DNA of 64,000 bases from Rhodococcus globerulus NBRC 14531 (GTDB lineage: Bacteria; Actinomycetota; Actinomycetes; Mycobacteriales; Mycobacteriaceae). The translations under genes were made by a program, and so were the position numbers. Location: assembly GCF_001894805.1 (NCBI RefSeq), contig NZ_BCWX01000003.1, positions 62,001 to 126,000 of the forward strand, in the 5' to 3' direction. Of the stretch, positions 1 through 64,000 are shown one piece after another (within the stretch, counting starts at the first letter, position 1; each line of letters starts with the position of its first letter). The notes under the pieces are model-generated. The model did not search any database. It was given only the letters and a program-made list of their open reading frames with translations, and had not been told where the DNA came from.

Positions 1-638
1 AGGCGGACGAGTTCCTTGCATGCAGCCAAGCCGAGTGGAGCGTTTGCGGCGACGCGTTCGGCATATCCCACTGCGGCCTCCAGGACCTGGTCCGGATCTA
101 CGACCGCGTTGATCAGTCCGAGTTGGTAGCCCCGGTCAGCCGTGATGAGATCGCCGGTGAGGGTTAACTCCAGGGCGACGTGCATCGGGATTCGGGTTCC
201 GATGTTGGTGCCGCCGCCGCCGGGGAACAATCCCCGTTTCACCTCGGGGAAGCCGAATTTCGCGGCCGACGACGCGATGATGATGTCGGAACCGAGGAGG
301 AGTTCAAGCCCGCCGCCGATGGCGGTGCCGTTGGCGGCACCGATCACCGGGGTCGAGAGTTTGCCTGCTGCGAGTCGAGCGAAACCTTCGGAGGTGAAGG
401 CTCCTTCGCCTTCCGTGGCAAAGGCCTTCAGGTCCATGCCTGAGCAGAAAGCGCGGTCACCGGTGGCGGTGATGACGATTGCGCGGACGTCCGGATCGGT
501 GTCAGCGGCCAGTACTGTGTCGCCGAGTTCGCGATACAGGCTGCCGGTGAGCGCATTTCGTGCGTCCGGGCGGTTGAGACGCAGGATCAGGATCTGTCCG
601 CGTCGTTCCTGGATCAGTTCGGGGGTTGCGTCGGTCAT
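1..638 (-). CDS. enoyl-CoA hydratase/isomerase family protein (3' end outside window)
   Basis: Crotonase-fold protein that probably hydrates an enoyl-CoA in the catabolic block that follows. About 212 residues are visible; the C-terminus runs off the left edge. The oxyanion-hole segments are present: CSGMD at residues 65-69 and AIGGGLEL at about 106-113. Glutamates sit at both usual catalytic positions, E112 (GGGLE) and E132 (FPEVKRG). The ATG at 638-636 overlaps the TGA of the upstream phosphotransferase gene (ATGA), so the two are translationally coupled. The substrate cannot be told from sequence, and other crotonase activities such as isomerase or hydrolase remain possible. Confidence 0.9.
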   Translation of the reverse strand, partial: MTDATPELIQERRGQILILRLNRPDARNALTGSLYRELGDTVLAADTDPDVRAIVITATGDRAFCSGMDLKAFATEGEGAFTSEGFARLAAGKLSTPVIGAANGTAIGGGLELLLGSDIIIASSAAKFGFPEVKRGLFPGGGGTNIGTRIPMHVALELTLTGDLITADRGYQLGLINAVVDPDQVLEAAVGYAERVAANAPLGLAACKELVR

Positions 639-1651
639 GACTTGTACTCCGTTGTCTCGGCGAGTTCGGCAGCAGCGATCATCGATTGGGCGACAATGGG
701 ACCGAAGGCAAGGAGTTTCTCGTTGTCGCCGGCGCGCTGGAACCCCTGTTCGAGGATGATCGCGAGTTTCCACTTGGCGAGGATTCGGTAGTAGTCCAGG
801 TCGTCGACCTGGCGACCCGAGATCTCGGAGTAGTGCCCGGCCAACTGTTCCATCGACGGCATGCCCTGCAGGTTGACGTAGCTGCTGGTTGCTGCCTCTG
901 GAGCGCTGGTGTCCTTGGGCCAGCCCTCTAGCATCCAGGCGAGGTCCAGTTTGGGGTCGCCGACCGTTCCCATCTCCCAATCGACGATGGCGGAAAGCCG
1001 GGCCGGTGCGCCGTTTTCGAACATCACGTTCGCGAACTGGTAGTCGCCGTGCATGATTCCGGGGATGAAGTCGAGCGGCTTGTGGTTCCGCAGCCACTCG
1101 GTGGCGACTTCGATTCCTTCGAGTTCGCGGCCCTTGATCTTCTCGAACAAGCTGGTCCAGCGATCGACCTGACGCTCGTGGAAACCGTTGGGTCGACCAA
1201 GATCCTGGAGGCCCTTGGCTTTCCAATCGACCTTCGACAGAAGTGCGATGCCTTCGGCCAGCTGGTAGCCCAGTCCGCTCCGTGCTTCGAGGTCGCTCTT
1301 GAAGGGCTCCGGCCAATTCCGGTCGTCCATGGGGGACCAACCGTCGACAAATCCCATGAGATAAAACGGCCGGCCGAGTACGGAGGCGTCCTCGCACACG
1401 GCGATTGCCTCGGTGTGGGGCACATCGGTGCCGTCGAGTGCCGAGATGATCTGCCACTCGCGGAGGATTCCCTTGTCGCGGTTTGCGGGAGCCTCCGGCG
1501 GTGGTATCCGGATCACGCAGCGAAAGTCGTCACGGGTGAGTTCGTAGATTTCGTTCTGGGTACCGCCGGAGAGGTATCGGTGCTCGAGCGGCGCGCCCTT
1601 GCCGAGGCCCTCGCCGTCCATCCAGTCCGAAAGCCGTTGAAAATCGATCAC
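635..1651 (-). CDS. phosphotransferase family protein (APH/ACAD10-11 kinase-like)
   Basis: A 338-residue aminoglycoside-phosphotransferase-fold protein. The catalytic Brenner motif HGDYQFANV is at residues 201-209 and the metal-binding DWE at 224-226, followed by GDPKLDLAW. It starts with GTG, whose bases overlap the TGA of the upstream acyl-CoA dehydrogenase (GTGA). Fusion or pairing of this kinase family with an acyl-CoA dehydrogenase is known from human ACAD10/ACAD11 and from bacterial levulinate catabolism (LvaA/LvaC), where a 4-hydroxyacyl-CoA is phosphorylated before elimination to an enoyl-CoA. By inference it phosphorylates a hydroxyacyl-CoA rather than an antibiotic. No resistance context is visible. 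Confidence 0.88.
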   Translation of the reverse strand: MIDFQRLSDWMDGEGLGKGAPLEHRYLSGGTQNEIYELTRDDFRCVIRIPPPEAPANRDKGILREWQIISALDGTDVPHTEAIAVCEDASVLGRPFYLMGFVDGWSPMDDRNWPEPFKSDLEARSGLGYQLAEGIALLSKVDWKAKGLQDLGRPNGFHERQVDRWTSLFEKIKGRELEGIEVATEWLRNHKPLDFIPGIMHGDYQFANVMFENGAPARLSAIVDWEMGTVGDPKLDLAWMLEGWPKDTSAPEAATSSYVNLQGMPSMEQLAGHYSEISGRQVDDLDYYRILAKWKLAIILEQGFQRAGDNEKLLAFGPIVAQSMIAAAELAETTEYKS

Positions 1652-2949
1652 AGGTTCCCCACTTCCAGTTCGATGTAGTCGGCGTACTTTGCCTTAGCGG
1701 CTTCTTGCTTGCGCGGGATCCATTCCGTAGGCCAGAGGTCGTCACTGGGGCTGTAATCCCGCAGTACCTGCTTGGCGACGGTGGTCTTGTGTACCTCGGT
1801 CGGGCCGTCGGCGAGGCCCATCACTGCGGCACCGTGAATCATCTGGAAGAGCGGAAGCTCGTTGGTCACACCGAGCGCACCGTGTATTTGCATTGCCCGC
1901 CAAGCGATGTCGTGCAGCACAGTCGGCATGATGACCTTGGCGGCGGCGATGTCCTTGCGGACCTTCTTGTAGTCGTTGTACTTGTCGATCTTCCATGCCG
2001 TGTGCAATACGAAGAGCCTGAACTGAGCCAGTTGGGCGTAGGAGTCCGCGATGTAGCCCTGCACGAACTGCTTGTCGGCGAGCCGGCTGCCCGCGGTTTC
2101 GCGGCTCAGTGCGCGCTCGCACATCATGTCGATTGCCTTCTGTGCAAGGCCGATCGTCCTCATGGCGTGGTGGATTCGTCCGCCGCCGAGGCGCGTCTGT
2201 GCCACGGCAAATGCCTGACCTTCGCCGCCGAGGAGTGCATCCTCGTGTACCCGGACACCCTCGTAGTGGATGAGGGCGTGGGTGCCGTCGTTGAGGGGCT
2301 CACCGTACAGACCCACGTTGCGGACGATGTTGATTCCCGGTGTGTCCGCCGGTACGAGGAACATCGACATGCCCTTGTACACACTGACATCGGAGTTCGT
2401 GACGGCCATGACGATCAGGAACGACGCGGTTCTCGCGTTGGAGGAGAAGTACTTCATTCCGTCGATGACCCAGTGGTCGCCGTCCTTGACTGCGCGCGTG
2501 GTGAACTGCGCGGGGTCGGCACCGGCCTGTGGTTCGGTCATGGAGTAGGTCGAGAACATCTCGCCGTCGAGTAGTGGCTGCAGGTAACGCCGCTTCTGCT
2601 CTTCGGTGCCGTAGTGGGCAATGATCTCGGCATTGCCGGTATCCGGTGCCTGGCATCCGAATACGATTGGTGCCCAGGATGATCGACCTAGAATCTCGTT
2701 CAGCAGAGCCAGCTTGAGTGCGCCGTATCCCTGGCCGCCCATGTCGGGTCCGAGATGCGTGGCCCACAGTCCTTGCTTCCGAACCTGCTCCTTGAGCGGG
2801 TCGATCGCTTTACGCCTGGCTCCGTCCAACGGCACGAACTGCTCGTGCGGCCAGACCAGGTCGAGCGGCTCGACCTCTTCACGTACGAACTTGTCCGCCC
2901 AGTCCAGTTTCGCTTGGTACTCGGGGTCGGTCTCGAAATCCCACGCCAT
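1648..2949 (-). CDS. acyl-CoA dehydrogenase, ACAD10/11-like
   Basis: A 433-residue flavin acyl-CoA dehydrogenase. The family signature YSMTEPQAGAD lies in the middle and ADGPTEVH near the C-terminus; the latter resembles the DGPDEVH segment of ACAD10/11-type enzymes. The open frame extends about 69 codons further upstream. The ATG at 2949 is preferred because AGGAGG lies 8 bases before it and the protein then begins MAWDFETDPEYQ, like family members. It is coupled by GTGA overlap to the kinase-like gene and then the hydratase, forming a three-gene unit. The upstream region carries GGAGAAT-type elements shared with neighbouring promoters. Confidence 0.92.
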   Translation of the reverse strand: MAWDFETDPEYQAKLDWADKFVREEVEPLDLVWPHEQFVPLDGARRKAIDPLKEQVRKQGLWATHLGPDMGGQGYGALKLALLNEILGRSSWAPIVFGCQAPDTGNAEIIAHYGTEEQKRRYLQPLLDGEMFSTYSMTEPQAGADPAQFTTRAVKDGDHWVIDGMKYFSSNARTASFLIVMAVTNSDVSVYKGMSMFLVPADTPGINIVRNVGLYGEPLNDGTHALIHYEGVRVHEDALLGGEGQAFAVAQTRLGGGRIHHAMRTIGLAQKAIDMMCERALSRETAGSRLADKQFVQGYIADSYAQLAQFRLFVLHTAWKIDKYNDYKKVRKDIAAAKVIMPTVLHDIAWRAMQIHGALGVTNELPLFQMIHGAAVMGLADGPTEVHKTTVAKQVLRDYSPSDDLWPTEWIPRKQEAAKAKYADYIELEVGNL

Positions 2950-3060
2950 GTGCGCCTCCTTGGTTACTTGGAGAATAGCGTTCTTATTGATAAAAATGCA
3001 ATTCTTTTCGGGCAAAATTCTCATTCTTGATCGCCCCGACGGTCGGTGTGTGATCCAGTC
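2950..3060 (-). promoter_or_regulatory. promoter region with GGAGAAT / ATTCTC elements
   Basis: AT-rich leader of the acyl-CoA dehydrogenase unit. TTGGAGAAT lies at 2968-2976 and an inverted copy ATTCTC at 3017-3022, with further TTCTT tracts between. Similar elements occur before the amidohydrolase gene and the ferredoxin/aldehyde dehydrogenase pair, suggesting one regulator for the cluster. Operator function is inferred from recurrence only. Confidence 0.45.
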
Positions 3061-3116
3061 AAACCTGTTGGGCTGGTGAGGTTCTCCAGCCGGCGCACCG
3101 CCCGCGTGTGGGTACG

Positions 3117-3152
3117 ACAAATGCCGCCGACACGGGTGTCGGCGGCATTTGT
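3117..3152 (-). terminator. hairpin terminator after the amidohydrolase gene
   Basis: A perfect 16-bp stem (acaaatgccgccgaca with its complement) around the loop CGGG. It starts 14 bases past the stop of the minus-strand amidohydrolase gene and has short T runs on the stem. It separates that gene from the acyl-CoA dehydrogenase promoter. Confidence 0.75.
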
Positions 3153-3165
3153 CCAAGCATGGAGG

Positions 3166-4437
3166 CTACGAGTTGGCGAGCTCGTAGCGTCGACGGTATT
3201 CGGCCTTGGATGTCTCGCTGATGTCGACATCGGTTGCCCGTGCACGCAGGGCGCCCACGGTGGCGTCCTCGCGCTTGATGTGCTTGAAGGGATCCCAGTC
3301 GAAGAACCGGGCAACGTTTCCGAAGGTGATCTTGTCGATCTCCTCGTCGGTGAGCTTGGCGTCGACGAGTTCTTCCATCAACATCTCCGGCGAAATCGGC
3401 CAAGTGGAGTCGGAATGGGGGTAGTCGCATTCCCAGGCGATGGTGTCGATGCCGAGGCGGTCACGGTTGTTCAGTCCGCTCGGCTCGGTGATGTAGCACG
3501 CCAGGAAGTTCTTGCGCCACACGTCGGTTGCCGTCATTCCCTTGGGGAGGAAGCTGGTTCCGGTCCAGGACTGGTTGACGACGTGGCGTTCGACGCGGTC
3601 GAGCCACGGTGCAACCCAGCCGACGCCACCCTCGCTCATGGCGACCTTGAGATCCGGGAACTTCTGGAAGGCTCCGCTGAGCATCATGTCGTTTGCCGCG
3701 ATAGTCGAAATGAGCGGTGTCAGAACCATCATGTCGTCGATGTTGAAGCCCTCGGGGCGCTTGACCAAGCTGAAGCCGCCACCGATGTGCAGGCTCAGGA
3801 CGATGTTGGTCTCGACGCATGCCTTGAAGATCGGATCCCAGTAGCCGGACTTGAAGTCGGGGTAGCCCTCACCCACGCCGTACGGAGTCTCAGGGATGCT
3901 GATGGATCGGCAACCCATCGCGGCGAGACGGTGGATCTCCTTGACGGATTCCTCCACGTCGAAGAACGGGATGATGCCGAGGGGGATGAAGCGCCCGGGG
4001 TGAGCATTCGGTACCTCACCGACGACCCAGTCGTTGAAGGCCCGAGATGCCGCTAGGGACAACTTCTTGTCCGGCAGGCTCGCAAGGTGGGTTCCGGCGA
4101 ATCCGGGGAAGGTGGCAAAAAGTGTTGCGGCCAAGGTGCCGTTGGCATCCATGTCGCGTACACGCAGGTCCATGTCGTAGACGCCGGGACGCATCTCGGC
4201 GTAGCCCGTGGGATCCATGCCCCACTCTTCCTTCGGCCAGGAGACGACGGCGTTCAGGCCGGAACTGCCGACCACCGTGTCCTGGAAAAGCCAGGCCTGC
4301 ACGTTGGGGTTGCGGGGGTGGGCCGTCAGCTTGGGGGCCTGGTCCATGAGGCTTTTCGGGAAGTGCTTTTCGAAGATGTCAGCCGGTTCGACCACGTGGT
4401 CGTCGATGCTGACCATCACCATGTCGTCAATGTTCAT
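3166..4437 (-). CDS. amidohydrolase family protein (Amidohydro_2 TIM barrel)
   Basis: A 423-residue metal-dependent hydrolase/decarboxylase-like TIM barrel. Likely metal or catalytic residues are visible in DDHVVEP near residue 14, in SLHIGGGF in the middle, and in WECDYPHSDSTWP towards the C-terminus. The family includes hydrolases and non-oxidative decarboxylases of ring-derived acids, so the reaction stays open. The ATG at 4437 follows GGAGAGG. Its position in a P450/CoA-ligase/thiolase cluster suggests hydrolytic ring opening or decarboxylation of a pathway intermediate, which is inference. It has its own promoter region upstream and a strong terminator downstream. Confidence 0.85.
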   Translation of the reverse strand: MNIDDMVMVSIDDHVVEPADIFEKHFPKSLMDQAPKLTAHPRNPNVQAWLFQDTVVGSSGLNAVVSWPKEEWGMDPTGYAEMRPGVYDMDLRVRDMDANGTLAATLFATFPGFAGTHLASLPDKKLSLAASRAFNDWVVGEVPNAHPGRFIPLGIIPFFDVEESVKEIHRLAAMGCRSISIPETPYGVGEGYPDFKSGYWDPIFKACVETNIVLSLHIGGGFSLVKRPEGFNIDDMMVLTPLISTIAANDMMLSGAFQKFPDLKVAMSEGGVGWVAPWLDRVERHVVNQSWTGTSFLPKGMTATDVWRKNFLACYITEPSGLNNRDRLGIDTIAWECDYPHSDSTWPISPEMLMEELVDAKLTDEEIDKITFGNVARFFDWDPFKHIKREDATVGALRARATDVDISETSKAEYRRRYELANS

Positions 4438-4543
4438 TGAGAATCCTCTCCTGCGCTGCGCAGAGATGCCCGGCAGCGGCGCCTACTGCAATGAGAATAT
4501 TGTTTTCGCTATTGAGAATCAATAGCTGGACGAGTGGAGAATC
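4437..4543 (-). promoter_or_regulatory. four same-direction TGAGAAT/TGGAGAAT repeats upstream of the amidohydrolase
   Basis: Copies lie at 4437-4444 (TTGAGAAT, touching the start codon), 4491-4498 (ATGAGAAT), 4511-4519 (ATTGAGAAT) and 4535-4543 (TGGAGAATC). The two middle copies are about two helical turns apart. They lie in the gap between the SDR stop at 4563 and the amidohydrolase start. The same core recurs at 2968, 10475-10499 and 10624-10641. A shared operator is inferred; no regulator gene for it is visible in the window. Confidence 0.45.
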
Positions 4544-4562
4544 ACATATTCGTAGTGTCCGG

Positions 4563-5348
4563 TCACCGCAACACCGTGCCGCCGTCGACGTTGACGACCT
4601 GCCCGTTGATCCACTCGCCGTCATCCGACATCAGGTAGGCGACCATGCTCGAGATGTCGCTGGGTCTGCCTCCCCGTGTACTGCGAGAACGCGCGATCAA
4701 CGACTGCAGCAGTTCGGGCGACGCGCCCTCCTCGATCTCTTTGGTGAGGATCAGGCCGGGAGTGATGGCGTTGGCGCGGATGCCGTCGCGGCCCCAGCGC
4801 GACGCGACGTGCCGGGCCAGGGAGTTGATAGCGGCTTTGGTTGCCGAATAGGCAGGACGCTGCGGATCACCCGTGAACGAAGCGATCGACGATGTATAGA
4901 CGATCGTGCCGCCACCGCGTGCGAGGAGTTCGGGAATGGCGTGCCGGGTCACGAGCATGTGGCCGCGGAGGTTGACGGCGATGGTGCGGTCCCAGACCTC
5001 GAGGTCGATGTCGACGATATCGGTGTCCTTGGACACCGAACCCATATCTCCGGCATTGATATGGACGGCGTCAAGGCCGCCGTAGGTCCGGACGCTGAAT
5101 GCCACCAATTTCTTGACTGACGTGTCGTCGGAAATGTCGAATTGTGCTGCAACGGAACGCCCACCGGCTTCGTTTATTGCCGCAGCGGTCTTTTCGGCAC
5201 CTTCGAGGTTGAGATCACCGATCACGATCTGTGCGCCCTCGTTTGCCAGTCGCTGCGCGGAGGCGGCGCCGAGGCCGGTGGCGCCGCCGGCAATCAGAAT
5301 GACCTTGTCTGTCAAACCCTGCACGAGGGTCTCCTGTTCTGTCGTCAA
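4563..5348 (-). CDS. SDR family NAD(P)-dependent oxidoreductase
   Basis: A 261-residue classical short-chain dehydrogenase/reductase. The nucleotide-binding glycine motif GGATGLG is at residues 21-27, an NAG motif follows strand 4, and the catalytic Y-S-A-T-K motif is in the middle. The C-terminus ends in the family-typical NVDGG. It probably oxidises a hydroxyl on a pathway intermediate, for example a hydroxyacyl-CoA. Its start overlaps the stop of the upstream CoA ligase (ATGA), so it belongs to the long minus-strand operon running from the ferredoxin gene. Confidence 0.9.
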   Translation of the reverse strand: MTTEQETLVQGLTDKVILIAGGATGLGAASAQRLANEGAQIVIGDLNLEGAEKTAAAINEAGGRSVAAQFDISDDTSVKKLVAFSVRTYGGLDAVHINAGDMGSVSKDTDIVDIDLEVWDRTIAVNLRGHMLVTRHAIPELLARGGGTIVYTSSIASFTGDPQRPAYSATKAAINSLARHVASRWGRDGIRANAITPGLILTKEIEEGASPELLQSLIARSRSTRGGRPSDISSMVAYLMSDDGEWINGQVVNVDGGTVLR

Positions 5349-6901
5349 GCGATAGGGGTGACGTTGCTCGCCCGATAACGGTCACGCAACAGGCGCTTGT
5401 ACAACTTGCCGTTGGGATCTCGGGGGAGGGCGTCGACAAAATCGATACTTCGGGGGCATTTGTACGACGCGAGCGCTTTGTGGCAGTACTCGATGAGCTC
5501 GGCGGCGAGGGTAGCGTGGGCTGCCGCTGGATCGACCAGTTGCACAACAGCCTTCACCGACTCGCCCATCTCGTCGTCGGGTACGCCGATGACTGCGACA
5601 TCGGCGACGGCAGGATGCCCGGCGAGTTCGTTCTCCGCTTCTTGCGGATAGATGTTCACTCCACCCGAGATGATCGTGTGCGCCTCGCGGTCGGTCAGAT
5701 AGAGGTATCCGTCCTCGTCCAGACGCCCGATGTCGCCGAGTGTGCGCCACCCGCGGTCGTTGGTGACGGACGCGGTCTTCTCGGGATCGTTGTGATATTC
5801 GAACGGCCTGCCGCCGGAGAAATACACCGAGCCGACCTGTCCGACAGGAAGTTCCGCCCCGTCCTCGCCGACGATGTGGCATTGCTGCATCGGTCGCCCG
5901 ACGGATCCGGGGTGCGTCAGCCACTCCTCGGGTGTGATGGTCGAAGCGCCGACATCCTCGGTGCCCGAATAGTATTCGTGGATTATCGGCCCCCACCAGT
6001 CGAGCATCTGCTGCTTCACGAGGATCGGGCACGGCGCCGCTCCGTGTATTGCGTTGCGCAGGCTCGACAGGTCGTATCGCGCTCGCTCCTGCGGTGACAA
6101 CCGAAGCATGCGCACGAACATGGTCGGCACGAACTGCGCGCTTGTCACTCGGTGACGCTCGATCAGTTCAAGGCATTGGAGTGGGTCGAAGTTCTCCATC
6201 ACCACGACCGTGGCGCCGAGACGGTGCCATGACATCGAAAAGACCAGGGGCGACGCGTGATACAGCGGTGCGGGCGACAGGTACACCGCATCGGTGACGG
6301 TGTTGCCGGCCATCAGGCCCCTGGCGATCAAGACGGGTGCGGCACTCGGATCTCCGAACGCCGTTCCTGGCAACGGTTTACGCACACCTTTGGGACGTCC
6401 GGTGGTCCCGGACGAATACAGCATTTCGCGGCCCTCGCACTCGTCGTCGAGTGGTGTGGCCGTCTCGCCGGCCAGCACGTCGTCGTACCGATCGAATCCG
6501 GAGATGTCACCGAGCGCCGATATCCGGATGGAAATACGCGAGACGTCGAGGCCGGCCACGACGTCGGCAAGTGCTTCGCTCGAGATCAAGGCGCGGGCAC
6601 CACAATCGTCGAGAACGTACTGCACCTCGAGCGGGCGTAAGTGGCGGTTGATCGCGGTGTAGTGAATGCCGGATCGCTGCGCTGCCCAGGCAATTTCGAG
6701 AAAGGGGCGGTTGTTCTCCATCAGGATCGCGATGTGGTCGCCGACGCCCAACCCGCGCGCCCGCAATGCCCGCGCAAATCGCGTCGAGCGTTCGTCGAGT
6801 TGGGCGTATGTCGTAACCTCACCGCTCGAAGCCATCACGATGGCCGGGGTGTCCGGGCTCCGGCGAGCGTGGTAGCTGGGTGTCATCGTCGCGGTCGTCA
6901 T
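5345..6901 (-). CDS. AMP-dependent acyl-CoA synthetase/ligase
   Basis: A 518-residue ANL-superfamily enzyme forming an acyl-AMP and then a CoA thioester. The P-loop YSSGTTGRPKGV, the hinge segment GWRTLGDIGRLDEDGY and the C-terminal catalytic-lysine motif NGKLYKR are all present. The open frame continues 35 codons upstream, but the ATG at 6901 is preferred: GGAGG lies 7 bases before it and homologous proteins start near here. It lies 13 bases after the thiolase gene and overlaps the SDR gene by ATGA. It likely activates the acid produced by the P450/aldehyde dehydrogenase steps. The exact substrate is unknown. Confidence 0.92.
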   Translation of the reverse strand: MTTATMTPSYHARRSPDTPAIVMASSGEVTTYAQLDERSTRFARALRARGLGVGDHIAILMENNRPFLEIAWAAQRSGIHYTAINRHLRPLEVQYVLDDCGARALISSEALADVVAGLDVSRISIRISALGDISGFDRYDDVLAGETATPLDDECEGREMLYSSGTTGRPKGVRKPLPGTAFGDPSAAPVLIARGLMAGNTVTDAVYLSPAPLYHASPLVFSMSWHRLGATVVVMENFDPLQCLELIERHRVTSAQFVPTMFVRMLRLSPQERARYDLSSLRNAIHGAAPCPILVKQQMLDWWGPIIHEYYSGTEDVGASTITPEEWLTHPGSVGRPMQQCHIVGEDGAELPVGQVGSVYFSGGRPFEYHNDPEKTASVTNDRGWRTLGDIGRLDEDGYLYLTDREAHTIISGGVNIYPQEAENELAGHPAVADVAVIGVPDDEMGESVKAVVQLVDPAAAHATLAAELIEYCHKALASYKCPRSIDFVDALPRDPNGKLYKRLLRDRYRASNVTPIA

Positions 6902-6914
6902 TGACGCGCCTCCA

Positions 6915-8618
6915 CTATCGATCCGTTCGAAGGAGCATTGCGCCGCCGGGGGACAGGCCACCCGTGGCCGCGACGGAGACCTTGGCGCCGACGACCTGAC
7001 GTTCACCGGCCTCGCCGCGCAACTGTGTGACCGCTTCGTGAATCAGCCCCATGCCGTGGGTGCGGCCGTGTGAGAGTTGTCCACCGTGCGTGTTGAGTGG
7101 GATCACGCCGTCGCGGGCAATGTTGTGGCCGCCGTCGAGGAAGTCCTTTGCTTCGCCGATGCCGCAGAAGCCCAGCGCTTCGATCCAGGACAGGCAGTTG
7201 AACGAGAATCCGTCGTAGAGTTGCGCGACGTCGACATCACTGGGGCGCATCGTGGTTCGTGTCCACAGGTGAGCAGCTGGGCCGAGAACCTGAGGCTCGT
7301 GTGTCAGTGTGCTCTGATCCCATTCGATACGTTCGACAATCTGCGTTCCGACAGCTTCGACGAGTACCGGCGGCTTGGCAAGATCGTGTGCTGCATCGAT
7401 GGCGGACACGATTACTGCGACCGAAGCGTCGCACGGTACGTCGCAGTCGTAGAGACCGAATGGCGTGGTGATGGTGCGGGCCGAGAGGTAGTCGTCCATC
7501 GTCATCGGGTCGCGATAGATCGCGCTCGGATTGAGTGCGGCATTGGCTCGTTGGTTCAGCGCAATCCAACCCAAGCTTTCGCGAGTTGTGCCGTACTTGT
7601 GGAAGTGGCGCTGCGCATTCTGCGCGAGAGTGTGTGCTGCGGAGGTCGCCCCGAACGGGAACATCCAGCTCGGGGTGCGACTCGGCGCAGGTGGGCTGAT
7701 TTCGCCCAGACGCATCAATTCGTTGTGGGTGGCTTCCCAGACGGTTCGGTAGCACAGCACGTGGCGGGCAAGACCGCTGGCGACGGCGATCATCGCCGCG
7801 ATCACGGAACCGCTGGGGCCGAAGGTTTCAATGCCGCCGTTATGCCAGGTCGGCCGGATGCCGAGAGCCGCCTCGACGCCGGTCACCCCGCCGCCCTCGC
7901 CGAACCCCCCTACCGGTCCGGCGCCGGGATAGCTTGCGAGACCGTCGATGTCGTCCATCGTGAGGCCGGCATCGGCGACGGCACGCTCGCACGCCTGCAC
8001 CGTCAACTCCATGGGGGAGAGCATCAAGCGTCGGCCGATCTCGGACATGCCGATGCCGGTGAGCGCCGCCTTGTCCTCGAACTTCACGGTGGTGGACATC
8101 GGTCGCACGCGTCGCCGGATCTCTTCCGGATCACCCTCGGCCTGTGGCAGCGGCGCAGGTTCTGGTTGCTCGGCCGTCGGCCGGAACAACGGGAGCCACA
8201 CGTCCCCGTCCTGATGGAAGACAACTTCCATGCGCATGCCCAAGTGCAGCTGCGCAGGATCGCACTCGATGACGTTGGTAGTCAGCCGAACCCGAGGATC
8301 GTCTTCGATCGCGACCTGAGCCACCACGTAGGGTGCCGGAAGCCCGGGCATGCTGAAGCGTTCGTTGACCGTGAATCCGATGAGTGTGGCGTAGCCGGAA
8401 ACCACGCGCACGCCCATCTGATGTGAACGGCAGTACCTGCAGACCGGCTGCGGCGGATGGATGAGAGCCGAACAGGACTCGCACTCCTGTACGCGCAGCC
8501 GGCCATCCGCGCCGGACGTCCAGTAGAACCGGTTTTGCCGGGTCACAAGGGGAAGAGGACGCCCCGACTCGGCTACCTTGTTCTCGTTTACCGGATCGAC
8601 TACCGCGGAATCAGTCAC
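6915..8618 (-). CDS. fused DUF35 OB-fold/zinc-ribbon and thiolase-like protein
   Basis: A 567-residue two-part protein. Residues 1 to about 165 carry a rubredoxin-like zinc ribbon (two CxxC pairs in CESCSALIHPPQPVCRYC) and an OB-fold, as in DUF35 proteins. From about 185 on it is a thiolase-superfamily domain of the SCP-x/lipid-transfer type. DUF35 and thiolase-like proteins are usually separate neighbouring genes acting as a complex, for example the aldolase partners in steroid side-chain degradation. Here they form one chain. It probably cleaves a C-C bond of a CoA thioester (thiolysis or retro-aldol), which is inference. It sits 14 bases after the P450 gene in the same operon. Confidence 0.85.
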   Translation of the reverse strand: MTDSAVVDPVNENKVAESGRPLPLVTRQNRFYWTSGADGRLRVQECESCSALIHPPQPVCRYCRSHQMGVRVVSGYATLIGFTVNERFSMPGLPAPYVVAQVAIEDDPRVRLTTNVIECDPAQLHLGMRMEVVFHQDGDVWLPLFRPTAEQPEPAPLPQAEGDPEEIRRRVRPMSTTVKFEDKAALTGIGMSEIGRRLMLSPMELTVQACERAVADAGLTMDDIDGLASYPGAGPVGGFGEGGGVTGVEAALGIRPTWHNGGIETFGPSGSVIAAMIAVASGLARHVLCYRTVWEATHNELMRLGEISPPAPSRTPSWMFPFGATSAAHTLAQNAQRHFHKYGTTRESLGWIALNQRANAALNPSAIYRDPMTMDDYLSARTITTPFGLYDCDVPCDASVAVIVSAIDAAHDLAKPPVLVEAVGTQIVERIEWDQSTLTHEPQVLGPAAHLWTRTTMRPSDVDVAQLYDGFSFNCLSWIEALGFCGIGEAKDFLDGGHNIARDGVIPLNTHGGQLSHGRTHGMGLIHEAVTQLRGEAGERQVVGAKVSVAATGGLSPGGAMLLRTDR

Positions 8619-8632
8619 TTACTTCAGTTTCC

Positions 8633-9979
8633 TTACTTCTGCGCAGTGATCGGTGCGGCGAGTCCCTGCTCGTCGACGATCAGTTGGATTTTCTCGAGGG
8701 TCTCGTCGAGGCCGGCACCGAGACGCGGGCCGGGGGTGAAGGTCGCCGGGAGGTGACGCATGCCCTGGATGACGCCGATGGAGTCGTAATGCACGGTGCC
8801 TTCGGGGTCGCACGTGAAGTCCGGCATCCGGTCGAACACTGCGACGAGCATGCGCTTGAAGACCGTTCGGGCCAGGTTCGAGCCGATGCATCGGTGTACT
8901 CCCAGACCGAAACTGAAGTGTCGGTTGGCCGTTCGTTCGAGGTCGACGGTATTCGGGTCCTCGAAGAGTTCGGGGTCGCGGTTGGCCATTGCCCAGGAGA
9001 GCCAGAGTCGATCGCCCTCTTTGAACTGCACGCCGCCCAATTCGCCGTCGGCGGAGAAGGTGCGGCCGTCGCCCGGGGTCGGGCAGAAGAAGCGGAGAAA
9101 TTCTTCCGTTGCCGAGTCCAGCATGGTGTCGCGTTCCCGGCTGAGGATCTCGCGCTGATCCGGGTTCTGTGACAGCCACTCGAGTGCGTGTGACGTGAGC
9201 GCCGTTGTCGTGTCGAACCCGCCGCCGATGAGCAGGCTGAGGACTCCGAGAAGTTCGAGATCGTCCGGCTTCTCGCCGTTGACAGTGGCTCGGGCGATCG
9301 CGTCGACCATGCCGGGCCTGGGGTTCTCGCGGATCTGGTGGAGATTGGTGAGGAGGTCCAATCCCATGGCGCGGTGGAGTTCACCGATCCGGGCGATGTC
9401 AGGTGAATCCGGCGGGGTGTACATAGCCGCGTGTACCGGCTCGCAGTAGACGGACCATTTGACGACGGGGATACCGAGCATTGCCAGCGTGATGACGGCC
9501 GGGACGATGTTTGCCAGATCGTCGATGAAGTCGATCTTGCCGGACTCGATCTTCTCGTCGAGGCTGGCGCGGATCACCTCGTCGATCAGCGGAACCCACT
9601 TCTTGATGGCAGCAGGAGACAGGTAGGGGTTGAGAACCGCACGGAACTCGCGATGCTCGGGGTCGTCCATTTCCAGGATGCCGCCACGGACGCCGGATGC
9701 GCGCTCGGCCGTCGGGATCATGATTCCCTTGTAGCCACGACGAACTCCCTTGAGGTCGTGATCATTCGAGATGTCAGCGGACCGAGCGAGAGCGAAGACC
9801 TCGTCGCCGCCCGACGCAACCCAGTGCCCGCCGTGAGTATCGGACCAGGCCATCGGACACTTCGAGTGCATCTCCTGGGTGATGTCCAGGAAGTTGTCGC
9901 GATAGTCCGCTGCGTGCCGGTCGAACTGGAATACGGGCTTCTCGTGGTTGTCTTGCGCTGGCGCATTGTCGATGCTCAT
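8633..9979 (-). CDS. cytochrome P450
   Basis: A 448-residue bacterial P450 monooxygenase. The I-helix oxygen-activation segment GGGFDTTTA, the ExxR motif in EEFLRFF and the haem-cysteine motif FSFGLGVHRCIG are intact. The ATG at 9979 overlaps the TGA of the ferredoxin gene, giving a P450-ferredoxin electron-transfer pair; no ferredoxin reductase is adjacent. The open frame runs further upstream through the ferredoxin gene but is not used. It likely performs the initial hydroxylation of a hydrophobic substrate for the downstream dehydrogenase, ligase and thiolase genes. CYP family membership cannot be assigned by eye. Confidence 0.95.
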   Translation of the reverse strand: MSIDNAPAQDNHEKPVFQFDRHAADYRDNFLDITQEMHSKCPMAWSDTHGGHWVASGGDEVFALARSADISNDHDLKGVRRGYKGIMIPTAERASGVRGGILEMDDPEHREFRAVLNPYLSPAAIKKWVPLIDEVIRASLDEKIESGKIDFIDDLANIVPAVITLAMLGIPVVKWSVYCEPVHAAMYTPPDSPDIARIGELHRAMGLDLLTNLHQIRENPRPGMVDAIARATVNGEKPDDLELLGVLSLLIGGGFDTTTALTSHALEWLSQNPDQREILSRERDTMLDSATEEFLRFFCPTPGDGRTFSADGELGGVQFKEGDRLWLSWAMANRDPELFEDPNTVDLERTANRHFSFGLGVHRCIGSNLARTVFKRMLVAVFDRMPDFTCDPEGTVHYDSIGVIQGMRHLPATFTPGPRLGAGLDETLEKIQLIVDEQGLAAPITAQK

Positions 9980-10224
9980 GGAGCTGTCCTCTCTGGCGTC
10001 TTGGCGTCGGCGTTCTCGGAGGCGGAGTTGCTCGCAAAGATGGTGATGGCCTGCTCCGGGCAGGAATGGGCAGCTTCCCGCACCTTGTCCTCGAGATCGG
10101 CAGGAACATCGCCTTCGATGGCCGTAGCGTGGCCGTCGATGTCGCTCAGTTCGAACACATCCGGTGCAGCCATAGCGCACAGTGTGTGCCCTTGGCACAG
10201 TTCTGGGTCGACCTTCACCTTCAC
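9976..10224 (-). CDS. ferredoxin, 3Fe-4S type, P450 partner
   Basis: An 82-residue ferredoxin with the CxxHxxC arrangement (CQGHTLC, residues 10-16) and a distal Cys in CPEQAI. This three-cysteine pattern is typical of 3Fe-4S ferredoxins feeding actinobacterial P450s. The start is GTG at 10224, with AGGAGG 8 bases upstream. It is the first gene of the long minus-strand operon (ferredoxin, P450, DUF35-thiolase, CoA ligase, SDR), and its stop overlaps the P450 start. Confidence 0.93.
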   Translation of the reverse strand: MKVKVDPELCQGHTLCAMAAPDVFELSDIDGHATAIEGDVPADLEDKVREAAHSCPEQAITIFASNSASENADAKTPERTAP

Positions 10225-10671
10225 AATATTCCTCCTGTTTGCACGTGAATCTTTTTGTTATTCAGGCTGTTTCGACTAGCTGATCGGGGATGGCCGGCAA
10301 TGACGATGTTGATCGAACTTGCGTCGTAGACGGACGGAAGGTGGGCACAGAACGTGTCCATGCCGCGAGATGGGCTGGGCTGGGAAATGGCTCGGGCCTG
10401 AGTGCGTGACTCACCGGCGACGGGGCTGCCGTCGTTACAGGTGAGCGTTCGAGTGTCGCATTCTGGTTCACAAGAATCTCCAATTCAATTTTGGAGAATC
10501 CTACTCTCGCTCTGACGTGGCCGCAAGATCCCGAGTAGAGACTGCTCAGGTGCAATGCAACCTTTCGGTGGGGGGTATGCGTACGACTTCACAGTTGCTA
10601 CATTCACACCACCAGGATGCAATATTCTCGAATATGAGAACTCTATTTTCATACTTTAGTGAGGAGAACGG
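10225..10671. promoter_or_regulatory. divergent promoter region, ferredoxin operon / aldehyde dehydrogenase
   Basis: 447 bases without a convincing gene. It holds an inverted repeat (AATCTCCAA 10475-10483, TTGGAGAAT 10491-10499) and a second pair (ATTCTC 10624-10629, ATGAGAAC 10634-10641). Both match the GAGAAT element upstream of the amidohydrolase and acyl-CoA dehydrogenase genes. The second pair lies about 30 bases before the plus-strand start, where a repressor could block transcription. A 97-codon minus frame inside it has no ribosome site and low-complexity composition. Confidence 0.5.
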
Positions 10672-12162
10672 ATGTCATCTCAGGAAACGGTGTCGGGCAA
10701 CGAGGGCACCGCCGTGCTGGATGTCGATCGGCGCTTGCTCATCGACGGAAAGCTCGTGACAACAGAGCAGACGTTTGCGTCGATCAACCCCGCTACCGGT
10801 GAGATCCTCGGTTACGCACCGAATGCGGGTGTCGCGGAGGCAGAAGCCGCTATCGCAGCTGCGCGCAAGGCCTTCGACACCACCAGCTGGGCAACCGATG
10901 TGGAATTCCGCATCAAGTGCCTCGACCAGCTGCATCAGGCAATGCTCGACAACCTCGAAGAGTTTCGTGCGCTGACGATCGCCGAGGTCGGAGCTACCTA
11001 CCTCAATACGCAAGGCAACCAGCTCGAGGCGCCCATCGGCATCATTCGCTACTACGCTGATCTCCTGCGCACCTACCCGCTGACCGAGCAGCTCGGCGAG
11101 GTAGACATCAAGGGGCAGAAGCACAATCGCTGGATCGAGAAGGAAGCCGCCGGAGTTGTCTCCGCGATCATTGCGTACAACTACCCGAATCAGCTGGCGT
11201 TTGCCAAGCTGATTCCGTCGCTCGCCGCCGGTTGCACGATCGTCCTCAAGGGCGCTCCGGACACACCGCTCATCACGTTGGCGCTGGGTGAACTGATCGC
11301 CAATCACACCGATATTCCGGCCGGCGTGGTCAACGTACTGTCCTCGTCCGACGTGGAGACCGGCAAGATCATGACCACCCACCCCGACGTGGACGTGGTC
11401 ACCTTTACCGGATCCACACCCGTCGGCGCGTCGATCATGGCTGCGGCAAGCGCGAGCCTGAAGAAGGTCTTCCTCGAGCTCGGCGGGAAGTCGGCATTGA
11501 TTGTGCTCGAGGACGCGGACTTCGGCACGGTTGCACAGTTCGCGGCATTCTCCATCTGCTCCAACACAGGTCAGGGTTGTGCGCTCACCACCCGGTTGCT
11601 CGTGCCACGGGCACATCACGACGAGATCGTCGCGAAGGTGGCCGGAATGATGGCGCACGTGCCGGTCGGAGACCCGACCAACCCGAAGATCTACATGGGC
11701 CCGCTCATCAGCGAGAAGCAGCGAGACAAGGTCGACGGTTTGGTTCAGCGGGCCGTCGAGGCGGGCGCGACGCTCGTGACCGGTGGCACGCGGATCGATC
11801 CCGGCTACTTCTACACGCCGACCCTGCTGGCAAATGTCCACCCGGACAGCGAAATTGCGCAGGAAGAGGTCTTCGGACCCGTGCTCGCAGTCATCCCGTT
11901 CGATGACGACGATCATGCCGTGGAGATCGCCAACAACTCGAAGTACGGACTCTCCGGTGGCGTGCTTGGTGCCGACGACGATCGCGCGATCGCCATCGGC
12001 CGCCGTATCCGCACCGGAACCTTCAGCGTCAACGGTGGCAACTACTTCACCCCCGATGTTCCGTTCGGTGGCTACAAGCAGTCGGGCATCGGCCGTGAGA
12101 TGGGTACTGCCGGACTGGAGGAGTTCCTGCAGACCAAGGCTTTTGCGACGGTGGTCAAGTGA
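10672..12162 (+). CDS. aldehyde dehydrogenase family protein
   Basis: A 496-residue NAD(P)-dependent aldehyde dehydrogenase converting an aldehyde to an acid. The cofactor segment TFTGSTPVG, the general-base motif ELGGK and the catalytic cysteine in GQGCALTTR are all in place. The start follows GAGGAG. It is coupled to the CoA-transferase gene by a GTGA overlap. Together they could oxidise a P450-derived aldehyde and then load the acid onto CoA. The promoter region is shared with the divergent ferredoxin-P450 operon. Confidence 0.93.
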   Translation: MSSQETVSGNEGTAVLDVDRRLLIDGKLVTTEQTFASINPATGEILGYAPNAGVAEAEAAIAAARKAFDTTSWATDVEFRIKCLDQLHQAMLDNLEEFRALTIAEVGATYLNTQGNQLEAPIGIIRYYADLLRTYPLTEQLGEVDIKGQKHNRWIEKEAAGVVSAIIAYNYPNQLAFAKLIPSLAAGCTIVLKGAPDTPLITLALGELIANHTDIPAGVVNVLSSSDVETGKIMTTHPDVDVVTFTGSTPVGASIMAAASASLKKVFLELGGKSALIVLEDADFGTVAQFAAFSICSNTGQGCALTTRLLVPRAHHDEIVAKVAGMMAHVPVGDPTNPKIYMGPLISEKQRDKVDGLVQRAVEAGATLVTGGTRIDPGYFYTPTLLANVHPDSEIAQEEVFGPVLAVIPFDDDDHAVEIANNSKYGLSGGVLGADDDRAIAIGRRIRTGTFSVNGGNYFTPDVPFGGYKQSGIGREMGTAGLEEFLQTKAFATVVK

Positions 12163-13364
12163 AGCCACTCGAGGGGATCCGCGTTCTCGAGGTCGCGATG
12201 TACGGCTTCGTTCCGTCGGCGGGCGCAGTGCTCGCCGACTGGGGCGCCGAGGTCGTCAAGGTGGAACACGCCGTCACCGGTGACCCACAGCGCGGCCTTC
12301 GTCAGGTCGGTGCGTTGAAGGTCGAGGGGGATCCCAACCCCAACGTCGAGCACGCCAACCGAGGCAAGCGCAGTATCGGCCTCGACATGGGAACCGCCGA
12401 GGGTAAAGAGGTGTTGGATGCACTGATCCGCACAGCGGACGTGTTCCTCACAAGCTTCCTGCCCCAGGCTCGGACCAAGTTCGGGATCGACGTGGACGAC
12501 GTCCGCGCCGTGAACCCGAAGATCGTCTACGCCCGCGGCAGTGCACTCGGGCCGCGCGGTGTCGAGTCCGACAAGGGTGGGTACGACATGACGGCCTTCT
12601 GGGCCAGGGCCGGAATCGCCGCTACCCTCACTCCTCCCGGGGTCGACGGAATGATCACCCCGCCGGGGCCGGCGTTCGGTGACACTATCTCCGGCACGAA
12701 CCTTGCCGGCGGTGTTGCGGCAGCGCTGCTCAAGAGAGAACGTACGGGCGAGACCTCGGTAGTCGACGTCTCCCTCCTGGGCAGCGGCGTGTGGGCCATG
12801 GGACACGGGATTGCGTTGTCGGCGCATCTCGACCAGGCCATGGTGGCGCCGGTGCCGGGTGGTCATGGTGCACTGACCAATCCGTTGTCCGGGTTGTACC
12901 GCACATCGGACGGGCGCTTCCTTTCGTTCGTGATGCTCCAGGCCGGCAAGTACTGGGCCGATGTGTGTCGCCACATCGATCGCCTCGACCTCATCGACGA
13001 CCCTCGTTTTGCCGATTCCAAGCAGATTGCCGCCAATACCGAAGCCGCAGTGGCTATTCTGCGTGAGGTACTGGGCAGCCGCACACTCGCGGAATGGTCG
13101 GAGAAGTTTGCCACTCTTGCCGGTCCGTGGGCACCTGTGCAGGATTCGTTGCAAGTGTCGAGCGACGCGCAGGTTCTGGCCAACGAATATCTGCTCAAGG
13201 CAGGGGAACTCGAACTGGCCGCAAACCCGGTGCAGTTCGACGTCACTGCACCCGAGCTGCGTGCAGGACCGGAATTCGCCGCTCACACAGACGAAATTCT
13301 GACAGAGTTGGGATTCGACTGGGAACGTGTCATCGCTTTCAAGATCGCGGGAGCAGTTACCTAG
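12159..13364 (+). CDS. CaiB/BaiF family CoA-transferase
   Basis: A 401-residue type III CoA-transferase. The N-terminal GIRVLEV...LADWGAEVVKVE pattern and the segment LFLTSF-like DVFLTSFLPQAR followed by NPKIVYARGS are family hallmarks. The conserved aspartate region GGYDMTAFWARAG precedes the second half. The start is GTG overlapping the aldehyde dehydrogenase stop. It would transfer CoA to a carboxylic acid intermediate, giving an ATP-free alternative to the CoA ligase in the same cluster. Transcription probably ends at the hairpin just downstream. Confidence 0.9.
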   Translation: MKPLEGIRVLEVAMYGFVPSAGAVLADWGAEVVKVEHAVTGDPQRGLRQVGALKVEGDPNPNVEHANRGKRSIGLDMGTAEGKEVLDALIRTADVFLTSFLPQARTKFGIDVDDVRAVNPKIVYARGSALGPRGVESDKGGYDMTAFWARAGIAATLTPPGVDGMITPPGPAFGDTISGTNLAGGVAAALLKRERTGETSVVDVSLLGSGVWAMGHGIALSAHLDQAMVAPVPGGHGALTNPLSGLYRTSDGRFLSFVMLQAGKYWADVCRHIDRLDLIDDPRFADSKQIAANTEAAVAILREVLGSRTLAEWSEKFATLAGPWAPVQDSLQVSSDAQVLANEYLLKAGELELAANPVQFDVTAPELRAGPEFAAHTDEILTELGFDWERVIAFKIAGAVT

Positions 13365-13384
13365 GAACTGTGACCACACCTGAC

Positions 13385-13420
13385 AAATGAGGGCCGACCC
13401 GTTGGGGTCGGCCCTCATTT
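13385..13420. terminator. bidirectional hairpin terminator between convergent genes
   Basis: A perfect 16-bp inverted repeat (aaatgagggccgaccc and its complement) with the loop GTTG. The A/T tracts at both ends let it act on both strands. It lies 20 bases past the CoA-transferase stop and 27 bases before the convergent small Cys-rich gene. Confidence 0.85.
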
Positions 13421-13447
13421 CAGTTCTCGTGCAACTGTTCGCGGTGC

Positions 13448-13807
13448 TCAGCTGTTTTCGGCGTCGCGAACCGTAATTGTGCCGTCCCTGACGGCGTCGG
13501 CGATGCTCTCATGGAGCATCGGGCAGCCGTCCTTGAGTGCAGATTTCTGCCCCGACGCGATGGCGTCCTTGAACGTGTGACACCGACGTGCCGGGTCGGA
13601 GGTCCACTGAATGCTGGTGTGCTTGTACGTGTTCTTGCGAACCAGTACGCACGCGCCACATGTCTTGCAATCGACTTCCTGCATCCCCGAGTCGAGGTAT
13701 TCCTGCTTGTCCTCGACGGTCTGGGCTTCGATTGCGCCCCGCCGTTCCGGTTGCCCGGCAAAGTCCGGAGCCTTGGCCCAACGGAGGTCACGGATCGAGG
13801 CGCTCAC
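13448..13807 (-). CDS. small Cys-rich protein of the kshA locus
   Basis: A 119-residue soluble protein with a CKTCGAC cluster at about residues 47-53 and further cysteines in RRCHTF and DGCPML, suggesting metal or Fe-S binding. It starts with GTG 2 bases after the kshA stop, so the two genes are co-transcribed. From memory, Mycobacterium tuberculosis has an uncharacterised small protein gene (Rv3527) next to kshA (Rv3526), and this looks like its counterpart. Function is unknown. A role in KshA maturation or electron transfer is only a guess from context. Confidence 0.75.
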   Translation of the reverse strand: MSASIRDLRWAKAPDFAGQPERRGAIEAQTVEDKQEYLDSGMQEVDCKTCGACVLVRKNTYKHTSIQWTSDPARRCHTFKDAIASGQKSALKDGCPMLHESIADAVRDGTITVRDAENS

Positions 13808-13809
13808 GA

Positions 13810-14961
13810 TTAAACCTCTGCTTCCTTCTTTGCAGCGGCTTCCTTCTCGGCCTTCTGACGGGCGAGGTTTTCCTCGACCTCAGCGTGCCAGGCTTCGTTG
13901 GCCTTGGTGGTGTCCACTTCGAACTCGAAGCGCTGCGTCATCTTCTCGGTGACGTCGGCCTTGTCGACGTAGAACTGCTCGTACCAGCGTCGTAGCTGGT
14001 AGACGGGGCCGTCCTCCTCGCAGAGGAGTGGATTTTCGATCTTGGTCTTGTTCTTCCAGATCGCGACGTCCTGAAGGAATCCTTCGCTGATGCCCTCGGT
14101 GAACTTGCCGGCCAACTTGTCGGCCATTTCGTCGGAGACGCCCGTCGGCTTCTTGACCGTCACGCCCCACTGCAGCACGAATGAATCCGGGCTGATCGGG
14201 TAGTGGCAGTTGATCAGGACGCTTTCGACCTCGTATCCGCTGTAGCTGTTCCACAGAGGATTGACCATGTACGACGGTCCGTAATACGCAGCCTCTGAGC
14301 GAAGTAGCGTATCGCCGCCGTACTGGGACGCCATTCCGATGTCGGGACGGCCCGTGGTGTTGAGGTACTGAGTGGCGATCTCACCTTCGAAGACGTTCTT
14401 GAAGTACGTCGGGAAGGCGTAGTGGATGTAGTAGAAGTGCGCCATGTCCACGACGTTGTCGATTATCTCGCGGCAGTTGGAACCCTCGATGACCATGGAG
14501 TTCCAGGTCCAGTCTGTCCACTCGTCGCTGTACGCGCCCTCGATGCGAGGGATCACGATTTCCTCGGGCGGAGGATTGCCCTCTGGGTCGTTCCAGACGA
14601 AGAGCTGAGCGTTCTGTTCGAGTGTGTGCCACGCCCGGGTGCGGGCGAGCGGGGGCACGCGGCGGGCGTAGGGAATGCCGGTGCACTTTCCGTTTCCACC
14701 CCAGCGCCAGTCATGGAACGGGCACGCGATGGAATCGCCTTTGACCTCGCCTTGGGTGAGGTCACCGCCCATATGTCGGCAGTACCCGTCGAGGACTTTG
14801 ATATCGCCCTTGCTGTCGGCGAACACCACGAGCTTGGTACCGAAAGCCTCGATCGCGTGCGGTTTGCCGTCCTTGAAGGTCTTCAGAAGACCCAGGCAAT
14901 GCCATCCACGCGCGAACCGCGTCTGCACCGTTCCCACGTCGATCTCGCGAATCTGCGCCAT
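13810..14961 (-). CDS. kshA: 3-ketosteroid 9-alpha-hydroxylase, oxygenase subunit
   Basis: A 383-residue Rieske non-haem iron oxygenase. The Rieske ligands are visible as CRHMGG and CPFHDW (residues about 60-90), and the mononuclear-iron motif is in NVVDMAHFYYIHYAFP. The sequence closely resembles KshA, which hydroxylates C9 of androstadienedione; with KstD action this opens ring B to give the 3-HSA substrate of HsaAB. The reductase KshB is not in the window. The charged Lys/Ala/Glu-rich tail is typical of the rhodococcal forms. It diverges from hsaA across a region with two KstR-type boxes. Confidence 0.95.
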   Translation of the reverse strand: MAQIREIDVGTVQTRFARGWHCLGLLKTFKDGKPHAIEAFGTKLVVFADSKGDIKVLDGYCRHMGGDLTQGEVKGDSIACPFHDWRWGGNGKCTGIPYARRVPPLARTRAWHTLEQNAQLFVWNDPEGNPPPEEIVIPRIEGAYSDEWTDWTWNSMVIEGSNCREIIDNVVDMAHFYYIHYAFPTYFKNVFEGEIATQYLNTTGRPDIGMASQYGGDTLLRSEAAYYGPSYMVNPLWNSYSGYEVESVLINCHYPISPDSFVLQWGVTVKKPTGVSDEMADKLAGKFTEGISEGFLQDVAIWKNKTKIENPLLCEEDGPVYQLRRWYEQFYVDKADVTEKMTQRFEFEVDTTKANEAWHAEVEENLARQKAEKEAAAKKEAEV

Positions 14962-14990
14962 AGTGACCTCACATCCCTTCTAGCTGTTAA

Positions 14991-15004
14991 TAGAACACGT
15001 TATA
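14991..15004 (-). promoter_or_regulatory. KstR-type operator near kshA
   Basis: TAGAACACGTTATA matches the KstR consensus TnnAACnnGTTnnA at every fixed position. It lies 30 bases before the kshA start. KstR is the TetR-family repressor of the upper cholesterol regulon in rhodococci and mycobacteria. No kstR gene is in this window. Confidence 0.8.
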
Positions 15005-15093
15005 GAATGAACTCTGATTTCGCTAGATTTCGGAAGCACTTGTTACAGCATTGCGGCCCTCAATGACGCGATTTGCGACATCTCGACAGAAAA

Positions 15094-15107
15094 GAGAACG
15101 TGTTCTA
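15094..15107 (+). promoter_or_regulatory. KstR-type operator near hsaA
   Basis: GAGAACGTGTTCTA matches TnnAACnnGTTnnA except for the first base, and its core AGAACGTGTTCT is a perfect palindrome. It lies 50 bases before the preferred hsaA start. With the kshA box it would let KstR repress both divergent units. Confidence 0.8.
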
Positions 15108-15156
15108 GTCTCAAAGGTAAGTGAACTATCCGAGCGAGACAGACGGGAGCGTCGAA

Positions 15157-18681
<3,525 letters not shown>

Positions 18682-18694
18682 GGGCCTGCGGCCC

Positions 18695-18738
18695 CTGTGC
18701 GCCTTTTCGGTAGTGGGGACTGCCGGAAAGGCGCACAG
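18695..18738. terminator. hairpin terminator with GTGCGCCTTT stem (copy 1)
   Basis: A 20-bp stem (18695-18714 with 18719-18738, two mismatches or wobbles) around GGGG. It begins CTGTGCGCCTTTTCGGTAGT and lies between convergent hsaB and the Abi-alpha-like gene. The GTGCGCCTTT/AAAGGCGCAC core recurs at 52059 and 58667. Confidence 0.75.
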
Positions 18739-18750
18739 GGGGCGGAGCCC

Positions 18751-19557
18751 CTACAAGGAAAAACACGTCTGGCAGAAGTCCTCACCGAACGGCGTGAGCA
18801 GGATGCTACGACGCACTATCTTGTTGGACCGGCCCGCGCGGCGCACGGCGTCGATCACCGCGGGCTGGACTTCGACGACCTGATATCGATCCGCTTCGAC
18901 AGGTTCTCGAGAGAATGACACCAGCCCGAGTCGGTGCAGGTTGTTGAGGTAGGCATTCGTGCGATCCAGGTGCCGGCACCCGGCGAGATCGCCGATCATC
19001 GACAGGCCTTCGTCGATCATTTCCGACCCGACGCCGAAGGGCCGGGCTGTTCGGACGTCGACGCTCGGTTGTGCGCCCGACAATGCGAGCAGGCGCAGGA
19101 TGCGTGCTTCGTCCGGTGCAATCTCGTCGAGGATTCGGTCGTAGGCGGGGTGAAGATCGTCGCGGTCGGTGACGTCGGCGGAACGGTCGAGCAGGTTGTC
19201 GCCGCGCTGGCGAAGGGCCGCGAGCATGGCCTCGGTGCTCTGTTTACCGGTGGGGCGAGCGCGCATGGCCGATCGCAGGTTCTCGGATCGGGAGGGCCCG
19301 GCACTTGCCGGTCGCTTTGTCGAAGGTTGAACGTTGGCGGCTTCGGCGGCCTCTGCTGCCGCGTCGGCGGCGGCTGCAACGATCTGCCGCGTCGCCTCGC
19401 GCGCTGTGCCCAACGCCCACCCCGTTATTTTCAGGGAGGTGAGTGTGGTGGTGGCGGTCAAGCCGACCAGGCTACGGATCAACCGCTTTTCGACGGATTC
19501 TTCGGTGCCCGTGTCGATATCCCAGTCATACGTGGGTTCTTCGCGCTGCTCACTCAT
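18751..19557 (-). CDS. Abi-alpha-like protein (DUF4393-type)
   Basis: A 268-residue protein. The acidic N-terminus is followed by one hydrophobic stretch (about 28-45, LVGLTATTTLTSLKITGWA), an Ala-rich linker and a helical C-terminal domain with PDEARILRLLALSGAQPS and YLNNLHRLGLVSF. These resemble the Abi-alpha (DUF4393) family, first named for abortive phage infection. The start at 19557 is preferred because GGAG lies 7 bases before it; an ATG at 19563 would overlap the upstream stop by ATGA. It is coupled to a DUF445 membrane protein gene. A defence role is unproven, and a general envelope function is equally possible. Confidence 0.65.
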   Translation of the reverse strand: MSEQREEPTYDWDIDTGTEESVEKRLIRSLVGLTATTTLTSLKITGWALGTAREATRQIVAAAADAAAEAAEAANVQPSTKRPASAGPSRSENLRSAMRARPTGKQSTEAMLAALRQRGDNLLDRSADVTDRDDLHPAYDRILDEIAPDEARILRLLALSGAQPSVDVRTARPFGVGSEMIDEGLSMIGDLAGCRHLDRTNAYLNNLHRLGLVSFSREPVEADRYQVVEVQPAVIDAVRRAGRSNKIVRRSILLTPFGEDFCQTCFSL

Positions 19558-19559
19558 TC

Positions 19560-20834
19560 TCATACTCCGAATATCGCGAGGTGCAGGAAACCGGCCAACG
19601 AGCCGAGTACCGCTCCGTGGACGAACAACAACCATTCATCTTGTTTGACGGCAGATCTCAGCAGTTCGCTGAAGTCTTCCGGTGACAGTTTGTTCATTTG
19701 CGCCGTGACGAATATCCGGATTTTCTCGGACTGACTTTCGGCAAAAGCCGCGTCCTCGAATACTCGTGGAACGAGGTCGAGCACTTCGGTTGTCGCGAGG
19801 CTCGGCAGACGCTTGTAGCTTTGCGAGCCGACCGTCATTTTCACGACGGATCGTGCCCATCCGACGGCGTCGTCGACGGATTCACGAAGTACCTGATCGA
19901 GCATTCGGCGGGTTCGGTCCGAGCGTGGTCCTTCGAGAAGTTCTGTGCCGATGTTCTCGAGTGTGATGACGTGATCGGCGAGCGTTTTTGCGTACCCCTC
20001 GATGATCTCGGTGCGTCGTTTGAGGAAAAGACCTTGCCGCCACGGCACCCATCGGCTGGGCGCGATGGGCTCGAAGATCATTGTGATTCCGAGGTAGTTG
20101 ACGATGTAGCCGATGATGACGCCGCCGATGGGCAGGATCCACCAGTACGGCAGGAAGTGCAGTACGGCCACCAGGACAAACCCCATCGGAAACCCGAAGT
20201 AGAAACCGAAGTTCTGCATGAATCGCAGTTCTTTGTTTCCCATGGTCCGGAAAATGTCGTTGAGTAGTTTCGGGTGCGACGACAGGTACCGGATCACCAT
20301 GAGTTTGGCGTCGATGAATTCGTCGATGTTCTCTTCGATGCGGTCCGTGATGGTGCGGACGCTGGCCGGCAGATCTTCCTCGACCTTCCGGAAAACAGCT
20401 TCTTTCACCGGGTTCGGAAGGTTGTGCCAGAGCTGAGGATTCTCGGCGGTCATGATTCTGGTGACCACACCGCGGACTTCGCTTCGCGAGATGGTGACCA
20501 GATGTTCGGCGATGCTGTCCGGATCGAGTTCACGGTAGAAGTCGGCGATGCTGCCCACTTTTGCCAACGATTTGTCCACTGCGATCGACGCCATTTTCTC
20601 GGCCCGGGAGGGCACAATTCCTTGCCAACCGAAGCGGCCGTCGCTGGTGATCGCCGGGATTACCTGGACCCGGCGCGGGAGCAGTGGGAACAGGATCTTG
20701 AGGCCCGGAATTCTGACTCCGTGGAATTCGAGTGGGGCGAAGAGCATCAGAACGCCGGACCAATTGGTGATGTACCCGATGATTCCTGTGAACAAAGGAA
20801 TGGTGATCAACTGTTCGAGCAAGTGGTCCGGCAC
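19560..20834 (-). CDS. DUF445 family membrane protein
   Basis: A 424-residue protein. A first membrane segment near the N-terminus contains the GYITNWSGVLMLF motif. A large soluble helical region follows, then two membrane helices (about 219-257, FVLVAVLHFLPYWWILPIG and IGYIVNYLGITMIFEP), then another soluble stretch and a C-terminal hydrophobic segment. The repeated GYxxNxxGxxMxFxP pattern is typical of DUF445. The start is GTG after GAGGAGGA. Its molecular function is unknown. It abuts the Abi-alpha-like gene, so the two products may act together at the membrane. Confidence 0.85.
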   Translation of the reverse strand: MPDHLLEQLITIPLFTGIIGYITNWSGVLMLFAPLEFHGVRIPGLKILFPLLPRRVQVIPAITSDGRFGWQGIVPSRAEKMASIAVDKSLAKVGSIADFYRELDPDSIAEHLVTISRSEVRGVVTRIMTAENPQLWHNLPNPVKEAVFRKVEEDLPASVRTITDRIEENIDEFIDAKLMVIRYLSSHPKLLNDIFRTMGNKELRFMQNFGFYFGFPMGFVLVAVLHFLPYWWILPIGGVIIGYIVNYLGITMIFEPIAPSRWVPWRQGLFLKRRTEIIEGYAKTLADHVITLENIGTELLEGPRSDRTRRMLDQVLRESVDDAVGWARSVVKMTVGSQSYKRLPSLATTEVLDLVPRVFEDAAFAESQSEKIRIFVTAQMNKLSPEDFSELLRSAVKQDEWLLFVHGAVLGSLAGFLHLAIFGV

Positions 20835-21004
20835 CGTCGCCCATCCTCCTCATATCCGAGAACCTCACGTTCGGACATGATTGCCGAAACTTCGCTCTTC
20901 GTGGGTGTTTCCTTCGCTACTACTGCGCCTTCCCAGTTGCGTCAGCATAGATCCCCGGTAATCCGGGCCGTCGATGGGTCGGAAGTTAATGTAACCTGAC
21001 GTAC

Positions 21005-21061
21005 ATGGTCAGCTTTGCGCACAACACGACGACGCCGGTTTCCTTCCGGCGCATCGTTTAG
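21005..21061 (+). CDS. threonine-codon leader peptide (attenuator)
   Basis: An 18-codon frame encoding MVSFAHNTTTPVSFRRIV, with three consecutive ACG threonine codons at 21026-21034. No Shine-Dalgarno is visible. A TAACCT -10-like hexamer at 20992-20997 ends 7 bases before the ATG, so the transcript is probably leaderless. The Thr run is followed at once by a hairpin and then by a terminator before a threonyl-tRNA synthetase gene. That matches ribosome-mediated attenuation by charged tRNA-Thr. Confidence 0.75.
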   Translation: MVSFAHNTTTPVSFRRIV

Positions 21062-21120
21062 CACCTGCTGACCGAACCCTTTCCGCCCCGGGAGTTATCG
21101 CCCCGGGGTTGTTCTGTTTC
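21007..21120 (+). promoter_or_regulatory. transcription attenuator: Thr leader with terminator
   Basis: Pairing elements seen: GGTCAGC (21007-21013) with GCTGACC (21067-21073); CGCCGG (21033-21038) with CCGGCG (21046-21051), just after the Thr codons; and the terminator stem CCCCGGG (21086-21092) with CCCGGGG (21102-21108), followed by TTGTTCTGTTTC. Stalling on the Thr codons would disturb the early pairings and change terminator formation. The exact switching topology is inferred. Confidence 0.7.
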
Positions 21121-21165
21121 TTCGCTCCGATGCGCGACTCCCCTTGAACGATTTGGAGAGCTCTC

Positions 21166-22401
21166 ATGAGCGTTGACCACCGCGAACTCGGACGCGAGCT
21201 GGAACTTTTCACCACCACCCCCATCGTCGGAGCGGGCCTTCCGCTCTGGTTGCCGGACGGCGCGATCATCAGGAGCGAACTCGAGAAGTTCGCGGCCGAG
21301 CAAGCTGCTCGGTCCGGATGCCGCGGTGTCTACACCCCGGTGATGGCGAAGAAGGAGTTGTACGAGAGATCTGGGCATTGGTCCAAGTTCTCGGAAGACA
21401 TGTTCCCCGAAATGCAGATAGGTGGGGAATCATTTCTTCTTCGTCCTGCTAACTGTCCTCATCACGCACAGGTATTCGCCGCGCGCGGCCGTAGTTATCG
21501 CGAACTCCCTTTCCGCCTTCGCGAACTCGGCTCGATGTTCCGTAGCGAACTCTCCGGTGTTCTCAGCGGACTGAGCCGCGTCAGGCAGATCAATCTCGAC
21601 GACGCACACGTCTTCTGCACTCGTGACCAAGTTCGAGCCGAAGTGATCGTTGCGATCGACGCGATCGAGCACTGCTACTCGACTCTCGGGATTGCCGAAC
21701 GGGAATATCGGCTTTCGATCAGAGGGGCAGTGAGCGGAGGGGCAGCGGGGCAGTACCTCGGCACCGACGAACAGTGGGCCACCGCCGAGGATCAACTTCG
21801 CAGCGCACTGAATGCGCGCTCGATCGACTACGTGGAAGCCAAGGGAGAGGCTGCGTTCTACGGGCCCAAGATCGACGTCCAAGTGCGAGATGCGAACGGC
21901 CGCGAAGAAACACTCTCGACCGTCCAACTCGACTTCAACCAACCGGAGCGGTTCGGGCTCGAGTACACAGCGGAGGACGGAACCAAGGATCGTCCGGTGA
22001 TGATCCATCGAGGCTTGCTGGGTTCGATGGAACGTATGACCGCGCTCTTGATCGAAAGGTTCGAAGGTCGGATGCCGCCGTGGCTGGCGCCCAACCAGGT
22101 CTCGATCCTGCCCGTCGGCGACCGGCATCAGGATGCGGCCGAGCGTCTACGGGCAGATCTCGAGGCTCGCGATGTCCGCGTGGCCGTTGCGTCCGAAGGG
22201 TCGTTGGGACGCCGCATCCGCGAGGCTCGTAACCACCGGGATTCGTACGTCGCCGTGATCGGGGACAACGAAGTGCGGGGCGGCACCGTCGACATTCTGA
22301 TCCCGGCGCGGGATGAGCGGGCCGTCGTCGACGCGGGAGTGTTTGTCGATCAGGTGGTCGCGGACATCAACGAGCGTGCCCTGCTTCCGGCAGGGTTCTA
22401 G
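21166..22401 (+). CDS. minimal threonyl-tRNA synthetase paralogue (no TGS or editing domain)
   Basis: A 411-residue class II synthetase comprising the ThrRS catalytic core and anticodon-binding domain only. A full-length bacterial ThrRS is about 640-690 residues and carries N-terminal TGS and editing domains, both absent here. Zinc ligands are conserved: Cys in NCPHH, His in DDAHVFC and His in MIHRGLLGS. Motif 2 (FRSE...RVRQ) and motif 3 (GSMERMTALLIE) are present, followed by the anticodon-domain pattern WLAPNQVSILPVGD. Upstream lie a Thr leader peptide and terminator. It may be a starvation- or inhibitor-induced spare ThrRS; that role is inferred. It converges on marR with a 4-base overlap. 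Confidence 0.88.
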   Translation: MSVDHRELGRELELFTTTPIVGAGLPLWLPDGAIIRSELEKFAAEQAARSGCRGVYTPVMAKKELYERSGHWSKFSEDMFPEMQIGGESFLLRPANCPHHAQVFAARGRSYRELPFRLRELGSMFRSELSGVLSGLSRVRQINLDDAHVFCTRDQVRAEVIVAIDAIEHCYSTLGIAEREYRLSIRGAVSGGAAGQYLGTDEQWATAEDQLRSALNARSIDYVEAKGEAAFYGPKIDVQVRDANGREETLSTVQLDFNQPERFGLEYTAEDGTKDRPVMIHRGLLGSMERMTALLIERFEGRMPPWLAPNQVSILPVGDRHQDAAERLRADLEARDVRVAVASEGSLGRRIREARNHRDSYVAVIGDNEVRGGTVDILIPARDERAVVDAGVFVDQVVADINERALLPAGF

Positions 22402-22844
22402 CCGACGGGGAGTTCGTGGAGCGCCCGCACCAACGGCGCGAGTTCGGGTGTCTTGCATGCCTCGTCGAGTGCGGCTTCGAGGGTGGCGTCGTGCGTCGGC
22501 CGTGCGCTTTCGAGAAGCTCGCGGCCGGCCGGCGTCAACTCGGTGTAGATGCCTCGACGGTCGTCGGCGCACAGGATTCGGGTCAGTAGTCCACGATCTT
22601 CGAGACGGTTGACCAATCGCGTCGTGGCACTGCTGCTCAGCGCGGCAGCGCGAGCCAGCTGGGCCATGCGCATGTGCCAGCCGTCTTGGCGGCTCAACGC
22701 GTCGAGGACTGTGTATTCGACGACGGACAGTTTGTGCTCACGCTGGAGAGCGCGTTCCAATTCGGTGTCGAGGGCGCCGTGCAGCGCTGCGAGCGTGCGC
22801 CACCCTTGCGAACGGATTTCGACGGCGTCGTCGGCGATCCCCAT
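22398..22844 (-). CDS. MarR family transcriptional regulator
   Basis: A 148-residue winged-helix regulator. The recognition region MAQLARAAALSSSATTRLVNRLEDRGLLTR and the wing segment CADDRRGIYTELT are typical of MarR. The ATG at 22844 follows AAGGAGA. It diverges from an MFS efflux gene across a region with two GCGCGCRTGCAACTA direct repeats, so it probably represses that transporter and itself. Ligand unknown. Confidence 0.92.
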   Translation of the reverse strand: MGIADDAVEIRSQGWRTLAALHGALDTELERALQREHKLSVVEYTVLDALSRQDGWHMRMAQLARAAALSSSATTRLVNRLEDRGLLTRILCADDRRGIYTELTPAGRELLESARPTHDATLEAALDEACKTPELAPLVRALHELPVG

Positions 22845-22899
22845 GTGATTCTCCTTGTCCGATTCCTGCCGCTCCAGGTTACCAGCTTGCGCATGTAGC

Positions 22900-22935
22900 G
22901 CGCGCATGCAACTATTTATAGCGCGCGTGCAACTA
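22900..22935. promoter_or_regulatory. putative MarR operator (two 15-bp direct repeats)
   Basis: GCGCGCATGCAACTA (22900-22914) and GCGCGCGTGCAACTA (22921-22935) differ by one base. They are 21 bp apart start to start, about two helical turns. They lie midway between the divergent marR and MFS genes. Binding by the adjacent MarR is inferred from position. Confidence 0.6.
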
Positions 22936-22987
22936 CTGCACACGCCCGCTAACGGCTTACGCGTAAATCTGTGAAAGGAACATCGAG

Positions 22988-24169
22988 ATGCCATTGGGTC
23001 TCATTGCCCTCGCTATGGGCGGGTTCGGGATCGGCCTCACCGAATTTGTCATCATGGGCCTGCTGCCCGAGGTCTCCGCCGATTTCGAGGTCACCGAAGC
23101 CGTAGCGGGCTACCTGATCTCCGGCTACGCACTGTCCGTCGCGATCGGTGCAATTCTGGTGACCGCGGCCGTCATCCGGTTCGAGCGCAAGAAGGTCCTA
23201 CTCTCGCTGATGGTGCTGTTCATCATCGGCAACCTGATGTCTGCGCTGGCCCCCTCGTACGAGGTGATGATGGGTGGGCGCATCGTTGCGGCCCTGTGCC
23301 ACGGCGCGTTCTTCGGCATCGGATCGGTGGTCGCCGCCGGAATGGTCGCACCGGACAAGCGTGCAGGTGCCATCGCAATGATGTTCTCCGGGTTGACCAT
23401 TGCCAATGTTCTCGGCGTTCCGTTCGGCACGATGCTCGGCCAACAGTTCGGATGGCGCTCGACCTTCTGGGCGATCACCGTCATCGGCATTGTCGCGCTG
23501 ATCGGGATCGCGGCTCTGGTGCCTACGACGCCGGCACCAACGGCGGGCGGCGGCCTGCGCGGCGAACTCGGAGCCTTCCGCAACAAACAGGTGTGGCTCT
23601 CGATCGCGATCACGATTCTCGGCTACGGCGGAATGTTCGGCGCGTTCACGTACATCGCGTTCACTCTCACCGAGGTGAGTGGCTTTGCAGCGTCCAGTGT
23701 TCCGTGGTTGCTGATCCTTTTCGGTTCCGGTCTGTTTGTCGGCAACGTCCTCGGTGGGAAGGCTGCCGACCGTTCGCTGACGAAGGCGCTGGTCTGGATT
23801 CTCGCGATCTTGACCGTCGTTCTGATCGTGTTCGCGGCGACTGCAGAGAGCAAGGTCATGACCGTGATCTCACTGTTCTTCATGGGCGCCTTCGGTTTTG
23901 CGACGGTACCAGGGTTGCAGATGCGGATCATGAATTACGCGTCGGAGGCGCCGACTATGGCATCGGGCGCCAATATCGCCGCTTTCAATGTCGGAAATGC
24001 ATTGGGCGCGTGGCTCGGTGGTCTCACCATTGCCGCCGGGCTCGGCTTCAACTCCCCGATCTGGATGGGAGCCGCCGTCACCGTAGTCGGTTTGATGGTG
24101 CTGCTCCTCGCGTCGTCGATGGACAGGTCGGAGAAGGCTCCCGAGCGGGACGGCGTACTGGTCGGGTAG
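22988..24169 (+). CDS. MFS transporter (DHA1-type drug efflux)
   Basis: A 393-residue major facilitator with twelve predicted membrane helices and little loop sequence. The N-terminal GLTEFVIMGLLPEV and the SGYALSVAIGA motif in helix 2 are characteristic of DHA1 drug:H+ antiporters of the Cml/AraJ type. It starts with ATG after GAAAGGAA. It is paired with a divergent MarR repressor, which suggests substrate-induced efflux. Substrates cannot be predicted. Confidence 0.9.
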   Translation: MPLGLIALAMGGFGIGLTEFVIMGLLPEVSADFEVTEAVAGYLISGYALSVAIGAILVTAAVIRFERKKVLLSLMVLFIIGNLMSALAPSYEVMMGGRIVAALCHGAFFGIGSVVAAGMVAPDKRAGAIAMMFSGLTIANVLGVPFGTMLGQQFGWRSTFWAITVIGIVALIGIAALVPTTPAPTAGGGLRGELGAFRNKQVWLSIAITILGYGGMFGAFTYIAFTLTEVSGFAASSVPWLLILFGSGLFVGNVLGGKAADRSLTKALVWILAILTVVLIVFAATAESKVMTVISLFFMGAFGFATVPGLQMRIMNYASEAPTMASGANIAAFNVGNALGAWLGGLTIAAGLGFNSPIWMGAAVTVVGLMVLLLASSMDRSEKAPERDGVLVG

Positions 24170-24203
24170 TGCCGGGTTGTCCAGGTCCGTACCCCCACTT
24201 CAC

Positions 24204-24258
24204 CTGAGCGAACGTACCTTTCGGCGCATCCAAGGCGGCGAAAGGTACGTTCGCTCAG
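24204..24258. terminator. 20-bp hairpin terminator between convergent MFS and Rpf-M23 genes
   Basis: A perfect inverted repeat of CTGAGCGAACGTACCTTTCG with a 15-base loop. It lies 34 bases after the MFS stop and 34 bases before the end of the convergent wall-hydrolase gene. TGAGCGAAC also recurs near 59574 and 59594, so it may be a dispersed palindrome. Confidence 0.7.
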
Positions 24259-24292
24259 TCGGGCATGAGCCCGCAGCAACTGACTTCCAGCA

Positions 24293-25339
24293 TCAGAACT
24301 TGATCAGATCGCCCACGAAGATCTGGTCGGGATCGGTGATCCACGCATTCATGGCCCACACCTCTTGCCAATTCTTCCCTCTTACCGAAGCGAGGTCGAA
24401 CAGCGTATCGCCTTCGGACACGGTCACCGTGTCGTCGACTGCCGACGTGGCCGGCTCTGGTGCCGGAGCATTCAACGCGGGTGCGAACGTCGGTCCGGGA
24501 GTGACGCTAGCCCCGGTATCGCACGCGCCTGTCGACTTCAGGAAGGCGACGGGATCGACGGCGCCGCCGCTGTGAATGCGCAGATGCAGATGCGGGCCGG
24601 TCGAGCTGCCGGTATTGCCCGTGGCACCGATTTGGTCGCCGGCCTCGACGTGAGCGCCTTCACCGACCCACGTTTCGGAGAGGTGGCCCATCTGGATCTG
24701 CTCGCCGGTATCGGCTTCGAGCTGGATGTAGGTTCCGTATCCGCCGGGGTCATATGGTCCGGCAACCGAGATCGTGCCCGAGGTCGGGGCATGGAGGACC
24801 GTTCCGACGTTGACCGCGAAGTCCGCTCCATCGTGTCCGGCGTGGAACCCCTGCGAGAGCACCCCATCGACGGGCCATTCCCAGCTGCAGCTGTTACCAG
24901 CATGAAGAGGGGCTACGTGGATGGCTTCTTCGGCAGAAGGCAGTGTCGATGAGATCACGTTGGCTGAACCAGGGGTGACTCCACCCCAGCCGAGGTGTGT
25001 GCCACATACCGGCCACGCACCGATGCCCTGAGCGTCGAGTGTTGCCTCTGCTGCTGCGACTTGATCCGCGACCGACGCCATGTCAGCACGGGCCGGTGCA
25101 CCGGCTGGCTTGTGGGCATCCCACGTCGACTGCGTGAACTGCAGTCCGCCGTAGAACCCGTTGCCCGTGTTGATGCTCCAGTTTCCGGAACTCTCGCACA
25201 TGGCCACTTGCGACCAGTCGTGTGCGCTGGCTACGCCCGTGTTTGCGAAGGTGCCGATGGCTGTCAGAGCCCCTGCTCCGGCAGCGAGTGTGATGAATCG
25301 TGTGGCGTGAGAACGATGGTGTTTCCTGTGTTTTCCCAT
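24293..25339 (-). CDS. secreted Rpf-domain / M23 peptidase / LysM cell-wall hydrolase
   Basis: A 348-residue exported protein with three modules. The basic N-terminus (MGKHRKHHRSH) and hydrophobic core form a signal peptide ending near VASA. Residues about 40-115 are a resuscitation-promoting-factor transglycosylase domain (DWSQVAMCESSGNW with its catalytic Glu, then GFYGGLQFTQSTW). Residues about 150-270 are an M23 metallopeptidase with zinc ligands HDGAD and HLHLRIH. The C-terminus holds one LysM (VSEGDTLFDLA). It should cut both glycan and stem peptide. The ATG at 25339 is chosen for AAGGAAAAG upstream. Confidence 0.9.
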   Translation of the reverse strand: MGKHRKHHRSHATRFITLAAGAGALTAIGTFANTGVASAHDWSQVAMCESSGNWSINTGNGFYGGLQFTQSTWDAHKPAGAPARADMASVADQVAAAEATLDAQGIGAWPVCGTHLGWGGVTPGSANVISSTLPSAEEAIHVAPLHAGNSCSWEWPVDGVLSQGFHAGHDGADFAVNVGTVLHAPTSGTISVAGPYDPGGYGTYIQLEADTGEQIQMGHLSETWVGEGAHVEAGDQIGATGNTGSSTGPHLHLRIHSGGAVDPVAFLKSTGACDTGASVTPGPTFAPALNAPAPEPATSAVDDTVTVSEGDTLFDLASVRGKNWQEVWAMNAWITDPDQIFVGDLIKF

Positions 25340-26356
25340 GATCTTTTCCTTGATCGGTGTCGGCAATCTCGCGGCACGCAGCGGTGATCAACTGCTGAGC
25401 AGCGTGGTGTACGAGATCGCCCATGCTGGAAGGCGATTGAAGATGAGTTGACAACAAGTGCGCCAACAGTTCTCGCTATCCGAGGACAATTATTTGCATT
25501 GACCGAATTGGTCAGGCCAATTTCTTTGTTACAGAGCGCCTCTCGAGTGAAGAGAGAGCGTGCTGATAGTTCCTTCCGGTTTCATGGTCACGATTTGTGA
25601 GTCACGCCTAGGTTGTTGCCTCGCCCACATGCGTACAACGGCCCAATTACCCGGTGGCATACCTATTTCGCGGATTACGCCAATTTTTGACAAGTCGAAC
25701 CAAGCCGACCGGTACCACGTTTTTCAGGGCAACTGGTCGATGAACTCCACGTTGGCCGATTGGGTGGCCTTGCTGGTATTGCCGGGTATTCAACTGTGCC
25801 AGAAGGATTCTGGGTGGACCATCATGTCCTGGGAAAGTCAGCAGCGGGTCTGGCGCGATCGGGCTGAGGAAACGGACTGACCGAGTTGCCACTGGTTCAT
25901 GGCGCAGAAACTATTGATCTCTCACGCGGGATTATTGTCTTCGGCCAGTTCAGGGGCGGGTGAGAAATCATTTTCGTAGTGCGAGCGGCGTCGCTTGGCG
26001 GGGTAGGTCTACGGCAAAGCTACACGTCAAACAGGTTGGACCCTCGGCATTGATTGCGAAGGTAGTGACGCGCGACGACCCGAAAACAGGTACCCGAATG
26101 GGTCATTCGACCCGTGTGAGGAGAAACGCCGGATGCCAGAGTGGAGCACACGGATTCACCCGAAGCTGTTCCACAATAGAAAACTTGCGACACGCCTTGC
26201 GCTCCCAGTGATCGATTGGCGCAACCCTTGTGAGGGATCTGTGTCGCACCCTGAGGGTCGCAGTCTGCGCCCGGGGATGAGCCCTCCTGCGGAGCCCGAC
26301 AAAGGTGGCACCGCAGGAGGGCATTCAAACGCGTTCGCGCAATGAGGCAGACGCCG
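25340..26356. other. 1-kb intergenic region without a convincing gene
   Basis: I find no supported protein or tRNA here. It has a TTGGCCTGACCAA inverted repeat near 25508-25520 in the leader of the wall-hydrolase gene. I looked for the ydaO (c-di-AMP) riboswitch often found before rpf genes and did not recognise it. Frames of 106 codons (plus, 25560-25880) and 81 codons (minus, 25647-25892) lack ribosome sites and family features. A stable hairpin closes the region at 26281-26322. Confidence 0.5.
26281..26322 (-). terminator. hairpin downstream of the ADC-like gene
   Basis: GCCCTCCTGCGG (26281-26292) and CCGCAGGAGGGC (26311-26322) form a perfect 12-bp stem with an 18-base loop, 34 bases past the minus-strand stop. 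There is no clear U tract, so intrinsic termination is likely but not certain. Confidence 0.55.
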
Positions 26357-27085
26357 TCAGATGGTTGTCGCCTCACCGAATGTCATGGCGAGGTTGGTGA
26401 TCGTGGTTGTCATCAAAGCTCGTTTCGGCAGGCCGAGGCGTCGTAGTTCGGCGGCCATCGGGTGGGTGCCAAGCTGGAGCTCCGCACCACCCGGGCGAGA
26501 TTTGACGCCGGTGGGAGCCATGTCCCACGACGTACAGCGGGTGATGCCGTCGAGATGTGAATATGCGGCAAGTGACATGTTTGCTCCCGAACCGGGAACG
26601 CTCACTCCGGGCTTCACGCTCAACTGCGCGATGAGTTTGCCGTCGTGAGATACCGAACCGCGTTTGACGGATCCGACATGCTCGGTATCGAACTCCGCCA
26701 TCACCTTCGGGAATCCCCAGATCTCACGGCCGGCGGCCTTGGTGAACTCGCCGTCGACGGGCAGTTCATGGATGAGGGCGCCCGCTGTGCCGGACGTGAG
26801 CGCACGAAGGTCGCCCAGCACCGAAATTTCCGGTGGGGCGGTATGGCTTCGCACCATGTATGTCACGCCGAATTCGTTGTACGGTCCCAGATCTCCGTCC
26901 ACGTAGTCGACAAATACCAATCCGCACAGTGCGCGCCCCGGGCGGAATTGCAGAACGGTCAGTCCGGTGTGGTTGATGATCGACTGGGCAGTAACACTCG
27001 GAACGGAGAACATCGCCATGAACGCGGAGGCGGTACGGACTTCTACGGGCATCTCGACGGTCTTGCCCAGGATGGTATAGCTCAT
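26357..27085 (-). CDS. acetoacetate decarboxylase (ADC) family protein
   Basis: A 242-residue ADC-fold protein, with VPSVTAQSIINHTGL early and GREIWGFPKVMAEF in the middle, where the family Lys-containing active-site segment lies. True acetoacetate decarboxylase function is doubtful. From memory, M. tuberculosis Rv3519, next to cyp142 in the cholesterol regulon, has the same fold, and the context here is the same. The ATG at 27085 overlaps the stop of the upstream SDR gene. A role in steroid side-chain or ring metabolism is inferred. Confidence 0.8.
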   Translation of the reverse strand: MSYTILGKTVEMPVEVRTASAFMAMFSVPSVTAQSIINHTGLTVLQFRPGRALCGLVFVDYVDGDLGPYNEFGVTYMVRSHTAPPEISVLGDLRALTSGTAGALIHELPVDGEFTKAAGREIWGFPKVMAEFDTEHVGSVKRGSVSHDGKLIAQLSVKPGVSVPGSGANMSLAAYSHLDGITRCTSWDMAPTGVKSRPGGAELQLGTHPMAAELRRLGLPKRALMTTTITNLAMTFGEATTI

Positions 27086-27921
27086 GCCACCACCCCGCGG
27101 AGTCCGTCGGCGCCGTACACGGATTCGAGCATCGAGCGGAAATCCGGTCCGCGACGCAGCATTTGACCGCCGTCGACGTTGATGATCTGTCCGGTGATCC
27201 ACGTGGAGTCCGGTCCGAGGAGGAATGTCGCGAGTGCTGCGATGTCCTCCACTTCGCCGACACGTGCGAGGGGAGTGTTGGCCATGTAGTCGTCGAGAAT
27301 CGGTCCACCGTCGGTGATGAGCGCGACCAGATCGGTCCGGGTGAGGCCGGGACGAATCGCATTGACTCGAATATTGCTGGCACCCAGTTCATCTGCCGCC
27401 AACTGTACGAGATGGTCGACGCCGGATTTCGACACGCCGTACGCTCCGAACCATCGATGTGTGTTGCTGCTCGCGATCGACGAGATCGCCACGATGGAAC
27501 CACCGCCTCCGGAGACGAGGGCACGTGCGCCGTGCTTGATCGTCAGCATCGTGCCGGTCACGTTGAGGTCTACCGTGCGGCGCCACGCATCGACGTCGAG
27601 TTGGGTCACCGGGGCGATGGTTTCGTTGCCACCGGCGCAGGCAACAACGCCGTCGAGTGTTCCCGTTGCCTCGACCGCGGATGCGACTGCAGCGATGACC
27701 TCGGCTTCGACGGTTATGTCGGTGGGTACAGCAGTGACGGAGGCGGACCCGTTGCGGGCACGAATCGAGTTGGCCGCAACATCGAGTTTGTCCTTGTTTC
27801 GTCCGCAGATCGTGACGTGGGCACCGGCTCCGGCGAGCGCACCGGCAATGCCGAATCCGATGCCGCTTCCGCCGCCGGTCACAAGTACCGATCTGCCTGC
27901 AAAGGCGGTGTTGTCGCCCAT
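27082..27921 (-). CDS. SDR family oxidoreductase, steroid locus
   Basis: A 279-residue classical SDR with TGGGSGIG at about residues 15-22, an N-A-G-like CAGG, and the catalytic YGVSK. The C-terminal extension past INVDGG is slightly long. The ATG at 27921 is chosen because GGGAG lies 7 bases before it; an ATG two codons earlier would sit directly on the ribosome site. It diverges from cyp142 with a KstR-like box between them and is coupled to the ADC-family gene. A hydroxysteroid or hydroxyacyl-CoA dehydrogenase role is inferred from context. Confidence 0.87.
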   Translation of the reverse strand: MGDNTAFAGRSVLVTGGGSGIGFGIAGALAGAGAHVTICGRNKDKLDVAANSIRARNGSASVTAVPTDITVEAEVIAAVASAVEATGTLDGVVACAGGNETIAPVTQLDVDAWRRTVDLNVTGTMLTIKHGARALVSGGGGSIVAISSIASSNTHRWFGAYGVSKSGVDHLVQLAADELGASNIRVNAIRPGLTRTDLVALITDGGPILDDYMANTPLARVGEVEDIAALATFLLGPDSTWITGQIINVDGGQMLRRGPDFRSMLESVYGADGLRGVVA

Positions 27922-28004
27922 GTCCATCTCCCGGTTGTCGTCTGCGCGGTGTACACGGATCGAGGTGGGCCGAAGAACTTCGGCAATAACGCCCCGAGCT
28001 CTAT

Positions 28005-28018
28005 AGGAACAGGTTCTA
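28005..28018. promoter_or_regulatory. KstR-like operator between SDR and cyp142
   Basis: AGGAACAGGTTCTA fits TnnAACnnGTTnnA except for the first base. It is 39 bases before the cyp142 start and 84 bases before the divergent SDR start. It supports KstR control of both units and is weaker than the kshA/hsaA boxes. Confidence 0.65.
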
Positions 28019-28056
28019 CTTGTTGAGGCAAGGGTTTCTCGAGAGAGGACGGCGAG

Positions 28057-29262
28057 ATGGCGAATCGGCCGAACTTCGACCTGATCGACGGGCGCTTCTA
28101 TTCCGGTGATCTCGGCGATGTGCGCGACGCATACGCGTGGATGCGTGAGCACGAACCCGTGTACCGAGACAGCGCGAACGGCATCACCGCCGCTGCAAGC
28201 TACGCCGCCGTCATCGCGGCCGAGCGAGACCCTGCGTTGTTCTCCAATGCCGGCGGCATCAGACCCGAAACCGGTCCGCTTCCGCAGATGATCGACATGG
28301 ACGATCCAGAGCACCTCACGCGTCGACGCCTCGTCAATGCCGGATTCACCAAAAGGAAGGTCGAAGCAAAACGCGATCGGATTCGACAGATCTGTGACCA
28401 GTTGATCGATGCTGTCTGTGAGAGCGGGGAAGCGGACTTCGTGGCCGATCTTGCCGCGCCGTTGCCGATGGCGGTCATCGGCGACATGCTCGGTGTGCGT
28501 CCGCAAGAACGTGCGGTGTTCCTGCGGTGGTCGGACGATTTGGTGAAAGCGCTGGGTAGTAACGCTTCCCCAGAGCAACTTCAGGCGATGATGGCGGCGT
28601 ACGTCGATTTCACCGAGTACATGACCCGGACGATCAGGGAGCGTCGGTCAGCCCCAGCAGACGACTTGATCAGCACGTTGATTCACAGCGAGATCGACGG
28701 AGAGGCGCTGTCGGACCAGGAAATTGTCAACGAGTCGTTGTTGATTCTGATCGGCGGCGACGAAACAACGCGCCACGTGCTCAGCGGAGGGATGGAACAA
28801 CTATTGCGCCACCCAAATCAGTACCGAACGCTGGCCGCCGACCCGGAGATGATTCCGTTGGCGATGGAAGAGATGCTGCGATGGTCGTCGCCGATCAAGA
28901 ACATGGCCCGCACACTTACCCGCGACACGGATTTTTTCGGTGCGCGTCTGAAAGCGGGAGAGAAGATGCTGCTGCTCTTCGAGTCGGCGAACTTCGACGA
29001 CGCTGTGTTCGTGGATGCGCCGCAGTTCGATATCGGTCGGACACCGAACCCACACGTCGCGTTCGGGTTCGGCACGCATTTCTGCTTGGGTAATCAGCTG
29101 GCGAGGCTGGAAGGAACGATCATGTTCGAGCAGCTTTTCCAGCGTTTACCGGGGATGGAACTGGCGACGGACGCACCACTACCGCGTCGCGCCGCCAACT
29201 TCGTGTCCGGCATCGAATCGATGCCGATACGATTCCCGCTCGCCAATCTGCTACCCGGGTAG
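28057..29262 (+). CDS. cyp142: cytochrome P450 CYP142, cholesterol side-chain oxidase
   Basis: A 401-residue P450 closely resembling mycobacterial CYP142, which oxidises the terminal C26/27 methyl of cholesterol or cholestenone to the acid before CoA activation. Shared stretches are SNAGGIRP, MIDMDDPEHL, PLPMAVIGDMLGVRP, LILIGGDETTRH (I helix), EEMLRW (ExxR) and the haem motif FGFGTHFCLG. The ATG follows GAGAGAGGACGG. It sits behind a KstR-like box. The last 12 bases overlap the convergent cupin gene in a palindrome containing both stop codons. Confidence 0.93.
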   Translation: MANRPNFDLIDGRFYSGDLGDVRDAYAWMREHEPVYRDSANGITAAASYAAVIAAERDPALFSNAGGIRPETGPLPQMIDMDDPEHLTRRRLVNAGFTKRKVEAKRDRIRQICDQLIDAVCESGEADFVADLAAPLPMAVIGDMLGVRPQERAVFLRWSDDLVKALGSNASPEQLQAMMAAYVDFTEYMTRTIRERRSAPADDLISTLIHSEIDGEALSDQEIVNESLLILIGGDETTRHVLSGGMEQLLRHPNQYRTLAADPEMIPLAMEEMLRWSSPIKNMARTLTRDTDFFGARLKAGEKMLLLFESANFDDAVFVDAPQFDIGRTPNPHVAFGFGTHFCLGNQLARLEGTIMFEQLFQRLPGMELATDAPLPRRAANFVSGIESMPIRFPLANLLPG

Positions 29263-29685
29263 TTGGCAGTTGGGCGCTGCCGCGTCCTCGGACAAGGGAC
29301 TGCCCGTGGGGTTGACGTAAACGACAAGGAGAACCAGGGGAGTGGTCTGCGAATTGTTGCCGATGTGAACGTGATCCGATCCGCTCGGTTCGATGAGGGT
29401 GTTACCGGTCTGATAGAAGCCGTCGACCGAGCAATCGGATCGGTAGTGGCTCAAGGTGCCGCCGGCAACGGCGGCGTACAGAACACCGTCGTGGAAGTGC
29501 CAGCCGGTGGATCCACCCGGGTCGACAGTGATTTTGCGCAGCACATAGTCCTTGTCGCCGAACGTCACCTGCCCGAGGATTTCGCCGTGCACTCCGGTGC
29601 TCGGTGTCGCCGACGCGACGGTGGGAGTCACCGCAAGACCGCAAGCTGCAGTCAGAGCAAGTAGAACTCGATGTCGTATACGCAT
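29251..29685 (-). CDS. secreted cupin-domain protein
   Basis: A 144-residue protein with a signal peptide (MRIRHRVLLALTAACGLAV, cleavage near ASA) and a single cupin barrel. Metal-binding residues are visible in GWHFHDG and DHVHIG. Two cysteines (SDCS, PNCQ) could form a disulphide outside the cell. The frame opens further upstream, but the ATG at 29685 puts the signal peptide at the very N-terminus. Function is unknown. Its stop codon lies inside the cyp142 3' end. Confidence 0.82.
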   Translation of the reverse strand: MRIRHRVLLALTAACGLAVTPTVASATPSTGVHGEILGQVTFGDKDYVLRKITVDPGGSTGWHFHDGVLYAAVAGGTLSHYRSDCSVDGFYQTGNTLIEPSGSDHVHIGNNSQTTPLVLLVVYVNPTGSPLSEDAAAPNCQLPG

Positions 29686-29871
29686 GAGCAGGCCTCTCGA
29701 ATGGGTGTGCTCATGAGTGTCCCCCGGCAATGCTTGAATTGTCGGATATTAGGGACTGTGGTTGTAAACAGTCAGGAGTATTACGCGGACAACGCAGTTG
29801 GTACGTGAAGTTCTGTTTCGGCAAACCCGTTCCTCGTCCGGAACGTTGCCTCCGAGGTGATGTCCGTGGTG

Positions 29872-30396
29872 TTACCCGTGCTCGGTGTGGGACTTTTCCG
29901 AGTCGGGACGATTGAACGCATCAGTTGCGGCACGGTGGTGCAGATCCGTCACCGTGGAAATCTGCTTTGATACCAGTGCATTGAGTTCGCGATGCTGGTC
30001 CTCGGTCTCGCCGGCCGGGATATCGCGCAGAACTTCCCACATCGCACTTTTTCCGCAGAGCGCGGTTCGCATGACTTCCAGGGCAGCTAGTTTCACGAGA
30101 CGACGCTGCCACAGTGCATCGATGTGAACCAGTTTTCTCAGCCGATTCAATCCCGCATCGATCACCGGATAGCGAGGTAGCGAAATTTCCTGAGTGTCTT
30201 CGATCAGTTGCAATAACTGTCCGATTTCGTACTCCAATTCGTTCGGCAGCGAATCCAGCCGTCCCTCCGCCCACGATCCGTAGGAGTCGACGAGCGATCT
30301 CGCGAGCTGTAGACCCAACATTGCACCACAGAGGTGTGTGACCAGGTAGGCCGTGGCGATGTGTTCCTCGGATGATCGAGATTGATTTCCGAACAT
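29872..30396 (-). CDS. hypothetical helical protein
   Basis: A 174-residue soluble, mostly helical protein with no motif I recognise. The middle is rich in Leu/Arg (DAGLNRLRKLVHIDALWQRR), and the tail is polar with several His. AAGGAAGGG lies 8 bases before the ATG, and composition is gene-like, so it is probably real. It is monocistronic, flanked by the cupin gene and a divergent membrane-protein gene. Confidence 0.65.
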   Translation of the reverse strand: MFGNQSRSSEEHIATAYLVTHLCGAMLGLQLARSLVDSYGSWAEGRLDSLPNELEYEIGQLLQLIEDTQEISLPRYPVIDAGLNRLRKLVHIDALWQRRLVKLAALEVMRTALCGKSAMWEVLRDIPAGETEDQHRELNALVSKQISTVTDLHHRAATDAFNRPDSEKSHTEHG

Positions 30397-30669
30397 GTTC
30401 GCCCTTCCTTGATGCTGTGTGCAGTGTTTTCCTTCGCGAGATGCTCGCGATCAGCTGAACGCGGTGGCGCCGATTTATGCGTGGAGCACGGCATATGTGG
30501 GATTGTGCTTGCTGATTCTTCGTTTGCCGACAGTGGCTTCAGGGTATTCCGAGAGTGGTGATCGCGGTAGAGCAACTAGCCGTGTGTATCCGTCGATACT
30601 ACAGTCGCGCGCGACTTGTCGGGACTTGATCGAGCGGCCCCTGGTTCGCGCACGACAAGGAGTGGAATC

Positions 30670-31296
30670 ATGTTTCGTCAGAATGCATCTCGGCACGAGA
30701 GGCATGAATCGTCTGCAGGCGATGCAGCCCCGGCAAATGACTACGCAGCCTCTGATCGCGCGGCGGTGCCGGTTCGAGAAACAACGCCTGGTCGGATGTG
30801 GGTGCCTCGCACCCGTGGTGCTGTCAGTGGCCTGGCCCTGATTCTGCTTGGACTCTGGGGAGCGTTGATACCGTTTGTGGGTCCGTACTTCTCGTTTTCT
30901 TTCACGCCGGATGAGGCGTGGACCTGGACTTCCGCTCGGGGTTGGCTCGAAGTGTTGCCGGGTGCAGTGACCGTGGTTGGCGGGATCCTGCTCTTGTTCA
31001 GCGCCAACCGCGCCGTCGCCGGCTTCGGCGCGTGGCTCGGTGTTGTCGGCGGCGCATGGTTCATCGTCGGACCGGTGCTGGCGCCCGTGCTGCACATCGG
31101 AGACCCTGGAAGCCCGACAGCAACCCGGCCCGGATTTCAGGCATTGCAACAGTTGGCGTTCTTCGAAGGCCTCGGTGCGGTGATCCTGTTTTTCGGCGCG
31201 GTCGCTGTCGGGCGTCTTTCCCTGCGAAGTCATCGAGACGTGCGACGCGCGCAGCGACTCGCAGATACGCACGTTGCAGATACACCAGCCCCATGA
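30670..31296 (+). CDS. hypothetical membrane protein, four predicted TM helices
   Basis: A 208-residue protein. A polar N-terminus of about 45 residues is followed by hydrophobic segments at roughly 50-70, 94-112, 118-140 and 163-182, and a basic tail (RLSLRSHRDVRRAQR). The ATG at 30670 follows AAGGAGTGG; the frame upstream has no ribosome site. I recognise no family. It is followed by a perfect 12-bp hairpin. Confidence 0.7.
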   Translation: MFRQNASRHERHESSAGDAAPANDYAASDRAAVPVRETTPGRMWVPRTRGAVSGLALILLGLWGALIPFVGPYFSFSFTPDEAWTWTSARGWLEVLPGAVTVVGGILLLFSANRAVAGFGAWLGVVGGAWFIVGPVLAPVLHIGDPGSPTATRPGFQALQQLAFFEGLGAVILFFGAVAVGRLSLRSHRDVRRAQRLADTHVADTPAP

Positions 31297-31307
31297 CGGC
31301 GAACTTC

Positions 31308-31335
31308 GACGGCATCATGAAGGCATGATGCCGTC
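31308..31335 (+). terminator. hairpin terminator after the membrane-protein gene
   Basis: GACGGCATCATG and CATGATGCCGTC form a perfect 12-bp stem with the 4-base loop AAGG, 12 bases past the stop codon. No long U run follows. Confidence 0.6.
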
Positions 31336-31425
31336 CACCCATTTCTTGCCGTTTGCCTGTCCCAGGCGAAGCTGAATCTGCTTGTCGAACATAGTCATCA
31401 GTGGAAGTGGATCGATCATCCCGCC

Positions 31426-31695
31426 ATGGAGCACGCTCAGCGAATTGCTGCCACTCCACTTTCGCTCGCAACGAGTGTTCTCGGCGGAATCGCCGCCGGT
31501 GCTGTGTTTCAACAAGTTTGGAAGCGTGTCGCGCACGAGGGCGAAGCGCCTGACCCGCACGATCTGACCAGGTCAAGCAAGGAGGTTCTCATTTCCGCAG
31601 CACTGCAGGGAGCAATTTTTGCAGTGGTCAAAGCGGCAGTGGATCGCATCGGTGCAAAAGGCTACCGCGCACTCGCACATGAGAATCCGGTCTGA
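31426..31695 (+). CDS. DUF4235 domain-containing small membrane protein
   Basis: An 89-residue protein with a GxxxG-rich hydrophobic N-terminal helix (SVLGGIAAGAVFQQVWKRV) and a second helix (VLISAALQGAIFAVVKAAVDR), the usual layout of DUF4235 proteins in actinobacteria. Function is unknown. The start is uncertain because the ribosome site is weak. It lies 45 bases before the TspO gene and could be co-transcribed with it. Confidence 0.75.
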   Translation: MEHAQRIAATPLSLATSVLGGIAAGAVFQQVWKRVAHEGEAPDPHDLTRSSKEVLISAALQGAIFAVVKAAVDRIGAKGYRALAHENPV

Positions 31696-31740
31696 CTTCG
31701 GCTTCACCGCGACCACACCGACGACGGTAGGGATAGATTG

Positions 31741-32244
31741 ATGAGCGAACAGCTACTGAACCGGCTTCCGAAGAATTTGGCGAGGACCGGAGCGTTTACC
31801 ACCCTCACGGCTCTCGTCGGGTCTGCGGCCGGCCGTAGCCCCGAAAAAACATCGTGGTTCAGGAACTTGCGCAAGCCGGCATTTCAACCGCCGGCCGTTG
31901 TTTTTCCGGTCGTATGGACCGCCTTGTATGCCGATATTGCTGTCAGTTCCGCCATTGCACTTGATCGACTCCAAGAGGAGGGAGACCGTGCCGATGAACG
32001 AAGGTTGGCACTGGCACTACTGGCTAACCTCGCCGTCAATGCAGGCTGGAGTTGGGTCTTCTTTCGCTCACATCGACTCGCTGCTGCACCCGTCATCGCG
32101 GCAGCCCTAGCTGTCAGTAGTTCTGATCTGGCGATGCGAGTTGGGCGCGTCGACCGCTCTGCGGGCCTTGCACTGGTTCCGTATCCGCTGTGGTGCTCGT
32201 TCGCCACAGTCCTCTCTGCTGCAATCTGGAGAAACAATCGCTAA
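31741..32244 (+). CDS. TspO/MBR family protein
   Basis: A 167-residue translocator-protein (peripheral benzodiazepine receptor) homologue with about five membrane helices. The family stretch WFRNLRKPAFQPPAVVFPVVW is followed by TALYADIAVS and by NAGWSWVFFRSHR. TspO proteins bind tetrapyrroles and are linked to stress responses; which ligand applies here is unknown. Its stop lies one base before a 44-bp repeat that is shared with the start of the SRPBCC gene at 38067. Confidence 0.85.
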   Translation: MSEQLLNRLPKNLARTGAFTTLTALVGSAAGRSPEKTSWFRNLRKPAFQPPAVVFPVVWTALYADIAVSSAIALDRLQEEGDRADERRLALALLANLAVNAGWSWVFFRSHRLAAAPVIAAALAVSSSDLAMRVGRVDRSAGLALVPYPLWCSFATVLSAAIWRNNR

Positions 32245-32245
32245 A

Positions 32246-32289
32246 AGTAGGATTGCGAGATGCACAAAGTTGCTAGTCGACGCCGGAGT
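32246..32289 (+). repeat. 44-bp direct repeat, copy A
   Basis: Identical to 38053-38096 at 43 of 44 bases. It contains a TAGGAT -10-like hexamer and the first ten codons of the SRPBCC gene found intact at 38067. Confidence 0.9.
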
Positions 32290-32325
32290 GGAGCGAAATC
32301 GACTGCAACAGTTGTGGAATCGTAA
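32260..32325 (+). pseudogene. 5' fragment of a duplicated SRPBCC-type gene
   Basis: The first ten codons (MHKVASRRRS) match the intact gene at 38067-38423. The sequence then diverges and stops after 21 codons. It carries the duplicated promoter-like TAGGAT 6 bases before the ATG, so a short transcript may still be made. It marks one end of a rearranged or inserted segment. Confidence 0.65.
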
Positions 32326-32578
32326 TGTGTCTCAGAAACCCGTCTCACCTTCTTCGGTGCCACCAGAGCGCCAGGATCACGTTTTCTACGTTGATCGGGA
32401 CGGTGACGGCGCAGATGGTTGGGGATGCTTCTGATTCGCGGCGACAAGTCGTATGAAACACGAAGCGATTGCGCCGTACGACAGTGCTGATGCTCAAGAT
32501 TTCAATCCAGATCCGTTGCTACGGAATCATTCTCGAACCGGTTGCGGGTGGGGTCAGGTTGCCGGCTGACGATGCCTC
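32326..32578. other. intergenic, no feature recognised
   Basis: About 250 bases between the duplicated gene fragment and the end of the sugar-dehydrogenase-like gene. No open frame with family features, strong hairpin or repeat was found. Confidence 0.4.
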
Positions 32579-33679
32579 TTACCGCATGCTTGGATGCACA
32601 CGGAGGATGCGGTCGTCCTCGGGACCCGGTTCGCCGCGGCCATCGGTGTTGTTGGTGATGAGCCACAGGTCCCCGTCCGGGGACTCGGCGACATCGCGGA
32701 TGCGGCCGTACTCGCCGCTGAAATAGTCGGTCGAAGTGGCAGGGTGGGCGCTCGGGACAGCTCGCAGGACCTGACCGCGGAGATTGGCGATGAACAGTGT
32801 CCCTTCAATGTTGACCATGCCACTGGGGCTGGCCTCGCTGGGCTCCCACTGCTGTACGGGGTCGGTGAAACCGTCGGTGTCGGCGATGCCTTCGACAGTA
32901 GGCCACCCGTAGTTGCTGCCGGGGGTGATGATGTTCAGTTCGTCCCAGGTGTCTTGTCCGAATTCGGTGGCGAACATCGTTCCGTCGTCAGACCAGGCCA
33001 GACCCTGAGGGTTGCGGTGCCCGTAGCTGTAGGTGAGTGAGTCCGGGAACGGGTTGTCTTCGGGGACATCACCGTCGGGGGTCATCCGTAAAATCTTCCC
33101 GGCAAGGGAGGCTGGGTCCTGTGCGGTGCCGCGCTGTCCGGCATCACCTGTTGCGGCGTACAGCATTTCGTCGGGGCCGAACGCGATCCGTCCGCCGTCG
33201 TGCCATCCGGCGGCCGGGATCTGATCGATGATGGTCTGTGGTTCGCCGAGCGAGAGTGATCCGGCTGTTCCGGTCACGGAATACCGCTGGATGCGGTTTC
33301 CACTCGATGCTGTGGAATACACGTACAGCCGACTCTGATCGTCGACCGCCATACCCAGGAGACCACCTTCGCCGCTGCCGGTGACGCCTGTGACCGTTCC
33401 GATTTCGCGTGCGGTGCCGTCCTCTGCGAGTTCGAGGATTCGCGCGCTGTCGCGTTCGCTGACCAGGGGTGTGCCGTCGAGGAACACCACCGACCACGGG
33501 GCTTGCAGGTTTGTCGTGACGTGGGAGGGCACGGATGTCCCGAGAGACGGGTGCGCCGTTGAGTGAGAGGAAGTAGAGGTCGTCGCGGAGGGTATGGGCT
33601 GCGCGGTGCACGAGGCCAGGAGAGCGCCCACAGTGAGTCCTGCGGCGATAAATGTGTACCGGGATGATGTGCGGGTCAT
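32579..33679 (-). CDS. PQQ-dependent sugar dehydrogenase family lipoprotein
   Basis: A 366-residue exported lipoprotein with a signal peptide ending in the lipobox LLAS-C (Cys near 24) and a Ser/Thr-rich linker. A six-bladed beta-propeller of the soluble glucose/sorbosone dehydrogenase family follows: APWSVVFLDG, GEGGLLGMAVD, GWHDGGRIAFGPD, GHRNPQGLAW, GSNYGWPTVEG. It would oxidise a sugar or aldehyde outside the membrane with PQQ. Many homologues have no proven activity. The ATG is at 33679. Confidence 0.87.
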   Translation of the reverse strand: MTRTSSRYTFIAAGLTVGALLASCTAQPIPSATTSTSSHSTAHPSLGTSVPSHVTTNLQAPWSVVFLDGTPLVSERDSARILELAEDGTAREIGTVTGVTGSGEGGLLGMAVDDQSRLYVYSTASSGNRIQRYSVTGTAGSLSLGEPQTIIDQIPAAGWHDGGRIAFGPDEMLYAATGDAGQRGTAQDPASLAGKILRMTPDGDVPEDNPFPDSLTYSYGHRNPQGLAWSDDGTMFATEFGQDTWDELNIITPGSNYGWPTVEGIADTDGFTDPVQQWEPSEASPSGMVNIEGTLFIANLRGQVLRAVPSAHPATSTDYFSGEYGRIRDVAESPDGDLWLITNNTDGRGEPGPEDDRILRVHPSMR

Positions 33680-33884
33680 AGCTCTCCATGTTTGCCGCGG
33701 ATTCGCGGTCGGTGTGGATGGTCAGGATGGGTGTCGCCGTCACGTTGTCGCCGCGAGGCGGGGGTCGATGTGTGCGGCAGAGTTGTTCGGATTCGTTTTC
33801 GAAATCAATAGTGGCGAAGTATCTCTCGGGGTTCAGCACATCTGGCAGCCTGTGCCCGTGGGCAGAAGTTTGTTGGCTCGGTAT

Positions 33885-34397
33885 CTACTGCTGGTGGACC
33901 ACTTCGGCGGTGACGTCTCCGCCCTCGAGGCGGCTCAGCTGCTCGACGGGTCCGTCGTAGGTGCCCAGGTGAATGGTCTGATCCGAGTAGCCGATGCCGT
34001 CGGTGTCGTAGTAGAAGCCGATATTCCCCCACGGTGCGTAATAGATGAGATCACCGTCCTCGGGGTCGGATCCAGGCGAGCGGTCTGTCTCCAGTTTTCG
34101 GGGCAGTTGGCTGATCTTTTCCCTTCCCGCGAATTCTTCGACTGACAATGTGAGTGGAAGCATCGAGAGGAAATCACGGGTTGTGGGATTGTCCGATTCG
34201 ATCGTGACGTCGACTGCAGTTTCACCCGAGGTGAAGCGCACTACGGTTCCTTCGGCAGAACTGCTAGCAGAAGCGATGCCAGGTGGGAAGGTGGCGGAAA
34301 TTGCCGACGTCGAGGAGGCGGGCCCCGCAGGGGTCGTGCATCCGGCGGCGGCGAACACGATTGCCGCTGATCCTGTGATGAGGAGCTTTCGTCGCAT
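33885..34397 (-). CDS. cyclophilin-like fold lipoprotein
   Basis: A 170-residue protein with a lipoprotein signal (MRRKLLITGSAAIVFAAAGC) and a low-complexity Ser/Thr/Ala linker. Its domain has the pattern of cyclophilin-like proteins: MLPLTLSVEEF, GREKISQLP, PEDGDLIYYAPWGNIGFYY and HLGTYDG. Prolyl-isomerase activity is not expected from the family. AGAAGGAAAA precedes the ATG at 34397. It is followed on the same strand by the PQQ-type lipoprotein gene. Confidence 0.82.
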   Translation of the reverse strand: MRRKLLITGSAAIVFAAAGCTTPAGPASSTSAISATFPPGIASASSSAEGTVVRFTSGETAVDVTIESDNPTTRDFLSMLPLTLSVEEFAGREKISQLPRKLETDRSPGSDPEDGDLIYYAPWGNIGFYYDTDGIGYSDQTIHLGTYDGPVEQLSRLEGGDVTAEVVHQQ

Positions 34398-34460
34398 CGT
34401 TTTCCTTCTTCTCGGTTGCAGTTCACAGGTTCGGCCCGCAGTGAACGGGACCATCGCCTA

Positions 34461-34493
34461 GGTGTGGCCGAAGTTCTGCCCTCCGGCCACACC
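34461..34493 (-). terminator. hairpin terminator after the alcohol dehydrogenase gene
   Basis: GGTGTGGCCG (34461-34470) and CGGCCACACC (34484-34493) form a perfect 10-bp stem, 14 bases past the stop of the minus-strand ADH gene. Confidence 0.65.
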
Positions 34494-34506
34494 GGAAACG
34501 TGGGGT

Positions 34507-35550
34507 CTAGACGAGGGTCGCAGTATCGATGACGAACCGGTACCGAACATCGGAGGCAAGGACGCGTTCGTAGGCATCGTTGATCTGATCGGCGGCGATG
34601 AGTTCGGTTTCGGGAGCGATGCCGTGCTCGGCGCAGAAGTCGAGCATTTCCTGGGTCTCGCGGATGCCGCCGATCGCAGACCCGGCGAAGGAGCGTCGCC
34701 CCAGGATCAGCGAAAATACGTTCACCGGAAGCGGTTCCGGCGGTGCGCCGACGTTGACAAGGGAACCGTCGAGCGTCAGCAACTTCAGGTAGGAGCTGAT
34801 ATCGATTTGTGCGCTGACGGTGTTCACGATCAGATCGAAGGTGTCTGCGAGATCGAGGAACGTTGCCGGGTCACTGGTGGCGTAGTAGTGATCTGCACCT
34901 AGACGCAAGCCGTCGTCCTTCTTGCTCAGCGTCTGGGACAGGACGGTGACATCGGCCCCCAGCGCGTGTGCGATCTGGACGGCCATGTGGCCGAGTCCAC
35001 CCATCCCCACGATGGCAACTTTCTTGCCGGGGCCGGCGCCCCAATGTTCGAGTGGTGAGTAGGTGGTGATGCCGGCGCACAGCAGTGGGGCGGCCGCTGC
35101 GAGGTCGATGCTCACCGGAACGCGAAGGACGAAGTCTTCGTCGACGACGACGTGGGTGGAGTACCCGCCCTGGGTGATCGTGCCGTCGCGGTCCACGCTG
35201 CCGTAGGTCGCGATGTTGCCTTCGCGGCAGTACTGCTCATCGCCGCCACGGCAGTTGACGCATTCGCGGCACGAGTTGACCATGCAGCCGACACCCACAC
35301 GATCACCGACGGCGTGCTTGGTGACGGCGCAGCCCACTTCGGTGACGATGCCGGCGATTTCGTGGCCGGGGGCGAGGGGGTAGTTCTGGGGGCCCCAATC
35401 TCCGCGGACGGTGTGGATGTCCGAGTGGCAGATTCCGGCGTACTTGATTTCGATGAGCACGTCACTCGGGCCGACGTCGCGGCGTTCGATGTGTGTGCGG
35501 CGTAAGGGTTCGGTTGCAGACGGGGCGGCGTAGGCGGTGACGGTGTGCAT
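34507..35550 (-). CDS. zinc-dependent alcohol dehydrogenase (NAD(P), cinnamyl-ADH type)
   Basis: A 347-residue medium-chain dehydrogenase. Catalytic zinc ligands appear in GICHSDIHT and GHEIAG. The structural-zinc cysteines are in [15 protein letters not shown], and the Rossmann motif GMGGLGH lies near 180. The layout matches the broad-substrate YahK/AdhC group, which reduces aldehydes. The ATG follows AGGAGATAG. It is 46 bases after an MFS gene on the same strand and faces a divergent XRE regulator, so the three probably respond to one stimulus. Confidence 0.93.
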
Positions 35551-35596
35551 GTTCTATCTCCTGGTGTGTGGTCAGTCGGATGAGTGTGACGGTGGG

Positions 35597-36868
35597 CTAT
35601 CGGGCGGGGAATGCTGTGCGGCGGGCAGTGAATGCGATGGAGACGGCGATTGCGGTGAGCCCGATCATGAGGAAAGGCAGGGCCATTCCGTCGAAGGTGC
35701 TCACGAGTACGGCACCCAGGACTCCGGCCGCGAAGATGGCGACATTGAACGCGACCCCGAGCATGGAGTTGGCGATGTCTGCGTTCTCGCCGCTTGCTGC
35801 GCTGATGGCTGTTTGCAGCTGTGGCGCCGCGCCGCCGAAGGCGACTCCCCAGAGAACAACGGCGACGAGCACCGCAGCGGGCGAGTGGCTTCCGGCAACG
35901 AAAACTACACCTGCGGTGAGGAAGAGGAAGAGGCTGCCTAAAATCAGTGGCCGAGGGACACGGTCGATGAGGGCGCCGGTGATCGCGATGCCGATCAGTG
36001 CGGAAACCCCGAACACCATCAGAGCCACGTCTACGGAGATCGGCACATTCGCGGTCCGTAGATAGGTCGCGATGTAGGTGTAGAGCGTGTTGTGCGCGAG
36101 CATCCATGCAAAAATGACGACGAGTATGACGGTGACGCCGGGAATGGCAAACACCCGCACGAGGGGGACGCGTGATTCCGCAGGTTGCCCTGGGGCGTCG
36201 GGAACGATCGTCAGGGCGAGGACGGCGGTGACAATAGTCAATACGGAGATGACTCCGAAAGACCAGCGCCAGTCGAATGTTGTGCCCAGCCACGATCCGA
36301 AAGGCGTTCCTATGGCCAAGCCGAGGGGTGTGCCGATCGAGGCAATGGTGAGGGCTCGCCCGGCAAGTTCCGGGGCGGTGATGCGGCGTGCATATCCTGC
36401 GAGCATTCCCCACACCAGACCGGAGAAAGCGCCGGCTGCGAACCTCGCCGTCAACGTCGCCGCGATATCCGGGGAGAACACGGCGATGGTGTTGGCGATC
36501 AGGAATCCCAGGATGCCGACGAGGAACACAGGTTTGCGTCGCATGCCGCGGGTGAATGCTATGGCCGGGATGGTGAGGACCACGGTACCCAGAGCGTAGG
36601 CGCTGACCAGCTGTCCCGCGGTCCCTTCGGCGATGTTGAGGCCGCCCGCGATTTGCGGCAGGAGCCCGGCGGGCATCGTTTCGGTGGTGATGAGGATGAA
36701 CCCCATGAGCGCCATGACGAGCAGTGCATGCAACGGTAGGCGGCCGTGTGGATACGACGAGTCCACGAGTCTGGCCGGCATCGATGTGGTTGGCTCGACG
36801 ATACCGTCGTTGGAAGTGGATTGCGTTAGTACGCTTACGGTTTCGATCGACTCGGTGTCTGAATTCAA
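35597..36868 (-). CDS. MFS transporter (DHA1 family)
   Basis: A 423-residue transporter (if starting at 36868) with about twelve membrane helices. The first helix has the DHA1-type pattern FILITTETMPAGLLPQI, followed by AGQLVSAYALGTVV. The start is uncertain: TTG at 36868 has AAGGAAG upstream, while the ATG at 36781 has no ribosome site but leaves a normal-length protein. It is first in an operon with the zinc alcohol dehydrogenase and is divergent from an XRE/MmyB-like regulator. Efflux of a toxic aldehyde or related compound is a guess. Confidence 0.87.
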   Translation of the reverse strand: MNSDTESIETVSVLTQSTSNDGIVEPTTSMPARLVDSSYPHGRLPLHALLVMALMGFILITTETMPAGLLPQIAGGLNIAEGTAGQLVSAYALGTVVLTIPAIAFTRGMRRKPVFLVGILGFLIANTIAVFSPDIAATLTARFAAGAFSGLVWGMLAGYARRITAPELAGRALTIASIGTPLGLAIGTPFGSWLGTTFDWRWSFGVISVLTIVTAVLALTIVPDAPGQPAESRVPLVRVFAIPGVTVILVVIFAWMLAHNTLYTYIATYLRTANVPISVDVALMVFGVSALIGIAITGALIDRVPRPLILGSLFLFLTAGVVFVAGSHSPAAVLVAVVLWGVAFGGAAPQLQTAISAASGENADIANSMLGVAFNVAIFAAGVLGAVLVSTFDGMALPFLMIGLTAIAVSIAFTARRTAFPAR

Positions 36869-36962
36869 GGTGGGTTCGTTTCTTCCTTGTGGACGGCCGC
36901 TGAAAGTCGCAGGCGAGACCTTCGTCTCTCGATCACCAGCACACCACTCATTGCGCACAGGT

Positions 36963-37000
36963 GGGAGTCCCGGTTGGTGGGGGTACTACAAGGGACTCCC
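36963..37000. promoter_or_regulatory. putative operator: GGGAGTCCC/GGGACTCCC inverted repeat
   Basis: GGGAGTCCC (36963-36971) and GGGACTCCC (36992-37000) are perfect inverted copies, centre-to-centre 29 bp. They lie 32 bases before the XRE regulator start, in the divergent region with the MFS/ADH operon. Binding by that regulator is inferred. Confidence 0.55.
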
Positions 37001-37031
37001 TCGACACCGGGACCTCGACTAGCGTCGACGT

Positions 37032-37928
37032 ATGGACAATCGAGCGGAAGTCCGGGAATTCCTGACCTCACGTCGCGCCCTGGTCACTCCGGAACAGGTC
37101 GGACTCCCAGCGGGAACCAACCGGCGGGTCGAGGGGCTTCGCCGCAGTGAGGTCGCGACCCTGGCCGGGGTGAGCATCGAGTACTACACACGGATAGAAC
37201 GCGGCGCAATCAGCGGCGCCTCACCCGAGGTGCTCGACAGTCTCGCCAAGGCACTGTGCCTTGATGATGCCGAGCGGGCGCATTTGTTCGATCTCGCCCA
37301 TGCAGCAAGTCCCGTGGCCAGGCCCCCGCGGCGCCGCAATTCGAAGACGTGGCTGCCGCACCAGAGTCTGCAGTGGGCCCTCGACGCGATCACCGCCGGC
37401 CCGGCATTTGTCCGCAACGGACGCATGGACATCCTTGCCGGCAACATGCTTGCCCGCGCGTTCTACGGGGACGTCTACGACATGCCGGGCCAGCCGCCGA
37501 ACATCGCCCGGTACACCTTCCTCGACGAGCGGGCACGAGACTTCTACCCCGACTGGGACCTCTTTGCCGAGGTGACGGTTGCCATCTTGCGCACCGAAGC
37601 CGCCCGCGACCCACACAACAAGGAACTTCACGACCTCATCGGCGAGCTCAGCACCCGTTGTGAAGACTTTCGTCGTCGGTGGAGTGCACACAATGTCCGA
37701 CACCACGGCACCGGGTCAAAGACCTTCCACCACCCAGTTGTCGGTGAACTCACCCTGGCGTACGAGGGCCTCGAGATGGCGGCCGAACCCGGCCTGACAC
37801 TGACCATCTACTCCGCAGAGCCGGGCTCCGGATCCGAACAAGCGCTGCGACTGCTCGCCTCATGGGCTGCCAGCGAATACGGGGCTCCGGTTCCCGCTTC
37901 GCCGGCAAAGGAATCCACCGGCCACTGA
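37032..37928 (+). CDS. XRE-family regulator with MmyB-like ligand-binding domain
   Basis: A 298-residue regulator. Residues about 5-80 are a helix-turn-helix (GLRRSEVATLAGVSIEYYTR with the IERG motif). The rest is an MmyB-like domain (WALDAITAGPAFVRNGRMDI, NIARYTFLDERARDFYPDW, TFHHPVVGELTLAYE). Such proteins usually control adjacent oxidoreductase or efflux genes and bind a small hydrophobic ligand. It diverges from the MFS/ADH operon across a perfect inverted repeat. Confidence 0.92.
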   Translation: MDNRAEVREFLTSRRALVTPEQVGLPAGTNRRVEGLRRSEVATLAGVSIEYYTRIERGAISGASPEVLDSLAKALCLDDAERAHLFDLAHAASPVARPPRRRNSKTWLPHQSLQWALDAITAGPAFVRNGRMDILAGNMLARAFYGDVYDMPGQPPNIARYTFLDERARDFYPDWDLFAEVTVAILRTEAARDPHNKELHDLIGELSTRCEDFRRRWSAHNVRHHGTGSKTFHHPVVGELTLAYEGLEMAAEPGLTLTIYSAEPGSGSEQALRLLASWAASEYGAPVPASPAKESTGH

Positions 37929-38052
37929 CTCCGGGATGCACTTTGCTACATACCGGATCGCACACCGATAGTCGGTCAAGTCTGGGACAGAGCCGGCGAC
38001 CTCGGTTCGCGCTGATCCCTGATTGACACGCCTCACGTCGGCTCCGGGCGTC

Positions 38053-38096
38053 AGTAGGATTGCGAGATGCACAAAGTTGCGAGTCGACGCCGGAGT
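38053..38096 (+). repeat. 44-bp direct repeat, copy B
   Basis: Matches 32246-32289 with one mismatch (at 38080/32273). It covers the -10-like TAGGAT and the first ten codons of the intact SRPBCC gene; this is probably the original copy. Confidence 0.9.
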
Positions 38097-38423
38097 CAGC
38101 CGCCGCCCGCGCGGTTCTTGTTCGAAGCTCTGATCGATCCGCATCGGGAGCCGGTTCGGCACTGGCTCGATTTGCGGGACAACGAGATTGAGCCGAGGAT
38201 TATCGAGGCGGTTGAACCGGAGTTGGTGGTCTGGTCTTCGATCTGGCCCGACCGCCCCGATGCGATAATCCGTTTCGACATCGAGGCGGTCGGCAACAGT
38301 ACGACACTGTGTTGGACGTTGTTAGTGGAGGATCCGGTCCCGACAGAGTCCGAGGTTGTCCGCTTGCGCAAACGGATCAACACACTGATCAACGCGAACC
38401 TGCGGTTCACCTTCGGTCAGTAG
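38067..38423 (+). CDS. SRPBCC-like small protein
   Basis: A 118-residue protein resembling the SRPBCC (START/Bet v1-like) lipid-binding fold: FEALIDPHREPVRHWL, VEPELVVWSSIWPDRPDA, IRFDIEAVGNSTTLCWTLLVE. Function unknown. The TAGGAT hexamer ends 6 bases before the ATG and no ribosome site is visible, so the mRNA is probably leaderless. Its first ten codons are duplicated at 32260. It converges on the ABC substrate-binding gene with a 2-base gap. Confidence 0.75.
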   Translation: MHKVASRRRSQPPPARFLFEALIDPHREPVRHWLDLRDNEIEPRIIEAVEPELVVWSSIWPDRPDAIIRFDIEAVGNSTTLCWTLLVEDPVPTESEVVRLRKRINTLINANLRFTFGQ

Positions 38424-38425
38424 CG

Positions 38426-39508
38426 TCAGATGAGATCCGGGTTCTCGGCGTATACCTCCTCGAGGATCGACAGGTCGAACAGTTGATCTGCTGAGATCTC
38501 CAGTCCGGCTTTGGCCAATGCCGCGATGTTCTGTTCGATCAATGCCGGAGTCATCGTGAATAATCCGTTTGCCTTGGTGTCGGCCGAGACCACAAGATCG
38601 TTCTGTGCGGTCGCTTCCTTGGTCTGTTCCTCGAGCTCGAGGTTCTGGTCCTTGCCGTACACCTCGACTGCGAGGCGGGCGGATTCTGCGGGATCGGCGA
38701 CAGCGTCGCGCCAGCCCTGGATTTCGGCCTTCAGGAAGGCTTTGAGCTTGTCTCGCTCGTTGTCGATGGTCGATTGTAGGACGGTGAACGATTCGGCTAC
38801 GAGTGGCAGATTGTAGTCCGCGAACAGGAAGTGGGCGTTGGGAAAACCTTTTGCCGCCAGGGTGATCGGCTCGTTGGTGACGTAGGAGACCCAACCGTCT
38901 ACTTCGCCGTTTGCCAGTGGGCTGGGGTCGAATTGAGCGGGCACTATGGTCATCTGACTTTCGGTGAGCCCGTTCGCGGCCAGGAGAGCGCCGAAGACCA
39001 GCTGATTGGAATCCTGGACACCGATCTTCTTGCCGATCATATCCTGCGGCGAATTAATCGGTGCTGCAGCGGAACTGACTATCGCAAACGGATTCTTCTG
39101 GAAGGTTGCGCCGACGATCTTCGCCTCGAGTCCGTCGAGAACAGCGGGAGCGGTGAGCTGCGGAGCTGACATGCCGATCCACACCTTGCCGGTGTCCAAT
39201 CCGGCTTCGACACCGGTGCCGGCGGCGCCGCCCGCAACAAGTTCGACGTTCCCGAATCCGGCGTCCTTGTAGTAGCCCTTGTCGAGGGCGAAGTATTCAC
39301 CGGCAAATTCGATGTTCTTGATCCAGGACAATTGCACTGCAACAGTTCCGAATTCGGATCCGTCGTCGGAAGTGCCACCGCTCGAGGCTGTGGAATCACT
39401 ACTGCAGGCGAGCAATGACGCGCTGCCTGCCACAGCGATGCCGGTCAGTGCGGAGTAACGGAAGAAAGCTCGGCGGTCCACCTGGCGAACGGGCTTGAAA
39501 GGCGTCAT
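38426..39508 (-). CDS. ABC transporter substrate-binding protein (NMT1/THI5-like)
   Basis: A 360-residue lipoprotein. The N-terminus carries a twin-arginine signal (DRRAFFRYSAL) ending in a lipobox (SLLA-C). The mature part has the NMT1/THI5 or SsuA-like pattern: VQLSWIKNIEFAGEYFALDKGYY, PQDMIGKKIGVQD, NGEVDGWVSYVTNEP. This superfamily binds thiamine precursors, riboflavin, nitrate, taurine or similar molecules; the ligand here is not decidable. The ATG at 39508 gives a normal Tat signal; a GTG at 39559 is possible. It works with the two permeases and the ATPase upstream. Confidence 0.88.
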   Translation of the reverse strand: MTPFKPVRQVDRRAFFRYSALTGIAVAGSASLLACSSDSTASSGGTSDDGSEFGTVAVQLSWIKNIEFAGEYFALDKGYYKDAGFGNVELVAGGAAGTGVEAGLDTGKVWIGMSAPQLTAPAVLDGLEAKIVGATFQKNPFAIVSSAAAPINSPQDMIGKKIGVQDSNQLVFGALLAANGLTESQMTIVPAQFDPSPLANGEVDGWVSYVTNEPITLAAKGFPNAHFLFADYNLPLVAESFTVLQSTIDNERDKLKAFLKAEIQGWRDAVADPAESARLAVEVYGKDQNLELEEQTKEATAQNDLVVSADTKANGLFTMTPALIEQNIAALAKAGLEISADQLFDLSILEEVYAENPDLI

Positions 39509-39586
39509 GAACCGGAACACTAGGGGCAGTCGATTTCGTCGAGTTTGCTTGGCGGACACTATTTGTTGAGGTTGTGTTAACAGTTC

Positions 39587-40384
39587 TCACGCTTTGCCTG
39601 CCGAAGGACCGAAATGGGACAAGGCGAGGTTCTCGAAGATTCCGACAATGGCGTAAAGGATGATCGACACGACCGTGATCACCACGATGGACGCCCACAA
39701 CTCGTTGTACTGGTAGCGCGGAATCGCCTTGATCATGCTCGATCCCAGGCCTTGACCGCTACCGAGCCACTCGCCGATCAGCGCTCCGATCAGTGCTCCG
39801 GGCACAGAGACGCGCGCGGCGGCGAACACTGCGGGAAGTGCCGAGGGAACCGACACCATTCGCAGTGCAGTCCAACGACTCCCGCCGTATGCGGCAATGA
39901 GGTCCTGAGCTTGCGTTGGCGCTGCCCTCAATCCGACCATGATCATGACCAGTGCGGGGAAGAATACGACGATGGCGACCATTACTGTGACGCCGACGAT
40001 TCCGCGTCCGAAGATCAACACGATGATCGGGGTCATCGCGACGAGCGGCACGGACCGCAGCAGCATCGCTACCGGCATGAATGTCTGTTCTACGGTGCGG
40101 GATACGACAAAGATCGAGGCTACGACAATCGCGGCCGTCATTCCGACGGCAAATCCGACACCCGCATCGCGCAGGGTGATGAGCAGATTGTCGAGGATTC
40201 CGGCCCTCGCGTCAGCGGATTTCGGTCCGGAGAACAGGTATTCCCACACATCGGCCGGTGTTTTTCCCACGCGCGGTCCGACTTGGGGAAAGGCGTTGAG
40301 AAAGACGACCCAGATGACGAGTAGCAGTGCGGACGCAATGGCGATCGGAGCGAGGAATCTGAATGTTCCTCGTACCGCGGTCAT
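39587..40384 (-). CDS. ABC transporter permease (BPD_transp_1)
   Basis: A 265-residue inner-membrane subunit with about six helices. The EAA-type loop that contacts the ATPase appears as YGGSRWTALRMVSVPSALP, and GALIGALIGEWLGSGQGLG follows, as in SsuC/TauC-like permeases. The ATG at 40384 overlaps the stop of the preceding permease gene. Two different permeases suggest a heterodimeric channel. Confidence 0.9.
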   Translation of the reverse strand: MTAVRGTFRFLAPIAIASALLLVIWVVFLNAFPQVGPRVGKTPADVWEYLFSGPKSADARAGILDNLLITLRDAGVGFAVGMTAAIVVASIFVVSRTVEQTFMPVAMLLRSVPLVAMTPIIVLIFGRGIVGVTVMVAIVVFFPALVMIMVGLRAAPTQAQDLIAAYGGSRWTALRMVSVPSALPAVFAAARVSVPGALIGALIGEWLGSGQGLGSSMIKAIPRYQYNELWASIVVITVVSIILYAIVGIFENLALSHFGPSAGKA

Positions 40385-41211
40385 TTCTGTGCTCCCGGAG
40401 CCGACGTCCACGGTGTCACGATCTTTGCGACCGCGGCAACGAGGGCGTATCCCAGGCCGGCGAGCAGAGCTGCGGCGATAGCCATTCCCCACGTCCGAGG
40501 GACGTTGTACGACGATTGTGCGGCCGTCAAGGCAACTCCGATTCCGCTGTCGACACCGCCGAGGTACTCACCGAGGATGGCGCCGAGGACAGCCGACGGC
40601 GCGGCAATCTTGAGAGCGGCAAATGTGCTCGGAAGTGCGCTCACCAGTTGTACTTTGGTGAACTTCTGCCAGCGCCCACCGCCGTATGCGGCGACCAGGT
40701 CGAGGCTCGCTTTGTCGGCGGATCGTAGGCCGGCGAGAGTTCCGACCATGGTTGTGAAGAAGCAGTACATCGCCGCCAGGAAGATCGTCGGGGTCCGTCC
40801 ACCGAAGACCACCAGGATGATCGGGCCGAGGGCGAGCAGTGGTGTGCAGTAGCTGAGGATCGCAAGTTGAGTGGCGAGACTCTCGATCGGCGGGATGAGA
40901 ACAACCAAGACTGCCAGGATGATCGCCAGCAAGTTTCCCCACAGGAAGCCTTGTAAGGCGCCGTAAGCGGTGACAGTGAAATTGGGGCCGTAGAGCGCCC
41001 AACCGTCGTCGAACATCGTCGAGATCACAACCCACGGTGTGGGGATCGTGCCGCCCGCAACGCCGGCAGCCGCGAGAATCCACCAGATTGCTATCAGCCC
41101 ACAGATTCCGATGGCGCCGCCGAGCCAGGTGGGACGTGTGAAGCCCCGCCGCCTCGTCGGAATGGGTTCTGCAGCTGCGGTGGCAACATTTTCGATATCG
41201 GTAATTGTCAT
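40381..41211 (-). CDS. ABC transporter permease (BPD_transp_1)
   Basis: A 276-residue permease related to its neighbour. The first helix is [20 protein letters not shown], and the EAA-type loop [19 protein letters not shown] is followed by [16 protein letters not shown]. The ATG at 41211 overlaps the ATPase stop and its own stop overlaps the next permease start, giving the order ATPase-permease-permease-binding protein in one operon. Confidence 0.9.
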
Positions 41212-42041
41212 GCAACGCCTGCTTTTCCGAACAGGAGACCCGACAGGTAGTCGTGGATCGCGTGGAATTCGGGCGTACGCATCATCTCGGGGGTGCGCGG
41301 ACGAGGGAGATCGATGGGAACAACTTCGAGGACACGTCCGGGCCGAGGACTCATGACGGCAACAACATCCGAGAGGAACACCGCCTCCGAGATGCCGTGA
41401 GTCACCATCAACGTTGTCGCCGGTTTCTCGGTCCAGATTCGAAGTAGTTCCATGTTGAGACGTTGGCGGGTCATGTCGTCGAGCGCACCGAATGGTTCGT
41501 CGAGGAGGAGGACACTCGGCTTGACGACAAGCGAGCGAGCGATCGAGACGCGTTGACGCATACCGCCCGAGAGTTGAGCGGGTTTTGCCTTCTCGAATCC
41601 TTCGAGGCCGACAAGAGCGATCAGATCGGCTATCAACTCCGGGTCCGGATCGATTCCGGCGACCTGGAGTGGCAGCTTGATGTTGGAAGTCACGGTCCGC
41701 CACGGGAGGAGAGCAGAATCCTGAAAGGCGATTCCGAGTTCCCGGCGTTTTGTCAGTTCGGCGGGCGTTTGCCCGTTGACCAGCGCAGTTCCCGCGCTCG
41801 GAGTGTCGAGTCCGGCGAGGATGCGCAGGACAGTGGACTTACCGCAGCCGGACGGCCCGAGCAGGGACAGGAAAGTTCCCTCGCTCGTCTGCAATGAGAC
41901 GTCGGTCAATGCGGTCACCGACCGCCGTCCCATCGTGAAGGTCTTACCGAGGCCCGATATGTCGAGACCTGTTCCGAGAGGACGAGGTGTGGTGATGGGA
42001 CTGGTCATTTCCGCACAGTACGAAGGTTCGATTGCAGGCAT
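41208..42041 (-). CDS. ABC transporter ATP-binding protein
   Basis: A 277-residue ATPase with Walker [11 protein letters not shown]-loop [10 protein letters not shown], signature [13 protein letters not shown], Walker [13 protein letters not shown] and the switch His in THGISEA. The family matches SsuB/TauB-type importers. The ATG at 42041 has a weak AGCAGG; an ATG at 42008 is an equally plausible start. It is first in the importer operon and divergent from recC, 75 bases away. Confidence 0.92.
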
Positions 42042-42115
42042 GTTGCCTGCTCGTCACTGCTGTGTGAGGGGCTTGCGGCCGCGGGTGCGAGTTCGTGTCG
42101 CACTCGCGTGGTGAG

Positions 42116-45100
42116 ATGGACGCATCCGAGTTCAGGACATCGCGGGATCGAAAGGGGCGAGGGTTGCTGAAGTTGTATCGTGCCGAGCGCGCCGACACAT
42201 TGGTCTGCGCTCTGTCCACTCTTCTCCGCTCGCCGTTGTCGGATCCGTTTGCCCGGGAGATAGTCGCTGTGCCGGCAAAAGGGGTGGAACGCTGGCTCAA
42301 TCAGCAGCTTTCCTCACGATTGGGCACTGCGACGGAATCCTCGCAGGACGGCATCTCCGCGAACATCAGTTTTCCCTCTCCGGTTCGACTGGTCGACGAC
42401 GTCCTCGCTACGGTGAGTGGTGTCGGCGCGGACAATGATCCGTGGGCGCCGACGCGCTTGGTGTGGACAGTTCTGGGTGCCATCGATGATTCCATTTCCG
42501 AACCGTGGTGCGGCGTGCTTGCCAAGCATCTCCGTGGACACGGGGTGGGGCGACGCTTTGCGTCGGCGTCGCATGTCACCGATCTGTTCTCCAGCTACGC
42601 GGCGCAGCGTCCCCAGATGCTGATCGAGTGGGCGTCCGGTCGGTTCACCGACGGCCACGGGTTACCGCTTGCCGCGGATTTCGAATGGCAAGCCAAGTTG
42701 TGGACGGTTGTCGCGGATCGAATCGACGTGGCAGGTCCGGCCGAGCGACTCATGTCGGTGTGCAGCAGGCTGAGTGATGACGCTACTGTTATTTCTCTAC
42801 CGGAACGTATTTCGGTGTTCGGTCCCACCCGACTGCCAGTTGATCAGCGAATGATTCTCGAGGCCTTGGCGACCCATCGTGACGTGCACATCTGGCTGCC
42901 GCATCCAAGCCCCGCGCTGTGGGACGAGATGAGCTCCCAGTTGTCGTCGGGGGCGGTCACCACTCGCCGTTCGGACGACAACTCTGCGTTGATGTCGCCG
43001 AACCCGCTGTTGTCCAGCCTTGCCCGTGATGTTCGTGAAATGCAATCGAGTCTGGCAAACACCGATCTCACTTCGGAATATCTGCCTGCCACATCAGGTG
43101 CACCGACCCTTCTGGCGGCAATACAGGCGGACATCGTGGCCGATCGTGCCCCTTCGGGTGGAGTGAAACCCGATGGGAGCGTACAGGTTCACGCGTGTCA
43201 CGGTGCGGCTCGTCAGGTCGAGGTCCTGCGAGAGTGCCTGTTGCGGTTGTTCGAAGACGATCCGACGCTCGAACCCCGCGATGTCCTGGTGATGTGCCCG
43301 GATGTCGAAACATATGCGCCCCTGGTGCGTGGCGCGTTCGGGCAGGGTGTTCAGGGACACCCCGGTCACCGCCTTCGCGTGCGCCTGGCGGATCGTGGTC
43401 TGCGTCAGACAAATCCGATGCTGGCTGTGCTGGGCACTCTGCTCGAACTGGCAGACGGCCGCGCCACGGCCAGCCAGGTTCTCGATCTTGCCACCAGTGT
43501 GCCGGTACGTACCCGATTCGCGTTCTCCGACGATGAATTGGAGCGTCTGCGCGAGTGGACCGGAGCGGCCGGGGCGCGATGGGGCATCGACATCAGGCAG
43601 CGGGCAACGTTCGGTCTGGCCGGTTTCAAGCAGAACACTTTCAACACTGCCGTCGACCGTATTTTGTTGGGTGCCAGTGCAGACGAGTCCGAAAACGCGT
43701 GGCTGGACCTTGCATTGCCCCTTGACGACGTCGAAAGCACAGACATCGACCTCAGCGGGCGCTTTGCCGAGTACATCGACAGGCTGGCGGTCTCGTTGCG
43801 TGACCTGGCGGGCCCGCATTCGCCGTCGGAGTGGCTTCGGGTGTTGCTCAGAGCGTTGGACCTTCTCACCGATGCGGCACCGGACGACGCCTGGCAGAGC
43901 GCGTCGGCCCAGCGCATTCTTGCGAGTGCGGTCGAGTTCGGTTCGGACACCACACTTCAACTCTCCGACATCCGTGCACTTCTTTCGAAGAGTCTGGCGG
44001 GGCGGCCGACTCGGGCCAATTTCCGTACTGGTGAATTAACCGTGTGCACCATGGTGCCGATGCGGTCTGTACCGCACCGGGTTGTTGTACTGCTCGGACT
44101 TGACGACGAGGTGTTTCCGCGCTCCGGCGGCGTCGACGGAGACGACATCCTGGCTCGCGATCCTGTTGTCGGGGAGCGGGATCTGCGTAGCGAAGACAGA
44201 CAACTGCTGCTCGACGCGGTGATGTCGGCCGGTGAACACCTGCTGCTGCTGTACACCGGTGCAGATCCCGTGACCGGCGCATCCCGCCCACCGGCTATTC
44301 CGCTCAGCGGGTTGCTCGATGTCCTGAAGTTGGCGGTGAGGCCGAACGGCCTGGACCAGGTTGTGACCCGGCACCCGTTGCAGTCATTCGACAAACGGAA
44401 TTTCGAGATGGAAAGACCGTTCAGCTTCGACGCCGCAGCGTTGGCAGGCGCCCGTGCCATCACCCAGGCGCCGGTCCCACTGCCGTCGATCCGCTCGGCG
44501 TCGTTGCCGTCGCTACCGCCACGCGACGTCAACCTCGCGGACCTGTCATCGTTCCTCACTCACCCGGCGCGGGGATTCCTGCGCCAGCGACTCGGTGTGC
44601 GGGTGCCGGAACTCGACGACGACATCGCCGATTCACTCGACGCGGAACTCGACGGGCTTGCGACGTGGGAGTTGGGAGATCGAATGCTCCTCTCTCGCTT
44701 GACCGGACGCAGTTCGGCGGACTTCCGGGCTGCCGAATGGCGGCGAGGCACGTTGCCGCCGTACAAACTGGGCAGCGCCGTGTTGGGCAACATCGAGTGG
44801 GTAGTGGATCAGTTGGCGTCACTCGCACTGCCACACATGGTCGGAGAAGCCGCTTCCGTCGATGTTGCAGTCGATCTTGGTGGAGGTAGACGGCTGAGCG
44901 GAACCGTGACGGGAGTGTACGGAAATTCGGTTGTGCGGGCGCAGTATTCGTCGTTGGCGCCCAAACATCGGGTGAGCGCGTGGGTCAGTTTGCTGGCGCT
45001 TGCCGCTGCCGGCGATCACGGGCAGGTCAATGCGATCACGGTGGGGCGCGGTGGAAATCAGCGCGCGGCAACACGTTCCGTTCTGTCCGCTCCCGAGAAC

Positions 45101-45442
45101 CCGCTCGATATCCTTCTTCAGTTGGTCGATCTGCTCGATCGGGGCTTGCGCGGTCCGATTCCGATGTGGGTCAATACCACCGCCGAATACGCGAAAAGGC
45201 GCTTTGCCGGACAGTCGATCGACAATGCCATGAGCAGTGCCGAGGCCACATGGGGGCGGCAATTCAGCGACGGTGACGATCCCAGCAATGTCTACGTCTT
45301 CGGTGAATCCAGTTCCTTTGCCGACCTCGCCGCTACGGCGCCACTCGAGGACGAAGGTGTCTGGGCCGAGGAGCCAACCCGGTTCGGCGTCCTTGCCAAC
45401 CGGTTGTGGTTGCCCGTGTTGCTCAACGAAAGTGCGGAGTAG
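42116..45442 (+). CDS. recC: exodeoxyribonuclease V gamma subunit RecC
   Basis: A 1108-residue subunit of the RecBCD helicase-nuclease for double-strand-end processing. The N-terminal LYRAERADTLVCALSTLL and DPFAREIVAVPAKGVERWL, then RISVFGPTRLP, LMSPNPLLSSLARDVREMQ and VCTMVPMRSVPHRVVVLLGLDDEVFPR, are RecC landmarks. Homology appears to begin at the in-frame TTG at 42164, which follows AAAGGGGCGAGGG, so the true start may be there rather than at the ATG at 42116. It is followed after 2 bases by recB. Confidence 0.92.
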   Translation: MDASEFRTSRDRKGRGLLKLYRAERADTLVCALSTLLRSPLSDPFAREIVAVPAKGVERWLNQQLSSRLGTATESSQDGISANISFPSPVRLVDDVLATVSGVGADNDPWAPTRLVWTVLGAIDDSISEPWCGVLAKHLRGHGVGRRFASASHVTDLFSSYAAQRPQMLIEWASGRFTDGHGLPLAADFEWQAKLWTVVADRIDVAGPAERLMSVCSRLSDDATVISLPERISVFGPTRLPVDQRMILEALATHRDVHIWLPHPSPALWDEMSSQLSSGAVTTRRSDDNSALMSPNPLLSSLARDVREMQSSLANTDLTSEYLPATSGAPTLLAAIQADIVADRAPSGGVKPDGSVQVHACHGAARQVEVLRECLLRLFEDDPTLEPRDVLVMCPDVETYAPLVRGAFGQGVQGHPGHRLRVRLADRGLRQTNPMLAVLGTLLELADGRATASQVLDLATSVPVRTRFAFSDDELERLREWTGAAGARWGIDIRQRATFGLAGFKQNTFNTAVDRILLGASADESENAWLDLALPLDDVESTDIDLSGRFAEYIDRLAVSLRDLAGPHSPSEWLRVLLRALDLLTDAAPDDAWQSASAQRILASAVEFGSDTTLQLSDIRALLSKSLAGRPTRANFRTGELTVCTMVPMRSVPHRVVVLLGLDDEVFPRSGGVDGDDILARDPVVGERDLRSEDRQLLLDAVMSAGEHLLLLYTGADPVTGASRPPAIPLSGLLDVLKLAVRPNGLDQVVTRHPLQSFDKRNFEMERPFSFDAAALAGARAITQAPVPLPSIRSASLPSLPPRDVNLADLSSFLTHPARGFLRQRLGVRVPELDDDIADSLDAELDGLATWELGDRMLLSRLTGRSSADFRAAEWRRGTLPPYKLGSAVLGNIEWVVDQLASLALPHMVGEAASVDVAVDLGGGRRLSGTVTGVYGNSVVRAQYSSLAPKHRVSAWVSLLALAAAGDHGQVNAITVGRGGNQRAATRSVLSAPENPLDILLQLVDLLDRGLRGPIPMWVNTTAEYAKRRFAGQSIDNAMSSAEATWGRQFSDGDDPSNVYVFGESSSFADLAATAPLEDEGVWAEEPTRFGVLANRLWLPVLLNESAE

Positions 45443-45444
45443 TC

Positions 45445-48400
45445 ATGGACTTCGACCTGCTTGGCCCCCTTCCTTCCGGCACAACGGTATTGGAAGCAAG
45501 CGCGGGAACGGGTAAGACCTACGCCATTGTGGGTCTGGCAACTCGGTGTGTCGCCGAAGGCGTGGCGGATATTTCGCAGGTATTGCTGGTGACGTTCAGT
45601 AGGGCTGCAACACAGGAGCTTCGGGAGCGGACGCGTGAGCGATTCGCTGGTGTATCGGCTGCGCTGGCCGACCCGGACCGTGCCCGTCACTCGGACGACG
45701 TGTTGATTCGTCATCTGGCATCTGCCGACGACGAAGAGGTGGCACGTCGTCGCCGCCGACTTCTGCAGGCACTCGCGGAGTTCGATTCCGGCACCATGAC
45801 CACAACGCACAGCTTCTGCCAGCGGATGCTCGACGGTCTGGGTATCGCGGGTGAGCGGGAACCGGATGCGACGTTTGTCGAATCGGTTGACGATCTGATC
45901 GACGAGGTTGTGTCCGATCTTTACCTCGTCCGCTACAGCGCCCTGGATACGTCCCCACCGTTTTCTGTGAAGGATGCGCTGGCGATCGCGCGGAGTGCGG
46001 TCGCAGACGGGCAAGCTGTACTCGAACCCGATGCCGACGAGGACACCATCCCGGGGCAGCGGGTGTTGTTCGCGGCGGCAGCGCGGGATGAGGTCGAACG
46101 ACGCAAACGTGCCAGGGGGATTCGCGACTTCAACGACCTCCTGACGTTGCTGCACGGGGTGCTCGCCGACCCCGACTACGGACAGGAAGCCTGTCGCCGC
46201 GTGCGCGAGAAGTTTCGTGTGGTCCTGATCGACGAATTCCAGGACACCGACCCACTGCAATGGGATATCTTGCGCCTCGCGTTTCACGGGCACACCACGT
46301 TGGTTCTTGTCGGTGACCCCAAGCAGGCTATCTACGCGTTCCGTGGAGCGGAGGTGCTGAGCTACCTCGACGCCGTACAGCAGGCCGATTCGCATCAGGA
46401 ACTCACTACCAATTGGCGCAGTGACCCCGGTCTGCTGGCTGCGCTCGAGCATCTGTACGGCGGTGCCGCGCTGGGTAACGACAGCATCGTCGCTCATCCG
46501 GTTGCGTCGTCGCACAAGGTTTCCCGGCTTCCCGGGCAGCCGTCGATGCGTTTGCGTTATCTGCCGCGCACCGGCGCAGGTCCGCTCAATCGGTCGCAAT
46601 TTCCCGCGGTCGGCAGATTGCGGAGCCGAATCGCCGACGACTTGGCCGCCGACGTCGTGCGCGTGCTCTCGAGTGGTTCCGAGCTGAGTCTCGGTGGTGT
46701 GAGCCGGCCTGTTGTACCCGGCGACATTGCCGTCCTGGTGCGTAATCACAAGCAAGCCGAGATGATTCGTGGCACGTTGGAACTCGTCGGTGTTCCGTCT
46801 GTATTGACCGGCGGCTCCAGCGTCTTCGCGACGGCGAGCGCAAAACACTGGCTATGGCTGTTGCAGGCCGTCGAGCAGCCTCACCGTGCAGACCGGGTGC
46901 GGCTGGCTGCGCTGTCGCCGATTCTGGGCCATACGCCCGAGGCGATGGATTCCGATGGCGACGCCGTCGTGGCTGCCGTGTCCGGGCAGTTGCGAATGTT
47001 TGCCGAGCTGTTCCAGCGAATCGGGTTTGCGGCGGTTTTCGAAAAAATATCGGGTGAAACAGGTTTGGAGCGAAGAATCCTGTCGTCGCCGTCCGGCGAA
47101 CGTGATTTCACCGATCTGCGTCACGTGGCGCAATTGCTCGGCCGAGTCGCGGCCGAAGAATCGTTCGGCCTGAGCGCCCTCGTACGGTGGTTGGGGGATC
47201 GGATCAAGGACCCGGCGTCGGGAAGCGTGAGTGATCGCAGCAGACGTCTGGACAGCGACGCAGCGGCAGTGCAGATCGCCACGGTTCACGCCAGCAAGGG
47301 CCTCGAGTTCCCGATTGTGTACGTGCCCTTCGGTTGGGACAGCGTCGGCGGATTCGCCGCGGCGACCCAGATGCTCCACGACGGCGACGGACGCCGGATT
47401 CTCGACGTCGGTGGGGCTGAAGGGCCGGGTTACAACACTCGGAAGCTGACTGCTGAAACGGAGGGAGCGGGCGAAGAGTTGCGTCTGCTGTACGTGGCGC
47501 TCACCCGGGCGCAGTGTCAGTTGGTTCTTTGGTGGGCACCGGCATACGGTACGTCGCGGTCTGCGTTGCACAGGTTGCTACTCGGGCGTACACCCGGAAT
47601 CGTGGAGCCCGCCCGAGTGGTGAAAGTACTTGATGACGGCGCCATTGCCACGCGATTGGAATCGTGGCCGGCGGACCGCTCGGACGTGATTTCCGTCGAG
47701 TCGGTCGGGCCGCACCCACCGTCGGTCGATCGTTGGTCCGAATCCGTCTCGGAGACCTACGAGTTGGAGGCAGCTCGCTTCGATCGTGACCTGGATACGC
47801 TGTGGCGCCGGACGTCGTATTCGGCGTTGACGGCGGGCGCTCATCATGCGCCCACCACCGGCAGTGAGGTCGAGGATCCGGGGAAGGACGACGAACCGGC
47901 GGACTTCGTGGACGTCGGACCCGTGGAAGCCTCACCGCTGGAGGCATTGCCGTCGCCGATGAACGGACTTCCCGCGGGCGCCGCGTTCGGCACGTTGGTT
48001 CACGAAATTCTCGAAGTTGTCGATACCTCCGCTGTGGACTTACGCAGCGAACTCGAGATGCGATGTGCACAGGCGGTTTCTGCGCGGGCTGCGGACCTGG
48101 ACCCGGTGGCGCTGGCGAACGCGCTCTTTGCAGTCATGCACACGCCACTGGGCTTCGGAACGCTGGCAACAATCGATCCTTCGGATCGACTGCCGGAGTT
48201 GGACTTCGAATTGCCGCTGGCCGGTGGTGACGATCCGGTGTCATTGATGGTCACGCTGCGTCAGGTGGCCGAACTTCTCCGAAAGCATCTGCCGCACGAC
48301 GACATTCTGGCGGGTTATGCCGATCACCTGGGGCGGGTCGACGCCATACCGATGCGGGGATTCCTGACCGGCAGTATCGATGCAGTACTGCGCATTCCGG

Positions 48401-48753
48401 GGCCTTCGTTTGTGATCGTCGACTACAAGACCAACAGGTTGGGGCGCGGTGATCTCACGGCTGCGCATTACACCCGGGACCTGATGGCAGCTGAGATGAT
48501 TCGCTCGCATTACCCGCTTCAGGCTCTGTTGTACTCGGTTGCATTGCATCGCTATCTGCGGTGGCGACTTGCGGATTACGATCCGGGGCGGCATCTGGGC
48601 GGAGCGCAGTATCAGTTTGTCCGGGGGATGCTCGGACCGGAAAGTCCGCCGGAATGCGGTGTATTCGAGTGGAAACCACCGGCCGCGCTCATCGTCGAGT
48701 TGTCGGATCTGCTCGCGGGTCGATCTTCGCTTGACGTACTGGAGTTCTCATGA
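45445..48753 (+). CDS. recB: exodeoxyribonuclease V beta subunit RecB
   Basis: A 1102-residue UvrD-type helicase with a C-terminal nuclease. Walker A is ASAGTGKTYA (about 18-27). Motif II is VVLIDEFQDTDPLQW, motif III GDPKQAIYAFRG, and motifs V/VI are around VHASKGLEFP and LLYVALTRAQCQ. The RecB nuclease domain has GSIDAVLRI, FVIVDYKTN and the YPLQALLYSVALHRYL stretch. It lies 2 bases after recC and overlaps recD by ATGA. In mycobacteria RecBCD serves single-strand annealing rather than RecA recombination, and the same may apply here. Confidence 0.94.
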   Translation: MDFDLLGPLPSGTTVLEASAGTGKTYAIVGLATRCVAEGVADISQVLLVTFSRAATQELRERTRERFAGVSAALADPDRARHSDDVLIRHLASADDEEVARRRRRLLQALAEFDSGTMTTTHSFCQRMLDGLGIAGEREPDATFVESVDDLIDEVVSDLYLVRYSALDTSPPFSVKDALAIARSAVADGQAVLEPDADEDTIPGQRVLFAAAARDEVERRKRARGIRDFNDLLTLLHGVLADPDYGQEACRRVREKFRVVLIDEFQDTDPLQWDILRLAFHGHTTLVLVGDPKQAIYAFRGAEVLSYLDAVQQADSHQELTTNWRSDPGLLAALEHLYGGAALGNDSIVAHPVASSHKVSRLPGQPSMRLRYLPRTGAGPLNRSQFPAVGRLRSRIADDLAADVVRVLSSGSELSLGGVSRPVVPGDIAVLVRNHKQAEMIRGTLELVGVPSVLTGGSSVFATASAKHWLWLLQAVEQPHRADRVRLAALSPILGHTPEAMDSDGDAVVAAVSGQLRMFAELFQRIGFAAVFEKISGETGLERRILSSPSGERDFTDLRHVAQLLGRVAAEESFGLSALVRWLGDRIKDPASGSVSDRSRRLDSDAAAVQIATVHASKGLEFPIVYVPFGWDSVGGFAAATQMLHDGDGRRILDVGGAEGPGYNTRKLTAETEGAGEELRLLYVALTRAQCQLVLWWAPAYGTSRSALHRLLLGRTPGIVEPARVVKVLDDGAIATRLESWPADRSDVISVESVGPHPPSVDRWSESVSETYELEAARFDRDLDTLWRRTSYSALTAGAHHAPTTGSEVEDPGKDDEPADFVDVGPVEASPLEALPSPMNGLPAGAAFGTLVHEILEVVDTSAVDLRSELEMRCAQAVSARAADLDPVALANALFAVMHTPLGFGTLATIDPSDRLPELDFELPLAGGDDPVSLMVTLRQVAELLRKHLPHDDILAGYADHLGRVDAIPMRGFLTGSIDAVLRIPGPSFVIVDYKTNRLGRGDLTAAHYTRDLMAAEMIRSHYPLQALLYSVALHRYLRWRLADYDPGRHLGGAQYQFVRGMLGPESPPECGVFEWKPPAALIVELSDLLAGRSSLDVLEFS

Positions 48754-50615
48754 CCGAAGCGCAGTTGGCCCAGCGAGCGCGTGGGATCGTGCGCACGTTC
48801 AATGAGGCCGGGGTCCTTCTGGCCGCCGACGTCCACGTTGCTGTCAGATTGTGCACGCTGGGCGGGGAACCGTCGCCAGGCGTGATGTTGGTGGCCGCGT
48901 TGGCGGTTCGGGCGGTGCGCTCGGGATCGGTTTGCCTGGATCTACGACGCATGCAGGATGTCAGCGTCGACGGGGCCACCGAAGCCGAACTTGCCGCGTT
49001 ACCCTGGCCGGAACCTGAAGCGGTGATCAGCGCGTTGCGGTTGAGCCCCTTGGTGATCGGCGGAACTGCCGGGCCGTTGCGACCGCTGCGACTGGTGGAT
49101 AGCGACGACGGAGAGTTGCTGTACCTGGATCGGTACTTTTTGCAGGAGCAGACAATTCGGCGGGTGCTCGACGAGCGAGCCGAGACGCATCCGACAGTCG
49201 ACACCGAACAGTCGCGCACCCGATTGCAGACAACTTTTCAGGGGGATTCAGGCCATACCAGTGGCCCTGACCGTCAGCGCATTGCGGCAGCCCTGTCGCT
49301 CACACACTGGACAACGGTTATCGCGGGTGGCCCGGGTACCGGCAAAACTCACACGGTGGCACGTATTCTTGCGCTGCTTCTCGAAGAGCACGGCAGCGAG
49401 TTACGAATCGGTCTGGCTGCGCCCACCGGCAAAGCGGCTGCGCGATTGCAGGAGTCGGTGCGCGAGCAGGCGGAGCAGTTGAAACTTCCGGCAGACCTCA
49501 CGGCGATGACGCTGCACCGTTTGTTGGGCTGGCAACGGGGCAGCGCCAGCAGGTTCAAGTACAACGCGTCCAACCGCCTGCCGTTCGATGTGATCGTGGT
49601 GGACGAGACGTCGATGGTGTCGTTGACGTTGATGGCTCGATTACTCGAGGCCGTGCGTCCTGACGCGCGACTGCTGTTGGTCGGAGATCCGGATCAGTTG
49701 ACGTCGGTGGATGCCGGCGCGGTCCTCGCGGATCTTGTTGCACGACCGTCGAATGCGGAGGGAAACAAGGCGCTGGCCGACATTGTCGGTGCGGACTTGG
49801 AACCTGGAGGTACTGCCGAATCACTCACCGCGCACGATCGTGAACGTCTCCGCGGCGGCATAGTTCAACTTTCCCGTGGCCGACGATTCGGCGGAATCAT
49901 TGCGCAGTTGGCAAGCGCGGTTCGGGAGGGCAAGGCAGAGGAGGTTATCGGCCTTCTTCGTAGCGGTGATCCCGCCGTGTCGTTTCACGCGCCCGAAGAC
50001 CTCGACGCGCTGCGTTCCGATATCGTCACGAGCGCTGAGTCCGCGACTGGATTCGCGAAGCAGGGTGACGCGATGAGAGCGCTGAAAGCGATGGAATCGC
50101 ATCGGCTTCTGTGCGCACACCGCGACGGCCCGTACGGCGTCAGCCGGTGGGCAAAACAGGCCATGGACTGGGTGGGGGCTGAGGCAGGGGAGTTCCTGAA
50201 TCCTGAACAGTGGTATCCCGGCCAGCCGCTGTTGGTCACAGCCAACGACTACGAGGTCGGCATCTACAACGGAGATACCGGAGTCATTGTCGAGGGCGAG
50301 GGCGGAGTGCTCATGGCAGCCTTCCAGCGCGGCGACAACAATTTCCAGTTACACCCGAGCTCATTGTCCTCCGTGCAGACGGTCTATGCGATGACCATCC
50401 ACCGAAGCCAGGGCAGTCAATACGACACCGTCTCCGTCATGTTGCCGGCCGAGGCGTCGTCGCTGCTCACTCGGGAGTTGTTGTACACCGCGATTACTCG
50501 CGCGCGAACTCATGTTCGCGTGATCGGAACAGAGGAGTCCGTGCGCGCCGGCGTCGAACGCCAAGTGCTCCGGGCCAGTGGCTTGCGACGTGCCATCCGT
50601 CCCTACGACGGTTGA
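48750..50615 (+). CDS. recD: exodeoxyribonuclease V alpha subunit RecD
   Basis: A 621-residue superfamily 1B 5'-3' helicase. Walker A is AGGPGTGKTHTVARIL (about 193-208), followed by GLAAPTGKAAARLQE, the DEAD-box equivalent VIVVDETSMVSL, LLVGDPDQLTSVDAG and, near the C-terminus, TIHRSQGSQYD and LYTAITRAR. The ATG overlaps the recB stop. It is the last gene of recC-recB-recD, and no terminator is obvious before the next gene. Confidence 0.95.
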   Translation: MTEAQLAQRARGIVRTFNEAGVLLAADVHVAVRLCTLGGEPSPGVMLVAALAVRAVRSGSVCLDLRRMQDVSVDGATEAELAALPWPEPEAVISALRLSPLVIGGTAGPLRPLRLVDSDDGELLYLDRYFLQEQTIRRVLDERAETHPTVDTEQSRTRLQTTFQGDSGHTSGPDRQRIAAALSLTHWTTVIAGGPGTGKTHTVARILALLLEEHGSELRIGLAAPTGKAAARLQESVREQAEQLKLPADLTAMTLHRLLGWQRGSASRFKYNASNRLPFDVIVVDETSMVSLTLMARLLEAVRPDARLLLVGDPDQLTSVDAGAVLADLVARPSNAEGNKALADIVGADLEPGGTAESLTAHDRERLRGGIVQLSRGRRFGGIIAQLASAVREGKAEEVIGLLRSGDPAVSFHAPEDLDALRSDIVTSAESATGFAKQGDAMRALKAMESHRLLCAHRDGPYGVSRWAKQAMDWVGAEAGEFLNPEQWYPGQPLLVTANDYEVGIYNGDTGVIVEGEGGVLMAAFQRGDNNFQLHPSSLSSVQTVYAMTIHRSQGSQYDTVSVMLPAEASSLLTRELLYTAITRARTHVRVIGTEESVRAGVERQVLRASGLRRAIRPYDG

Positions 50616-50740
50616 AATGGCTGCATAAGTTCCTCTGGAAGCCCTCGACCTTCAGGTGAGATTGAGTGCGTTTGTATCTGGGTATGTACTTCTGTGCATG
50701 CTCCGCTGTCGATGCTTCATCGAGAGATACGAGACACTAG

Positions 50741-52045
50741 ATGGACTCTGCTGATGCTGAACCCCTCAGTAAGTCGGAACGCGCCGAACTCGAGAAGTTA
50801 CGCGCCCAATTTGCGGCTACCAAGCCGACTGAGAGGCAACGGGCTGAGCATTCGGGGCTTCGGTGGATCGGCGTCTGGATCTTGCTCATCTTGATTCTTG
50901 TGCTGTCGTTCGCCGGTGTTCTCGCGCGTTATGCACGCAGCGAATTGCTCGATTCCGAACGCTACGTGCAGACGGTGGCGCCGCTGGGGTCGAATCCCGT
51001 CATCCAGGGTGAGATCACCAACCGGATCACGGATGAGATCGATTCACAGTTGGACATCGAGAAGGTGACAGCGGACGCGTTGGCAGCGCTGACCGAGAAT
51101 GCGGAGCGGGTGCCGCAGGTAGTGGTCGGTCTCGCGCCGGTCATTGCTGATCAGGCAAAATCGTTCATCCACCAGACAGTCGGCTCCGTGGTGTCCTCGG
51201 ACGCATTCGAGAATCTGTGGGTCGAGGCGAATCGTGAAGCCCACCAATCCTTGACGGCGGTATTGACCGGCGACACGCGAGCTGCGGTCGACATCAGTGA
51301 CAAGGGTGAGGTCAGCATCTCGCTGGCCCCGCTGATCGAGAAGGCGCGCAGCGCACTCGTCGATCGTGGGTTTGCTTTTGCCGACAAGATTCCCGATGTC
51401 GACAAGTCCTTCGTGATCTTCGAATCCCCGAAGTTGGTCAAGGCTCAGCGTCTTGTGTCTGCGCTGGACAAAGCGTCCTCGGTTCTTCCGTGGGTGATCA
51501 TCATTCTCGCAGCCGGGGCAATCTGGTGCGCGCCCAAGGGATCGCGTCTGCGGACTTTGTCGCTGGTCGGAATCACCGTTGCCGTGGCGATGGCGCTCCT
51601 CGCGGTCGCACTCAGCATCGGGCGCGCGGTGTACCTGGACGACATTCCTGCAGACGTGTTGTCGCCCGCGTCAGCCGGGGTTATCGTCGACACCCTTCTC
51701 CTGCCGCTCAAGACCAGCCTGCGGGCCGTCTTCGTTCTCGGCGTTGTGATTGCGATCGTCGGCTATCTGACGGGTGGATCGTCGTCGGCGCTTGCCGTGC
51801 GCCGCGGATTCAGCAAGGCAGTCGACTCTGTCAGATCACCGAGTACGGATCGTGAACCACGTGCCATCGAGACGATATGCGCAAAATATATTGTGGCGCT
51901 TCGCGTTTTGGTCGTTGTCATCGCCGTGGCTGTACTTGTCTTCTGGCGCTACCCGTCGGGTGTTGTCGTAGCGGTGACGGTGCTTGTGACAGTGCTCGCG
52001 TTGGTTGCGCTAGAGGTGATTGCGCGGCCGGCTCGGGTGCATTAG
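50741..52045 (+). CDS. hypothetical integral membrane protein
   Basis: A 434-residue protein. A charged N-terminus of about 40 residues is followed by one membrane helix (about 43-66, WIGVWILLILILVLSFAGVLA) and a roughly 180-residue extracytoplasmic domain (ARSELLDSERYVQTVAPLGSN). Four to five C-terminal helices follow, with a basic loop (AVRRGFSKAVDSVR). This architecture is common in actinobacteria and uncharacterised. No ribosome site is clear before the ATG. A hairpin of the GTGCGCC family ends the transcript. Confidence 0.8.
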   Translation: MDSADAEPLSKSERAELEKLRAQFAATKPTERQRAEHSGLRWIGVWILLILILVLSFAGVLARYARSELLDSERYVQTVAPLGSNPVIQGEITNRITDEIDSQLDIEKVTADALAALTENAERVPQVVVGLAPVIADQAKSFIHQTVGSVVSSDAFENLWVEANREAHQSLTAVLTGDTRAAVDISDKGEVSISLAPLIEKARSALVDRGFAFADKIPDVDKSFVIFESPKLVKAQRLVSALDKASSVLPWVIIILAAGAIWCAPKGSRLRTLSLVGITVAVAMALLAVALSIGRAVYLDDIPADVLSPASAGVIVDTLLLPLKTSLRAVFVLGVVIAIVGYLTGGSSSALAVRRGFSKAVDSVRSPSTDREPRAIETICAKYIVALRVLVVVIAVAVLVFWRYPSGVVVAVTVLVTVLALVALEVIARPARVH

Positions 52046-52058
52046 GGCCTTCGGCCCC

Positions 52059-52098
52059 GTGCGCCTTTTTGGTAGTCGGAACTACCAGAAAGGCGCAC
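52059..52098. terminator. hairpin terminator with GTGCGCCTTT stem (copy 2)
   Basis: GTGCGCCTTTTTGGTAGT (52059-52076) pairs with 52081-52098 with one mismatch around CGGA. Outer GGGCC/GGCCC segments add to it. It sits between the convergent membrane-protein and trpB2 genes and shares its core with 18695 and 58667. Confidence 0.75.
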
Positions 52099-52113
52099 AG
52101 GGCCCGCAGGGCC

Positions 52114-53415
52114 TCAGACGTACGGCGAGTACGCGGGCAGATCCAGCTGACCGTTGCCGGACAGGCCGATCACGATCACCTCAGGTTCGGTGACGGAACG
52201 CGCGTGAGCGATCGCACCCGCAACTGCGTGGGTGGATTCCGGAGCCGGGATGATGCCCTCGGCGCGGGCGAAGATCAGACCGGCGTTCAGTGCATCGTCC
52301 TGATCGATGGCGATGGCATCCATCAGTCCCAGATTGACAGCATGGGAGACCATCGGCGACATACCGTGGTAGCGCAGTCCGCCGGCGTGGATGGCCGGGG
52401 GAACGAAGTCCTTGCCCAGGGTGTGCATCTTGAGCAGTGGGGTCAGGCCGGCAACGTCACCGAAGTCGTAGCGGTACTCGCCCTCGGTGAGGGACGGGCA
52501 GGCCGACGGCTCGCAGGCAACCAGACGAGTCTTGGTGCCCTCACGCAGATTCCGTCCCAGGAACGGGAAGGTCAGGCCGGCGAGGTTGGAACCGCCGCCG
52601 GCGCAACCGAATACGGTGTCAGGGATGGCGTCGCCGGCTTCTTCGAGCTGAACCATGGCTTCCTGGCCGATGACGGTCTGGTGCAGCATGACGTGGTTCA
52701 GGACGCTACCGAGTGAGTAGTGCGTGTTCGGATCCTGCGCGGCAACCTCGACTGCTTCGCTGATCGCCATGCCCAGGGAGCCCGTGGTGTCAGGGTGCGA
52801 TTTCAGCAGTGCGCGACCGGCTTCCGTCAGATCCGACGGCGACGGGTGGCAGATTCCGCCGTACGCCTCCATCTGGATGCGGCGGTACGGCTTGGAGTCG
52901 AAGGACGAACGGACCTGCCACACCTCGACGTCGAGTCCGAGCAGCGCGCCGGCGAAGGACAGCGACGCGCCCCACTGGCCGGCACCGGTTTCGGTGGTGA
53001 GCTTGGTAGTTCCCTCGATGGCGTTGTAGTACGCCTGAGCCACAGCGGTATTCGGCTTGTGTGAACCGACGGGGCTTACGCCTTCGTACTTGTAGTAGAT
53101 GCGGGCAGGCGTTCCCAGTGCTCGCTCGAGGCGGTGTGCGCGGAAGAGCGGGGAGGGCCTCCACATGCCGTAGATCTCGCGGACGGTCTCGGGGATCTCG
53201 ATGTACCGTTCTGTCGACACTTCCTGCGCGATGAGATTCATCGGAAACAGCGGTGCCAGGTCCTCAGGACCGAGTGGCTCGCGGGTGCCCGGGTGCAGGT
53301 GCGGGGGAACGGGTTCGGGGAGGTCGGCCGCCAGGTTGTACCAGTGCGTCGGAACCTTCGACGGGATGGAAACGCCCAATGGTTCGAGCGAACGGTTGAG
53401 TGGGGTGGTGGTCAA
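52114..53415 (-). CDS. trpB2: tryptophan synthase beta-like protein, TrpB2 type
   Basis: A 433-residue PLP enzyme of the TrpB2 subgroup, which is longer than TrpB1 and often encoded away from trpA. The PLP lysine lies in GSHKPN, the glycine-rich phosphate loop in [10 protein letters not shown], and ETGAGQWG is the substrate loop. It makes tryptophan from indole and serine, or salvages indole. The start is TTG at 53415, supported by AAGGAGAG 5 bases before it. Upstream on the same strand lie a hairpin and an 18-codon leader peptide with tandem Trp codons, implying attenuation. No trpA is adjacent. Confidence 0.92.
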
Positions 53416-53454
53416 CTAACTCTCCTTCATGGATTTCGGTACCTGGTTCGCGGT

Positions 53455-53494
53455 ATCGGGTGATCCAATGCTGGAGCGTTGCGGACCACCCGAT
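53455..53494 (-). promoter_or_regulatory. leader hairpin between the Trp leader peptide and trpB2
   Basis: ATCGGGTGATCC (53455-53466) pairs with GGACCACCCGAT (53483-53494) over 12 bp with one wobble, loop 16 bases. A smaller hairpin CTGACC/GGTCAG (53521-53538) covers the leader stop codon. No U tract follows the large stem, so factor-dependent or translational control is possible instead of intrinsic termination. Confidence 0.6.
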
Positions 53495-53527
53495 CTCGTC
53501 TGGGCAGCACACAGTTGCGGCTGACCG

Positions 53528-53584
53528 TCAGCGGTCAGGCCACCAGCTGTGCGGGGCGGGGAAGGTCACGAGCCGATGGTACAT
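53528..53584 (-). CDS. tryptophan-codon leader peptide (attenuator)
   Basis: An 18-codon frame, MYHRLVTFPAPHSWWPDR, with two consecutive TGG codons (53540-53545) three codons before the end. It lies 112 bases upstream of the trpB2 start on the same strand, and hairpins follow it at once. The arrangement is that of classical trp leader peptides. The ribosome site (GCGGGC) is weak. No other function is evident. Confidence 0.75.
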   Translation of the reverse strand: MYHRLVTFPAPHSWWPDR

Positions 53585-53773
53585 CGAGTGCCCGCATGGT
53601 TGCTGAACCGTCTCGGTCTGTGGACTGGGCGAGGATCGAGTGAGCACGGTTTGTCTCGAGTGAGCATGGACTTCAGCAGGCGGGAAACCGTGCGCACTGT
53701 GCAGAAAGGGTGCTAGCTCCGGGACGTAGCATGAACCCGACAGATGAACGAGAGGAACGGAGGCGCAGTTGCG

Positions 53774-54352
53774 ATGGCAGACCTGAGCTCGCGTGAGCGG
53801 ATGATCCGCAGCGCCGTCGAGTTGATCAGCCGCAACGGCGTCGACGCGACCTCGTTCAACGACGTGATCAAACACAGCAGCGCCCCGCGCGGGTCCATCT
53901 ACCACCACTTTCCTGGCGGCAAAACTCAGCTGATGGTCGAGGCCGTGCAAGCTGCAGGCGCCGTCATCACGCGTCGGATCAGTGCGGCGTCGGCTACCGG
54001 ATCGCCGGCCGACATCATCGATGCCGTCGGCGATATCTGGCGTCGCAACCTCGCGAACTCCGATTTTGCGATCGGCTGTCCGATCATCGCCGGTGGGCTC
54101 GCTCGGGCGAGCGAACCCGAAGTTGCGCAGGCCGCTGCCGAGGTTCTGGCGGGTTGGCAGACACTTGTCGAGACCGCGCTTGGCGAGGCAGGCTCACCGC
54201 CGGATCAGGCGCGATCGATGGCAAATGTGACCATCGCCTCGATCGAGGGGGCCGTTGCGCTGTGTCAGACGACGCGCAGCATCGAACCCCTCGAACGAGT
54301 GATGTCAACTCTGCAGGATCTGTCGGAAACTACTGTGGCGCACCGATATTAA
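53774..54352 (+). CDS. TetR family transcriptional regulator
   Basis: A 192-residue regulator with an N-terminal HTH (RERMIRSAVELISRNGVDATSFNDVIKHSSAPRGSIYHHF) followed by FPGGKTQLMVEAV, typical of the TetR_C LmrA/YxaF subgroup. The ATG at 53774 has GGAGG 11 bases upstream; an ATG at 53744 is in frame without a ribosome site. It diverges from the trpB2 leader. Its 3' end overlaps the convergent aldo/keto reductase gene by 23 bases. Target unknown. Confidence 0.9.
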   Translation: MADLSSRERMIRSAVELISRNGVDATSFNDVIKHSSAPRGSIYHHFPGGKTQLMVEAVQAAGAVITRRISAASATGSPADIIDAVGDIWRRNLANSDFAIGCPIIAGGLARASEPEVAQAAAEVLAGWQTLVETALGEAGSPPDQARSMANVTIASIEGAVALCQTTRSIEPLERVMSTLQDLSETTVAHRY

Positions 54353-55205
54353 GTTCGTCGGGATGGGCGCCGACGCGAGTGCCGTCGTCGAGCGTGGCGA
54401 TTTCGCTGAGGTCGAGTTCGGTGAGTTCGAAGTCGAAGACGTCGATGTTCTCGGCGATGCGGGCATCGTGCACGGACTTCGGAATGACGATGAGGCCGTT
54501 CTGCAGATGCCAGCGGATCAGTACCTGCGCGGCTGACTTGCTGTGCCGATCACCGATTCGGGTGATGATCGGGTCCGTCAAAAGTGTGTTCGGCTTCGAC
54601 GCCGGACCCCATCCTGCGTTACTGGTCCCACCGAGTGGGCTCCACGACTCGACCGCGATTCCATGCTCGGCAGCCTTGTCGCGAATGGCGTGCTGGGGGA
54701 GATGGGGATGCAATTCCACCTGGTCCACAGCGGGAAGCAGCCCACCTCGGTCGACAAGAAGTTGCAGGTGGTGGGGTTCGAAGTTGCAGACGCCGACGGC
54801 CTTCGCGCGGCCTGATTCAGCGATCTTCTCCATGGCGTCCCACGTGCGGAGCAGTCGTTCCTTGTCCTGGAGCGGCCAATGGACTAGGTACAGGTCGACA
54901 TAGTCGACGCCCAATTTCTTGATGCTGGTATCGAACGCTGCCAACGCCGGTTCGTAGCCCTGATCGGAGTTCCACAGCTTTGTGGTGAGGAAAACGTCCT
55001 CACGGGCAACCGATGATGCCGCGATGCCGCGTCCTACGCCCTCTTCGTTGCCGTACGCGGCAGCGGTGTCGATGTGGCGGTAGCCGGCGTCGTCGAGCGC
55101 AAAGCGCACGGCGTGTTCGGTTTCGTCGTTGGTGGCCTGCCAGACTCCTAGGCCGAGTTGCGGGATCGTGGTTCCGGAATTCAGGCTGATGTCGGGGATG
55201 CTCAT
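54330..55205 (-). CDS. aldo/keto reductase
   Basis: A 291-residue NADPH-dependent (beta/alpha)8 reductase. The catalytic tetrad is visible: D in GYRHIDTAAAYGNE with the Tyr in AAYGN, K in LTTKLWNSD, and H in YLVHWPLQ. The cofactor segment IPKSVHDARIAEN lies near the C-terminus. It is related to 2,5-diketo-gluconate reductase/morphine dehydrogenase types. It reduces aldehydes or ketones; the substrate is unknown. Confidence 0.95.
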   Translation of the reverse strand: MSIPDISLNSGTTIPQLGLGVWQATNDETEHAVRFALDDAGYRHIDTAAAYGNEEGVGRGIAASSVAREDVFLTTKLWNSDQGYEPALAAFDTSIKKLGVDYVDLYLVHWPLQDKERLLRTWDAMEKIAESGRAKAVGVCNFEPHHLQLLVDRGGLLPAVDQVELHPHLPQHAIRDKAAEHGIAVESWSPLGGTSNAGWGPASKPNTLLTDPIITRIGDRHSKSAAQVLIRWHLQNGLIVIPKSVHDARIAENIDVFDFELTELDLSEIATLDDGTRVGAHPDELNIGAPQ

Positions 55206-55256
55206 GTATTCAGGCTAGCGAGGCTGCCGACGGATTGCCTGGCATCATGTATTCAC

Positions 55257-56081
55257 GTGACCCGAATCCGAATGTTTGCCACCGACCTCGACGGCACCCT
55301 GCTGCGCTCCGATCGAACGATTTCGGAGCGGACGGCGCAGGCGATGGAGAGCGCACGCCTGGCGGGAATCGAAGTGGTGTGGGCGACGGCTCGGGCTCGG
55401 CATTCGGTGCATACGTTGGCGAGCTCATGCGGGTTTCGGGGCAAGGCCGTGTGCGCCAACGGTGCTGTGATTCTAGATCTTGCCGACGGTACACCGAAGA
55501 TCGTCGATACTGTCTCGATCGAAACATCCTTGGCGGCAACGGCAATGGAACAAATCCGCACACTCGTTCCCGGCGTCGTGTTCGCGAATGTCGGGCCGAC
55601 ACAGTTCTTTGCGGAACCCGAATACGCTGCGCTGTGCGACTTCACGGATCACCACAGGCACGTCCACGAGATGGTTCTTGCCGATACGTTGCCGCTGGAG
55701 ATCGAACCGATGGTGAAGATTGTTGCCCGGCATCCGGACGTGTCGAGTTCCGATCTCTACCGAACCGCCGCGGCAGCCGGAATTACCGGCGTCGAACTCA
55801 CTCATTCCGGTGCCCCGTACATGGAAATGGCGGCATCCGGGGTGTCCAAAGCCAGTGCACTCGCACAGTTGTGCGCCGCTGAAGGCATTGACCCGTCGGA
55901 GGTCGCGGCCGCAGGTGACGCCGTCAACGACCTGCCGATGTTGATGTGGGCAGGTACCGCCTTGGCGCCGTCGAACGCGCTACCGGAAATTCTCGAACTT
56001 GCAGACCGAGTGCTGGCGAGCAACGACGAGGACGGGGTGGCGAGCTACCTGGAGGAATTGGCATCTTCGAACCACGGCTAA
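55257..56081 (+). CDS. HAD family phosphatase (Cof-type)
   Basis: A 274-residue HAD hydrolase of subfamily IIB. Motif I is FATDLDGTLLRSD, with the nucleophile and acid Asp near residues 8 and 10. Lys appears in the later motif VSKASALAQL, and motif IV is AAGDAVNDLPML. Cof-type members dephosphorylate sugar phosphates or FMN-like compounds. The GTG at 55257 gives a few residues before motif I; an ATG at 55272 is possible. The 3' end overlaps the convergent cinA-like gene by four bases. Confidence 0.9.
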   Translation: MTRIRMFATDLDGTLLRSDRTISERTAQAMESARLAGIEVVWATARARHSVHTLASSCGFRGKAVCANGAVILDLADGTPKIVDTVSIETSLAATAMEQIRTLVPGVVFANVGPTQFFAEPEYAALCDFTDHHRHVHEMVLADTLPLEIEPMVKIVARHPDVSSSDLYRTAAAAGITGVELTHSGAPYMEMAASGVSKASALAQLCAAEGIDPSEVAAAGDAVNDLPMLMWAGTALAPSNALPEILELADRVLASNDEDGVASYLEELASSNHG

Positions 56082-56599
56082 CTCGCCAGTCTGGTGTGAT
56101 CGCCGCCGGCGGCATGCTGCGCTAACAGTTTGATCGCATGCTCGACTGTCGCGGCGAGAATGTCCTCCGGCTCGCCGCTGAATACCTGTTTCTCAGTCTC
56201 GGCGACACCATGATCGACAACCCCGAACCACACTGTTCCAGGATCTTGGTCCTCCTGGGGTTCTGGGCCTGCCTCCCCGGTGACGGCCAGAGCCAGCGTG
56301 GCACCCATCAGGGTTGCAGTGCTGTGGGCCATGACTCGCACCGCGTCTTCACAGACGACGGGGCCGTCCGGAACGTGGAGCACGGAATGCTTGACCGCCG
56401 GACTGTACGCGACAATCCCACCACTGAACCAAGACCCGGCATCGGGCGCCTTTCCCAGGTGCGCAGCGATATTTCCGGAGGTCAGTGATTCCGCTGTTGC
56501 GACGGTCAAACCGCGTCTTGTTGCTGCGGTTGCCAATTGTTCGCACACATCGTCGAGGCCGCGTTCAGTGGGGAGTGCGGGTTGGGGATCGGTGCTCAC
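56078..56599 (-). CDS. CinA C-terminal-domain amidohydrolase
   Basis: A 173-residue stand-alone CinA/PncC domain. Its signature is VATAESLTSGNIAAHLG, followed by GSWFSGGIVAYSPAVKHSVL, MAHSTATLMGATLALAVTGEAGP and GTVWFGV. PncC deamidates nicotinamide mononucleotide in NAD salvage. The start is GTG at 56599 after AAAGGA. The N-terminal MocF domain of full CinA is absent, as in many bacteria. Confidence 0.9.
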   Translation of the reverse strand: MSTDPQPALPTERGLDDVCEQLATAATRRGLTVATAESLTSGNIAAHLGKAPDAGSWFSGGIVAYSPAVKHSVLHVPDGPVVCEDAVRVMAHSTATLMGATLALAVTGEAGPEPQEDQDPGTVWFGVVDHGVAETEKQVFSGEPEDILAATVEHAIKLLAQHAAGGDHTRLAS

Positions 56600-56611
56600 C
56601 TTGTTGTCCTT

Positions 56612-56728
56612 TCAGTTCGCAGAAGGCGCGCGAAAGCGGTCCCACACCCGGTGCGTCTTCAAGAGTTCTGTCAGGGCGTTGACCGCTTCCTCCGGGTCGG
56701 GCGCAACTAGAATTCCTCTGCCAAAGCC
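56612..56728 (-). pseudogene. possible remnant or C-terminal fragment of a small protein gene
   Basis: An open stretch of 38 codons without a start codon, ending just before the cinA-like gene, encodes LVAPDPEEAVNALTELL followed by KTHRVWDRFRAPSAN, which looks like a genuine amphipathic C-terminus. A TAG closes it upstream. It may be a decayed gene or a frameshifted one. No family recognised. Confidence 0.3.
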
Positions 56729-56831
56729 CTACCCCACACATGATTCGACAAACATCGTGCTGGTAGCCCCGCTCGAACGGGTCGTGTTGTTATTCGACCA
56801 TCGGTAGTGGACGCGAGGCGCGGCGGCAATT

Positions 56832-57713
56832 TCAGCCCGTGACAGCCTTAGGTCCGAAGCCCACGCCGCAGTCCGTCATGAATTCTGTAAACACGCGATC
56901 GAACCGGTCGGGGTAGTCAAGGTGCGGGAAATGTCCTGCGCGGGGGAAGATCTCGACCCGACCCAGGGGTAGTTCGGCGCGGGCGTTCTCGGTGTGCGCG
57001 TTGGGGATGATGGTGTCTTCGGCGCCCCAGACCAAGAGTGCCTGCAAGTTCTGGAACTTCGCGAAATGTGGTGTAGCGGCCACGGTTTGGCCCTGGTAAT
57101 TGATCACCGAGCGGGCAGTGGCAAGGAAAGCCTGCCGGGTTGCGGCGTCGGATACCGTCGCAAGGCTCTTGCGAGCTTCACTGGCGCTGGCACCCAATTT
57201 GAACAGCCCGATCTTGTTGAACAGTTCGAGAGCTTTGTCGGTGACGTCGGTCAGCGTCTTGGACGCCAGGACGGGAAGAACCAGTTCGCTGCCGGGCAAG
57301 GTTGCGGCCCGAAGGAGTGGGCTGACTTCGGGGCCCAGGCCACCGCTGGCCACCAGGCACAGGCGCTCGACGCGGTCGGGGAACAGATACATGGCTTGCA
57401 TGGCAACACCGCCGCCGAGGGAGTGGCCGACCAACGTGGCGGAGGGGATGTCGAGTGCTTCCAGGAGATCGCGCACGGTCGCGGCGTGGGCACTCAGGGA
57501 GTAGTCGCTGGCCGGCTTGTCGGACGCTCCGTGCCCGAACAGGTCGGGTGCGATGACGCGGTAGCGCCGCGACAGCGTCTCGATCTGCGGTTCCCAATTG
57601 GTATGTGCGCCGAGAAGGCCGTGGATCAGGACGACAACGGGGCCTTTGCCCTGGTCGACGTATTTCAGCTGGTCACCGTGCAGTACAACGGTCTGCAATT
57701 GATCGGTTGCCAT
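56832..57713 (-). CDS. alpha/beta hydrolase
   Basis: A 293-residue alpha/beta-fold hydrolase. The oxyanion motif HGLLGAHTNW, the nucleophile elbow GHSLGGG (Ser), the acid in GAEDTIIP and the His in RAGHFPHLD make a complete triad. The helical cap in the middle is of esterase or MCP-hydrolase-like size. The ATG at 57713 follows GAAAGG; the open frame upstream has no ribosome site. The substrate is unknown. Confidence 0.9.
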   Translation of the reverse strand: MATDQLQTVVLHGDQLKYVDQGKGPVVVLIHGLLGAHTNWEPQIETLSRRYRVIAPDLFGHGASDKPASDYSLSAHAATVRDLLEALDIPSATLVGHSLGGGVAMQAMYLFPDRVERLCLVASGGLGPEVSPLLRAATLPGSELVLPVLASKTLTDVTDKALELFNKIGLFKLGASASEARKSLATVSDAATRQAFLATARSVINYQGQTVAATPHFAKFQNLQALLVWGAEDTIIPNAHTENARAELPLGRVEIFPRAGHFPHLDYPDRFDRVFTEFMTDCGVGFGPKAVTG

Positions 57714-57928
57714 GGTTGAGCCTTTCGGAGCGGCCGGTTTGTCCAGCGCTCGCGTGTTGTGATGGCCGCATCTCCGCCCCGACGCGGATTCACGGTATTT
57801 GTGACCGGGAGTTACCCCAGTTCCCTCAGTATGCCCATTGCAGGTCGTCCTGTCGTGGTCATACCGGGTGTTGTGACGAACCGCGATTGCTGTTGCGGCG
57901 GGAGACGTAGAACTCACTTGGCTGCGGA

Positions 57929-58594
57929 TCAGGCAAAATCCTCGAGCTTTCCGAAGGTCAGGCCAACATCCCAGGGATGGACGTTCCACGTCTGGATGGC
58001 TGTTGTGGCGAAGATGCCTGCCGCTTCGATGGTCTCCTGCGACGCCGGCGCCGCGACGGAAACCCCTGGTTGATCGCTGGGAACCTCAGGCCAGACGCCG
58101 GTATCAGCGGGTGCGGGTGCTGCCTCCATGACGGCATTGGCTGCGCCGTCCTCGCTGATCACGGCAAACAGACAATGCGGCTGCGCTGGAGCGTCCCAGC
58201 CGCCCTGTTCTACCAGCCAGAATTCGCTGCGCGCCGCAGCGGAGAGAGCAACGTGTGCGAGTGCCAGCTCGAGTTCGTCCCACGGATCTCCGTCGACGGG
58301 GATGGGTTCGCCGAGTTGGAACGATCCGGCGGCTGCGGCGTTGTCGGCAGAGGCGAAGCGCGGTTGCACCGACAGGGTGCCAGACTGTGTGTCCAGGAAG
58401 GCAATTTCTCGAGATCTGTTGTCCGGCATCATGGTACGGGCGATACGTCCACGACCGAGCAGCTCGGCAAGACCTTCGGGATTATCGATGCTCCACAGAC
58501 GGGTCTCGTCCTCGGACCAGGTGCGGATCATTCCACTGACGACGGGACTGATCAATACGGGTTCGAGATTCGTAGTGTCACTCTGTTCACTCAT
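57929..58594 (-). CDS. hypothetical protein
   Basis: A 221-residue acidic soluble protein without membrane segments. Trp- and Asp/Glu-rich stretches such as DGDPWDELELALAHVALSAA and NVHPWDVGLTFGKLED are visible, and the middle has an Ala/Pro linker. I recognise no family. The ATG at 58594 follows GGGAG with good spacing. It lies between the alpha/beta hydrolase and the SDR gene on the same strand. Confidence 0.75.
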   Translation of the reverse strand: MSEQSDTTNLEPVLISPVVSGMIRTWSEDETRLWSIDNPEGLAELLGRGRIARTMMPDNRSREIAFLDTQSGTLSVQPRFASADNAAAAGSFQLGEPIPVDGDPWDELELALAHVALSAAARSEFWLVEQGGWDAPAQPHCLFAVISEDGAANAVMEAAPAPADTGVWPEVPSDQPGVSVAAPASQETIEAAGIFATTAIQTWNVHPWDVGLTFGKLEDFA

Positions 58595-58666
58595 CGCGCG
58601 CTCCCACCGAAGTTCGTACCGCCGGACGGGTGCCAGGGGACTCTCGGACAAGTATGCCGCCTCGCG

Positions 58667-58710
58667 CTGTGCGCCTTTCTTAACCGCGAGGGGTTAAGAG
58701 AGGCGCACAG
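58667..58710. terminator. hairpin terminator with CTGTGCGCCTTT stem (copy 3)
   Basis: 58667-58685 pairs with 58692-58710 over 19 bp with one mismatch around GCGAGG. It lies 7 bases past the SDR stop. Its CTGTGCGCCTTT start is identical to the hairpin at 18695, while the inner stem (CTTAACC) differs. Confidence 0.75.
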
Positions 58711-58717
58711 TAGGCGA

Positions 58718-59482
58718 TCACATATGCGTGCCGCCATCGATGCGGATTTCGGTTCCGGTCACAAATGAGCCGTCCTCGGATGCGAGCATCGCGATCACGC
58801 CTGCCACCGCGGACGGGGGAGCAAAACCGTCACCGATGGCCGGTAGCAGCTTGCCGAGCAACGTGTAGTCGATATCGGCGGGGAATCCGGGGTCGGACGT
58901 CATTCCCGACGCGATGCTTCCTGGCGCGACGGCAACGGCACGCAGTCCCTGCTTGCTGTATTCGAGAGCAAGTGCATGCGTGAAGGATTGGATACCGCCC
59001 TTGGACGCCGCATAGGCCGCCATGTACGGGTGGGCAAACGTCGCGGAGGTGGAACTGAAGTTGACGACAACACCGCTGCCACTTTCCAGCAGAGCGGGAA
59101 GCGCCTCGCGTGTCATGAGAAAGGTACCGGTGAGGTTGACGCCGATGACGGTGTTCCAGAAGTCGAGCGACATCTCGTGGGTGCGTTCGGAGCGCAGAAT
59201 TCCAGCGGCATTGACGAGGACGTCCAAACCACCGAGTGCCGTGATCGCAGAACCGATCTGTTGCCGAACGGAGTCCTCTTTCGAGATGTCGACGGTGACG
59301 ACGGTGAGGCGGTCGCCATGGCCGGCGGCAGCTGCTGCGGCTCGAGTGAGTTCGAGTCCTGCTTCGGAAATATCCGCGGCAACGACGGTGCCGCCTTCTT
59401 CCAGGATTCGAGCCACCGTGGCTTGCCCGATGCCGGACCCGGCACCGCTGATGAGGATGCGCTTGTTGTCGAATCGGTTCAT
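58718..59482 (-). CDS. SDR family NAD(P)-dependent oxidoreductase
   Basis: A 254-residue classical SDR with GAGSGIG at about 13-19, NAAG in VLVNAAGIL, a catalytic serine in FSSTSAT, the active-site YAASKG, and a C-terminus ending GGTHM. It reduces or oxidises a hydroxyl/keto group of unknown substrate. The ATG is at 59482; no strong ribosome site is seen. It is monocistronic, with a terminator hairpin downstream and a palindrome-rich upstream region. Confidence 0.92.
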   Translation of the reverse strand: MNRFDNKRILISGAGSGIGQATVARILEEGGTVVAADISEAGLELTRAAAAAAGHGDRLTVVTVDISKEDSVRQQIGSAITALGGLDVLVNAAGILRSERTHEMSLDFWNTVIGVNLTGTFLMTREALPALLESGSGVVVNFSSTSATFAHPYMAAYAASKGGIQSFTHALALEYSKQGLRAVAVAPGSIASGMTSDPGFPADIDYTLLGKLLPAIGDGFAPPSAVAGVIAMLASEDGSFVTGTEIRIDGGTHM

Positions 59483-59860
59483 GAAAAATCTCCGGTCTGT
59501 GGAAGAAAACGGCGCTGCTACTTTTGATTCTCCGGAGAAGAAAAGCTCGAAACCAGGGGTTATCCCATTGAGCGAACACGTGGTGGTCGACGCTGAGCGA
59601 ACCAGTGGCAGTTAACGCACTGCCGCAATCCAATTTACGTACAGCGCAAGGCTGTACGTAGCGCGGCGCTGGTCGGGTCACCGCGAGATGAAAGGAGGAA
59701 TCCTGCTCGCCGACCATGCATTCCCCAACCGCCATGAGTCACGGGTGGAGCGAGTTTGACGCCAAAGCTCTTTGACCGTATTCCTGCTGCGAGGTCTTCG
59801 GCGAGCGTTAGGGCGAAAGATGCAACTTCGTAACGTGATCGTGCTGTGTGCTCGACACAA
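59483..59860. promoter_or_regulatory. intergenic region with three palindromes upstream of the SDR gene
   Basis: About 380 bases without a supported gene. It holds the perfect palindrome TTCTCCGGAGAA (59528-59539), similar to the GGAGAAT elements at the left of the window; two TGAGCGAAC copies (near 59574 and 59594); and a perfect 10-bp inverted repeat TACGTACAGC (59636-59660). The first may be an operator for the SDR gene; the others are unexplained. Confidence 0.45.
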
Positions 59861-59895
59861 AAGCCCCCTCGGCCTTTGCGAGGCTGAGGGGGCTT
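59861..59895 (-). terminator. terminator of the fadD-ech-fadE operon
   Basis: AAGCCCCCTCGGCCT (59861-59875) pairs with 59881-59895 over 15 bp with one wobble around TTGCG. On the minus strand it is followed by TTTTGTG. It lies 13 bases past the last fadE stop. Confidence 0.85.
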
Positions 59896-59907
59896 CGGGT
59901 GTCGTTG

Positions 59908-60960
59908 CTACAGGCCTGCGGCCGTTGCCAACTCGGGCAGGTATGCACTCGGCTGGCCGAACAACTGCGCGCTGCTGTGCGCGCGCTTGAAGTACAGCTG
60001 AGCGTCATGCTCCCAGGTGATGGCGATTCCGCCGTGCAACTGAACGGCTTCGGAGGTGATCTGCTGGAAAGCCTCGGAGCAGTAGACCTTGGCGATCGCT
60101 GCGTCACCGACTGACTGTGTGGCCACTGCGGCGTAGGTCATGGACCGAGCCGTCTCGACCAGCGTGTACATGTCGGCCATCCGGTGCTTGAGGGCCTGGA
60201 AGGACCCGATTGCGCGACCGAACTGTTTGCGAGACTTCGTGTATTCCACCGTCTGTTCGACGATGGCTGCGGCAGCACCCACCTGTTCGGCGGACAGTGC
60301 AATCAAGACAACCGTTCGGATGCGATCGACCAGATCCGCAGACCATGCGAGAGGCCGCCCGCGAACACCGGAGAACGTGACCTCCGAGAGCGTCCGCGTC
60401 GGGTCCATGGTGGGGACGCGTCGGCGGGAAACACCTTCGGCTTCGGGATCGACTTCGTAGAAGCCGTCGGCCGTCAGCACCAGTAAGGTGTCGGCGACGT
60501 GTCCGTCGAGGACATAGGCAGCGGTGCCGTTCAACGCGTCTTCAGTGGCGGAGACTCCGAAGGAATCCCAACCGCTCGCACCCGCCCAGCACAGTGCAAG
60601 TGTGCTTTCGCCGGCAGCAACGCCGGGGAGCAGACGCGAGCAGGCGTCGGCATCGCCCGAGAGCAACAGGGCCTGCGCAGAGAGAATCGCGGAACCCAGC
60701 ATCGGCGACGGCGTCAGCGTGCGTCCGAGTTCTTCCTGGACCACATGAACTTCCGCCAAGCTTGCTCCGACGCCGTCGAACTCCTCGGGAATCGCCAGTG
60801 CGGCGACGCCGATCTGCTCACACAGCTTGCTCCAGAGAGCGGCGTCGTAGCCGCTGTCCGTGGTGATGGCGGTGCGGACGGAAGCTGAGTCGGAATGCTT
60901 GCTCAGGAGGTCGCGTACCGACGCGCGCAATGCTGCCTGGTCTTCGGTGTCGATGCTCAT
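59908..60960 (-). CDS. acyl-CoA dehydrogenase family protein (short, beta-type)
   Basis: A 350-residue acyl-CoA-dehydrogenase-like protein, shorter than typical homotetrameric enzymes. Its C-terminus has QLHGGIAITWEHDAQLYFKRA but no YEGT-type catalytic-glutamate motif. That layout is typical of one partner of the heteromeric FadE complexes used for steroid or other bulky CoA thioesters in actinobacteria. The ATG at 60960 overlaps the stop of the preceding fadE gene. It is last in the operon. Confidence 0.9.
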   Translation of the reverse strand: MSIDTEDQAALRASVRDLLSKHSDSASVRTAITTDSGYDAALWSKLCEQIGVAALAIPEEFDGVGASLAEVHVVQEELGRTLTPSPMLGSAILSAQALLLSGDADACSRLLPGVAAGESTLALCWAGASGWDSFGVSATEDALNGTAAYVLDGHVADTLLVLTADGFYEVDPEAEGVSRRRVPTMDPTRTLSEVTFSGVRGRPLAWSADLVDRIRTVVLIALSAEQVGAAAAIVEQTVEYTKSRKQFGRAIGSFQALKHRMADMYTLVETARSMTYAAVATQSVGDAAIAKVYCSEAFQQITSEAVQLHGGIAITWEHDAQLYFKRAHSSAQLFGQPSAYLPELATAAGL

Positions 60961-61922
60961 GACGCAACCAGGGATGCGACGACCCGGGCGCGGTGCTCGG
61001 ACGGAGTGCCCCACGCGGTAAGCAATGCTCGTACCTTGGTGAGCCACAGCGAGAGATCGTGTTCCATCGTGTATCCGATGGCGCCGTGAACCTGGAGCCC
61101 GACGCGAGCGGCCTTGTAGGCGGCGTCGCCGCAGGCAACCTTGGCAGCGGAGATGTCACGCGAGGCATCGGCCGACTGATCGCGCACCGACAGCGCGGCA
61201 CCGTGTAGGAGCGGGCGAGCCATTTCGAGAGAAACGGCAACCTCGGCCAAGTGGTGCTTCATGGCCTGGAACTGTCCGATGACCTTGCCGAACTGCTTGC
61301 GCTGCTTTGCGTATTCGGTGGTGACCTCGAGGAGAGTCTGCCCGAGGCCCTGAAGCTGAGCAGCAGTGGCGAGGGCGCCCATGTCGAATGCGGCGGAGAA
61401 GTCGGCGGAGCCGAGCGACTCGCCGGCGGATACCTCGAAGAGCTTGCGCGAGAGGTCAACCGACGCCTTGGCTTCGCCGGGAACGCCGAGGCTGACTTCG
61501 CCGTCCTGTGCCAGAAGAACCAGGTCAACAGAGTTGGCATCGAGCGCAAACGGTGTGTGCGGGGGAGCTGCGACCGTGGCGAGCGAACCTTCGGCAAGAG
61601 CGGAGAGGCGCTCGGGTGCAACAGAAGCCAGCAGAGTCGGTGCTACTGCGATGGTTTCGACGACCGGGCCAGGTACCGCATGGCGACCGAGCTGCTCGAG
61701 AGCAACAACCAGGTCGACGGCGTCGGCGCCCAGGCCGTCATGCTCTTCGGCGATGACAAGTCCGTTGACGCCGGTCTCGGCGAGGCGCTGCCACAGCTTC
61801 TTGCCTGGTGCGGTGTCACCGTCGTTCCAGGATCGGATGACGGCGGGCATGTCGGACTTGGTGAGCAACGCATCGATGCTCGCAGCGAAGTCCTGGTGGG
61901 AGGAGTCGAGCGCGAATCTCAT
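60957..61922 (-). CDS. acyl-CoA dehydrogenase family protein (short, FadE18-like)
   Basis: A 321-residue short FadE with QVHGAIGYTMEHDLSLWLTK near the C-terminus and no YEGT motif. Its N-terminal half is reduced. From memory, M. tuberculosis fadE18 (Rv1933c) next to fadE17 and echA13 has the same size and setting. It probably pairs with the longer FadE encoded just upstream. Starts and stops overlap by ATGA on both sides. Confidence 0.9.
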   Translation of the reverse strand: MRFALDSSHQDFAASIDALLTKSDMPAVIRSWNDGDTAPGKKLWQRLAETGVNGLVIAEEHDGLGADAVDLVVALEQLGRHAVPGPVVETIAVAPTLLASVAPERLSALAEGSLATVAAPPHTPFALDANSVDLVLLAQDGEVSLGVPGEAKASVDLSRKLFEVSAGESLGSADFSAAFDMGALATAAQLQGLGQTLLEVTTEYAKQRKQFGKVIGQFQAMKHHLAEVAVSLEMARPLLHGAALSVRDQSADASRDISAAKVACGDAAYKAARVGLQVHGAIGYTMEHDLSLWLTKVRALLTAWGTPSEHRARVVASLVAS

Positions 61923-63079
61923 CGGTCCGCCTTAGGTAGGCCGAGCAGACGCTCAGCGATGACATTTTTCTGAATCTCGTTGGTGCCTGCGTAGATCGGG
62001 CCGGACAGGGAGAACAGGTATCCGTCCATCCAGTTGTCGGCCAGTTCAGCTTCGGGGCCCTGCAGTTCGAGGGCGGTCTCGTGGGTAGCGATGTCCCACT
62101 CGGACCAGAAGACCTTGTTGATCGAGGACTCGGCACCGAGTTGTCCACCGTCGGCGAGACGGGTGACGGTCCCGAACGTGTTGAGCTGGTAGGCGCGAGC
62201 GCCGATCCAGGCGTCGGCGACCTGATTGCGCAGAGCGCTGTCGTCCGTGCGTCCGCTGGCCTTGTACAGCTCGAGAAGGCGGTCGACGGTCGCGAGGAAG
62301 CGGCCGGGGCTACGCAGCGAGAGGCCACGCTCGTTGCTGGCGGTGCTCATCGCGACGCGCCATCCTTCGTTGACGCTGCCGATCACACCGGACTCACCCG
62401 GGTTGGCCGGGTCGTCGGGAACAAAGACGTCTTCGAGGAAGATCTCGGCGAAGCCGGGCTCACCGTCGAGCTGATCGATCGGACGCACGGTGACGCCGGG
62501 CGAACGGAGGTCGAACATGAAGTAGGTAATGCCCTTGTGACGCTGTGCATCCGGATCGGAGCGGAACAGGCCGAAGCCCCAGTCCGCGTAGCTGGCGCGT
62601 GAGCTCCACGTCTTCTGGCCGTTGAGCAGCCAGCCGCCGTCGACCTTCTTCGCGCTCGAACGCAGGCTGGCGAGGTCGGAACCGGACTCGGGTTCGGACC
62701 AGGCCTGTGCCCAGATGTCGTCGGCGCGTGCCATGCGCGGCATGATGCGTGCCAGCTGCTCGGCGTTTGCATGTTCGAAAAGTGTGGGAGCCAGCAGGAA
62801 GATGCCGTTCTGGCTCACGCGTCCGGGTGCACCCGAGCGGTAGTACTCCTCCTCGAAGATGACCCACTCGAGCAGTGACGCGTCGCGTCCGCCGAGTTCC
62901 TTGGGCCACGAGACAACGGCGTAGCCGGCGTCGGCGAGAGTGTGCTCCCACTGACGGTGCTCTTCGAAGCCCTCGGCGGTATCCATCGACTTCAGGGGAG
63001 TGGCGGGCACATTCGCCTCCAGGAACGAGCGGACCTCGTCACGGAATGCGGTTGTGGCGTCGTCGAATACGAGATCCAC
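61919..63079 (-). CDS. acyl-CoA dehydrogenase (long subunit, FadE17-like)
   Basis: A 386-residue acyl-CoA dehydrogenase with the FAD/substrate segment AQAWSEPESGSDLASLR and the C-terminal IYAGTNEIQKN. The Glu of the classical YEG motif is replaced by Ala, so the catalytic base must lie elsewhere, as in heteromeric FadE alpha subunits. The start is GTG overlapping the ech stop by one base. It likely forms an alpha2beta2 enzyme with a neighbouring short FadE. The substrate is unknown. Confidence 0.92.
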   Translation of the reverse strand: MDLVFDDATTAFRDEVRSFLEANVPATPLKSMDTAEGFEEHRQWEHTLADAGYAVVSWPKELGGRDASLLEWVIFEEEYYRSGAPGRVSQNGIFLLAPTLFEHANAEQLARIMPRMARADDIWAQAWSEPESGSDLASLRSSAKKVDGGWLLNGQKTWSSRASYADWGFGLFRSDPDAQRHKGITYFMFDLRSPGVTVRPIDQLDGEPGFAEIFLEDVFVPDDPANPGESGVIGSVNEGWRVAMSTASNERGLSLRSPGRFLATVDRLLELYKASGRTDDSALRNQVADAWIGARAYQLNTFGTVTRLADGGQLGAESSINKVFWSEWDIATHETALELQGPEAELADNWMDGYLFSLSGPIYAGTNEIQKNVIAERLLGLPKADR

Positions 63080-63951
63080 TAGTTTGTTCCTTCCTGCGGT
63101 GTGCGAGCACTGGCAGCCATAGCTTTGGCGTCGAGACCACCAAGCGAGTCTTTGCCTACCTCGGCGTTGTGAGCGTGAGCGAAGTGATGCAGACCGAAGA
63201 CGGAATCGATGCCGTTACGCATCCCCATCTGATCCTCACACTGGTTGACGGCCTTCTTGGTGAGTGCCAATCCGAAGCGCGGCATCTCGGAGATGCGTTC
63301 GGCAAGTGCAAACGTCTCCTTCTCGAGATCGTCGCGGGAAACAACGCGGTTGACCATGCCGATTTCGTAGGCACGTTGCGCGGTGAATCGATCGCCGGTG
63401 AAGAGCATTTCCTTTGCAAATCTCGAGCCCACCATCCACGGATGGGCAAAGTACTCCACACCGGGGATGCCCATGCGGACAACGGGATCGGAGAAGAACG
63501 CGTCGTCGGCGGCGACGATCATGTCGCAGACCCACGCGAGCATCAGGCCGCCCGCGATGCAGGCGCCCTGGACCATGGCGATGGTGGGTTTGGGGATCTC
63601 CCGCCACCGGCGGCACATTCCCAGGTACACCTCCATCTCGCGCGCGAAACGTTGGTCACCACCGGGCTTGTCGACGTGATCCCACCACATGGCGGCTTTG
63701 TTCTCGTACTCGACGTGATGGTCGCGGCCCGGAGTTCCCAGGTCGTGTCCCGCACTGAAGTGCGGGCCGTTGCCTGCCAGGACGATGACTTTGACGTCGT
63801 CGTCGTCGACAGCGCGCTGGAAAGCGGCGTCGAGTGCGTACGTCACTACCGAGTTCTGGGCATTGCGGTAGTCGGGACGGTTCAGGGTCACGACGGCCAC
63901 AGTGCCGCGGACCTCGTAGGTCACGACATCGGCTTCGAAAGGAACGGTCAT
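63079..63951 (-). CDS. enoyl-CoA hydratase/isomerase family protein (EchA13-like)
   Basis: A 290-residue crotonase. FSAGHDLGTPGRDHHVEY holds the first oxyanion segment with an unusually long insertion after it, and GACIAGGLMLAWVCDMIVA the second. The usual second glutamate region reads DPVVRMGIPG, and the first catalytic Glu position after AGG is Met-Leu-Ala, so classical hydratase chemistry is doubtful. It lies between the fadD and fadE genes with overlapping ends. It resembles mycobacterial EchA13 in context, from memory. Confidence 0.88.
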   Translation of the reverse strand: MTVPFEADVVTYEVRGTVAVVTLNRPDYRNAQNSVVTYALDAAFQRAVDDDDVKVIVLAGNGPHFSAGHDLGTPGRDHHVEYENKAAMWWDHVDKPGGDQRFAREMEVYLGMCRRWREIPKPTIAMVQGACIAGGLMLAWVCDMIVAADDAFFSDPVVRMGIPGVEYFAHPWMVGSRFAKEMLFTGDRFTAQRAYEIGMVNRVVSRDDLEKETFALAERISEMPRFGLALTKKAVNQCEDQMGMRNGIDSVFGLHHFAHAHNAEVGKDSLGGLDAKAMAASARTPQEGTN

Positions 63952-64000
63952 GACTGTTCCTCGCGCAGAACTGTTTTGAGGACCTTGCCGGAGGGATTAC
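63948..64000 (-). CDS. acyl-CoA synthetase, C-terminal end (rest outside window)
   Basis: Only the last 17 codons are visible: NPSGKVLKTVLREEQS. The PSGKVLK pattern with its catalytic lysine is the conserved C-terminal end of AMP-forming acyl-CoA ligases. Its TGA overlaps the ech ATG. It would be the activating enzyme at the head of the fadD-ech-fadE-fadE-fadE operon. Confidence 0.8.
   Translation of the reverse strand, partial: NPSGKVLKTVLREEQS

Follow-up and report, generated by a model that had tools for sequence, protein, structure and literature searches.

Introduction

The trpRS1 gene of Streptomyces coelicolor is said to encode an auxiliary, antibiotic-resistant TrpRS that is under ribosome-mediated attenuation. 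As a spare synthetase that is regulated by the leader of its own gene, it is the closest working precedent for the locus described here, although trpRS1 was studied experimentally and concerns Trp and indolmycin, whereas the present locus concerns Thr, has lost the editing domains of the enzyme and possibly carries a Shine-Dalgarno switch. The ThrRS-1 of Aeropyrum pernix (which we take to be 3a31/3a32) and the yeast mitochondrial ThrRS (presumably 3ugq) have no N-terminal editing domain, a likeness to the short ThrRS described below, but both are far more distant from it (174.5 and 226.2 bits against 383.2 bits for the full-length ThrRS of S. aureus).

The resistance of trpRS1 is listed in Table 1 of a review on duplicated synthetases, and for ThrRS the accessible text of that review lists T2 and ThrRS-L alone (PMC9437257). 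The T2 of Anabaena is an inducible second ThrRS with impaired proofreading, for which the housekeeping enzyme edits in trans; it differs from the present case in that its editing domain is present but degenerate, its induction follows low zinc and the accessible part of the account mentions no Thr leader (PMC4787780). In Actinobacteria, classical leader-peptide attenuators were described before trpS and leuS, with none reported for threonine in the available text, and the ileS T-boxes contain a Shine-Dalgarno-sequestering hairpin together with an anti-sequestor (PMC1262725). Compared with the systems of that account, the locus reported here seems to unite an attenuator of the leader-peptide kind with an anti-Shine-Dalgarno element.

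The thrL-thrS pair of S. lividans TK24 (SLIV_19412/19410) has a thrL peptide MKRVRPFLETTPGFVPAR encoded upstream of thrS with a leaderless start, and its termination is unclear (PMC8079986). This peptide is identical to the leaders found directly before the short ThrRS genes of two loci, L176 and L177, and a pattern search in 295 genomes of Streptomyces type (the genus of G590) matched two, which were these same loci with the exact thrL peptide. From the identity of the peptides it follows that SLIV_19410 is presumably of the short ThrRS form. In S. lividans as in the present locus, a Thr leader with a leaderless start precedes a ThrRS gene, but the available text of the S. lividans account does not mention missing editing domains, a wider conservation or Shine-Dalgarno pairing (PMC8079986). 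The initial annotation of this DNA had known of no description of such an arrangement, a statement that the identity of S. lividans thrL with the L176 and L177 leaders does not bear out. For the wider family, the Shine-Dalgarno pairing and the loss of editing, no account was found in the open-licence PMC literature as far as its text was accessible. The kind of system and one member (S. lividans thrL) are already in print, and the new parts are the proposed terminator/Shine-Dalgarno hub, two regulatory styles and an active-site signature. The initial annotation had noted neither the possible Shine-Dalgarno switch nor that the enzyme belongs to a clade of its own and has an altered active site.

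Leader ORF and RNA elements upstream of the short ThrRS gene

The window, that is the whole stretch of 64,000 nucleotides of Rhodococcus globerulus NBRC 14531 analysed here, contains on its plus strand, like all the features given below, a leader ORF at 21005–21061. It starts with ATG at 21005, encodes MVSFAHNTTTPVSFRRIV in 18 codons, includes three consecutive Thr codons (ACG ACG ACG, 21026–21034) and ends with TAG at 21059–21061. The hexamer TAACCT at 20992–20997 fits the -10 pattern TAnnnT and has its 3′ edge seven bases before the leader ATG, and this spacing suggests a leaderless transcript. Each leader of the first set of relatives (60/60; see below) had a TAnnnT 6–8 nt ahead of the start codon selected, a count that is biased by the choice of the start codon, which demanded TAnnnT 4–9 nt upstream.

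The RNA of this region has several complementary segments. Element 0 (GGTCAGC, 21007–21013), located at the start of the ORF, is the exact complement of GCTGACC at 21067–21073, 3′ of the stop codon. Hairpin 1:2 (21033–21051) has the arms CGCCGG (21033–21038) and CCGGCG (21046–21051), its 5′ side overlaps the Thr codons and, together with its neighbours, it folds at -11.5 kcal/mol in the window. As both arms are invariant in alignment A4 (57 sequences), this hairpin is conserved but gives no covariation. Element 2 (CTTCCGG, 21043–21049) is the predicted antiterminator strand and pairs with element 3 (CCGGGAG, 21088–21094), which is common to the antiterminator 2:3 and the terminator 3:4, and by sequence these two structures are mutually exclusive. 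The terminator hairpin with its U-rich tail (21086–21122) folds at -18.0 kcal/mol and consists of the stem CCCCGGG/CCCGGGG at 21086–21092/21102–21108 followed by the tail TTGTTCTGTTTCTT at 21109–21122. The hairpin at 21086–21108 was absent from the listing of a simple terminator scan, which accepts loops of up to 8 and probably missed this one for its loop of 9. The 5′ arm and loop of the terminator make up element 3L (GGGAGTTATCGC, 21090–21101), which can pair with element 5 (GCGCGACTCCCC, 21132–21143), and element 5 is also partly complementary to the Shine-Dalgarno region of the ThrRS gene. Element 6, the Shine-Dalgarno sequence GGAG of this gene (21155–21158), is possibly masked by element 5. 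The segment 21005–21165 folds at -62 kcal/mol against a shuffle mean of -47.5 kcal/mol (z -4.0), beating 200/200 dinucleotide shuffles. A T-box riboswitch or another Rfam family was rejected, with no relevant match in 18000–24000 and no T-box up to E=1.

The initial annotation had reported an 18-codon frame with ACG ACG ACG, a hairpin directly after it, the long-range pairing GGTCAGC/GCTGACC and a GC-rich stem followed by a U-rich tract, all of which were recovered at the above coordinates. Its leaderless design of the leader is likewise supported by the position of TAACCT in the window and of TAnnnT in the relatives.

The short ThrRS and its full-length partner

The gene downstream (21166–22401) encodes a 411-aa ThrRS that consists of the catalytic and the anticodon-binding domain and has no others. 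At E≤0.001 the Pfam search found PF00587 and PF03129 and nothing else, and the TIGR00418 score of 452.1 bits, against the curated cut-off of 383.65, identified it as a threonine--tRNA ligase. The match covers positions 171–563 of the 565 in this model; therefore, the N-terminal part is absent, and neither the TGS nor the editing (SAD) domain of a canonical full-length ThrRS was found by Pfam or TIGR00418. By motif, C97, H148 and H281 are the zinc ligands of the window ThrRS. The equivalents of C334, H385, H511, R363 and R520, which we take to be zinc ligands and motif residues of ThrRS, are kept in all 77 short enzymes compared, as are those of Asp383, Tyr462 and Gly463. The domain loss and the intact zinc ligands agree with what had been annotated earlier for this protein. 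As judged from the lost domains, the short ThrRS may have sacrificed proofreading, as the initial annotation proposed.

A full-length thrS elsewhere in the genome had been proposed as a check, and it was found in the same genome (6.7 Mb) at G000:C2:772239. The enzyme keeps HSAAH and DLCRGPH, which fit the known ThrRS editing motifs HxxxH and DxCRGPH (PMC4787780). Of the two SAD domains found in this genome, one belongs to the full-length ThrRS and the other to a 905-aa frame taken to be AlaRS. A second ThrRS of full-length type was present in 59/59 relatives searched, 58 matching from profile position 1 and one partially; the partial match (positions 256–562) lies beside the short gene in G023, and G596 has two full-length matches. 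The short enzyme is thus a second copy beside a housekeeping enzyme, and the possibility that it is the only ThrRS was rejected for the genome of the window and for the relatives. The full-length ThrRS could edit Ser mischarging in trans, by analogy with Anabaena (PMC4787780).

In an unrooted tree, 30/30 sampled short enzymes were on one side of a branch with 100/100 support, apart from the 18 actinomycete full-length enzymes sampled. On this separate clade, we rejected a recent duplication of the housekeeping gene as the origin of the short enzyme; because the tree is unrooted, it excludes a recent copy and not an old one. The short enzyme has 42–49% identity to full-length ThrRS of Bacillota and 43% to its own housekeeping enzyme and, by identity, is at least as near to the former as to the latter.

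The Anabaena precedent of a duplicated, proofreading-impaired ThrRS that is induced by low zinc (PMC4787780) raises the question of a zinc-stress backup, but the short enzymes keep the zinc ligands in 77/77 cases, though T2 uses zinc too, and the gene is preceded by a Thr-codon leader. We regard such a role as very improbable.

Conservation of the leader across actinomycetes

Searches with the ThrRS protein gave some ThrRS match in 27/28 genomes of the genus at E≤1e-60, where ten matches were of the short type with full coverage and one was a fragment, and further matches in 30/301 genomes of the family at E≤1e-105 and 147/393 genomes of the class at E≤1e-92, a threshold that also admits full-length enzymes. 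The first set comprised 60 short-ThrRS loci, of which 59 were intact; the fragment L019 matched over residues 1–147 only and is counted among the leaders and not among the proteins. L033 was excluded as too short, and about 30 further short-type matches of the class are outside the set. Of the 80 best loci of a later search, 18 were from actinomycetes and are called the later loci; they came from Streptomyces, Kitasatospora, Nocardia, Amycolatopsis, Micromonospora, Plantactinospora, Actinocrispum, Antribacter and Rhodococcus and may include the same species as the first-set genomes.

All 60 first-set loci contained ACGACGCCGG in a leader ORF, and their Thr run was TTT in 58, ATT in one and ITT in one. 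A Thr-codon leader was present in 17/18 later loci, with TTT in all 17; the remaining locus, L089, whose protein is counted among the 77, is missing the leader ORF and has kept a matching GC hairpin. The second and third Thr codons are inside the conserved hairpin motif. The first lies outside the invariant motif, encodes Thr in 58/60 loci, 7 of which use ACC or ACT, so the residue is kept more than the base. Best among the later loci was L086 (Rhodococcus sp.), with a ThrRS 63% identical to that of the window and a leader that resembles those of a sister genus. A GC-rich hairpin was found at the terminator position in the relatives, by a script that reports the best hairpin regardless and that misplaced the one of L080. 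A class-wide pattern search matched 83/296 genomes, which are leader matches mixed with chance matches in coding DNA.

A short ORF with codons for the amino acid of the regulated enzyme is thus shared by the window and its relatives, and its recurrence, with the design seen in all 60 first-set loci examined, exceeds chance. The conservation of Thr codons and stems that the initial annotation had made its test was confirmed, with the Thr-codon leader in 60/60 and 17/18 loci. Neither this check nor the one on a second thrS refuted the Thr-codon attenuator it had proposed, which is supported by the leader, the stems and this recurrence.

Proposed mechanism and tests of the RNA pairings

We consider, at a probability of roughly 0.74, that a ribosome-mediated attenuator sensing charged tRNA-Thr controls the auxiliary ThrRS, with termination coupled to Shine-Dalgarno masking. 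The ORF, the promoter-like spacing, the hairpins, the alternative complementarities with their conservation and the domain loss are read from the sequence; the inferred steps of the model are where transcription starts in this genome, the stalling of the ribosome, the folding order, termination, masking of the Shine-Dalgarno site and charging of tRNA-Thr. Transcription would start at or beside the leader ATG. When Thr-tRNA is plentiful, the ribosome would get to the stop codon and cover element 2, the terminator 3:4 would form and most transcripts would stop, while in those reading through, element 5 would be free to mask the Shine-Dalgarno site. When Thr-tRNA is scarce, the ribosome would stall on the three ACG codons and cover strand 1, leaving element 2 free to pair with element 3, and RNA polymerase would continue. 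The 3L segment, released from the terminator, would then capture element 5 and uncover the Shine-Dalgarno site, and the ThrRS without editing domains would be produced and restore Thr-tRNA. Through its two alternative partners, element 5 would couple termination to masking in this leader. The hand-over from element 2 to element 5 is a guess because both overlap on element 3. The gene would likely be induced when the cell is starved of Thr or when its housekeeping ThrRS is inhibited.

For each species, the pairing energy of its own segments was set against the energies obtained after exchanging segments among species (59 loci, 2000 swaps; L080 excluded, its hairpin having been misplaced); the swaps and shuffles leave the relatedness of the sequences in, and the pairing statistics ignore kinship. 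The own segments were stronger for 2:3 (-12.78 against -11.80), 3L:5 (-14.93 against -12.06) and 5:6 (-17.31 against -14.62), and none of the 2000 swaps reached the own value in any of the three. The pairing 2:4 was mildly above the swaps (27/2000), and the control pairs 3L:6 (746/2000) and 2:5 (647/2000) were flat in these 59 loci. In a rerun on 59 loci, 2:3 gave 1/1000 and 0:2b, in which element 0 pairs with the segment that follows the hairpin, gave 0/1000, and the further controls 0:3 (182/1000) and 0:5 (957/1000) were flat. The 17 later loci gave 7/1000 for 2:3 and 0/1000 for both 3L:5 and 5:6, with a weaker 0:2b (97/1000).

In an alignment of 34 loci without the window, 96.7% of the 3L:5 cells were paired, and slid versions reached no more than 58.1%. 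Double-sided changes were found in four pairs (1/500 shuffles) and in 12 cells (0/500); the number of pair types was no greater than in the shuffled alignments (326/500). The 5:6 alignment had 86.0% of cells paired against 63.9% at best when slid. It had no clear win over column shuffles in cells paired (74/500), covariation score (55/500) or pairs changed on both sides (18/500), one slid version had more double-sided cells (6 against 3), and in the window 5:6 is weak (-11.5 kcal/mol). The terminator formed in 10/10 folded leaders (of the 60) even without the first part of the leader, and therefore the switch to antitermination must be kinetic; the minimum-energy folds of these ten showed only 3:4 and never 2:3.

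These results bear on a plain attenuator in which regulation is confined to termination and the conservation of elements 5 and 6 has other reasons, e.g. mRNA stability. It would account for the failure of 5:6 in the column-shuffle control and for the good U-tracts and weaker 5:6 pairing of the Rhodococcus-type loci (see below), but 3L:5 and 5:6 beat the swaps in both sets of loci while 3L:6 and 2:5 do not, and loci with poor U-tracts retain 3L:5 with double-sided changes. We therefore hold the plain attenuator to be unlikely, while still one to be reckoned with, and prefer the attenuator coupled to Shine-Dalgarno masking.

Two proposed regulatory styles and the WblC box

The loci differ in the tail after the hairpin. 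In the Rhodococcus-type set of 20 loci, which was defined after the sequences were inspected, the tail is T-rich (mean 7.2 T in 12 nt, range 6–9), and it is poorer in 37 other loci (mean 4.0 T in 12, range 0–6), L057, L058 and L080 being excluded from this count. In the tree, the larger clade that holds the Rhodococcus-type loci also takes in L057, L058 and L087; L057 and L058 were counted with the others for the box described below. An intrinsic terminator with a U-tract is thus found in the window and in the Rhodococcus-type loci and is poor in many others, and many Streptomyces-type loci are without a good U-tract. The 5:6 pairing is weaker in the Rhodococcus type (-15.0 kcal/mol) than in the others (-18.4 kcal/mol).

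A WhiB7/WblC box (GAAAWY just upstream of -35) was found neither in the window nor in any of the 20 Rhodococcus-type loci. The 40 other loci had GAAA at the expected place in 25 and the full GAAAWY in 12, and the 17 later loci had them in 7 and 4, respectively. The strict box was scored at exactly -45/-46 from the leader start and occurred in 12/60 loci against a background of 55/5354 windows. WblC boxes sit 3 nt upstream of -35 elements, which the box position in the relatives fits, and the S. coelicolor WblC regulon includes thrS2, alaS2, lysS and trpS (PMC7157823). The S. coelicolor thrS2 would be the short ThrRS found here. The S. lividans study tabulates leaders also before alaS and trpS, and its leader gene names overlap the WblC list, an overlap by name in which the copies are possibly different (PMC8079986). 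SCO3778, a ThrRS gene, is among the sigma-E sites exclusive to ethanol stress (PMC10771440).

The boxes invite the reading that the leader senses translation-targeting antibiotics in general through ribosome stalling, the Thr codons being incidental to the hairpin, in whose conserved motif two of them lie. On the other hand, the first Thr codon keeps its residue outside the invariant motif with changes of base, and the box is missing from the whole Rhodococcus-type set including the window, so that general antibiotic sensing appears improbable. With sensing of charged tRNA-Thr as the preferred reading, we infer that the branch of the window relies on termination and the Streptomyces-type branch more on Shine-Dalgarno masking and WblC; in many Streptomyces-type relatives, the WblC/WhiB7-like box may add antibiotic stress as a trigger.

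Active-site residues and ThrRS inhibitors

At two active-site positions, the short enzymes differ from all or most of the full-length ones. At E. coli Met332, Met was found in 92/92 full-length enzymes and Ala (27) or Ser (50) in 77/77 short ones; at E. coli Leu489, Leu was found in 81/92 full-length enzymes and Gln (73) or Lys (4) in 77/77 short ones, and 8/49 actinomycete full-length enzymes also have Gln there. The window ThrRS has A95 (two residues before C97) and Q259 at these positions, and the short enzymes keep His309.

In E. coli, mutations at His309 and Leu489 raise the borrelidin Ki 300- to 1,000-fold; in the human enzyme, borrelidin is contacted by Met411 and Leu567, the latter being replaced by Thr in the self-resistant ThrRS of S. 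parvulus (PMC4389257). Human Met411 would correspond to E. coli Met332. Human Leu567Arg and Leu567Trp lose activity (PMC4389257), so Gln or Lys at this place may mean a weaker or changed enzyme and not a resistant one. Met332 moves to admit obafluorin (PMC9880928), and obafluorin resistance is due to Gly463Ser and not to Leu489Met (PMC11252418); resistance of this ObaO type was rejected for the short enzymes, all 77 of which keep Gly463. As judged from these residues, an altered borrelidin sensitivity of the short enzyme is plausible and an altered obafluorin sensitivity is unsupported.

The paralogue might be selected mainly for being insensitive to borrelidin or other natural inhibitors of ThrRS, as trpRS1 is to indolmycin. 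The changes at both positions in every short enzyme, the borrelidin data on Leu489 with the Thr of S. parvulus (PMC4389257) and the naming of thrS2 in the WblC regulon (PMC7157823) speak for it, but they are set against the inactive human Leu567 variants, the kept Gly463 and His309, the Gln at 489 in some full-length enzymes and the presumed equivalence of Met411 and Met332. We take this value to be possible, with the balance of evidence somewhat against it. It is compatible with control by the attenuator, and both can hold. A wider proposal, that the system is a class-wide innate defence against ThrRS poisons, is tentative and rather doubtful: an old editing-less clade with a remodelled Thr/inhibitor pocket would be silenced by a single RNA hub in which the terminator arm and loop mimic the Shine-Dalgarno sequence, and one stall at the Thr codons would cancel termination and uncover the start site.

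Biological significance

An element complementary to both the terminator and the Shine-Dalgarno region could explain regulation by leaders without U-tracts, of which S. lividans thrL is an example (PMC8079986). The two active-site changes make effects on drug tolerance and on the choice between Thr and Ser testable. If the proposed control is true, many actinomycetes would have a second ThrRS in reserve, probably of lower accuracy and controlled by Thr-tRNA, and the fidelity of translation would be tied to survival under stress.

Leader and short ThrRS gene in related genomes

The leader was found intact at L019, a locus from another genome of the same genus (G012). Because the match to the short ThrRS at this locus covers residues 1–147 only, in an open frame of 192 aa, the gene there is probably broken; a full-length thrS was detected in the same genome by the ThrRS search. 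At L016 (genome G003), the leader was kept although its upstream DNA shows no apparent relationship to the corresponding DNA in other members of the genus, which suggests that the leader and short ThrRS gene moved together as one unit. The short ThrRS frame of L171 (genome G370) carries an in-frame run of GGERL-type repeats immediately before its LRPSL motif.

Genes surrounding the leader and short ThrRS

A membrane-protein-like frame (19560–20834, minus strand) is divergent from the leader, and the element TTGCGTCAGCATAGA at approximately 20937–20951, which is conserved in close relatives, may be part of its promoter. The frames between 13810 and 18681, with translations judged by eye to resemble a Rieske-type oxygenase, a flavin monooxygenase, a hydrolase, an extradiol dioxygenase and a flavin reductase, have the appearance of a steroid-degradation cluster. 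The 3′ side of the short ThrRS gene is directly adjoined by genes for a MarR-like regulator (minus strand) and an MFS-like transporter (plus strand) at 22398–24169, followed at 24293–25366 (minus strand) by a single protein with look-alikes of a transglycosylase/Rpf-type domain, an M23 peptidase and a LysM domain, all judged by eye from the translations.

Housekeeping ThrRS

The full-length ThrRS of locus L001 contains a long stretch ahead of DLCRGPH. According to PMC4787780, high-G+C Gram-positives often have insertions at this site, which may weaken editing, and thus proofreading by the housekeeping ThrRS may itself be in question.
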